Positions 1 to 38,453 of a DNA stretch of 38,453 nucleotides are shown piece after piece. Both the position numbers and the translations under genes were made by a program. Within the stretch, counting starts at the first letter, position 1. The number at the start of each line of letters is the position of its first letter. The notes under the pieces are model-generated. The model saw only the letters and a list, made by a program, of their open reading frames with translations. It was not told the origin of the DNA and ran no database searches. The DNA lies in assembly GCA_947378235.1 (NCBI GenBank), contig CANCJE010000009.1, forward strand, positions 1 through 38,453. The letters are read 5' to 3'. Source of the stretch: Caulobacteraceae bacterium (GTDB lineage: Bacteria; Pseudomonadota; Alphaproteobacteria; Caulobacterales; Caulobacteraceae).

Positions 1-3
1 CCC

Positions 4-1083
4 ATGTCCCTGTCCCGTCGTGATCTCTTGGCCAGCAGCGGAGCGATGCTTGCCATGACCTTGCCCCTTGGCGTTTCGGCGGCCACCTCTTCGGCCAAAC
101 ATCCCCTGATCATCGGCCATCGCGGCTGTAGCGGCGAGCGGCCGGAGCATACGCTTGCCTCCTATAGCCGGGCCATCGAGCAGGGCGCGGACTTCATCGA
201 GCCGGATCTGGTCCTGACCAAGGATGGGGTCTTTGTCTGTCGCCACGAGAACGAGATCAGTGGCACGACCAATGTCGCCTCACACCCTGAATTTGCGGAC
301 CGCAAGACCACCAAGACCATTGATGGCCAAGCCATCACCGGATGGTTCACGGAGGACTTTACGCTCGCTGAGATCAAGACCCTGCGGGCCCGCGAGCGTT
401 TGCCGCAACTTCGCCCGGCCAATGCCGCATTCGACGGCCAGTTCGAGGTCGCAACCTTTGATGAGATCTTGGCGCTGGCCAAGGCGGCCAAGGTCGGCGT
501 CTATCCCGAGCTGAAACACCCGACCTATTTTGCTAAGATTGGCCTGCCGATGGAGGCGCGCTTTGCTGAGAAGGTGAAGGCGGCAGGTCTCAATTCAAAA
601 TCCGCACCGATCTTTGTACAATGTTTTGAGACCACCAGCCTGATCAAGCTGCGGGGCATGATCAACTGTCGTCAAATCTTCCTGATGGACTCCGAAGGGG
701 CACCGGCGGATCTCGTCGCTGCGGGCGATGGGCGCACCTATGCCGATCTGGCGACGCCGGAGGGCCTGAAATCCATCGCCAAGTTCGCCGACGGGATTGG
801 GCCCTACAAGGCCATGATCCAACCCACCGACAAGGATGGCAACTGGACCCATCCGACCAGCCTTGTGGCCGACGCCCATGCCGCAGGCCTGGCCCTTCAT
901 CCCTATACGTTCCGCGCTGAAAATTCTTTCCTGCCGCCCGCCCTGCGCCTCGGTGACCCCAAGGTCGCAGACTATCTGGCCCAGCACGGCAATCTCGCCG
1001 CTGAGATCCAGCACTTTGTTGCGCTCGGCATTGACGGTCTATTCAGCGACTTCCCCGGCCTAGCGGTCGCCGCCACGCGGTGA
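4..1083 (+). CDS. glpQ: Glycerophosphodiester phosphodiesterase, Tat-type signal (GlpQ-like)
   Basis: Likely hydrolyses glycerophosphodiesters to glycerol-3-phosphate plus an alcohol in the periplasm. The 359-residue protein begins with SRRDLL followed by a hydrophobic stretch ending near LGVSA, which resembles a twin-arginine signal peptide. The GDPD catalytic core is clear: HRG at about residues 39-41, E66 and D68 in IEPDL, and a second histidine at about 81 (CRHE). Length and motifs fit the GlpQ branch of the GDPD family. The start at position 4 keeps the signal peptide intact, but the upstream region and any RBS lie outside the window. It converges on the ABC transporter gene. GlpQ and UgpQ subtypes cannot be told apart with certainty, although the export signal favours GlpQ. 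Confidence 0.9.
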   Translation: MSLSRRDLLASSGAMLAMTLPLGVSAATSSAKHPLIIGHRGCSGERPEHTLASYSRAIEQGADFIEPDLVLTKDGVFVCRHENEISGTTNVASHPEFADRKTTKTIDGQAITGWFTEDFTLAEIKTLRARERLPQLRPANAAFDGQFEVATFDEILALAKAAKVGVYPELKHPTYFAKIGLPMEARFAEKVKAAGLNSKSAPIFVQCFETTSLIKLRGMINCRQIFLMDSEGAPADLVAAGDGRTYADLATPEGLKSIAKFADGIGPYKAMIQPTDKDGNWTHPTSLVADAHAAGLALHPYTFRAENSFLPPALRLGDPKVADYLAQHGNLAAEIQHFVALGIDGLFSDFPGLAVAATR

Positions 1084-1138
1084 GTCCCCCACCCCAACCT
1101 CCTCATGCTGAGCCTGTCGAAGCACAAGGAAGCTTCCC

Positions 1139-3007
1139 CTACCCCGCCTCGGCCCCGAACTGCAGCTTGGCCAGCTTGGCATAGAGACCGCCTTGGGCCA
1201 CCAGATCGGAGTGGGTGCCCTGTTCGACGACGCGGCCAGCATCCATGACGACGATGCGGTCAGCGCGTTGAACGGTGGCTAGCCTATGGGCAATGACCAA
1301 GGTCGTGCGACCGGTCATGGCATCATGCAGGGCCTGCTGAACCAGACGCTCATTTTCGGCGTCCAGAGCGCTGGTGGCCTCATCGAGCAGGAGCACGGGC
1401 GCATTGCGCACCAAGGCCCGGGCAATAGCCAGCCTTTGCTTTTGACCCCCCGACAGGGTCTTGGCCCGTTCACCGACGGGGGTGTCATAGCCCTGCGGCA
1501 AGGCAGTGATGAAACCATCGGCCTCTGCGGCACGTGACGCGGCCATGATGGCGTCGACCGAGGCTTCCTCGCGGCCATAGCGGATATTGTCGAGGGCTGA
1601 ACCCGAGAACAGGGGCGCATCTTGCGCCACCAGGGCCATGCGGGCCCGGACCTGCTGGGGATCAGCCTCGCGCAGATCAACGCCATCGAGCCGGATCGAG
1701 CCGGACTGAGGGTCATAGAACCGCAAGAGTAGCCGCAAGACGGTGCTCTTGCCCGCCCCAGATGGACCAACGAGGGCGACGGTCTCGCCGGAGCGAACCC
1801 GCAGGTCGAGGCCGCGCAGGGCGGGCATATCGGGACGGCCGGGATAGGCAAAGACGACATCATCAAAGGCGATCTCGCCCTTGGAGGGGCTTGGCAGGGG
1901 CCTGGGGCGCGCTGGGGCGGCGATGACGGGCTGGGCGTTCAGCAGCTCAGTAATGCGCTCCATCGCCCCAGAGGCCTTCTGGACGTCGCCCCAGACCTCT
2001 CCTAGGGCTCCAACGGACCCCGCAGCCATCACCGAGAGGAACAGGAACTGTACCAGCGCACCGCCGGACATGGTGCCGCTCAAAACCGCATGGGCACCGA
2101 GCCACAGAACAAAGGCAACGCCGCCGAAGACGAGGCCAATGACCATGGCGGTCATTATGGCTCGGGCCTCGATCCGGGTCAGGGAAGCGCGGAAGGCCAT
2201 ATCGACCGCTTCGGCGAACCGCTTGGCCGCGCTCTTTTCCCGGCCAAAGGCCTGAACCGTATCGAGCGCGTCGAGGCTTTCGCCAGCAAAGCCGACCGCG
2301 TCTGCGAACCGGTCTTGAGCGGACACCGACAGAACCCTAACCCGGCGACCAAACAGGAAAAGCGGCACGAGGATGACGGGGACGAGAAGGACAATCAGGC
2401 CGGTCAGCTTAGGGCTGACGACGAACAGAAGACCAAGACCGCCGATCAGACTGAGGAGATTGCGCAGTGCAATCGAGGCGGCCGATCCGACCATGGTCTC
2501 GACAATGGTAATATCGGTGGTCAGGCGCGACAGGACCTCGCCAATCCGCGTATTGAGAAAATAGGACTGATCTAAGGTCAGGGTGTGGGCATAGACCGCC
2601 TTGCGCAGATCAGCCACGACCATCTCACCCAGCTTGGTGACAAAGAAATAGCGAAGGGCCGAGGCGGCGGCGAGGGCCAGGGCCACCGCAACCATGATCA
2701 AGAAATAGCGGTTCAGGGCCTGAGACGATCCGGTCACAAAGCCATGGTCCACCACGCTGCGCAGGGCCACCGTCAGGCCAAGGGTCGAGGCGGTCGACAG
2801 GAGCAAAAAGAAGAGGGCCGCAAAGGCATTGGTCTTATGGGCGATAATGAACGGCAAGATATGGCCAAGGGGCTTTAAGTCCTTACGCCGAGGCCGTCTG
2901 TTTACCGCCTCGGCAATCTGGTTCGCCAAGGCCGCGCCCTCTGTTGGTCGGCCATCGGCAGAGGCCGCTGCCGAGGGAATCGAAGCCATCGTTGAAGGGT
3001 CGCTCAT
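1139..3007 (-). CDS. ABC exporter, fused membrane and ATPase domains (MsbA/LmrA-like)
   Basis: Half-transporter that would work as a homodimer to export lipids, drugs or peptides across the inner membrane; the substrate is unknown. The N-terminal half carries hydrophobic segments typical of a six-helix type-1 exporter domain. The C-terminal half is an ABC ATPase with Walker A GPSGAGKST (about residues 413-421), the LSGGQKQR signature and Walker B LLLDEATSALD, then the H-loop in IAHRLAT. The start at 3007 was chosen over the longer frame from 3052 because GAGAGG lies 7 nt upstream (3015-3020), giving a product of 622 residues starting MSDPSTM. It is divergent from rpmE. No adjacent gene reveals the cargo. 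Confidence 0.9.
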   Translation of the reverse strand: MSDPSTMASIPSAAASADGRPTEGAALANQIAEAVNRRPRRKDLKPLGHILPFIIAHKTNAFAALFFLLLSTASTLGLTVALRSVVDHGFVTGSSQALNRYFLIMVAVALALAAASALRYFFVTKLGEMVVADLRKAVYAHTLTLDQSYFLNTRIGEVLSRLTTDITIVETMVGSAASIALRNLLSLIGGLGLLFVVSPKLTGLIVLLVPVILVPLFLFGRRVRVLSVSAQDRFADAVGFAGESLDALDTVQAFGREKSAAKRFAEAVDMAFRASLTRIEARAIMTAMVIGLVFGGVAFVLWLGAHAVLSGTMSGGALVQFLFLSVMAAGSVGALGEVWGDVQKASGAMERITELLNAQPVIAAPARPRPLPSPSKGEIAFDDVVFAYPGRPDMPALRGLDLRVRSGETVALVGPSGAGKSTVLRLLLRFYDPQSGSIRLDGVDLREADPQQVRARMALVAQDAPLFSGSALDNIRYGREEASVDAIMAASRAAEADGFITALPQGYDTPVGERAKTLSGGQKQRLAIARALVRNAPVLLLDEATSALDAENERLVQQALHDAMTGRTTLVIAHRLATVQRADRIVVMDAGRVVEQGTHSDLVAQGGLYAKLAKLQFGAEAG

Positions 3008-3170
3008 TCCAAAACCTCTCAAAAGACCGGCAAGCCCGATCTCTGTTTTCAACTGGGCCCTTGCCTAGCGAGCCCGCCATCGTGTATAGCCGCGCATCCA
3101 TTCGCCCGCCCCGTCCTTACCGGTGGTGGCGGGCATTTCGTTCCGCACCTCAAGTCGGTTGGACAGAGCC

Positions 3171-3395
3171 ATGAAACAAGACACCCATCCTGACTATCAC
3201 TTCATCAACGTGGTGATGACCGACGGGACGACCTATCAGACCCGCTCCACCTACGGCAAGGAAGGAGCGACATTGAGCCTCGATATCGATCCTCGCACGC
3301 ACCCCGCATGGACCGGTGGTAATGCCCACCTGATGGACCGTGGCGGCCGCGTTTCGCGCTTCTCGGCCAAGTTCGGCGGCTTCCTCAAGAAGTAA
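3171..3395 (+). CDS. rpmE: 50S ribosomal protein L31, cysteine-free form
   Basis: Large-subunit ribosomal protein that helps bridge the subunits. The 74-residue product starts [10 protein letters not shown] and contains the typical DGT.Y.TRST.G and HPAWTGG blocks. It has no cysteines, so it is the zinc-independent (C-) form of L31, which is common in alphaproteobacteria. The frame is open from 3123, but the family start is at 3171, where conserved sequence begins. It is monocistronic and followed directly by an intrinsic terminator. Confidence 0.96.
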
Positions 3396-3420
3396 GACCT
3401 TTGGGTCGGCCTATCGGCTG

Positions 3421-3454
3421 AACGGTCGCTCGCAGATGTGGGCGGCCGTTTTTT
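3421..3454 (+). terminator. Intrinsic terminator of rpmE
   Basis: The stem AACGGTCGC / GCGGCCGTT (with one G-T pair) is closed by a loop of roughly a dozen bases and runs into TTTTTT at 3449-3454. It lies 26 bases after the rpmE stop codon. Confidence 0.8.
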
Positions 3455-3627
3455 CGTGTCTGAAGGATCAGGACTGGGCAACCACCAGGCAGGTGTTGCT
3501 ATTGATCCTCTAGGACCGCTTAAATGGTCTCAGCGGCGATGATTTTCCCTTTGCTGCCTTGCCTTTGCCTCGGTTGTCACCGATGGAGAGCACAGCTTTC
3601 CGAACCCTCCCCGGCCTGGAGCCCCCG

Positions 3628-4164
3628 ATGCTATTGAGCGCTATTTCTATTGGTAAGAACCCCCCCTTTGACGTCAATGTCGTGATTGAAGTCCCCATCG
3701 GCGGTGAGCCGATCAAATATGAGATGGACAAGGAGTCCGGCGCTCTGGTCGTCGACCGTTTTCTCTATACCGCCATGCGATATCCCGGAAATTACGGCTT
3801 CATCCCCCATACCCTGTCCGGTGATGGAGACCCCTGTGACGTGATCATTGCCAATACGCGCGCAATTGTTCCGGGCGCGGTCATGAGCTGCCGGATCGTC
3901 GGTGTTCTGTTGATGGAAGACGAGGCCGGTGCCGATGAAAAGCTGCTGGCCGTGCCGTCCTCATGGCTGACCCAGCGCTATGAGAATGTCCAAAACTTTA
4001 GCGACCTGCCGGACATTACCCTAAAGCAGATCGAACATTTCTTTGAGAGCTATAAGGACCTTGAGCCCGGCAAGTGGGTCAAGCTGCGCGGTTGGGGCGA
4101 TGCAGACCACGCACGCCGCCTCGTTCTTGAGGGCATAGAAGCGGCAAAGGCCGCCAAGGCCTAA
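3628..4164 (+). CDS. ppa: Inorganic pyrophosphatase, family I
   Basis: Soluble cytoplasmic enzyme that hydrolyses pyrophosphate to phosphate and so pulls biosynthetic reactions forward. The product of 178 residues has the family I signature DGDPCDV, with its metal-binding aspartates, preceded by [11 protein letters not shown]. The common family N-terminus ([15 protein letters not shown]) begins just after the ATG at 3628, which has GGAG about 6 nt upstream. The in-frame ATGs at 3559 and 3583 would add an unusual extension and were rejected. The gene is monocistronic and converges on ahpF. Confidence 0.96.
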
Positions 4165-4170
4165 GCCTCG

Positions 4171-4198
4171 GCGACCTCTTTTTGCGTCTGCAGGTCGC
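4171..4198. terminator. Hairpin between convergent ppa and ahpF
   Basis: GCGACCT (4171-4177) and AGGTCGC (4192-4198) form a 7-bp inverted repeat with a 14-base loop that contains CTTTTTG. It sits in the 33-bp gap between the two stop codons. There is no clean T tract after the stem, so a bidirectional terminator role is only plausible. Confidence 0.4.
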
Positions 4199-5781
4199 TA
4201 TTCGGCGGCCTGCTGGACCTCTACCGGTGCCAAGCGGATCAGATAGTCAAAGGCCGAGAGCGCGGCCTTTGACCCATCGCCGGCAGCAATAATGATCTGC
4301 TTGAAGGGCACGGTGGTTGCATCACCCGCCGCAAAAACCCCGGGCACAGAGGTTTGGCCTCGGCTATCAACCTCAATCTCGCCCCGGGGCGATAGGTCGA
4401 CAACCCCTTTGAGCCATTCGGTATTGGGCACCAACCCGATCTGCACAAAGATGCCTTCAAGCGCGACCTGGTGGGTCTCGTCGGTTTGACGATCCCGATA
4501 GCTCAGCGCGACCACCTTGTCGCCGTCGCCATGGACCTCGGTGGTCAGGGCCGAGGTGATGACGGTAATATTGGGCAGGCTGGCCAGCTTGCGCTGCAAG
4601 ACGGCGTCGGCGCGCAGTTGGCTATCAAACTCGATCAGGGTCACCGAAGCGACAATCCCCGCCAAATCGATCGCGGCCTCAACGCCAGAATTGCCGCCGC
4701 CGATCACCGCCACGCGCTTACCCTTGAACAGGGGTCCGTCACAGTGAGGGCAATAGGCCACGCCGCGGTTGCGATAGGTCTCCTCTCCCGGAACATTCAT
4801 CTGACGCCAGCGCGCGCCGGTCGATAGGATGACGGACCGTGACTTCAGGCTCGCGCCGCTGGCCAACTTGATCTCAATCAGACCGCCGGGCGTCGCGGCA
4901 GGCACCAGCGCCTGCGCGGTCTGAAGGGTCATGATATCGACGCCGTAAGCCTTCACATGCTGTTCCAAACCCTGAACCAGCTTGGGGCCCTCGGTGTGGG
5001 GAACTGAGATGAAGTTCTCAATCCCCATCGTATCGAGCACCTGGCCGCCAAAGCGCTCGGCCATCAGACCGGTGCGAATACCCTTTCGGGCGGCATAGAC
5101 CGCAGCGGCCGCACCCGCAGGACCGCCGCCAACGATCAGAACGTCAAACTCAGACTTGGTGCGCAAAGCTTCTGCTGCGCGGGCCTCTGCGCCACTATCG
5201 AGCTTGGCGACAATCTGCTCAAGGCTCATCCGCCCTTGGGCGAAGGGCTCACCATTCAGCAGCACCGTCGGCACAGCCATGATCTTGCGCGACTCAACCT
5301 CTGACTGAAACAGGGCACCGTCGATGGCGACATGCTGGATGCACGGATTGAGGACGCTCATCAAGGTCAGGGCCTGGACCACATCGGGACAGTTTTGGCA
5401 GGACAGGGAAAAATAGGTCTCGAACCGGTAGTCGCCCTCAAGCGCCACGATCTGGTCGATGACGGCCTGGTCGACCTTGGGCGGGTGTCCGCCGGACCAC
5501 AGCAACGCCAGCACCAGAGAGGTAAATTCATGCCCCATGGGCAGACCAGCAAAGTGAACGCGCGCCTGCGTCCCGATGGGGGCGATGGCAAAGGACGGCG
5601 TGCGGCCATCGGCGCCATCCTGGCGCAGGGTGACCTTGTCGGACTGGGCAACAATGTCATTGAGCAGAGCCAGCATCTCTTGCGACTTGGGGCTGGCATC
5701 GAGCGATGCCACCAACTCAATCGGCTGGCGGACATTGACAAGATAGGCCTTCAATTGGGCCTTAAGGCTGTCTTCCAACAT
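4198..5781 (-). CDS. ahpF: Alkyl hydroperoxide reductase subunit F (NADH-dependent flavoprotein)
   Basis: FAD-dependent disulfide reductase that passes electrons from NADH to AhpC for peroxide reduction. The 527 residues show the full AhpF architecture. An N-terminal tandem thioredoxin-like region carries the redox pair CQNC (Cys128/Cys131), followed by a thioredoxin-reductase-like body with [10 protein letters not shown] for FAD, CPHC (Cys344/Cys347) and [10 protein letters not shown] for NADH. The C-terminal [11 protein letters not shown] block is typical. The ATG at 5781 has GGAG 8 nt upstream. It is transcribed with ahpC from upstream, separated by 97 bp that contain a strong hairpin. Confidence 0.96.
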
Positions 5782-5813
5782 GGGATGGGCTCCGAATAGG
5801 GGGGCGATCCTTA

Positions 5814-5848
5814 GGGGACCCGGCGGGGAGGATGAATGCCGGGTCCCC
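5814..5848 (-). repeat. Perfect 11-bp inverted repeat in the ahpC-ahpF spacer
   Basis: GGGGACCCGGC (5814-5824) and GCCGGGTCCCC (5838-5848) flank a 13-base loop. On the transcribed minus strand no U tract follows, so it is not a standard intrinsic terminator. Inference: an mRNA-stabilising or partial-attenuation hairpin that keeps AhpC above AhpF. Confidence 0.75.
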
Positions 5849-5878
5849 CTTGGATAGGGGTATCAAAAGGCGTGCAGG

Positions 5879-6442
5879 TTAGATCTTGCCGACCAGATCA
5901 AGCGACGGCGCCAAGGTCTTTTCACCCTCTTGCCACTTGGCGGGGCAAACTTCACCGGGGTGCGAGGCGACATATTGCGCAGCTTTGACCTTGCGCAGCA
6001 GTTCGCCCGCATCGCGACCGATGCCGCCGGCATTGACCTCTACAATTTGGATCTTGCCTTCAGGATCGATCACGAAGGTGCCGCGATCGGCCAAACCGGC
6101 CTCTTCGATCATGACTTCGAAATTGCGGCAGATGGTGCCCGTAGGATCACCGACCATCGTATATTGGATCTTGCCGACCGCTTCAGACGTGTCGTGCCAA
6201 GCCTTGTGAGCAAAGTGGGTGTCGGTGGAGACACTGTAGATCTCGACGCCCAAAGATTGGAACGTGGCATAGTGATCGGCCAGATCTTCCAGTTCGGTTG
6301 GGCAAACAAAGGTGAAATCGGCGGGGTAGAAGAACACCACCGACCACTTGCCCATCAGATCGGCGTCAGTGACGGTAATGAACTTGCCGGCCTTAAAGGC
6401 GTCGGCAGAAAAGGGCTTAACGGTCGTGTTGATCAGGGACAT
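5879..6442 (-). CDS. ahpC: Alkyl hydroperoxide reductase subunit C (2-Cys peroxiredoxin)
   Basis: Reduces hydrogen peroxide and organic peroxides, and is recycled by AhpF. The product is 187 residues, the canonical AhpC length. The peroxidatic cysteine is Cys47 in FVCPTE and the resolving cysteine is Cys166 in EVCPAKW, matching the usual numbering exactly. The start at 6442 (MSLINT) has GGAGAG 4 nt upstream; the longer frame from 6499 was rejected. It is first in the ahpCF operon. The integrated element ends about 170 bp upstream, so the ahpC control region lies directly against the left junction. Confidence 0.97.
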
Positions 6443-6509
6443 GGGTCTCTCCAAGGGTTGGTGTCTCAGTACCCAGAGAGATAGTCGATCCTTGTTCATA
6501 GATGAAATT

Positions 6510-6544
6510 GATATTTTAATTAGTTAGTATTGGAAAAATCTATC
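6510..6544 (-). promoter_or_regulatory. Candidate ahpC control region (AT-rich dyad, OxyR-like)
   Basis: Upstream of ahpC, the minus strand reads GATAG, then an AT-rich stretch, then TATC, with interrupted symmetry (ATTTTT near one end, AAAAT near the other). A LysR-type tetramer with 11-bp phasing fits partly: ATAG and then CAAT match well, while the later half-sites are poor. OxyR control of ahpC is common in proteobacteria. The assignment here is weak. Confidence 0.3.
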
Positions 6545-6612
6545 GCCTAGGGCAAGCCCGTTCGGGCGAAAAACCATCCTGTTCGTCTGGTTGAAATCAA
6601 GGGTGAGGGGAG

Positions 6613-6659
6613 TGGTGCCGCTTAGGTGACTCGAACACCTGACCCCCGCATTACGAATG
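6613..6659 (-). repeat. att direct repeat, left copy (tRNA-Thr 3' fragment)
   Basis: These 47 bp are identical to 18177-18223, which is the 3' part of the tRNA-Thr(CGT) gene from the CCA end back through the anticodon loop. Homology to the tRNA stops at 6660, so this is the displaced chromosomal 3' end and not a functional gene. It marks the left junction of the integrated element. Confidence 0.93.
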
Positions 6660-6676
6660 ACATGGTCAGCGATTTT

Positions 6677-6690
6677 CTGGAATTTTCCAG
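6677..6690. repeat. 14-bp palindrome inside the left end
   Basis: CTGGAATTTTCCAG is a perfect palindrome 18 bp inside the left core repeat, followed by a further partial copy (CAATTCCA). It could be a binding site for the excisionase-like protein or the integrase; function unknown. Confidence 0.5.
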
Positions 6691-6782
6691 CAATTCCACA
6701 CTGTAGATTAAGTGCTGATTTTTATAAGATTTATGGGTTATAGTCGCAACGGGCCTACTCTGGTAATTGACCGGATTTGCTG

Positions 6783-6827
6783 CCCTATGCGTCCCCCTTG
6801 CGTCCCCACTCATTTTTGGGGACGCAA
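6783..6827 (+). repeat. Left arm-type repeat with inverted repeat upstream of int
   Basis: Positions 6783-6807 are identical to 18106-18130 near the right end. The unit holds two tandem GCGTCCCC motifs. An inverted copy completes a perfect 10-bp dyad, TTGCGTCCCC (6798-6807) and GGGGACGCAA (6818-6827), 18 bp upstream of the int start. Arm-type integrase binding and autoregulation of int are both plausible. Confidence 0.75.
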
Positions 6828-6845
6828 AAACTAGAGCCCTTGAAC

Positions 6846-8132
6846 ATGCCTAAGCTGAGCAAATTTAAAATCACGAAAAGATCGGTTGAGGCTCTGCCCA
6901 CCAGCAAAGATGTGACCTTTCGGGATTCGGAGCTGAAGGGCTTCGCGATCAGGACGAAAACGAGCGGCACGAAGATTTACCTGGCGATCTATCGCAATGC
7001 TGAGGGGCGGACCCGCTCCTATGCGCTTGGAACCCACGACCCGCTTTCCGCCGATGAGGCGCGCAAATTGGCAAAGGCGGCGCTGGCAAAGGTGGATGCG
7101 GGAGGCGATCCTGCGGAGCAACGTAAGCTCGATCGAGAAGCCATCACCGTCGCTGAACTTTGCATCATGTTTCTCAAGGATCTCGAAAGCGGAAAGATCA
7201 CCGGAAGAAAGGGTGCCAAAAAGAAGCCTGAGGCGATCGTGTCTGAAAAGGGCCGGATCAATCGCCACATCGTTCCCCTGCTGGGCAAGACAAAGGTCCG
7301 GGATCTGAACCAAGCCAAGATCAAAGCCTTCATGCGGGCCGTGACCGACGGCAAGACTGCCGTCGATGAAAGGGTCGGATACAGGGCGCGCGCCATCGTC
7401 AAGGGCGGAGCTGGCGCTGCCTCTCGATCATTCGGAACATTGGCGGGGTTGATGGCCTATGCGCTCGACCGCGATATTATCAGCGTCAGTCCGTGCCGTG
7501 GCATGAAGGTGAAGCAGGGCGAGCCCCGCAAGGTTCGCCTTGATCCCGATCAATACCGCGCCCTTGGTGACGCGCTCACTGCATCAGATGCCGAAGGTGA
7601 AACTTGGCAAGCCGTCAAAGCCTTTCGCCTATTGGCGCTAACAGGGTGTCGCCTGAATGAGATCGGCCATCTCAAATGGAGTGAAGTCGATATAGACGGA
7701 CAGGCCTTGCGGTTAGCGGACAGCAAGACCGGAGCCAGCATTCGGCCTATAGGGTCTGAGGCCGTCAGCTTGTTGTCTGAACTGTCTAGGTCCAGCGACC
7801 ATGTCTTTCCGGCCCTTCGGGTGAAGAAGCAGCCCTACGGCGGCTTGGCGAAGGCGTGGGCGCGTATCTTAGCAAGAGCCAAGGATGGGGACGCGGATAG
7901 GCTTGCGGGCCTCACACCCCACAGCCTGAGACACGCCTATGCTTCGGTCGGCGGCGATTTGGGCCTGTCCGAACTGACCATTTCGGCACTGCTCGGCCAC
8001 ACCGCTGGAGGCGTAACACGACGATATGTCCATCATCTGGATGCGGTTTTGATTGCGACCGCAAATCGGGTCTGTGAGACCATAGCCTGTCAGATGGCCG
8101 GGACGATCACGAACGGTGACGGGGTGGAATAG
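6846..8132 (+). CDS. int: Tyrosine recombinase / integrase with DUF4102 arm-binding domain
   Basis: Catalyses site-specific integration and excision at the tRNA-Thr site. The 428-residue product has an N-terminal DUF4102-type arm-binding domain (FRDSELKGFAIR, then SYALGTH.PLSADEARK), a central core-binding domain and a C-terminal catalytic domain. Catalytic residues visible are Arg269 (TGCRLNEI), His359 and Arg362 (HSLRH), His385 (LLGHT) and the nucleophile Tyr394 (TRRYVHH). The start at 6846 (MPKLSKFKITKR) matches family N-termini. The open frame from 6777 would run through the arm repeat and was rejected. It reads inward from the left junction. All catalytic residues are present, so it looks active. 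Confidence 0.95.
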   Translation: MPKLSKFKITKRSVEALPTSKDVTFRDSELKGFAIRTKTSGTKIYLAIYRNAEGRTRSYALGTHDPLSADEARKLAKAALAKVDAGGDPAEQRKLDREAITVAELCIMFLKDLESGKITGRKGAKKKPEAIVSEKGRINRHIVPLLGKTKVRDLNQAKIKAFMRAVTDGKTAVDERVGYRARAIVKGGAGAASRSFGTLAGLMAYALDRDIISVSPCRGMKVKQGEPRKVRLDPDQYRALGDALTASDAEGETWQAVKAFRLLALTGCRLNEIGHLKWSEVDIDGQALRLADSKTGASIRPIGSEAVSLLSELSRSSDHVFPALRVKKQPYGGLAKAWARILARAKDGDADRLAGLTPHSLRHAYASVGGDLGLSELTISALLGHTAGGVTRRYVHHLDAVLIATANRVCETIACQMAGTITNGDGVE

Positions 8133-8176
8133 ACCGATCAAGGCGATCGATCTTCCGCCCCAACCCATTGCCTGCA

Positions 8177-8224
8177 ATTGACAGGCGGGGCACGAAATGA
8201 CAGGAAAACGGTATGGGTTGCCCA
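8177..8224 (+). repeat. Degenerate direct repeat, copy 1
   Basis: The unit runs ATTGACAGG, then AAATGACA, then GGTATGG, and ends in a short inverted repeat ATGGG-TTG-CCCAT. The same block order and the same internal spacing recur at 8304-8352. Confidence 0.6.
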
Positions 8225-8303
8225 TTCGTCGGGAGCTTCAGACCCGGGCTGTACGCACCCACAGCGCTGGATCGGCCCGCACTCTCGCTTGTCATTTTCG
8301 GAA

Positions 8304-8352
8304 ATTGACAGGTCGAAACCGAAATGGCACAAAACAGGTATGGCCCACCCGT
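8304..8352 (+). repeat. Degenerate direct repeat, copy 2
   Basis: ATTGACAGG, AAATGGCA and GGTATGG occur with the same spacing as in copy 1, 127 bp downstream. It also ends in an inverted repeat, CCCAC-CC-GTGGG, of different sequence, so the symmetry is kept while the bases differ. A third, partial copy begins at 8423 with ATTGACAG. Confidence 0.6.
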
Positions 8353-8488
8353 GGGTTGGGGCGTTTCTTTCGTGAAAATTCGACAATAGACAGCGCGCAG
8401 CAACCCGCCGCCGTTACCGTCGATTGACAGCCGTGCCAAAAAAGTTCATGCCAATCACTACGAGGCGTTTCTGCGCCTAGAGATGATC

Positions 8489-8512
8489 AACCCGCTTCGC
8501 GCGGGTTTTTTT
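8489..8512 (+). terminator. Intrinsic terminator 1 between int and the control module
   Basis: AACCCGC (8489-8495), loop TTCGC, GCGGGTT (8501-8507), running into a seven-T tract at 8506-8512. No ORF ends just before it; it may end an RNA that starts in the repeat region or act on int read-through. Confidence 0.8.
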
Positions 8513-8575
8513 GTGCCTCGAGCCTCGGACCCTGCGGGGGTCTAGTCCACATCTGAGTCCGAAGATACACACGCG

Positions 8576-8602
8576 CCGCCTAGGGAAACCGGGCGGTTTT
8601 TT
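8576..8602 (+). terminator. Intrinsic terminator 2
   Basis: CCGCC (8576-8580) and GGCGG (8592-8596), separated by an 11-base loop, followed by TTTTTT (8597-8602). It lies 64 bases after terminator 1 and 90 bases before the next gene. Confidence 0.7.
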
Positions 8603-8691
8603 GCGTTGTGCGCCTCGGATCGTCCCCATTCGCCGCTGGCGAATACCCACCCGCGCTGAGCGGGACCAATCCAAGCAATAAGGACTTCACT

Positions 8692-9009
8692 ATGCCAAAT
8701 CCGCTTGATGGCGCGGTTGAACAGTTGCGCCCCGCACCGCGCCCCATGAGACGAGCAGAGGCTTCAAAATATCTGTTCGAGCAGCACGGCATTATGCGTG
8801 CGCCCGCAACGCTCGCAAAGCTTGCCTGTATCGGCGGTGGACCACGGTTTCAAACTGCGGGCCGCTTCCCCCTCTACCGACAGGAGGAACTGGATCTCTG
8901 GGCCGCGTCGATTTTGTCGCCTCTGAAATCATCGACCACCGACAGTGGGCAAAAGCGGGACAAACATCATGGCCGCCTGACCGATGGGGAGGGCCGCGCC
9001 CATGGTTGA
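8692..9009 (+). CDS. AlpA/excisionase-like HTH protein
   Basis: Small DNA-binding protein, 105 residues. The middle reads RRAEASKYLFEQHG....PATLAKLACIGGGPRF, then an R-FPLYRQEEL tail. That is the usual layout of MerR/AlpA-type helix-turn-helix proteins carried by integrated elements. The start at 8692 has AAGGA 7 nt upstream; the longer frame from 8608 crosses the hairpin region. It is the first gene of a tightly coupled three-gene module and overlaps the next gene by 8 bp. Expected roles are excision directionality or activation of element genes; which one cannot be told from sequence. Confidence 0.75.
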   Translation: MPNPLDGAVEQLRPAPRPMRRAEASKYLFEQHGIMRAPATLAKLACIGGGPRFQTAGRFPLYRQEELDLWAASILSPLKSSTTDSGQKRDKHHGRLTDGEGRAHG

Positions 9010-9247
9010 AATGCTCGCCTTTCCCCCGTCAAGACGGGTCGGTCTGATCCGTAAACATGGACGTATCGCGGCTCAACTCAATAGCAGTTCCGCAACCTCC
9101 CACCTACGCTACCAGGTCGAAATTCAGCGCCGCGCCTTAATGTCAAAGGGTGTCGCCCGGGCGGTGGTGGACCGAGAATGCGCCGCGCTTCTCGCCGCTC
9201 TGTACGCGGAGATGTTTCGTCAAGGCGCTATGCCGGAGGTGGGCTGA
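9002..9247 (+). CDS. Small DUF6074-like protein
   Basis: 81 residues starting MVEMLAFPPSRRVGLIRKHG, with the pattern [FP]P..RR...IRKH, then a helical region with HLRYQVEIQRRAL...GV. This resembles the DUF6074 family found on rhizobial and other alphaproteobacterial elements. Its function is unknown. It starts inside the end of the AlpA-like gene and its stop (TGA 9245-9247) overlaps the ATG of the next gene, so translation is probably coupled. The family call is from memory of its pattern and is moderately sure. Confidence 0.65.
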   Translation: MVEMLAFPPSRRVGLIRKHGRIAAQLNSSSATSHLRYQVEIQRRALMSKGVARAVVDRECAALLAALYAEMFRQGAMPEVG

Positions 9248-9717
9248 TGGCAAACCGACACAATAAGACGGGCCGCTCGGCGAGCGGGCCACCCTTCGTG
9301 CAAATCCACCACCATCTGTTGGACAGTCTGGCTGGGTGCTCCCTGACCCCTCCGGCGGTGGCAGTCTATCTTAGGCTTGGGCGTCTTTATAATGGATCAA
9401 ATAACGGCAGCTTGGGCCTGTCGGTTCGTGCGGCAGCCGAGCACGCCAACATTGCAAAAGACACGGCAGGGCGAGCGCTTAAGGAACTCCAAGCAAAGGG
9501 CTTCATAGAGATCGTGATACAGGGAGCCTATAGCGTTAAGCTGAGGCACTCCACTGAATGGCGCCTGACCAACTTCCGTTGCGATGTGACGGGATCCCCG
9601 CCCACCAAAGCCTTCATGAAATGGCGACCGGCGCAAAAATTGTCGGTCCCAAATGACGGACAGGTCGGTCCTAAAGTAAGGACACGAAAGCCGGACTTGC
9701 GCACGACAGCGGCATAA
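9247..9717 (+). CDS. Winged-helix (HTH_36-like) protein, candidate replication initiator or regulator
   Basis: 156 residues. A long central winged-helix domain is seen: LTPPAVAVYLRLGRLY, then LGLSVRAAAEHANIAKDTAGRALKEL as the helix-turn-helix, then GFIEIV with a beta wing (YSVKLRHSTEWRL). The C-terminal tail is basic. The start overlaps the previous stop as ATGA at 9247. Two iteron-like repeats lie inside the last part of the gene and two just after it, an arrangement seen with Rep proteins and their origins. No primase or helicase domain is present, so if it starts replication it must recruit host enzymes. A plain transcription regulator is the alternative. Confidence 0.65.
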   Translation: MANRHNKTGRSASGPPFVQIHHHLLDSLAGCSLTPPAVAVYLRLGRLYNGSNNGSLGLSVRAAAEHANIAKDTAGRALKELQAKGFIEIVIQGAYSVKLRHSTEWRLTNFRCDVTGSPPTKAFMKWRPAQKLSVPNDGQVGPKVRTRKPDLRTTAA

Positions 9718-9778
9718 CTGTCCTTATATTGGGACCTAACGGCGTCAAAAATCCAATCATCGGTCCCAAATGACGGCA
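9645..9778. repeat. Four iteron-like 17-bp repeats (candidate origin or operator)
   Basis: Copies: GGTCCCAAATGACGGAC at 9645-9661; GGTCCTAAAGTAAGGAC at 9667-9683, exactly 22 bp later; GGTCCCAATATAAGGAC on the minus strand at 9720-9736; and GGTCCCAAATGACGGCA at 9762-9778. The consensus is GGTCCYAAnnnAnGGAC. The 22-bp tandem step puts the first two on the same DNA face. The AT-rich gap between copies 2 and 4 could be an unwinding region. The first two overlap the 3' end of the winged-helix gene. Confidence 0.75.
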
Positions 9779-9825
9779 CACATATAGATCTAACCACAGG
9801 GTAGTGACACGTCTCTGCCCAATGA

Positions 9826-9898
9826 TGCCCGGTAGCTCAATTACGGCAGAGCATTTCGCCTCGGCGAAAATATGCGGGTTCGAGTCCCGTCCGGGAAA
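9826..9898 (+). tRNA. tRNA-like sequence with a 6-nt anticodon loop (atypical or pseudo-tRNA)
   Basis: A full cloverleaf can be drawn: acceptor TGCCCGG/CCGGGAA with one G-A mismatch, T8 A9, D-stem GCTC/GAGC, anticodon stem TTTCG/CGAAA, T-stem GCGGG/CCCGT with the standard TTCGAGT loop. The anticodon loop is CCTCGG, six bases and lacking U33, and its outer CC/GG can pair to extend the stem. The 3' end is ACCT, not ACCA. The identity cannot be assigned (CTC or TCG are the nearest readings). It is either a decayed tRNA or a tRNA mimic; it lies 48 bp after the last iteron. Confidence 0.6.
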
Positions 9899-9952
9899 CC
9901 TTCTGCCCTCCCCCAACATCGATCGTGGATTGCCGAACCCTGAGGTTACGGC

Positions 9953-10663
9953 ATGAGCCAACCTGTGAGATCATCCATGCCCAAGAAACCTCGAGAGGCC
10001 CCAAACTCCCTCTCAGTCCTTCGAGACCCCACACCCAAAGAGGCGGAAGTCCTTTCAGCGGCGGCAGCAAGCTATAGGCGCCGAACACCTCGGCTAAAGG
10101 TCGAGACAAGGACTGCGGACAAGGTCACGACCATTGGCCCGCCGCACTCTGATCGCGATGGCTTTTACCTCGCCCTGAAGGATGCGTTCGGGACCACCAG
10201 TTCAGACTTCATGATGGAGGCCGTTACCGGGCTTTCAACGGTCCTACCAAGACGACCAGAGGGGCACGGTGGGACCAATGCCGCCGTCGCCATGATGCAG
10301 GCCATAGGGCCGCAAAATGAGCTAGAGGCCGCCGTGGGCCTGCAGATCATTGCCACGCACAATCTGGCCATGGATTCGATGGCGAGGGCCTTTACAGCAA
10401 CGCACCAAGAGGCGCGCGACCGGTTCGTGTCGCAATCGACCAAGCTCTCGCGCACCATGTCGGCACAGCTAGACAGCCTCATAAAACTGCGCGGCGGTGG
10501 TCGGCAGATTGTCGAGGTCAAGCACATCTATGTGAATGGCCCGGCGGTGATCGGCGACCGCAATCAAACCTTGGTCACCGCCTCTACGCCACCTCCTGAC
10601 GCTGAACCCCTAGGGACAGGCCAATCAAGGGGGGGCGGGGATGAGCCAACAAACCAGCATTAA
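9953..10663 (+). CDS. Hypothetical element protein
   Basis: 236 residues, not recognised as a named family. The N-terminus is basic and proline-rich. The middle (residues about 65-180) looks alpha-helical, with AMMQAIGPQNELEAAVGLQIIATHNLAMDSMARAF. The C-terminal part has VEVKHIYVNGPAVIGDRNQ, a beta-rich pattern with VNG.A.IG that I recall from other alphaproteobacterial element proteins of unknown role. The ATG at 9953 has GAGG 7 nt upstream, better than the internal ATG at 9977. It overlaps the next gene by 23 bp, so they form one unit. Confidence 0.7.
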   Translation: MSQPVRSSMPKKPREAPNSLSVLRDPTPKEAEVLSAAAASYRRRTPRLKVETRTADKVTTIGPPHSDRDGFYLALKDAFGTTSSDFMMEAVTGLSTVLPRRPEGHGGTNAAVAMMQAIGPQNELEAAVGLQIIATHNLAMDSMARAFTATHQEARDRFVSQSTKLSRTMSAQLDSLIKLRGGGRQIVEVKHIYVNGPAVIGDRNQTLVTASTPPPDAEPLGTGQSRGGGDEPTNQH

Positions 10664-10916
10664 CCCCATGGAGGCGAGACTTTTAAACCTCAGCTTGGCC
10701 CATAGCGCCCCTCGCTGTCTGGCCAAAACGCGGGCTGGAACGCCCTGCCAAGCCGCCAAACTCTACGGCAAGAAACGCTGCCGCCTCCACGGTGGTGCGA
10801 GCGCAGGCGCACCGCGTGGGCAGCGTCATGGCCGCTACAGGCACGGTCTACGGACCATCGAGACCCAAGCGCTTTTAAGGGCTGTCAGAACGCTTCTGAG
10901 GGGCTGCAAGGACTAG
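10641..10916 (+). CDS. HGGxSTG-like small protein
   Basis: 91 residues with CLAKTRAGTPCQAAKLYGKKRCRLHGGASAGAPRG in parts: two cysteines around a TRAGTPC motif, then C.LHGG.S.G. This is the pattern of the small HGGxSTG-type proteins common on phages and islands; the role is unknown and the conserved Cys/His set suggests metal binding. The tail is arginine-rich. The start has a GGGGCGGGG purine stretch upstream and lies within the end of the preceding gene. Confidence 0.75.
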   Translation: MSQQTSINPMEARLLNLSLAHSAPRCLAKTRAGTPCQAAKLYGKKRCRLHGGASAGAPRGQRHGRYRHGLRTIETQALLRAVRTLLRGCKD

Positions 10917-11163
10917 GCGCGGTCCAGTTGGGCATAGAGGCGCAGATGTGGGTCCAATTTAAGCGATGGCTAATAGAGATTTGTGGATGTAAAAGATTTT
11001 TAAACCTCTTAAATGGTTATTTGATCCTGCTCTTTGTGGTGGCCAATGCCCTTTCGTCGTCAAAGCGTTCGTGTCTCGATGGGTTTCATTTCGGCTCGCC
11101 AAGCCTTGGCTTCCGGTCGCCAAGAATGGGTAGGCGCGCGGCTTCCTGATTTAGGCAGGACCC
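10917..11163 (+). promoter_or_regulatory. 247-bp gap ahead of the restriction operon
   Basis: An AT-rich section (about 10960-11040) probably holds the operon promoter, although no single -35/-10 pair is convincing. A 13-bp palindrome GCCAAGCCTTGGC lies at 11098-11110, and TCGCCAAG occurs at 11096 and again at 11117, which would suit an operator. A 73-residue ORF here is not believed to be a gene. Confidence 0.4.
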
Positions 11164-14100
11164 ATGGCTGATCCCTTCTTCGAAAAGCCAATTCTTAACT
11201 CGCCCTATGCCCCACCAAGGCTCCATTGGGAGTTGGATGAGGATAGGCAGCCGACGAACCGTATTATCGAAGAGCGTAGACGGTCGAACCTCATCACACC
11301 GGTCCCGAAGCCAACCAAGCGGCGTCAGAACGCCAGTCAGGGCTCGCTCGCGCTTGGTGGCAACGACGGGGTTTCCACAGAGGAACAGGAATATAACCCC
11401 ACACCGATCATCAATGAGGTTCGAACCTACGTCGAAACTTGGCGCAATCTTCCCAACTCCGATCAGTGGCTCGTCTCGCCGGAAACCACGCGCCTACTAA
11501 AACATTGGCGGCATCACTCGTTTGACAAACTCCGCCCGTTCTTCTGTCAGATCGAGGCGGTAGAGACGGCCATCTGGCTCGTCGAGGTTGCACCAAAGCT
11601 TGGGCCAAGGGTCGGAAAGTTCTGGAAACATATCAAAGGCGGCAACGCACAGGCCAATCCTGAGCTTCTTCGGTTGGCCCTGAAATTGGCGACTGGCGCG
11701 GGCAAGACCACCGTCATGGCCATGCTGATTGCGTGGCAGACGATCAACGCCGTGCGGCATCCCAACAGCAAACAGTTTTCTCGCGGATTCCTAATTGTCG
11801 CGCCGGGCATCACCATTCGCGATCGTCTGCGTGTCCTGATCCCCAACGATCCCGAGAGCTACTACAAGCACCGCGAAATTGTACCACCCGACATGCTGGC
11901 GGATATCGACCGCGCCAAGATCGTCATCACCAACTATCACGCCTTCAAACTGCGCGAGCGCTTGGAGGTTGCCAAGGGCACGCGAACGGCGATCGAAGGA
12001 TGGCGCGGCGAAAAGCTGCAAACCCTCGAAACCGAAGGCCAGATGCTTCAACGCGTCATGCCTGAACTGATGGGCACGAAGAACATCGTCGTTCTGAACG
12101 ATGAGGCGCACCATTGCTATCGCGCGCGGGTCCAAGGTGCGACAGGCAAAACGGCTGAAGACCTGACGGGCGAGGAAAAGGCAGAGGCACAAAAGAACAA
12201 CGAAGCCGCGAGAATGTGGATCTCCGGGCTCGAGGCCGTGAAGCGCACCATGGGCATCTCTCTTGTCTACGACCTTTCCGCAACGCCATTCTTTCTGCGG
12301 GGATCAGGCTATGCAGAGGCAACCCTATTTCCCTGGACGATGAGCGATTTCTCTCTGATGGACGCCATTGAGTGTGGGATCGTGAAGCTGCCGCGCGTGC
12401 CGATTGCCGACAATGTGCCAGGCGGGGATACGCCAAAATTCAGGAACCTTTGGGACCATATCGGTAAGAAGCTGCCGAAGAAGGGGCGCGCCGCTGCGGG
12501 GTCACCTCTCGATCCTTTAAGCCTGCCGGTGGAATTGCTGACCGCGCTTGAGGCCCTCTATGGCCACTACGAACAGACCTTCGCGCTGTGGAAGGATCAG
12601 GGCATGGGCGTCCCGCCGGTGTTCATCGTTGTTTGCAACAACACATCAACCTCCGAGCTGGTCTACAAGTACGTGTCCGGCTTCCATCGAAAGGTTGATG
12701 CCAAAACGCCCACGCTGGAGCACGGGCGGCTGCCCCTATTTCGAAACTATGATGAGCTTGGCAATCGCATAGGCCGCCCGAACACAATCCTAATCGACAG
12801 CGCGCAACTTGAGTCTGGCGAGGCGCTGGACGCGGAGTTTCGAGCCCTCGCCAACGAAGAGATCACTCAATTTAGGCGTCAACTGGTCGAGCGGACAGGC
12901 GACATCCATGCTGGCGAAAACATCGACGACGCCAAGCTGCTGCGCGAAGTCATGAACACCGTCGGACAGAAGGGCAAACTTGGCGAGCAGGTGCGCTGTG
13001 TGATCTCGGTCTCGATGCTTACTGAGGGCTGGGACGTCAATAACGTCACCCATGTGCTCGGGGTCCGAGCCTTTGGCACCCAACTGCTCTGCGAACAGGT
13101 CATCGGTCGCGGTCTACGCCGCTATTCCTATGACCTGAACGAAAAAGGCCTGTTCAATGTCGAATATGCGGATGTACTCGGCATCCCGTTCGATTTCGCT
13201 GCAAAGCCGGTAATTGCGCCGCCGACCAAGCCGCTCGAAACCGTTCGCGTCCATGCCATAAAGCCGGATCGCGACGCGTTAGAGATTACCTTCCCTCGCG
13301 TTGAAGGCTATCGGGTCGAGTTGCCCAATGAGCGGCTGGAGGCCAGGTTCGGTCCCGACCATGTGCTCGAGCTAACACCGCATTTGGTTGGCCCGTCAGA
13401 GACCACAAACCAAGGCATTATTGGTGAGGGCATCAATCTGACGATTGCCCATCTGCAGGACATGCGGGCCTCGGCCATTCTCTATCACCTCACCCGTCAC
13501 CTGCTGTTCAACAAATATCGCGACCCCGGCGAGGAGCCGAAGCTCCACCTGTTTGGCCAGTTAAAGCGGATCACCCGACAATGGCTCGAAGGCGGGTATC
13601 TCAGATGCACGGGCGGCACCTATCCGGCCCAAGTGATTCATAACGACATTGCCAACATGGCCACAGAACGGATCAAATCCGCCATCACCGAGACATTGGT
13701 CGGCGATCGACCCGTCAAGGCGATCTTGGATGCCTACAATCCGACCGGTTCGACGGCCTATGTGAACTTCACCACCTCCAAAGAAACACGTTGGCAAACC
13801 GATCCGCGCAAGAGCCATGTCAACTGGGCCATATGCGACGGTGATTGGGAGGCGGAGTTCTGCCGTGTCGTAGAGGCCCATCCCAAGGTGCGGGCCTATG
13901 TGAAGAACCAGAGCCTAGGCCTGGAAGTGCCCTATCTGATGGGCTCAACACCCCGAAAATATATCCCCGATTTCGTCGTCCAGGTGGATGACGGCAATCC
14001 CGATCCGCTGAACCTGATCGTCGAGATCAAGGGCTATCGCGGCGAGGACGCCAAAGAAAAAGCCAACACCATGCGCGCCTACTGGGTTCCAGGCGTGAAC

Positions 14101-14211
14101 AACTTGGGCAAGTTCGGGCGCTGGGCCTTCGCCGAATTCACCGTGGTCTATGAGATCGAGACCGATTTCAACTGGCTGATCGACTCCCTGCAAACGGCGC
14201 GCGCGGCATGA
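11164..14211 (+). CDS. Type III-like restriction enzyme, helicase-nuclease subunit
   Basis: 1,015 residues. It would translocate or switch on DNA using ATP and cleave it when unmodified sites are met. The superfamily 2 helicase core is complete: Walker A ATGAGKTT (about 176-183), DEAH in LNDEAHH (about 313-316), a SMLTEGWDVNNV block (about 615-627) and motif VI QVIGRGLRR (about 644-652). The C-terminus carries a PD-(D/E)XK nuclease: IPDF (Asp about 935) followed by VEIKGYRG (Glu/Lys about 953-955). It resembles the BPTD_3080-type restriction endonucleases. First gene of the operon, 28 bp before the DUF4268 gene. All key residues are intact. Confidence 0.9.
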   Translation: MADPFFEKPILNSPYAPPRLHWELDEDRQPTNRIIEERRRSNLITPVPKPTKRRQNASQGSLALGGNDGVSTEEQEYNPTPIINEVRTYVETWRNLPNSDQWLVSPETTRLLKHWRHHSFDKLRPFFCQIEAVETAIWLVEVAPKLGPRVGKFWKHIKGGNAQANPELLRLALKLATGAGKTTVMAMLIAWQTINAVRHPNSKQFSRGFLIVAPGITIRDRLRVLIPNDPESYYKHREIVPPDMLADIDRAKIVITNYHAFKLRERLEVAKGTRTAIEGWRGEKLQTLETEGQMLQRVMPELMGTKNIVVLNDEAHHCYRARVQGATGKTAEDLTGEEKAEAQKNNEAARMWISGLEAVKRTMGISLVYDLSATPFFLRGSGYAEATLFPWTMSDFSLMDAIECGIVKLPRVPIADNVPGGDTPKFRNLWDHIGKKLPKKGRAAAGSPLDPLSLPVELLTALEALYGHYEQTFALWKDQGMGVPPVFIVVCNNTSTSELVYKYVSGFHRKVDAKTPTLEHGRLPLFRNYDELGNRIGRPNTILIDSAQLESGEALDAEFRALANEEITQFRRQLVERTGDIHAGENIDDAKLLREVMNTVGQKGKLGEQVRCVISVSMLTEGWDVNNVTHVLGVRAFGTQLLCEQVIGRGLRRYSYDLNEKGLFNVEYADVLGIPFDFAAKPVIAPPTKPLETVRVHAIKPDRDALEITFPRVEGYRVELPNERLEARFGPDHVLELTPHLVGPSETTNQGIIGEGINLTIAHLQDMRASAILYHLTRHLLFNKYRDPGEEPKLHLFGQLKRITRQWLEGGYLRCTGGTYPAQVIHNDIANMATERIKSAITETLVGDRPVKAILDAYNPTGSTAYVNFTTSKETRWQTDPRKSHVNWAICDGDWEAEFCRVVEAHPKVRAYVKNQSLGLEVPYLMGSTPRKYIPDFVVQVDDGNPDPLNLIVEIKGYRGEDAKEKANTMRAYWVPGVNNLGKFGRWAFAEFTVVYEIETDFNWLIDSLQTARAA

Positions 14212-14239
14212 ATGGGGCAGCGATGAGGGGCATGGCTTG

Positions 14240-15166
14240 ATGGAGATCGGGACATTGACGTCGGTAGAGCCGCGCGCGGTCTGGCAGCACGAAGCCCATA
14301 ACTTCACGCCATGGCTCGCAGCACAGATTGATCGGCTGGGTGAGGCCATTGGCGAAGACCTAGAGGTCTTGGGTTCCGAAATGGCCGTCGGTCCCTTCTC
14401 TGCAGACATTGTCGCGCGCAACCGGCTTAATGGTCACACGGTGCTGATCGAGAACCAGCTCGAAAAGAGCGACCATACCCACCTTGGCCAGATCCTCACC
14501 TACCTTGCCGGGCTGGAAGCCAAGACCGTCGTTTGGGTCTCGACGCGGTTTCAGGAAGAGCATCTGTCGGCCATACGCTGGCTGAACGACCACACGCCGC
14601 CGGACTATAGCTTCTTCGCCATCGAGTTGCGGGTGGTGCGGATTGGCGACAGTGCCGCCGCGCCGATCTTCGACCTTGTTGCACGCCCCAATCTCTTTGA
14701 ACGCAATCTGAAGGTCCGGAAGGCAGAGGCCTCGGGCCCGGTGGACAGCCGACTGCGGGACTTCTGGGACCTCTATATGCAGCGCCATCCCGAAGATGCA
14801 GCCATCGGGATGAAGGTCTGGAACACCACCAATGTTTGGCTTTCCGTTGGCGACGGGCTCATCCTCGGGGCCTATCTGACTAAAAGCTGCGGCGTCTATG
14901 TTCGTGGCCAATCGTCGGTGCCCATCGGGGCGGTGATCGAACAGCTTGAGCCCCATAGGCAGCAGCTCGAAGATCAAACTGGCGCGGTTTTTGGACAGGG
15001 CGAAGCGAACCGGATACTGGCGCTGGCAGGTCCCGCCTTCGGTGATCCGACCACCTGGGACGAAGCAGCCGATTGGCTGCATGGCCAGCTACACCGCCAT
15101 TTTGATGCCCTGCGCGGCGTTCTGGACAGCCGTCCAGCGGCTGAAATGACCTTGGGTACCCCGTGA
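14240..15166 (+). CDS. DUF4268 protein, PD-(D/E)XK-like, between res and mod
   Basis: 308 residues. The N-terminal half has FSADIVA (Asp about 55), then HTVLIENQLEKSDHTHLGQILTY in parts (IENQ at about 69-72), the signature of a PD-(D/E)XK-like fold with ExQ in place of ExK. The C-terminal part from about residue 175 matches the DUF4268 pattern (LRDFWDLYMQRHP). The ATG at 14240 is preferred over the TTG at 14237; GAGGGG lies upstream. The stop overlaps the mod start by one base, so it is a stable part of the restriction operon. Possible roles are a specificity or nuclease accessory, or an additional defence effector. Confidence 0.8.
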   Translation: MEIGTLTSVEPRAVWQHEAHNFTPWLAAQIDRLGEAIGEDLEVLGSEMAVGPFSADIVARNRLNGHTVLIENQLEKSDHTHLGQILTYLAGLEAKTVVWVSTRFQEEHLSAIRWLNDHTPPDYSFFAIELRVVRIGDSAAAPIFDLVARPNLFERNLKVRKAEASGPVDSRLRDFWDLYMQRHPEDAAIGMKVWNTTNVWLSVGDGLILGAYLTKSCGVYVRGQSSVPIGAVIEQLEPHRQQLEDQTGAVFGQGEANRILALAGPAFGDPTTWDEAADWLHGQLHRHFDALRGVLDSRPAAEMTLGTP

Positions 15167-18078
15167 TGACCAAAAAGCCCATCGCTGTAGAAACCCTCAA
15201 GCACGACGGCTCGACGCGCCTCAATATCCCGACGGCGGAATTTGAAAGCGTGATGCGCGAGGAGGACAAGACACCGGTTCAGTTAGCCTACCAGCGCCGC
15301 AATCGCGATCTGGATCCGCAGCTCGTCTGGCGCGGTAAGGAGGAGCAGGACGGGTCCGATCTGACCGTCCAGGCACCGCCGCTCTATATTCAGGAAAAGG
15401 TCCACCCCAAGGTCATTATCGATGATCTGAAGCGCGAGGCCAAGAAGCGCGCCGACGAGACCGTGCCGCCACCGCTCGATCTGTTCGCCGACTTCAACGG
15501 GCTAAAGGACAGGGAAGCCGCAACCGAATTTTACCAGCACGACCAGCACTGGTCGAACCGGATGATCTCAGGCGACAGCCTGTCAGTGATGGCCAGCCTA
15601 GCCGAGCGCGAGGGCCTGCGCGGGCAGGTGCAGTGCATATTCGTTGATCCACCCTACGGCATCAAGTTCAACTCGAATTTCCAGTGGAGCACGACCTCGC
15701 GCGACGTGAAGGACGGCGCGAAGGATCAGATCACGAGGGAGCCGGAACAGGTTCGCGCCTTTCGCGATACGTGGCGCGACGGCATCCACTCGTATCTGAC
15801 GTATCTTCGCGACCGGCTGACGGTCGCGCGCGATTTGCTTCACGAGAGTGGGAGTATCTTCGTCCAGATCGGCGATGAGAACGTGCATCGCGTCCGGACG
15901 GTGTTGGACGAGGTGTTTGGGGACGAAAATTTCATTGGTCAAATTACTGTTCAAACGACATCTGGTTTTCTGACTAACACGCTGGGAAACATGTCTGATT
16001 TTGTTCTTTGGTATGCCCGATCCAAGGAGAAAGTGAAGGTTCGCCCACCATTTTATCGAAAGGACTTTGAGCTGGGTGAAGGCAACGCGCGTTGGCTGAT
16101 GTTCGACGACTTTAGCTACCGTGGTGTCAGTGCCGCTGAGAAGCGAGGTGAAGTTGCTCCTCCTCAAAATGCTAAGCCATACAAGCCGGATAACATTATT
16201 TCGCAAGGAAGAGCCAAGGAGCCTCAGCCGTTCAAGTATTTTGGCCGTGTGTTTGATACTTGGGCTAAAAATTCGCACTGGAAAGCAAATTTTCCTGTTG
16301 GAATGAACCGCCTTGCTTGGGCAGGTCGTATCCACGAGGCCGAAAACTCGATTCAGTACGTGCGCTACCATACGGATTTCGATGTCGCGGTTCACGGAAA
16401 TATCTGGACTGACACCGGGACGGGAAACTTCACCGACGACAAGGTTTATGTTGTTCAGACAAACACCAAAGTAATCGAACGCTGCATCCTCATGACCACG
16501 GACCCCGGCGACCTGGTTCTAGACCCCACCTGCGGTTCGGGGACTTCAGCGCATGTCGCCGAGCAATGGGGGCGGCGCTGGATCACCATCGACACCAGCC
16601 GGGTGGCCATCGCTCTGGCCCGGTCGCGCCTTATGGGTGCGCGCTATCCATACTATCTCCTCGCCGACAGCCCGGAAGGGCAGCGCAAGGAAGGTGACGT
16701 GATGCGCTCCGCGCCCAAGACGACACCGACGCGCGGGGATATCCGCCATGGCTTCGTCTACGAACGCGTACCGCACATCATGCTGAAATCCATCGCTACC
16801 AATGCGGAGATCGATGTCATCTGGGAAAAGCGCCAGCCGGCGGTGGACGTCGCGAGGCACCAGCTCAACGCCGCGCTGAAGGGTCACGGCATCCCGTTCA
16901 AGGTCGAGACCGGCGGCCGCGCAGGCGCGAAGATCGACTTCACCGCCGTAGGCGAGGTCAAGCTCCCTTCCGGCGAGATGGCGCCTACGAATGGTTTCTT
17001 GGAATGGGAAGTCCCTCTTAAGGCACCCGACGCGTGGTCATCCCCAGCAAAGGATGCGCTCTCGGCCTTCTGGGAGGCCCGCATCGCGCGTCAGAAGGAA
17101 ATCGATGCCTCGATCGCCGCCAAGGCCGAGTTCGAATATCTCTACGACAAGCCCTATGACGACAAGAGCCGCGTCCGGGTAGCCGGTCCCTTCACAGTTG
17201 AAAGCCTCTCGCCCCATCGCACGCTGGCGGTTGATTGGAACGACGAGCTGGTCGATCTGCTCGAAGCTGCTGAAGGCAAGCGCAAGGCGGTGGATAAGGG
17301 GGACGTGGTCTCGGACTTCGCGCAGATGATCCTTGAGAATCTCAAGGTGGCGGGCGTGCAGCAGGCCCATAAGGAGGACCGGATCAGCTTCACCTCTCTG
17401 ATCGGCTGGCCGGGGGACCATATCTGCGCCGAGGGCACCTTCATGGAGGGTGATAGGCAAAGGCGAGCAGGCATCTTTATCGGTCCTGAATTTGGCACCG
17501 TCCCGCGCGCCGATCTGGTCGCGGCGGCGAAGGAATGCGGGGACGCGGGTTTCGATGTGCTGATCGCCTGCGCCTTTAACTATGACGCCCGGTCCGCCGA
17601 GTTCGACAGACTAGGCCGGGTGCCGGTGCTCAAGGCCCGGATGAACCCCGATCTGCATATGGGCGCGGACCTCAAGGCAACAGGCGCGGGCAACCTGTTC
17701 GTGATCTTCGGCGAGCCCGACATCAAGATCGAGGAGGCTGGCGACGGCCTGATCCGCGTGAAGGTCTTCGGCGTCGATGTGTTCAAGCCCCAGACCGGCG
17801 AGGTCATTTCAGAAGGCACAGACGGCATCGCGCTATGGATGCTCGACACCGACTATAATGAGGAAAGCTTCTTCGTCCGCCACGCCTATTTCCTCGGCGC
17901 CAATGACCCCTACAAGGCCTTGAAAAAGACCCTGAAGGCCGAAATCGATCAAGACGCCTGGGACAGCCTCTATTCTGACACCTCCCGCCCATTCGCAAAA
18001 CCTACCAGCGGTCGGATCGCCGTAAAGGTCATCAATCACCTGGGCGATGAAGTCATGAAGGTGTTTGGGGTGGAGTGA
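15166..18078 (+). CDS. Site-specific DNA methyltransferase, type III Mod-like (beta class)
   Basis: 970 residues, long for a Mod subunit. Motif IV DPPYGI (about 161-166) precedes motif I DPTCGSGTS (about 453-460), the order of beta-class N6-adenine or N4-cytosine methyltransferases; DPPY favours adenine. The target-recognition region lies between the two motifs (about 250-430) and its DNA is clearly more AT-rich than both flanks, suggesting exchange. The C-terminal 450 residues are an additional region seen in long type III-like Mods. The ATG at 15166 was chosen over the GTG at 15163 and overlaps the DUF4268 stop codon. Last gene before the right end. Confidence 0.9.
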   Translation: MTKKPIAVETLKHDGSTRLNIPTAEFESVMREEDKTPVQLAYQRRNRDLDPQLVWRGKEEQDGSDLTVQAPPLYIQEKVHPKVIIDDLKREAKKRADETVPPPLDLFADFNGLKDREAATEFYQHDQHWSNRMISGDSLSVMASLAEREGLRGQVQCIFVDPPYGIKFNSNFQWSTTSRDVKDGAKDQITREPEQVRAFRDTWRDGIHSYLTYLRDRLTVARDLLHESGSIFVQIGDENVHRVRTVLDEVFGDENFIGQITVQTTSGFLTNTLGNMSDFVLWYARSKEKVKVRPPFYRKDFELGEGNARWLMFDDFSYRGVSAAEKRGEVAPPQNAKPYKPDNIISQGRAKEPQPFKYFGRVFDTWAKNSHWKANFPVGMNRLAWAGRIHEAENSIQYVRYHTDFDVAVHGNIWTDTGTGNFTDDKVYVVQTNTKVIERCILMTTDPGDLVLDPTCGSGTSAHVAEQWGRRWITIDTSRVAIALARSRLMGARYPYYLLADSPEGQRKEGDVMRSAPKTTPTRGDIRHGFVYERVPHIMLKSIATNAEIDVIWEKRQPAVDVARHQLNAALKGHGIPFKVETGGRAGAKIDFTAVGEVKLPSGEMAPTNGFLEWEVPLKAPDAWSSPAKDALSAFWEARIARQKEIDASIAAKAEFEYLYDKPYDDKSRVRVAGPFTVESLSPHRTLAVDWNDELVDLLEAAEGKRKAVDKGDVVSDFAQMILENLKVAGVQQAHKEDRISFTSLIGWPGDHICAEGTFMEGDRQRRAGIFIGPEFGTVPRADLVAAAKECGDAGFDVLIACAFNYDARSAEFDRLGRVPVLKARMNPDLHMGADLKATGAGNLFVIFGEPDIKIEEAGDGLIRVKVFGVDVFKPQTGEVISEGTDGIALWMLDTDYNEESFFVRHAYFLGANDPYKALKKTLKAEIDQDAWDSLYSDTSRPFAKPTSGRIAVKVINHLGDEVMKVFGVE

Positions 18079-18105
18079 TGGGGCTGGCGATCGGTCCAAA
18101 CTGGA

Positions 18106-18130
18106 CCCTATGCGTCCCCCTTGCGTCCCC
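18106..18130 (+). repeat. Right arm-type repeat
   Basis: Identical to 6783-6807 over 25 bp, with the following CATTTTTGG also shared after a one-base length difference. It carries two tandem GCGTCCCC motifs and lies 46 bp inside the right core repeat. A GGTCC-AAACT-GGACC hairpin (18093-18107) overlaps its left edge. Confidence 0.75.
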
Positions 18131-18176
18131 GCCATTTTTGGCCGGAAAGCAAATCGTTCTAAGTCATTGAAAAATA

Positions 18177-18223
18177 TGGTGCCGCTTAGGTGACTCGAAC
18201 ACCTGACCCCCGCATTACGAATG
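18177..18223 (-). repeat. att direct repeat, right copy (within tRNA-Thr)
   Basis: Exact match to 6613-6659. It runs from the CCA end of the tRNA to one base past the 5' side of the anticodon region, so crossover probably falls in or near the anticodon loop, as is usual for tRNA-targeting integrases. Confidence 0.93.
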
Positions 18224-18252
18224 CGATGCTCTACCGGCTGAGCTAAAGCGGC
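18177..18252 (-). tRNA. tRNA-Thr (anticodon CGT), att site
   Basis: 76 nt including encoded CCA. The acceptor GCCGCTT/AAGCGGC is a perfect 7 bp; the D-stem GCTC/GAGC, anticodon stem GCATT/AATGC around loop with CGT, and T-loop TTCGAGT are all normal. It reads ACG codons. Its 3' 47 bases equal the left junction copy, so the element restored the gene on integration by supplying its 3' part. Confidence 0.95.
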
Positions 18253-18264
18253 TAACCGTGGCGC

Positions 18265-18293
18265 TGTTTAGCGCCAGAAGGGTCATTTGCCAA
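18265..18293 (-). promoter_or_regulatory. Candidate tRNA-Thr promoter
   Basis: On the minus strand TTGGCA (18293-18288), 17 bp, then TAAACA (18270-18265), ending 12 bp before the tRNA. The -10 box lies in a perfect 7-bp inverted repeat TGGCGCT-GTTT-AGCGCCA (18259-18276). Confidence 0.5.
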
Positions 18294-18779
18294 GCGCCGT
18301 TGAGCGGCTAGGTGCGTTTGACAGGACAAGACCTCCATCGACCTATTAACGGCTGAGTCCTGTTGGATCGTCCGGACTCACACAGGCCCCATGACTACTC
18401 CGAGGGTTGTTCAATTACAGCACTATCGATTTAGGTATTGTTTTAATGTGGCAGGCTTCAGGTCCATATCGACCGGACCAAGGCCTATATAACCACCATC
18501 CTGGCGACAAAACTTCCCGATTTGATTGATATTTATAGTGTAAAGTACGAAAACGACTGTTCAAAAATTTCACCCCCCCCCCCCCGAAATTTCGGATTTT
18601 GCACGATATGGGTAATTAATATTGCCCCGACCGCCCAAATTGGGGAGGTTCGGCCTATTTTAGGTCACAACATCATTGTATCTGTACGTCGCTTAAATAG
18701 GCTCTGTCACATTCGATCAGGGTCCCATTGAAGCGGTTCGCTTCGGCTGTGTGCCCCGTAGCGTTTTGAGGAGTGACCG
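18294..18779. other. Gene-free 486-bp stretch
   Basis: It is AT-richer than its surroundings from about 18410 to 18680. It contains a C13 tract with flanking symmetry (listed separately), the palindrome CCCAAATTGGG at 18634-18644, and no believable ORF: the one 69-residue frame across the C tract has no RBS. It probably carries the control region of the downstream winged-helix gene. Confidence 0.5.
18565..18595. repeat. C13 homopolymer between inverted AAATTTC / GAAATTT arms
   Basis: Thirteen Cs (18573-18585) lie between AAATTTC (18565-18571) and GAAATTT (18586-18592); the right arm is also part of the perfect palindrome CCGAAATTTCGG (18584-18595). Tracts of this length are prone to slippage, and the opposite strand is a G13 run able to form quadruplex-like structures. 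Confidence 0.8.
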
Positions 18780-19262
18780 ATGGCCGCGACATTGCAAAAG
18801 GATCCCCATGGGGTCGTAACGGGCCTGCCGGACGCCAAGACAACCGCCCAGCCTTACGCCTTTAAAGACCTGGCGCTGCTTCAGGCCTTTTCAAACGTCA
18901 TGTTGACCAGCATCAACACGGTGTCGAGCCGTTGGGCCGGCGGCGACTTTATTAGCGCAACCATCTTCTGCGCCTTCTTCCTCGCCGCCACGTCTGATTC
19001 GACCCGCAGCATCCTCTATGGGACAGCCTCTGGATCTAGCGCCATGCAGGACGGTCTTTTGTCGGTCAGCAGCATCTCGCAAATGACCGGCATTCCCCGC
19101 GAGACGGTACGCCGCAAATGTGTCGAGCTGGCCGAAAAGGGCATGATTTCGCGCGAGGGCTCGCGCCTCTATCGCTGCATCATCCCTGACGATATGACCG
19201 CTGATCTGACGGCGAAAATCGACAGCATCATTCAGCTCAATGATCGCCTGACCCAGCACTAG
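18780..19262 (+). CDS. Winged-helix transcriptional regulator
   Basis: 160 residues. The C-terminal half has a clear winged helix-turn-helix: LSVSSISQMTGIPRETVRRK, then ELAEKGMISREGSRLYR, as in Crp, MarR and IclR type regulators. The N-terminal 85 residues show no recognised ligand domain but contain a hydrophobic helix (ATIFCAFFLAA) and may mediate dimer contacts. The ATG at 18780 has GAGGAG 6 nt upstream. It converges on the next gene with only 14 bp between. Targets are unknown. The C13 tract lies about 195 bp upstream and could affect its expression. Confidence 0.75.
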   Translation: MAATLQKDPHGVVTGLPDAKTTAQPYAFKDLALLQAFSNVMLTSINTVSSRWAGGDFISATIFCAFFLAATSDSTRSILYGTASGSSAMQDGLLSVSSISQMTGIPRETVRRKCVELAEKGMISREGSRLYRCIIPDDMTADLTAKIDSIIQLNDRLTQH

Positions 19263-19276
19263 CAGGCCCAAAGTGC

Positions 19277-20401
19277 CTACCAGACCTTGGCACCCTTATC
19301 GGAACCGATGCCAAGGCCCTGCTGGAAGTCCGAGAACAGCTCGACCAGATCCAAGGCCGAAATCTTGGGGTTCGCATGATGACTGTGGAAGCGATAGGCC
19401 CAAAAGTGGCTCATATGGTTGATGGCCGCCAGTTGACCGCCGAGCTGATTAAACAGGCGCGGGGCGGTGAGCAAAAACTCACGAAACAGTAGCGGGCTGC
19501 CCCTCTTGATCAGATCACAATAGGCGCGGTCATAGAGGGCCACGATCTTCTCGATATTATCAAGCCCATCCATAAGCCCGCGCCGGGTAACCATACGCGA
19601 ATGGTTCAGATAGTGCCGCTCGTCCTGTTTTAAAAAATCTGACGGCTGGATGTTGAGAATGTCTTCGATCAGAGCCTGAGCATTGTCCAAAATGTCGTTC
19701 TGGGCCCATTTATAATAGAGAAACGCCTTCCAGCAGAACAGACCCTCTTCAAACTCTTCGGGCGAGAGCTTTAGGGTCTGGCGAAGGGGCTCAAGTTGCT
19801 CATCAGGCTTGGTGGCCAAGATCTTATTGATGAGGCGCTCTGTATAGGAGGCAAGGCCCGCATTTCCAGCAAAGGACAGCCGCACCAGGCTCGACACCTC
19901 ATCGATGGCAAGGGCCCGCATGGCCGTCAAATCAGCCTGCGACAGTTCAAAATAACAGGGGGCAACGTCAAAGCCCTTCTTGACCACAGCCTCTCTTAGC
20001 AAAAAGGGATCAAAGGAGGGAAGGGAGTCGAGCAAGGTTAAGACCTCTCGATCGCGGCTATTTTTCCGCTGATTGGAACCCAGTATAGCCCTTAATCGCG
20101 CCTCATAGTTCCGTTCCCCAATAAAGATCGAATAGCCGCCGGTTTGCAAGTTATCCATATCTATGGGGATGATAATCTTGGTTGCTGACAAACGGTTATC
20201 GTCAAAATAGACGCGCTCATTTGCGCGAAGCTGATGCTTGACGATGATGCTTCGATTGAGCACGCGATTCTCAAGCAACGGCCGGTGAGAATATTGGGGC
20301 TGAGGACCGCTCTGCTTCCAGGTTGCGACAAGATTTAGAACGCGCGAGCTTGCCGCTGTCTCTTGCAGACTTGAGAGTTTGCGGACGGTTCGACTGATCA
20401 C
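19277..20401 (-). CDS. Hypothetical protein, 374 residues
   Basis: Not recognised. It has no signal peptide or membrane segment. The N-terminal third is mixed, with YSHRPLLENRVLNRSIIVKH and PIDMDNLQTGGYSIFIGERN in parts; the rest is rich in predicted helices, with EEFEEGLFCWKAFLYYKW and ALIEDILNI. The first start codon is GTG at 20401 with GAAGAG a few bases upstream. It lies downstream of the hybrid histidine kinase in the same direction with a 103-bp gap, so it may be co-transcribed or have its own promoter in the AT-rich part of that gap. A role in the kinase pathway is only a guess. Confidence 0.65.
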   Translation of the reverse strand: MISRTVRKLSSLQETAASSRVLNLVATWKQSGPQPQYSHRPLLENRVLNRSIIVKHQLRANERVYFDDNRLSATKIIIPIDMDNLQTGGYSIFIGERNYEARLRAILGSNQRKNSRDREVLTLLDSLPSFDPFLLREAVVKKGFDVAPCYFELSQADLTAMRALAIDEVSSLVRLSFAGNAGLASYTERLINKILATKPDEQLEPLRQTLKLSPEEFEEGLFCWKAFLYYKWAQNDILDNAQALIEDILNIQPSDFLKQDERHYLNHSRMVTRRGLMDGLDNIEKIVALYDRAYCDLIKRGSPLLFREFLLTAPRLFNQLGGQLAAINHMSHFWAYRFHSHHANPKISALDLVELFSDFQQGLGIGSDKGAKVW

Positions 20402-20504
20402 GCAGGTCTCTTCGATATAGGGGTGATCGATCCCGCAGCGGACCGGCCCAAACGGGCACAGGGGCCGTTTATCTAGTGTTGACTATAAATATTTCATGAA
20501 CGGC

Positions 20505-22592
20505 TTAGGTTGCCGCCGGCGCAAGCAACTCGGACAAGGCTTCAATGAGCGCGGCGGGGCGAACAGGCTTACTCAAATGATAGTCCGCACCCGCCTTCAG
20601 GCTGGCCTCTCGGTCTGCCGCCATCGCATTGGCGGTCACGGCGATGATGGGCGTGCGAGACGCGCCGCTCACGGCTTCTAGCTCGCGAATCTTGGTGGTG
20701 GCGACCAGCCCATCCATGATCGGCATCTGGATATCCATCAGGATGACGTCGAAATCCGCATCCTTAAAGGCCTCGATAGCCTGAACGCCATTTTCCGCCA
20801 GGGTGACCTTGGCCCCGATAGTGTCCAGAATCATCATCATGACCCTTTGATTGACCTCATGATCTTCGGCGACGAGCACGCGAAGCGGGGGCAGACCATC
20901 TTCATGGCCGCTTCGGCCTCCATCGCCAAGGTCTAGAGCTGGCATCTCCAAGGCTTGGCTCCGCTCCAGCGGAAGCTGGACTGAAAACAGGGTGCCCTTG
21001 CCAAGGATGGAGCGTACGCGAATGGTTCCGCCCATCGCCCGCACAAGGGCGCGGCTGATCCAAAGACCAAGGCCCGTGCCGCCGTGGCGCCGACTAATCG
21101 AGCTGTCGCCCTGCTCAAATCGTTTGAACAGGCGATTGGACGTGGCGCGGTCAAAACCTTGACCCGTATCGCTGACCACCAGATGCAAGCCCGTCGCACA
21201 ACGCCGCGCGGTGATCGCCACGCGCCCATGGTCTGTAAATTTAACGGCATTGCTAAGCAGGTTGGATATGACTTGGCTGACCCGCACCTGATCGCCCACA
21301 TAGGTGCCCGCCGCGCCGGGCATAATATTGAGCTCCATCTCAAGGCCCTTGGCCTCAGCGGTGGCGCGATGAAGCGCGGTGACATCCAATAACAGACCGC
21401 TCATATCGAACGGGACACGCTCGAAATCCACCTCAATGGCCTCAATCTTGGCGACGTCCAAAATGTCGTTGAGGACGCGCTCCAAAATCCGGCCCGATGC
21501 CACCACCGTGCGCGTCATCTCCCGACCCCGCGCATCGACCTGTTGCTGATGCAACATTTCGGACATGGCGATAATGCCGTTAAGTGGGGTGCGAAGTTCG
21601 TGGCTCATATTGGCCAAAAACCGCGTTTTGGCCAGATTGGCATCTTCCGCCTCACGTCGGCTGACCTCTAGTGCGACCTCGTGGTCGGCAAGATCAACAA
21701 ACAGACGACGGATGCGGACCATCCCCGCCACGAGCGCCACCAAGGCCACAACTAAAAGGAAGGTAAGGACGGGCGCCGCTCTGATCAGCAATCGGCCGCC
21801 CGGCCTGCTGGCCTGCCAAGCAATCTTTCCAATTGCGGTGCCGTCAGGCGCGGACAGGGTCAAATAGGGCTCAGGGACGACCGTCCCTTGCAGCGACAGG
21901 TGCGGACGATAAAGGGCCAGATCCTGCGCCAGCCGAGGAATGATACTGGACACCCGCTGGCCCGTCGCGACGATCGGATCTTCAGAGCGGGCGTCACGGT
22001 GGGCAGCGTCCTCTGGAACAATGTTCGAGATCGCTACAAAATAGGGGCTGCCGCCAACCAAGACGATACCTTCGTGAGCAACGTGGGCCGCAAACCCATA
22101 GGCCCGATGGTCGGAAACAAAACTGTTTCTGGCGATCGATTCATCTCGAACAGCGCGCAAAAGCGGCCCGACCGCAGCAATAAATTGCGCCTCCTGAGAC
22201 GCCGCGACCACCTTGCTGTCACGTGATGCATAGATGGGCGTCCCATCTGGCGAGAAGACAACCGTGACGGGGTAGCTCATATAGTCGGAAAAATATCTTC
22301 CGATATTTTCATGCATCCATGTGGTGTTACGGGCCAAACTATTGGCGTGGGCGTCGTTCCAAACCGCTGCTGAGCGCACATCATAGTGCATTTTCAAGAG
22401 CGTACTATCGATGCGTCGCGAGGCCCGTAGGGTCTCTTGCTGCAAACTGGTTTCGTCGATCAGTCTGGCTGAATAATAGACGAGGCCAAAGACCGTTACG
22501 AGGATTGCGCCTGCAGCGACCATCAATACCGCAACGAGGCGAAACAACTGCTGGCGTCGGATAGCAACCTGTTGGGAAGAGGTGGCCGCCAT
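20505..22592 (-). CDS. Hybrid sensor histidine kinase with CHASE4-like sensor and receiver
   Basis: 695 residues. Two membrane segments (about 17-40 and 270-292) bracket a periplasmic sensor resembling CHASE4 (MHYDVRSAAVWND...). Then HisKA with the phospho-acceptor His331 in MSHELRTPLNG, an HATPase domain with N box (SNLLSNAVKF), DTGQGF and GTGLGLWI, and a C-terminal receiver with phospho-acceptor Asp620 in VILMDIQMPIMDG. It lacks an Hpt domain, so a separate phosphotransfer protein is needed if it runs a phosphorelay. The ligand is unknown. The start ATG at 22592 is consistent with the first membrane segment. Confidence 0.92.
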   Translation of the reverse strand: MAATSSQQVAIRRQQLFRLVAVLMVAAGAILVTVFGLVYYSARLIDETSLQQETLRASRRIDSTLLKMHYDVRSAAVWNDAHANSLARNTTWMHENIGRYFSDYMSYPVTVVFSPDGTPIYASRDSKVVAASQEAQFIAAVGPLLRAVRDESIARNSFVSDHRAYGFAAHVAHEGIVLVGGSPYFVAISNIVPEDAAHRDARSEDPIVATGQRVSSIIPRLAQDLALYRPHLSLQGTVVPEPYLTLSAPDGTAIGKIAWQASRPGGRLLIRAAPVLTFLLVVALVALVAGMVRIRRLFVDLADHEVALEVSRREAEDANLAKTRFLANMSHELRTPLNGIIAMSEMLHQQQVDARGREMTRTVVASGRILERVLNDILDVAKIEAIEVDFERVPFDMSGLLLDVTALHRATAEAKGLEMELNIMPGAAGTYVGDQVRVSQVISNLLSNAVKFTDHGRVAITARRCATGLHLVVSDTGQGFDRATSNRLFKRFEQGDSSISRRHGGTGLGLWISRALVRAMGGTIRVRSILGKGTLFSVQLPLERSQALEMPALDLGDGGRSGHEDGLPPLRVLVAEDHEVNQRVMMMILDTIGAKVTLAENGVQAIEAFKDADFDVILMDIQMPIMDGLVATTKIRELEAVSGASRTPIIAVTANAMAADREASLKAGADYHLSKPVRPAALIEALSELLAPAAT

Positions 22593-22721
22593 CAGAGTCT
22601 ATTCGGCCTCCCGCCTAGGAACCGTTCAAAATTAACGGGCCAGTTGAGAGGCCTAAGGCCAAATCGCGCAATTATCAATATTCAGTAGTACTTATTATTG
22701 TGGGTCAATGGTGCCTGAGCC

Positions 22722-23750
22722 CTAGCCAAACATCGTCTCGCAGCCGGTGCCCTGCAAAAGCCCATCAACCGATCCACGCTCATTATCCGACAGGGCACCA
22801 TGGCCCTCTCGAAGCCATTTGAGGCACTTGGCCTGATAGGGGAAGCTTGGCTGGGTCCAGGCCCGACCGTCAATCTCTGTCTCAAAGCTTTTTTCCCCAG
22901 CCATGACCGCCTTGGCATTGGCCAGCAAGAACGGTGCATAGACCCGGCCAATCTCGGCTAAAAGTGGCGAAAGGGCCGCGCGGGCCTCATCAGCCGTGAA
23001 CCAGTCCGCGTCCTGCGGGTCCAGACCCGACAGGTCCTCCATCAGATCCAACCAGGCCCGAACGCGATAGGACCGCGCGACGGTAATCGCCGCAGAGGTG
23101 GGCTCAATGATCGCCAGTTGGGTCAACTGACCATAGAGGGCGAAATCCGCCGAAGAGGGCCGACCGCCTAGGACATAGCCCTTATGTTGCAAGAGCGCGT
23201 CAAGAATGTCGATGAACCGCTCATAGCTGGATTCAATCGTCTCAGCCGTTATGGCATTAGAGCCAACCACATAGAGGCGGTCAAATTGGCGTTTCGAGAT
23301 GGCGTCTGAATATTGCTTGGCGGGCTCTGGCGCAGACCGGTTCTGGGACCAATAGACCAACATCGGCCCGGCATTGTCGTGGTCCGCCTTGTGGTACCAA
23401 CGGAAGTGGAACATGGCTTTGGTCAGCCATTCATCCGCATAGTCCTCAATCAAATCGTTCAGAAAGGCCAGCGCCGGATCTGACGGAATAGCCGAACGAC
23501 CCTCATATTCCCCCTCGAGCCGGCGGGTCAGAGGCGTCGAATCCGTCACAGCCTCAAGACCGCCCTGTCCGTCGGGATAGTAGAAGGTCGGCAGCAAGGG
23601 CACCTTAGGGACCGGATAGCCCGGCTTGGGCGGACGGCCCGAGGTCCAGTGGACCGCGTAGGGGATGCGCCGATAACGCAGCAAGGCCACCATCTTGCGG
23701 GTATAGGGTGAGCCTGGGGCCCCCATCAGTTCCAGCGGCGCTTGAGTCAT
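22722..23750 (-). CDS. Glutathione S-transferase family protein
   Basis: The N-terminus is a thioredoxin-fold GST domain (LELMGAPGSPYTRKMVALLRYRRIPY), followed by an all-helical C-terminal domain with the GST-type GGRPSSADFALYGQL motif at about residue 205. At 342 residues it is much longer than a standard GST of about 210, with extra helical sequence after the second domain. The ATG at 23750 follows GGAGG by 11 nt; a GTG start at 23771 would include the GGAGG inside the gene and is less likely. Substrate unknown; it has no operon partner. Confidence 0.75.
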   Translation of the reverse strand: MTQAPLELMGAPGSPYTRKMVALLRYRRIPYAVHWTSGRPPKPGYPVPKVPLLPTFYYPDGQGGLEAVTDSTPLTRRLEGEYEGRSAIPSDPALAFLNDLIEDYADEWLTKAMFHFRWYHKADHDNAGPMLVYWSQNRSAPEPAKQYSDAISKRQFDRLYVVGSNAITAETIESSYERFIDILDALLQHKGYVLGGRPSSADFALYGQLTQLAIIEPTSAAITVARSYRVRAWLDLMEDLSGLDPQDADWFTADEARAALSPLLAEIGRVYAPFLLANAKAVMAGEKSFETEIDGRAWTQPSFPYQAKCLKWLREGHGALSDNERGSVDGLLQGTGCETMFG

Positions 23751-23846
23751 GGTCACGACATCCTCCGACACACAGTTGAGCGTTGGTTATTATTGGCAAC
23801 ATAACTGCCAATAATCCCCGCCATGGTCAAGCCGCTCTGAGGAGAC

Positions 23847-25388
23847 CTATTGAATGGGCCGAGGCTTGGCACCCAGACGTCTGCGCGGCGCGGGCCTTCG
23901 GGTCACAGATGCACTCAGATCAGAAGCGGACAGATTGATGCCATCGCCAAGTGGGCCGGGATCATCAGGGATAGGCGCGGAACCAACCGCTGAAGCGGCG
24001 GCGGCCACAAAGGGGGCTGACGCCTCATAGGCCGACGGCAGCGAGGGCAACTCACTAATCGACCGCTCCCGGCGCTCGAAGCGCGGATGGATCAGTTCGC
24101 CCGTCTCCGCATAGGCCACAGACAGGCGCGCCCAGTCACCGGGCGTATAGGCAAAGGCACGGCCCTCTGGATCCAGATCGGACCAGTCCGGCTCCTGCGG
24201 CGCAGAGGCGCCCCTGGCGATCCAGGCGCGAGCCTCATCAGAGCGATGGGCGGCAAAGTGGGCCCGGGCCATCAGGCCGCAAAGGCGCGCGGTCGGCACC
24301 GCGTCGGGCTCAAGCAGGACTGAGGCAAATTTCAGAGCCGAGGTTGGATCGGCCAGCAGCAGGGCCTGCTCAACCATCAGGATCTGACTTTCGCGGTGGC
24401 CGGGATTGAGGGCTGCCAAGGCTTGCAACCTTACCGCCCGAGCCTTTGGTGTTTCATGGGTGTTCAAGTCCCGATAGGCGAGCCACAGGGCGGGGTGAGG
24501 GCCAGACCGCCAAGCCGCCTCGATCAATGAGGACGCCTTCGAAGCCTTGCCATCCGCCTGCAACAGGCGCGCAGCCATCACCACGCCCGGCGCGAAACCT
24601 GGCTGGAGCTTGGTCGCCTGAAGCGCTAAATCCAGGGCCTGAACCCGCGCGCGATCATCAATCTGGTTCTCAAGGCCCGCAGCGGTCGCGGCCAACAGGG
24701 CGGCACGGCCCCGGTCGGCAACAATCGGCGAAACAATCTTTCGTTCCTGCGCGCCCTTCAAAAGGGCCAAAGCCTCCGGCCAATCGGCGCTTTGGAGTTG
24801 ATGTTCGAACACCGCGCGCCAGGCCCAGCGCGCTGTCTTTGCCAAGCCATAGGCCTCTTGCGCGTGGCGCAGGGCCTTGGCCCGATCACCCTGCAACAGG
24901 GCCGCCTGCATCAACCCGCGGTGGGCCGCGAGCCGCATTTCGGGAAAGCCGAGCATGGCCGTGTAGGCCGCTTGAACCGCTGGACCATCACCCGCCGCCT
25001 CGGCGGCCTGAGCCGCCAACAGGCGAACAAGAGCGGGCGTGTCTTCGACCAGATCAGCGGCCTTTTGCCCAAGGCGGCGCGCTTCTGATCCGTCACCGGC
25101 GGCTGCCGCAAGAAAGCCGCGCGTCAAGATCTCGTTTCCTTGGCGACGACGCGCCTCGGTTCGGGCCAAGGCCGCGCGACGCGGCATGCCAATCAGCCAG
25201 ATCAAACCCTGCCAGAACAGTGTGGCAAAAAGAGAGATAAAGACCACCGCCAAAAGGGCTGCCGCCGCAGTCATATCTAAACGCCAGCCCAGCCACTCGA
25301 CCCGAGCCTGCCCCGGCGCACCGGTCACCGACAGACCAATAACGGCCGCGACGCAGACGAAAAACAGTATGAAGGCGGCGCGGATCAT
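23847..25388 (-). CDS. hemY: HemY-like inner-membrane TPR protein
   Basis: 513 residues. Two N-terminal membrane helices (about 1-25 and 38-68) precede a long helical region of TPR-like repeats, the architecture of proteobacterial HemY (not the protoporphyrinogen oxidase of the same name in Gram-positives). The N-terminal block RAAFILFFVCVAAVIGL...W.....W.....G is typical, and the C-terminal tail is proline- and arginine-rich and probably disordered. It is last in the hemC-hemD-COG4223-hemY run and overlaps the previous gene by 4 bp (ATGA). Its exact role in heme synthesis is unsettled; scaffolding or regulation of the enzymes is likely. Confidence 0.9.
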   Translation of the reverse strand: MIRAAFILFFVCVAAVIGLSVTGAPGQARVEWLGWRLDMTAAAALLAVVFISLFATLFWQGLIWLIGMPRRAALARTEARRRQGNEILTRGFLAAAAGDGSEARRLGQKAADLVEDTPALVRLLAAQAAEAAGDGPAVQAAYTAMLGFPEMRLAAHRGLMQAALLQGDRAKALRHAQEAYGLAKTARWAWRAVFEHQLQSADWPEALALLKGAQERKIVSPIVADRGRAALLAATAAGLENQIDDRARVQALDLALQATKLQPGFAPGVVMAARLLQADGKASKASSLIEAAWRSGPHPALWLAYRDLNTHETPKARAVRLQALAALNPGHRESQILMVEQALLLADPTSALKFASVLLEPDAVPTARLCGLMARAHFAAHRSDEARAWIARGASAPQEPDWSDLDPEGRAFAYTPGDWARLSVAYAETGELIHPRFERRERSISELPSLPSAYEASAPFVAAAASAVGSAPIPDDPGPLGDGINLSASDLSASVTRRPAPRRRLGAKPRPIQ

Positions 25389-26275
25389 TGACCAACCTCA
25401 CGGCCAGCCGCGCGGCTTAGGTCCTTGAGGGCCGAGGCCCGCAACGCCCCAACGCGGCGATCCATCTCCGCGCGGCGCTCAAGCCCCGAACGCCATTGCG
25501 CCATAGACTCCTGAGCATCCTTCGGCAATCCATCCAGCGCCTTCAAGGTCGCCTCAAGTTCGCCATCGTTCAGCAACCGCTCTGCCCGCGCCAGTACCGC
25601 GTCGGGACCCGTGCCGGTAACCTTATCGACACGCCGAATGGTGACGATCGAGGCGAGAACATGCAGGGCCTCAGCAAAGGGGCCCGAATCCTTGCCCGGC
25701 GTGCGCGCGGCAACCGCAGCCCTAGCGGCAACCTCAGGAAAACTACTGGCCAAGGCGGCCCGGGTTGGAGCACCAGCCTGAGCAAGGCGACGCAGGGCTC
25801 GCAAATCGGTATTGGTCGGCAATAGAGGCTCAACCGCCTTTAGGTCCTCATCAAAGGGCTGCGAAGATTGCGCCGCCTGTTGCAAGGCGGACGCCGCCAG
25901 AGCGCTGGCCGCAGCCGCAGCCTGCTGATGTTGATCCGCCTCTAGTCGCCCGACCCGCTGGTTGATGGCAAAGAGTTCAGCGTCCGGAACGGTGGGCTTG
26001 GGTGCTTCTATGACAGCCTCATCCGCCGGTAGGGTCGCCGGATCCGTCGATCCAGAGGCGGGCACCTGAACCGCACGGGTCACCGTAGCAGCGGGGCTAG
26101 CCGACGACCCTGTCTGGCGAAAAACCTGCGGGCCATAGAGGCCGATAAAAACACCCAGCCCAATACAGACCAGACCGAAAACCATCGACAACCAAAAGCC
26201 AAGGCCCAGCAAAGACCGGCGCCGAGCGATCGGCGTGGGTGCTAAATTTGGGGCCATGCTGTGCTCGGGTTCCAT
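25385..26275 (-). CDS. COG4223/mitofilin-like membrane protein of the heme operon
   Basis: 296 residues. One membrane segment near the N-terminus (about 18-45, LGFWLSMVFGLVCIGLGVFIGLY) is followed by a low-complexity stretch, a coiled-coil region (VGRLEADQHQQAAAAASAL), then a helical C-terminus. This is the layout of the alphaproteobacterial COG4223 proteins, which are distantly related to mitochondrial mitofilin (Mic60) and typically lie between hemD and hemY. The start is taken at the ATG at 26275; TTG at 26281 and ATG at 26257 are alternatives, and no strong RBS decides. Role: possibly membrane organisation coupled to heme synthesis; inferred from family. Confidence 0.75.
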   Translation of the reverse strand: MEPEHSMAPNLAPTPIARRRSLLGLGFWLSMVFGLVCIGLGVFIGLYGPQVFRQTGSSASPAATVTRAVQVPASGSTDPATLPADEAVIEAPKPTVPDAELFAINQRVGRLEADQHQQAAAAASALAASALQQAAQSSQPFDEDLKAVEPLLPTNTDLRALRRLAQAGAPTRAALASSFPEVAARAAVAARTPGKDSGPFAEALHVLASIVTIRRVDKVTGTGPDAVLARAERLLNDGELEATLKALDGLPKDAQESMAQWRSGLERRAEMDRRVGALRASALKDLSRAAGREVGQ

Positions 26276-26331
26276 AGTCAAAGGCCTGCAGGTTCATGTG
26301 CCGCCGGATGCGGCCTAACGATGTTGGACGT

Positions 26332-27009
26332 CTAATCTAACAGACTAAGGATTGAAGCTTCGTTCGCAATCGGTGCAACAGCCTTTTGACGGAACTTTAT
26401 GGCACTTAGTGGCATTAGTGCGGCCTCAGAGAGACCAAAAAGACACATATTTCGCGCTGCGCTAGGAGAAATCACAGTCGCAGCCCGCCGCGCGGCCATC
26501 GCAGAATGGATGAGGACCGCGTCAACCCCCTCGGGAACCTCGGCCTTATGGGCGTAATGGGTCTCATAGAGGGTCACGCGCCGTGCTGCGCAACCGCCCT
26601 TTTCGAGCAGGCCCGTCAGGTCGCCAGCCGGTTGCCGCGCGCTCAGATGGACCAGATCCCCCGACCAGCTGGGCGACGCGGAAAGGATCAGGGCGGCCAA
26701 ATCGGTCACGGTTCCGGCTGCCGATTGAACCTGCCGAAAGCCCGCCCGATGGGCTGCCTCGGCCGTAGCATCGCCAACGGCAAAGACCGGGAGATCGGCT
26801 ACGGTCGGAATAAGCCCTTGCAGCCCAAAGGCCTCAATCGCCGTTTGGCTTGTAAAGGCCAGCGCCCCCGCACCCCCCAAATCATCCAAGGTCACAGCGA
26901 CAGCCTGCGTCTCGATCAGGGGCTGGACGACCGGTTCATGGCCCCTCTGGACCAACCGCTCGGCGGTGGCGGCGGCTTGAGGCTGAGCGCGGGTGACCCA
27001 GACGCGCAA
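26332..27009 (-). CDS. hemD: Uroporphyrinogen-III synthase
   Basis: Closes hydroxymethylbilane to uroporphyrinogen III with inversion of ring D. 225 residues, slightly short but within family range. The N-terminal VWVTRAQPQAAATAERL and VQPLIET are typical, as is the LAFTSQTAIEAF block near residue 50. The start is TTG at 27009, 9 bp after the hemC stop, with GGTCGAG as a weak RBS. No in-frame ATG gives a full-length product, so the non-standard start is likely real. It is strongly coupled to hemC. Confidence 0.9.
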   Translation of the reverse strand: MRVWVTRAQPQAAATAERLVQRGHEPVVQPLIETQAVAVTLDDLGGAGALAFTSQTAIEAFGLQGLIPTVADLPVFAVGDATAEAAHRAGFRQVQSAAGTVTDLAALILSASPSWSGDLVHLSARQPAGDLTGLLEKGGCAARRVTLYETHYAHKAEVPEGVDAVLIHSAMAARRAATVISPSAARNMCLFGLSEAALMPLSAIKFRQKAVAPIANEASILSLLD

Positions 27010-27018
27010 CCGCTCGAC

Positions 27019-27990
27019 CTAGTGTTCCGGCAGCAGCAAGCGATCTCCGCCGGCCGCTTGAATCAAAAGCCCCATAGCGTGGCCGAAGTCGCGAACGGCC
27101 TTCAATCTCTGGGCATCGTTGCCGAGACGGGCCAAATCGAGCGTGCCCTCCTGCCGGAAACGCTCTTCGCCCATCGGCGTCAGGGCCTCCACCGTTAGGG
27201 TCATTAGTGTACCGACGGTTCTGGCATGGGCTCCGATGGCGGTGCGGCAAGACCCTTCAAGGGCCTCAAGGGCGCCGCGCTCAGCCGCAACGGCCAAGGC
27301 GGTTGGCAAATGGTGCAGGGCTTGAACCCAGGCCGCACCGGCATCCTCGATCCGGGTCTCAATGGCCAACGCCCCTTGGCCAGGCGCAGGTGGTGACACA
27401 ATGGGGTCAAGCAAAGAGCGTGGCAGGTGACCAAGACCTAGCCGATTGAGCCCCGACAGGGCCAGCAAGATCGCGTCAGCCTCACCCCGTTCGAGCTTGG
27501 CAATACGGGTATCGACATTGCCACGCGTCATGACGATCTCAAGATCAGGCCTGGCGCTTAGACATTGGGCTTGGCGGCGAAGACTGGCCGTCCCCAGCCG
27601 TGCGCCTAGGGGCAGGTCTTCGAGTCGGTCATAATGCAGGGACAGAAAGGCATCGCGCGGATCTTCGCGCTCTGGCACGGCGGCAATAGTCAGGCCTGCG
27701 GGCAGCTCTGCCGGAACATCCTTGAGCGAATGGACGGCGCAATCAATGCGGCCATCGAGCAGGGCCTCTTCGATCTCTTTCGTGAACAGCGCCTTGCCCC
27801 CGACCTCCAGCAGTCGTCGGTCCTGAATACGGTCGCCCGATGTGGTAATCTCAACCAGCGGCGCAATAAGGTCCGCCTCTTCGGGGGCGCCGCCAAGGGC
27901 TGCAACAATACGGGCCTGCATCATGCGGCTCTGGGTCAGGGCCAGCTTCGAGGCGCGAGTGCCAATTCGGACAGAAGGTTGCTTAAGCAC
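27019..27990 (-). CDS. hemC: Hydroxymethylbilane synthase (porphobilinogen deaminase)
   Basis: Polymerises four porphobilinogen units into hydroxymethylbilane. 323 residues. It has VRIGTRASKLALTQ at the N-terminus, HSLKDVP, GTASLRRQAQ, RGNVDTR, and the cofactor-binding Cys248 in EGSCRTAIG. The start GTG at 27990 gives the family N-terminus; the open frame to 28272 overlaps tsaD in the opposite direction and was rejected. It is divergent from tsaD with 30 bp between start codons, so the two genes must share or overlap promoters. Confidence 0.95.
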   Translation of the reverse strand: MLKQPSVRIGTRASKLALTQSRMMQARIVAALGGAPEEADLIAPLVEITTSGDRIQDRRLLEVGGKALFTKEIEEALLDGRIDCAVHSLKDVPAELPAGLTIAAVPEREDPRDAFLSLHYDRLEDLPLGARLGTASLRRQAQCLSARPDLEIVMTRGNVDTRIAKLERGEADAILLALSGLNRLGLGHLPRSLLDPIVSPPAPGQGALAIETRIEDAGAAWVQALHHLPTALAVAAERGALEALEGSCRTAIGAHARTVGTLMTLTVEALTPMGEERFRQEGTLDLARLGNDAQRLKAVRDFGHAMGLLIQAAGGDRLLLPEH

Positions 27991-28020
27991 GGGCGGAAGG
28001 CTACCTCGGAGGAACAATAT

Positions 28021-29169
28021 ATGCCTGCTACAGGAGAGGCGGCTAGACCGCAACCTATGAGCCCGTCCGCCGCAGCCCACTCGACCGCCACCGTAACCGT
28101 ACTGGGCATAGAAACCAGCTGCGACGAAACCGCCGCGTCGGTGGTTCGTCTGGGTCCCGAAGGCTCGGTGGTTCTGTCCAGCATCATCGACAGCCAGATC
28201 GCCAAGCATGCCCCCTTTGGCGGTGTGGTGCCTGAAATTGCTGCTAGAGCCCATGTCGAGGCCATCGACCATGTCATCCGCGCCGCCATGGACGAGGCGG
28301 GCCTTGGCTATGACGACCTCGATGGCGTGGCGGCCACCGCTGGGCCAGGACTGGTCGGCGGAGTGATGGTCGGTCTGTCCGCCGGAAAGGCCATTGCCCT
28401 AGCACGTGGCCTGCCGCTGATGGCGATCAATCATCTCGAAGGACATGCGGTATCGGCGCGGCTTGAGGCTGAGGTCGCCTATCCCTTCTTGCTTTTGCTG
28501 ACCTCTGGCGGCCATTGCCAGCTTCTGGATGTGGCAGGGATTGGTCGCTGCCAGCGACTGGGCACCACCATTGACGATGCCGCCGGTGAGGCCTTTGACA
28601 AGATCGCCAAGACCATGGGCCTGCCCTATCCCGGCGGCCCGGCGCTGGAAAGACTGGCCGAGGGGGGCGACCCTAATCGCTACCCTCTGCCCAGAGCCCT
28701 CTTGGGTCGGCAGGACTGCGACTTTTCCTTTTCGGGCCTTAAGACCGCTGCCGCCCGCATTGCTGTGACCTTGACCACCAAGGAGGATCGCCGCGACCTT
28801 GCCGCCGCAGTGCAAGGGGCCATTGCACGCCAACTGACCGAGCGGACCGAGCGGGCCATGGCGCTGCATGGGCAAGATCGCGACCAACAGGATCGCCGGT
28901 TCGTGGTGGCCGGCGGGGTGGCGGCCAATGGCACAGTTCGCGCTGCTCTGCTGGCAGCCTGCGACAAACAGGGCTACAGCTTTGCCGCACCGCCGCTACG
29001 ATACTGCACCGATAACGCGGCTATGATCGCCTTGGCCGGTGCAGAAAGACTTGTTCTTGGCCTGACCGACCCGCTCGATGTGGCCGCAAGGCCAAGATGG
29101 CCCCTCGATGAGGCGATGGCGGCGTCCAATCCGATCCACAAGCCCAGCCGTAAGGGGGCCAAGGCATGA
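28021..29169 (+). CDS. tsaD: tRNA A37 threonylcarbamoyltransferase TsaD
   Basis: Transfers the threonylcarbamoyl group to A37 of ANN-decoding tRNAs with TsaB and TsaE. 382 residues. [15 protein letters not shown] at the N-terminus, metal ligands His138 and His142 (HLEGH), GGHCQL, and the C-terminal GGVAANG and CTDNAAMIA blocks are all present. The ATG at 28021 has GGAGG 8 nt upstream. A short extra N-terminal tail of about 25 residues precedes the ETSCDE block. It overlaps gpsA by 4 bp (ATGA). Confidence 0.95.
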
Positions 29170-30182
29170 CCACAGCCGCCCGAACCTTTTCCCATGTCGG
29201 CATTCTGGGCGCGGGCGCTTGGGGCACGGCCTTGGCGCAGGTCTGTGCTGGGTCGGGGCGGGCCGTTACCCTTTGGGCCCGCGAACCAGAGGTCACCGCC
29301 TCGATTCATAAAGATCACGAAAACCATCTCTTCCTTCCCGGTGTGACCTTGGCAGACAGCATCACCGCGCGCTCGGATTTGGCCGGGCTTGCGACCTGCG
29401 ACCTGATCCTTGCTGTGCCGCCCGCCCAACATATGCGCACGACCTTGAGCGCCCTTGCGGCCCATATCCAGCCGGCCACCCCGATCATACTTTGTGCCAA
29501 GGGTATCGAGCAGGGCTCGCTCAAGCTGATGACCGAGGTGGCCGAAGAGACCTTGCCGGGCCAGCCCATCGCCGTCCTGTCAGGCCCCAGTTTTGCCGGT
29601 GAGGTGGCCAGAGGCCTGCCGACCGCCGTGACCTTGGCCTGCGCTGACGAGGCCCTTGGCCAGGCGCTCGCGGCCCATCTTGGGACCCGAACCTTCAGGC
29701 CCTATCTGGCCACCGATCTGATCGGGGCCGAGGCGGGCGGGGCCATGAAGAATGTGCTGGCCATTGCCTGCGGCGTTGTCGAGGGCAGGGCCCTAGGCCG
29801 TAGCGCCCATGCCGCCATTGTTACCCGAGGCTTTGCCGAAATGACCCGGCTAGCGGTGGCCCTCGGGGCAGAGACCGAAACCCTCGCCGGGCTCTGCGGA
29901 CTGGGCGATCTTGTCCTGACCTGTTCAAGCCACCAGTCGCGTAATATGAGTGTGGGTCTGGCCCTGGGTCGGGGTGAAAGTCTCGCTGAGGCCCTGTCCG
30001 GCAAGCTCAGCGTCGCCGAAGGGGTCGCCTCGGCCCCCGCCGTGCGGGCCCTCGCTGCCAAGCTTGGGGTTGAGACCCCCATATGCGAGGCCGTGGCCGC
30101 GGTCTTGGCCGGAGAAGTCGATCTGGACGGGGCTATAGACAGGCTTCTATCCAGACCCATTCGCCCCGAACACGACGCTTAA
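29166..30182 (+). CDS. gpsA: Glycerol-3-phosphate dehydrogenase [NAD(P)+]
   Basis: Reduces dihydroxyacetone phosphate to sn-glycerol-3-phosphate for phospholipid synthesis. 338 residues with the N-terminal Rossmann motif [15 protein letters not shown] (about 12-26), [18 protein letters not shown] in the middle and the catalytic region [17 protein letters not shown], followed by [11 protein letters not shown]. It is translationally coupled to tsaD and followed 25 bp later by a YciI-like gene, so tsaD-gpsA-yciI look like one operon. Confidence 0.96.
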
Positions 30183-30207
30183 GATTCGCTCCAAGGAAAG
30201 CATAAAT

Positions 30208-30495
30208 ATGGCCCTCTATGTTCTGATCTGCCACGACCGCCCCGACAGCCTTGCCCTTCGGATGGCCACGCGCGAAGCCCATCTGGCCTATGTGCGTGAT
30301 CACCCCCTGCCTATGAAGGTGGCCGGTCCGATCCTGTCCGACAGCGGCGAGATGGCGGGCTCCATTCTGGTCTTCGAGGCCGACAGCCGCGACCAGGTCC
30401 AGGCCTTTGCTGACCAAGATCCCTATGCCATTGCGGGCCTGTTTGAGCGCAGCGAGATCATGGGCTGGAAGGTCACCTTGGGAGCCCTCGGCTAG
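30208..30495 (+). CDS. YciI family protein
   Basis: 95 residues with the YciI (YCII) pattern: ICHDRPDSLALRMATREAHLAYV near the N-terminus, GPILSDSGEMAGSILVFEA in the middle, and DPYAIAGLFE near the C-terminus. The fold is ferredoxin-like, with an expected His-Asp active site pair, but its reaction is unknown. AAGGA lies upstream of the ATG. Confidence 0.9.
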   Translation: MALYVLICHDRPDSLALRMATREAHLAYVRDHPLPMKVAGPILSDSGEMAGSILVFEADSRDQVQAFADQDPYAIAGLFERSEIMGWKVTLGALG

Positions 30496-30505
30496 GCTCC
30501 TAACC

Positions 30506-30886
30506 ATGACCCGGCTTGTCTCGCACGATCCCACCTTCAATCCCGCCAGACCCCCATCTGGCACGGTGCTCTGTGCCCTGAGCGACGTGGCCGAGCCGGG
30601 GGCTAAGGGCTTCATCTTTCGCCAAGATGAGGCGCTGTTCTCGGGCTTCATCCTGCGGCGGGGCGGGCAGACCCTCGGCTATGTCGATCGCTGTCCCCAT
30701 GCTGGGTGGCCGCTGTCGGGCGGGCCGGACCGTTATCTGACCCGTGATGGCAACCACATATTGTGCGCGGGGCACGGGGCTCTTTTCACGCCAGAGACCG
30801 GCCTCTGCACCTCTGGCCCCTGCGCCGGACGATCCTTGAGCCCTTGGACCGTGGAGGTCCAGGACGGCATGGTCGTGGTTAAATAG
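30506..30886 (+). CDS. Rieske [2Fe-2S] protein
   Basis: 126 residues. The Rieske cluster ligands are CPHAGWPL (Cys and His) and, later, CAGHGALF (Cys and His), i.e. C-x-H followed by C-x2-H. It is a stand-alone ferredoxin-like Rieske domain without an oxygenase catalytic domain. The ATG at 30506 is chosen; the open frame from 30407 lies within yciI. It starts 10 bp after the yciI stop and ends 3 bp from the convergent creatininase-like gene. Its electron partner is not visible. Confidence 0.85.
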   Translation: MTRLVSHDPTFNPARPPSGTVLCALSDVAEPGAKGFIFRQDEALFSGFILRRGGQTLGYVDRCPHAGWPLSGGPDRYLTRDGNHILCAGHGALFTPETGLCTSGPCAGRSLSPWTVEVQDGMVVVK

Positions 30887-30889
30887 GCC

Positions 30890-31639
30890 TCAGACCAAGA
30901 AGGGCTCAGCCGAGAAGCTGGCCACCTCAGTGATCAGGGCGGCCGCAGCGGCGCGGACCAGTTCCCCGCCCTTTTCCGGCGTCGCCAGCGCCGGGTCAGA
31001 GCCCATCCGGCCATCGGGGTGACGGGCACGAAAATCCAGACCCTCGCGGATCGGGCCTGATGGGGCGATGGTTGGGCTATAGTCCGCCGTCTTGATGGCG
31101 TGAGGATAGGCCCATTGGGTGACGGCAATTTCTGACGGGGTGGCATGGCTGCCGTGACCGACCGGAAACTGGGTCTGGGCCAGACGGTTGATACCGCTGA
31201 GGTCCCACCAGTTGCGCAGCTTCAAGGCATAGCCACGCGGCTGGCGCGCAAAGGAGGCCTCAGCATAGAGCTCTGAAAAGGCCGCCTCGATGGTGGCGAC
31301 ATTGCCGCCATGGCCATTGAAGAAATAGATCTTCTCAAAGCCGTGCGCCGCCAAGGACCTTGTCCAGTCGCCAATGGCGGCTATGAAGGTCGAGGGGCGC
31401 AGGGAAATGGTGCCGGGAAAGCCCAGATGGTGCTGCGCCATGCCGATGTTGAAGGTCGGGCCGACCAGAATATCGGCATCCTTTTGCGCCTCATGGGCAA
31501 TGATTTCTGGGCACATCCAGTCGGTGCCCAGAAGACCCGTTGGCCCATGCTGCTCATTGGAGCCAATGGGGATGATCACCGTCTTGGATCGGGTCAAAAA
31601 GGCCTCGATTTCGGGCCAGGTCGATTGGGCGAGCAGCAT
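30890..31639 (-). CDS. Creatininase family amidohydrolase
   Basis: 249 residues of the creatininase family (PF02633). Visible metal-site motifs are PIGSNEQHGP (Glu, His) near residue 28, GTDW (Asp) near residue 38 and FNGHGGN (His) near residue 110. The family acts on cyclic amides such as creatinine, mycofactocin precursor or pyrimidine ring products; the substrate here cannot be stated. It is divergent from acs. Confidence 0.85.
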   Translation of the reverse strand: MLLAQSTWPEIEAFLTRSKTVIIPIGSNEQHGPTGLLGTDWMCPEIIAHEAQKDADILVGPTFNIGMAQHHLGFPGTISLRPSTFIAAIGDWTRSLAAHGFEKIYFFNGHGGNVATIEAAFSELYAEASFARQPRGYALKLRNWWDLSGINRLAQTQFPVGHGSHATPSEIAVTQWAYPHAIKTADYSPTIAPSGPIREGLDFRARHPDGRMGSDPALATPEKGGELVRAAAAALITEVASFSAEPFLV

Positions 31640-31774
31640 GTGAGATCTCCGTTCTGCCTGTCATAGCCCGCTGAGAGGACCGCGTCACCTGATCCGCGGC
31701 GCCAAGCCGCCCTTGCCACCACCGGCCCGGTCAGCATACTCATTCGCAACCGATAAAAGCCGGAGGCCCGCACC

Positions 31775-33718
31775 ATGACCCATGCCACTGACCTGTTCCC
31801 CGTTCCTGAGGCCTGGGCCAAGAAGGCCCATATGGATGCGGCGGACTATGAGGCGGCCCTGGCCCATGAGGCCAGCGATACGGATGGGTTCTGGCGCAAG
31901 GTGGCAAGCCGTCTGGACTGGATCTCACCCTTTACCATCGTCAAGGACGTGTCGTTCCGGGCCGAGGATTTTCGCATCCGCTGGTTCGCCGATGGGGTGC
32001 TCAATGCCTCGGTCAATTGCCTAGACCGGCATCTGGCCGACAAGGGTGACGCTGTGGCCATCATCTGGGAGGGGGACGATCCCTCACAGAGCCGCAAGAT
32101 CACCTATCGCGAGGCCTATGAAGAGACCTGCCGTATGGCCAATGTGCTCAAGGGCCGGGGGGTCAAGAAGGGCGACCGCGTCACCATCTATATGCCGATG
32201 ATCCCTGAGGCGGCCTATGCCATGCTGGCCTGCGCCCGGATTGGCGCGGTCCATTCGGTGGTGTTCGGCGGCTTCTCGCCCGATTCCATCGCGGGCCGGG
32301 TTCAAGACTGCGACAGCCATGTGATCATCACCGCCGATGAGGGCCTGCGCGGTGGCCGCAAGGTGCCGTTGAAAGCCAATGTCGATGAGGCTCTGAAATC
32401 CTGTCCGGACGTGACCACCGTTCTGGTCATTACCCGAACGGGCGCGGACGTTCCCATGGCCGAGGGACGCGATGTCTCCTACAGCGCCGCGCGCGAAACC
32501 GTATCGGCTGAGTGCGCGCCAGAGCCGATGGGCGCGGAAGATCCGATGTTCATCCTCTATACCTCCGGCTCGACCGGAAAGCCCAAGGGCGTGCTGCACA
32601 CCACCGGCGGCTATATGACCTGGGCCAGCTATACGCACGAGCTGATCTTCGACTATCGCCCCGGCGAGGTCTTCTGGTGCACGGCCGATGTGGGCTGGGT
32701 CACGGGCCACAGCTATATTGTCTATGGACCTCTGGCCAATGGGGCCACGACCCTGATCTTTGAAGGCGTGCCCAACTATCCGGATGCCTCGCGCTTTTGG
32801 CAGGTGATCGACAAACATCAGGTCGAGATCTTCTATACCGCCCCCACCGCCATCCGCGCCCTGATGCGCGAGGGCGATGAGCCGGTCACCCGCACCTCGC
32901 GCAAATCCTTGCGTCTGCTTGGCTCGGTCGGCGAACCGATCAATCCGGAAGCTTGGCTCTGGTACAACCGCGTGGTCGGCGAGGGCCGCTGCCCCATCGT
33001 CGATACCTGGTGGCAGACTGAAACCGGGGCCGCCCTGATCTCGCCCCTGCCGGGAGCTACGGCCACCAAGCCCGGTTCAGCCACAAAGCCCCTGCCCGGT
33101 GTGAAGCCGCAACTGGTTGATGCTGAGGGCGTGGTTCTGGAAGGGGCGATCGAGGGCAATCTTTGTCTCACCGACAGCTGGCCCGGACAGATGCGCACGG
33201 TCTATGGCGACCATGAGCGCTTCATCACCACCTATTTCACCACCTATCCCGGCAAGTACTTTACCGGCGACGGCTGCCGCCGCGACGAGGATGGCTATTA
33301 CTGGATCACGGGCCGCGTCGATGACGTGATCAATGTTTCGGGCCACCGGCTCGGGACCGCCGAGATCGAGAGCGCCCTGGTCGGCCACAGCGGCGTCACC
33401 GAAGCCGCCGTCGTCGGCTACCCACACGACATTAAGGGCCAAGGCATCTATGCCTATGTCACCCTCGACCATAGCCACGAGCCGAGCGAGGCCCTGCGTA
33501 AGGAGCTGATCCTTTGGGTGCGTCAGGAAATCGGCCCCTTCGCCGCCCCCGACATCATCCAGTGGGCCCCGGGCCTGCCCAAGACCCGTTCAGGCAAGAT
33601 CATGCGCCGCATCCTGCGCAAGATTGCCGAAAATGAGCTGGGATCGCTGGGGGACACCTCAACCCTTGCCGATCCGTCGGTGGTCGAGGATCTGGTGGCT
33701 AACCGCGCTGTTAAATAG
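31775..33718 (+). CDS. acs: Acetyl-CoA synthetase
   Basis: Activates acetate to acetyl-CoA through acetyl-AMP. 647 residues, the usual length. The P-loop [15 protein letters not shown] (about 261-275), the WWQTETG motif, the [13 protein letters not shown] hinge and [11 protein letters not shown] with the regulatory Lys608 are present; that lysine is the residue acetylated in other Acs enzymes. ATG at 31775 with GGAGG 9 nt upstream. Monocistronic, converging on the protease gene. Confidence 0.97.
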
Positions 33719-33727
33719 GGCGGCGGG

Positions 33728-34579
33728 CTAGTTTCGAAGGCAGGCGACGCGGACCACGCGCAGGTCCCGTCGCAGGCTGTCGGCCACACGGCCATAGTTC
33801 TCAACCGTGATCGGCTCGCCGATGGCGTCCTCGATAGCGCGCCCATTGCCTATGGCCGGTCCCGCCAAGCGAAGGGCGGCGGCAAGCGACGCGGGCGTGG
33901 TGCTATAGATCTTTCCGCGGCGCGGCGTCTCGCTCAGGGTCACACCGACCACGCGGCCCGCCGCGTCGAGCGCAGGCGCGCCAGACAGACCCGCCAAAGA
34001 CCCGCTTAACCCCTCGGTTCGGCCCACCTCGGCCCAACTGAGCACCGCCTGATCGCGCCCGGCTCGACCTCTGCCCTGCAGGGTCTGTTGACCCAGATAG
34101 CGGCTGGCCACCTCTCCGGCCGAGCCGCGTGGGAAGCCGGGGTGAAAGGCCAAGGCACCGGCCGTGGCGGGGGCTTGAGTTGCCATCGGTAAGGGGGGAG
34201 CACCGCCTTGGGTCAGGAGGACGGCAATGTCAGAATCGGGGTCTAGACGCACCTCAGCGACCACCCCCCGTCCCGTCACCACGATCAGCGCCACCTGCCT
34301 GCAATCTTGCACCACATGGCGCGCTGTCAGCCAAACGCCGCTTTGAGCGATGGAAAAGGCTGTGCCGGTCTCTGATGGCGATAGGGATTTGGGCACGCGA
34401 ACCTCACCCTCGCCAGCCTCGGATTCCGATAGGGTTCCGGTGGCTAGAGCGGCCTCTTGCGCACTGATCGGCGGCGGGGGCGGGGCATCGGCATTTTCTT
34501 GGCGACCCCGCGCCGCCACAAGTACGGCCACGACCACTGCCGAATAGACCAGCCAATCGGGCAGGCGCGGAAAGCTCAT
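33728..34579 (-). CDS. Membrane-anchored trypsin-like serine protease
   Basis: 283 residues. One N-terminal membrane segment (about 9-23) is followed by a proline-rich linker and a chymotrypsin-fold protease domain. The catalytic triad is His88 (TARHVV), Asp117 (DSDIAVL) and Ser199 (GLSGAP). No PDZ domain follows, unlike DegP or DegS. It lies 11 bp after the DUF350 gene and is the last gene of an rlmN-DUF350-protease unit. Substrate unknown; the catalytic domain is expected in the periplasm. Confidence 0.85.
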   Translation of the reverse strand: MSFPRLPDWLVYSAVVVAVLVAARGRQENADAPPPPPISAQEAALATGTLSESEAGEGEVRVPKSLSPSETGTAFSIAQSGVWLTARHVVQDCRQVALIVVTGRGVVAEVRLDPDSDIAVLLTQGGAPPLPMATQAPATAGALAFHPGFPRGSAGEVASRYLGQQTLQGRGRAGRDQAVLSWAEVGRTEGLSGSLAGLSGAPALDAAGRVVGVTLSETPRRGKIYSTTPASLAAALRLAGPAIGNGRAIEDAIGEPITVENYGRVADSLRRDLRVVRVACLRN

Positions 34580-34590
34580 GGCTTAGGCCA

Positions 34591-35010
34591 TCACCCGGCC
34601 ACCGCTGCGGCCAAGACCATGGCTGAGGCAATCTTGGCAGAGACCAGAAGGGCTGCGGCTGAAACCTCGCCCTCCGCAACCCGCTGGGGAAGACCGGCAA
34701 ACAGCATGTCAATCAGTCGAAAGACCAGCAACTGGACCGCGACGGTCATGATGCCCCACAGCAAAATCTCTAAGGCCGATGCCGAGGCGGTCAGGGACAG
34801 GGCCAGAGGAAGGGCCAAGGCCAACAACACCCCACCAAAAGACAGGGCCGCCGCCGCATTTCCGTCGCGGATCTGGGTGATTTCCTTGTGGGGCGTCAAA
34901 AAACCATAGAACGCCGCCCCCATCGCCAATAGCACCAAGGTGATGGTCCCATGGGCGAGGGCGATCAAGATCGCGTTGGTAAAGGCTTGGATTTCTGGAG
35001 ACATTACCAT
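34591..35010 (-). CDS. DUF350 membrane protein
   Basis: 139 residues with four predicted membrane helices and the DUF350 pattern: AMGAAFYGFLTPH, ITQIRDGNAAAALSFGGVLLALALPL in parts, and LVFRLID near helix 4. DUF350 proteins are small paired-helix membrane proteins of unknown function. The start is ATG at 35010 or 35004; no strong RBS separates them. Its gene lies between rlmN and the protease, with short gaps on both sides. Confidence 0.85.
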   Translation of the reverse strand: MVMSPEIQAFTNAILIALAHGTITLVLLAMGAAFYGFLTPHKEITQIRDGNAAAALSFGGVLLALALPLALSLTASASALEILLWGIMTVAVQLLVFRLIDMLFAGLPQRVAEGEVSAAALLVSAKIASAMVLAAAVAG

Positions 35011-35033
35011 TTGCTCTGTTGCCGAACGCCGAT

Positions 35034-36215
35034 CTAGTCCGCCAAGGGCTCGGCTTGGCTGGCCTGTCGCAAGGTGCTGGCGCGAACCTTTTCGCTCTCA
35101 GACTTGAGCTGGCCACAGGCGGCCAAAATATCGCGGCCACGCGGCGTGCGGATCGGGGAGGCATAGCCCGCCTTGTTGATCACAGCCGCGAACTTCTCAA
35201 TCGTGGCCCAGTCGGAACATTCATAGGGCGATCCGGGCCACGGGTTGAACGGGATCAGATTGATCTTGGCTGGAAGGCCTCGGACCAATTGGATCAGGGC
35301 ACGAGCATCCGCCAAGCTGTCATTAATGCCCTTCAGCATGACATATTCGAAGGTCACCCGCCGCGCATTGGACAGGCCCGGATAGGCGCGAATTCCGGCC
35401 AAAAGCTCGGCGATCGGATATTTGCGATTGAGCGGCACAAGTTGGTCGCGCAGCTCATCATTGGTGGCGTGCAAGGATATGGCCAACATGGCCCCGGTGC
35501 GGGTGCCTAGCGGCTCCAGTTGCGGGACCACGCCGCTGGTCGAAACCGTGATCCGGCGACGCGACAGGGCAATGCCCTCGCCGTCAGAGACCACATCCAT
35601 GGCCTGAGCCACAGCGTCCAGATTATAGAGCGGCTCGCCCATGCCCATAAAGACGATATTGGACAGTTGGCGCCCCTCTGCCGGAGACGGCCATTCGCCA
35701 AGATCATCCCGCGCTACCTGCACCTGAGCGACAATCTCAGCCGCCGTCAGGTTCCGCACGAGGGGCTGGGTGCCCGTGTGACAGAAGGTGCAGTTGAGGG
35801 TGCAGCCGACTTGGCTGGAAACGCATAGGGCCCCGGCTCGGCCCACACCGGGAATAAAGACCGCTTCGGCCTCGACGCCCGGCGCAAATTTCAAGAGCCA
35901 TTTGCGGGTGCCGTCACGGCTCACCTGCCGCTCGGTGACTTCAGGACGGGCGACGACAAAGCGATCGGCCAAGACGGCGCGGACATCCTTGCCGACATCG
36001 GTCATGCAATCAAAATCGGTGACGCCGAAATGGTTGATCCAACGCCAGATCTGCGCCGTGCGCATCTTGGCCTTATCCGGCGCGCACGCCTCTCCCGCGA
36101 TCAAGGCGGCCTTAATCCCCTCACGGGTAAGGCCCGCAAGGTTGATCGGGCCGGTTGGAGCCTGAGGCGTTACGGCCGAGGCCGACGCGCGCGAAAGATC
36201 TAGCGTAACGCCCAA
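35034..36215 (-). CDS. rlmN: Dual-specificity 23S rRNA / tRNA adenosine C2-methyltransferase RlmN
   Basis: Radical SAM enzyme that methylates C2 of A2503 in 23S rRNA and A37 of some tRNAs. 393 residues. The [4Fe-4S] cysteines are in CTLNCTFC (138, 142, 145), GMGEPLYN follows, and the C-terminal [12 protein letters not shown] holds the conserved catalytic cysteine. The start is TTG at 36215 in the context GGCCCCTTG; the N-terminal GVTLDLSR pattern supports it. It is first in the unit with DUF350 and the protease. Confidence 0.95.
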
Positions 36216-36365
36216 GGGGCCATATCCTGCAAGGTTAGGGGTGAGGACCGATCCACCCTCATAACAGATATGGTTAGACTTCCAAAATCGAGAGCCTTTG
36301 CTTGCAGATTTCTGAAGCCAGTGATTGTGCCTTGGCCACGCTGGTGATTAAACGACACCGGCCTC

Positions 36366-36971
36366 GTGCTGGACGGGCCTGAATGGATTTGCCCCTTGTC
36401 GGCCAACGAGACGCCCCTTTCTGAGGACCGCACCCATTTCGCCGATCTGATGGACCGGGTGGGCGCGCAGCAAGATCGTGCCGCCTTTGCCGAGCTCTTT
36501 TCTCACTATGGCCCAAGGGTGAAGGGCTATTTGATCCGTCTGGGTCTTGGTCAGGCTCAGGCCGAAGATTTGGCCCAAGAGGTGATGGTCACGGTCTGGC
36601 GCAAGGCGGCCCTGTTTGATCGACGCCAAGCCTCGGTGGCCACCTGGATCTTTCGCATCGCGCGCAATCGGCGCATCGACCTGTTTCGGCAAGATCAACG
36701 GGCGACCCTAGACGCCGACGACCCAGGCCTCTTGCCCCAGGCCGAGATTGCGCCCGATGCCGGGCTAGACGCGGCTGAACGCGAAGATCAGGTGCGTCTG
36801 GCCATGGCGGAGTTGCCTGCCGAACAGATGGACCTGATCCGTAAGGCCTTTTATGAGGGCCTCACCCATCGCCAGATCGCCGATGCCACAGCCATACCCT
36901 TGGGCACGGTAAAGTCGCGGCTAAGACTGGCCTTCAACCGGCTTCGCTCGCGGTTGGAGGGGGGGCAATGA
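36366..36971 (+). CDS. ECF RNA polymerase sigma factor (RpoE/ChrR-type)
   Basis: 201 residues. Region 2 has FSHYGPRVKGYLIRLGL, AEDLAQEVMVTVWRKA and WIFRIARNRRIDLFR; region 4 has MDLIRKAFYEGLTHRQIADATAIPLGTVKSRLRLAFNRL. The sequence and the ChrR-like downstream gene fit the ECF11 group, known for singlet-oxygen and peroxide responses. The start is GTG at 36366; later starts are possible. It is followed by 107 bp and then the cupin gene. Confidence 0.88.
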   Translation: MLDGPEWICPLSANETPLSEDRTHFADLMDRVGAQQDRAAFAELFSHYGPRVKGYLIRLGLGQAQAEDLAQEVMVTVWRKAALFDRRQASVATWIFRIARNRRIDLFRQDQRATLDADDPGLLPQAEIAPDAGLDAAEREDQVRLAMAELPAEQMDLIRKAFYEGLTHRQIADATAIPLGTVKSRLRLAFNRLRSRLEGGQ

Positions 36972-37077
36972 GAGAAAATCGTCATCCGACCTTGAAGAAC
37001 CCGACGTCAAGTTCATATGGCTTTAGATCGAGCACACAGACCATTGTGCCCACCCAACAGACCCTAGGCGCTTTTAC

Positions 37078-37752
37078 GTGACTTCGACCCTGACCCTTTT
37101 AGCCGAAATGGCCAGCGCCCAACCGGCCTTAAGGCTGTTGCTCGATACAGCAACGGCAATGCGGGACGCGGCAGTCACGGCGGAAAATGACCTCTCGACC
37201 AAAGATGCGGACCGGATCGGCGGCGCCTTACTGGAACAGGAAATGGCCGTTGAGATGAGCGTCGGTGCGTTCGATCGGGCCATGGCACAGATCGATGGAT
37301 TGGATCAGGCCGACCACCGCGCCAAGCTTGCCGCTCAGGCCGCCGGTCAGGGCCTCACCGAAATTCTAAACCTACCCGCCCCCGCACGCGACGCGGCTTT
37401 AAATGCTCTGGAACATACCGGTTGGAAATTTGGCGGGCGCGGACTCAAGCGCTTGGCCCTCGCCGAACCGACCGCCGATGGCGTCCATATTGAGTTGCTG
37501 AGGATTATGCCGGGCTCGGGAAGCCCTCGCCACGACCATGAGGGCGATGAGGTGACGCTGGTCCTTTGCGGGGCCTATCATGATGGCCACCGGCGCTATG
37601 GGGCCGGAGATATTGCCCTCGCCCACAAGGGCTTTGTGCACCAACCGATTGCGGAACCCGGTGAGGTCTGTTTTGCCCTTGCAGTCAATGTCGGCGACCT
37701 GCGCTTCTCAGGCGCCATGGGCCTGGTCCAGCGCGCCCTGCGTCTTCACTAG
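37078..37752 (+). CDS. ChrR-like cupin anti-sigma factor lacking the N-terminal zinc ligands
   Basis: 224 residues. The C-terminal half is a cupin with metal ligands in PRHDHEGDEVTLVL (His, His, Glu) and a later His in KGFVHQP. The N-terminal helical part (ALRLLLDTATAMRDAA, then GGALLE) aligns by pattern with the anti-sigma domain of ChrR but has no His-x3-Cys-x2-Cys, so the zinc-binding motif is absent. The first start is GTG at 37078; an in-frame stop near 37026 blocks a longer form. It presumably restrains the ECF sigma upstream; how it senses its signal without zinc is open. Confidence 0.75.
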   Translation: MTSTLTLLAEMASAQPALRLLLDTATAMRDAAVTAENDLSTKDADRIGGALLEQEMAVEMSVGAFDRAMAQIDGLDQADHRAKLAAQAAGQGLTEILNLPAPARDAALNALEHTGWKFGGRGLKRLALAEPTADGVHIELLRIMPGSGSPRHDHEGDEVTLVLCGAYHDGHRRYGAGDIALAHKGFVHQPIAEPGEVCFALAVNVGDLRFSGAMGLVQRALRLH

Positions 37753-37875
37753 TCAAAAATCGGCTTAACAAGCCCTTCTCGATCACAAGCAGCCCCTTTG
37801 GGCGCTTGCGCTTGTCGGTGGTTGCGCTAGCGTCGCGGCAACATCGAACAGACGTTTAAACGGGAGGTAACAACG

Positions 37876-38453
37876 ATGAAGGCTGTGCTGAGCAAGAGTG
37901 TCGGCGGTCCAGAAACTCTGGTACTGGAAGAGGTCGCAGACCCGGTCGCAAAGGCCGGTCAAGTTCTGCTGGCGGTCAAGGCCTGCGGGGTGAACTATCC
38001 CGACGTGCTGATCATCGAAGACAAATATCAATTCAAACCTGCGCGCCCCTTCTCACCTGGCGGTGAAGTGTCCGGCGTGGTTGAAGCGGTTGGCGAAGGC
38101 GTCACCGGGCTGAAGGTCGGTGACCGGGTCATCGCCTCGACCGGCAATGGCGGCATGGCAGAGAAGATCGCTTTGGATGCGGCCCGCTGCATTCCTATGC
38201 CCGCCTCCATGCCTTTTGATGAGGCCGCGGCCTTCATCATGACCTATGGCACCTCGCACTATGGCCTCAAGCAGCGCGCCACCATCAAGCCGGGCGAAAG
38301 CCTGCTGGTGCTCGGTGCCGCTGGCGGCGTTGGTCTGGCAGCGGTCGAGCTCGGCAAGGCTATGGGCGCTAAGGTCATTGCCGCAGCCTCGTCACAGGAA
38401 AAGGTCGATCTGGCCATTTCACGCGGCGCCGACAGCGGCGTGGTCTATCCCAC
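37876..38453 (+). CDS. NADPH:quinone oxidoreductase family protein (partial)
   Basis: Runs off the right edge; about 192 residues are seen. MKAVL at the start, VKACGVNYPDVLIIEDKY, PGGEVSGVVEAVG and the Rossmann motif VLGAAGGVGLAAVELGKAMGAKVIAAAS fit zinc-free medium-chain reductases that reduce quinones with NADPH. The ATG at 37876 has GGGAGG about 8 nt upstream. Possibly unlinked to the sigma/anti-sigma pair, though redox enzymes are common targets of ECF11 factors. Confidence 0.9.
   Translation, partial: MKAVLSKSVGGPETLVLEEVADPVAKAGQVLLAVKACGVNYPDVLIIEDKYQFKPARPFSPGGEVSGVVEAVGEGVTGLKVGDRVIASTGNGGMAEKIALDAARCIPMPASMPFDEAAAFIMTYGTSHYGLKQRATIKPGESLLVLGAAGGVGLAAVELGKAMGAKVIAAASSQEKVDLAISRGADSGVVYP

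Follow-up and report, generated by a model that had tools for sequence, protein, structure and literature searches.

The stretch of DNA analyzed here, 38,453 nucleotides of a Caulobacteraceae contig (referred to below as the window), contains an island of 11.6 kb bounded by perfect 47-bp direct repeats of tRNA-Thr(CGT). The genes and DNA features of the island that matter for this study are collected in Table 1. Among the island proteins scanned, none was recognized as a primase, a replicative helicase or a phage structural protein. The cargo at positions 11164 to 18078 comprises a ResIII-type protein of 1015 amino acids, a protein of 309 amino acids that matches no Pfam family and an N6/N4 DNA methylase of 971 amino acids; this cargo is probably a type III restriction-modification system. 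The island also encodes an HGGxSTG domain protein at 10641 to 10916 (NCBIfam NF041373).

Table 1. Features of the island and of the element at the end of the winged-helix gene, in window coordinates
Feature	Position	Strand	Evidence
attL, 47-bp repeat of the 3' portion of tRNA-Thr(CGT)	6613-6659	-	Perfect direct repeat with 18177-18223
Tyrosine integrase, ATG start inferred	6846-8132	+	Pfam Phage_integrase 6e-17, Arm-DNA-bind_3 1.8e-13
Putative AlpA/excisionase-like small protein	8692-9009	+	Groups with HTH_17 proteins of related islands; no Pfam match of its own
DUF6074 protein, recurrent neighbor in islands and phages	8984-9247	+	Pfam 1.5e-10
Winged-helix protein, 156 aa, proposed replication initiator	9247-9717	+	AF2 model, RepA_N-first fold and profile ranking, PHROG replication initiation families
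A-tract AAAAATT, just 5' of site 1	9635-9641	+	Many loci are A-rich ahead of the first site; AT content rises locally at -170/-160
Site 1, in gene	9645-9661	+	Exact GGTCCYAANNNANGGAC match
Site 2, in gene, 22 bp from site 1	9667-9683	+	Exact GGTCCYAANNNANGGAC match
Site 3, 3' of stop codon	9720-9736	-	Exact GGTCCYAANNNANGGAC match
Site 4	9762-9778	+	GGTCCYAANNNANGGAC with 2 mismatches
Terminal box, proposed melting/entry element; TATA 9783-9786, CCA 9794-9796	9779-9797	+	CCA and AT peak across loci; box pattern retrieves the family
attR within intact tRNA-Thr(CGT) 18177-18252	18177-18223	-	tRNA prediction and 47-bp repeat

An earlier note on this DNA had described three direct copies and one inverted copy of a repeat straddling the end of the winged-helix gene. 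Our motif search of the window recovered all of them in place, well above shuffled sequence; three copies match GGTCCYAANNNANGGAC exactly, and the fourth is imperfect, with GGCA in place of GGAC. With as many as 2 mismatches allowed, 8 matches were counted across the window, where shuffled sequences averaged 1.5; none of 100 shuffles reached 8, and only the four at the gene end are clustered. In the rest of the 2.8-Mb genome, GGTCCYAANNNANGGAC occurs as scattered single matches with 1 mismatch each and nothing more. Copies 1 and 2, which lie within the gene, are 22 bp apart, just as had been reported for the tandem pair, while copies 3 and 4 lie past the stop codon, giving center spacings of 22, 53 and 42 bp along the array. 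Because every copy is itself a near-palindrome of 17 bp (GTCC-N8-GGAC), the inverted copy, although truly present on the minus strand at 9720, is less special than it seems. The earlier description also missed the A-tract upstream and the conserved box downstream, and the element as a whole is a composite of about 165 bp made up of an A-tract, four 17-bp near-palindromic sites and a short AT-rich box ending in TACCA or AACCA.

The AF2 model of the 156-amino-acid protein has a mean pLDDT of 83. In the Foldseek search, RepA_N initiators occupied ranks 1 to 4, with weak scores (E of about 0.004, TM of about 0.45) and with MarR-type regulators following closely; separately, a sequence profile placed 4pt7, 4pql and 5kbj on top, again weakly (E of about 9e-4). 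When 15 family members were compared with PHROG, 13 matched a replication-initiation family, 11 a DnaD-like loader family and 2 a transcription regulator. The earlier statement that the protein bears no known Rep family signature is therefore to be corrected, since distant ones do exist in the RepA_N and O-like PHROG matches. In Pfam, the window protein matched neither Phage_rep_O, the O-like PHROG similarity being N-terminal only, nor RepA_N (PF06970), which is also absent from the 25 families listed for 24 members. HTH_36 (PF13730) gave 19.7 bits for the window protein, below the curated cut-off of 25, and was matched by 16 of 24 family members at E<=0.01. As for a C-terminal primase-binding domain, the window frame ends in the array, and longer frames at other loci show no recognizable domain. 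A loose pattern places a PTxxWxxW-like peptide after the winged-helix domain in 23 of the 31 members; the peptide is a candidate for a contact site.

Within the order, 16 of 200 genomes encode a homologue, and across the Pseudomonadota a profile search at E<=1e-8 identified the family in 31 of 399 sampled genomes, 15 of the 31 lying outside the class (the window's own genome is included in both counts); a scan of genome contigs with the single protein as query gave a weak match only. By comparing 21 neighborhoods, we found that 16 share an integrase, often together with an HTH_17 protein, and that the other side is variable cargo. The 50,697 phage records of INPHARED contain one member, vB_Pae_U1, a 16-kb satellite-like record in which the gene is annotated as "replication protein O." Judged from these occurrences, mobile islands of many Pseudomonadota appear to share the module with some phages. 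The earlier assignment to integrated elements thus fits the window, where the module sits in an integrated island, but phage contigs carry it too.

One such contig (G582, 31 kb, the same as L130) encodes TerL, portal, lysozyme, integrase and tail-type genes, and a scan of part of its open reading frames gave no DnaB match. Its site sequence is confined to the one cluster in the 31-kb contig, and a regulon was rejected on this ground. Among 40 contigs with a related terminase, the winged-helix gene is present in two, L130 and L160, both of which have the array. Ten open reading frames picked by large size upstream of related terminases in other contigs comprised 3 DnaB, 3 Toprim/AAA, 2 ResIII/DEAD-type helicases, 1 DUF3987 and 1 methylase. 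This pattern is consistent with a swap of one replication module for another.

A de novo repeat search, blind to the consensus of the earlier note, showed that most loci have an array where the gene ends. Among the box-anchored loci, 26 of 31 exceeded all 25 shuffles and 5 did not, and the array was not detected in several of 29 further loci, a few of which also belong to the first set. Homologues without such repeats nearby had been named as an observation that would refute the reading; a minority are of this kind, and most carry the repeats in the same geometry. Relative to the box, site starts cluster near -150, -128, -104, -74 and -31, and the spacings of about 22, 32, 43 and 54 bp are multiples of one helical turn, which puts the sites on one face of the helix. 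The 91 same-orientation distances of the box-anchored loci gave a Rayleigh R of 0.78 at a period of 10.6 bp, the nominal p value of which is not to be taken at face value because the loci share ancestry and all pairs per array were counted. In the second set of 29 loci, on which the period was not chosen, 43 distances gave an R of 0.73, with p of 6e-7 for one distance per locus, a value to which shared ancestry still applies. Chance repeats were rejected, since the match count is far above shuffles and the arrays recur at homologous loci.

The site sequence differs widely between loci while the geometry is kept, examples being GGTCC...GGAC in the window, GGTACAG-AAA-CTGTACC in Pseudomonas, ACGGTTACCGTGAGCGT, GTCATGAAAACCGTGAC and others. 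Co-variation of the repeats with the recognition helix, the other check that had been suggested, was borne out in part: site distance follows protein-domain distance (Mantel r of 0.30, p of 0.001) and is only weakly related to recognition-helix distance (r of 0.135, p of 0.05). The stop codon lies as far as about 166 bp upstream of the box in some loci and as far as about 173 bp downstream in others, and the array geometry stays unchanged; therefore, the constraint acts on the DNA and not on the protein. We also rejected the idea that the repeats are simply the DNA trace of a C-terminal protein motif, as the geometry is the same inside the frame, across the stop codon and beyond it. An A-rich stretch often lies 5' of the first site. 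The gap of about 25 bp between the last two sites contains, in many loci, a recurrent CGTCAGcG or AnGGCC-TTTT-like sequence.

Beyond the last site, the DNA is AT-rich over a short distance, includes TATA and continues into TACCA or AACCA. The CCA hardly varies among 31 loci, partly by construction because these loci were selected for such a sequence, and the AT peak lies directly before it. The AT fraction climbs to 0.63 over about 20 bp only, and the AT-rich box of about 13 bp is short for a melting region. An independent test of the box is the scan of IMG/VR with the pattern GGACACATATAN{2,5}TCTACCA, which retrieved 6 contigs, all 6 with the gene just upstream; 4 of them are new and distinct, L089 and L091 having the same gene and L093 being the contig of the already known L009. 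A second box pattern, CCTATANNNNTATACCATANG, matched 11 viral contigs, none with the gene, which is about chance level by estimate.

Several known systems resemble parts of this arrangement. Phage lambda O is a winged-helix initiator with four iterons within its gene, an AT-rich stretch alongside and a C-terminal domain for the P-DnaB loader; sites within the gene, a short AT-rich box beside the array and O-like PHROG matches recall this design in the window, whereas a P-like partner gene was not recognized here. The RepA_N initiators of pSK41 and pTZ2162 and the PLE RepA, like the window protein, have a winged-helix N-terminal domain of similar size. In pSK41 Rep, the four Rep boxes bound by this domain lie within the rep gene, the origin encodes the linker, and the C-terminal domain of the 319-amino-acid protein binds DnaG primase (PMC5703833); in contrast, the reading frame of the present module stops within the origin or close to it, and a C-terminal primase-binding domain is not recognizable. 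The pPR9 Rep has a PF13730-type DNA-binding domain that is related to a phage replication protein and supports autonomous replication (PMC5703833), but it keeps the pSK41-type C-terminal domain, and the window protein is below the PF13730 cut-off. The PLE RepA of Vibrio is a satellite initiator with iterons and without predicted primase or helicase activity, and no replication takes place without the helper phage (PMC7145576); by analogy, initiators of this kind may depend on a helper.

Satellites of the PICI, PICMI and P4 types carry an integrase, an AlpA-type protein and a replication gene with iterons 3' of the gene (PMC6092414), and they encode a primase or primase-helicase (PMC6092414, PMC10803314). 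They are likewise small islands, some with phage-interference genes, and set against this scheme, the window island has the integrase and a presumed AlpA, while a primase or helicase was not recognized beside the module or among the other island proteins scanned. The alphaproteobacterial initiator RepC of repABC also has its origin within its own gene, but RepC is larger, at about 400 amino acids, and its origin includes a large AT-rich region and lacks iterons (PMC3155836).

On the evidence of sequence and modeled fold, we think it likely that the 156-amino-acid protein is a single-domain winged-helix initiator of the 11.6-kb island and that the array is its replication origin. The reading of a Rep protein and its origin, offered in the earlier note, is supported by the apparent replacement of replication genes in related phages and by the RepA_N and O-like matches. 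By analogy, the best explanation is a design like that of pSK41 Rep or lambda O without a recognizable helicase- or primase-recruiting domain; compared with pSK41 Rep, the protein would correspond to the DNA-binding half and the origin-encoded linker, with no C-terminal domain. Protein dimers would bind each site, and four or five occupied, phased sites would form a wrapped nucleoprotein complex, as in pSK41 Rep or lambda O. This complex would then open the AT-rich box adjoining the last site, where the helicase and primase of the host or of a helper phage may enter. Because no helicase, primase or loader domain is recognizable, recruitment would go through the winged-helix domain, the PTxxWxxW-like peptide or a helper. 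Ahead of transfer, the island would excise by means of its integrase, form a circle at the tRNA-Thr repeat and multiply. Counting against the initiator reading is that characterized initiators have a recruitment domain and the window protein is without one; so do the weak fold and profile scores with MarR-type regulators close behind, the homologues lacking an array above shuffles, the short box with its TATAAT-like hexamers and the weak correlation of recognition helix and site sequence.

The same protein and sites could also be a transcription activator and its single large enhancer-promoter, with phased sites upstream, the last site over the -35 position and a TATAAT-like -10 element in the box, which would switch on the cargo or the later phage genes. 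The box indeed reads TATAAT or a near variant in several loci at a constant distance from the last site, the array lies between the early genes and the downstream genes, and MarR-like folds are among the structural matches. However, the distance between the nearly invariant CCA and the TATA varies by about 4 bp, which is unusual in promoters, and a promoter scan gave no sigma-70-type match at the box. There is also one cluster per genome, with no second target found, most of the database families matched are initiators, and the module occupies the place of the replication genes in related phages, so we regard a pure activator as rather unlikely.

The two functions might be joined if the protein switched on transcription through the box and this transcription activated the origin. 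Such a scheme would combine an initiator-like protein with a promoter-like box and has a precedent in the transcriptional activation of replication in phage lambda, but nothing in the data requires it, and we hold it to be quite improbable. It seems hardly credible that the sites serve autoregulation, incompatibility or silencing without origin function, or that they are a packaging or recombination site. The sites do lie in and beside the gene of the presumed binding protein, but at its 3' end, a long way from the promoter of that gene; the site pattern terminates in a box that gives it a direction, and no terminase or recombinase is linked to the array.

Beyond the window, the chances appear about even that the initiator and origin proposed here represent an undescribed and widespread class of replication modules in islands and temperate phages of Pseudomonadota. 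Such a class would combine a one-domain initiator of about 120 to 160 residues with a rigid origin (an A-tract, four or five phased palindromes that drift with the protein, and a TATA-TACCA box) and would recruit the host replisome without a helicase-, loader- or primase-binding domain. We found no description of the module in open-licence papers. If the proposal is true, one geometry would serve to recognize and delimit the origins of many anonymous defense islands and phages and would explain how they multiply, and the module would be among the smallest protein-plus-origin systems and a tool for defining the minimum requirements of a replication start. The differing site specificities at fixed spacing suggest many mutually compatible replicons.

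Some further observations concern the surroundings of the module. Just past the box, the island has a tRNA-like gene at 9826 to 9900 on the plus strand (Rfam tRNA, 43.5 bits), which is single copy in the genome; ARAGORN assigns no anticodon, and the loop of the predicted anticodon arm has 4 nucleotides, not 7. It is possibly a decoy, a remnant attachment site or a tRNA mimic, and it was set aside as an origin part since the other loci read by eye have none at that place. GC-rich hairpin-like sequences (GCGCGGCGCGG...) lie 50 to 200 bp after the box in loci L013, L014, L018, L019, L027 and L050, possibly a structured RNA or a single-strand initiation site. In L014, L020, L050, L052 and L062, the next gene after the array is a recurrent small one whose product starts with MGGxGSG or similar. 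DUF6074 lies before or after the module in the window (8984-9247), L029, L089, L092 and L160, the call being confirmed by Pfam in the window and L092, taken from annotation in L029 and made by eye in L089 and L160, and it is a possible functional partner of the module.
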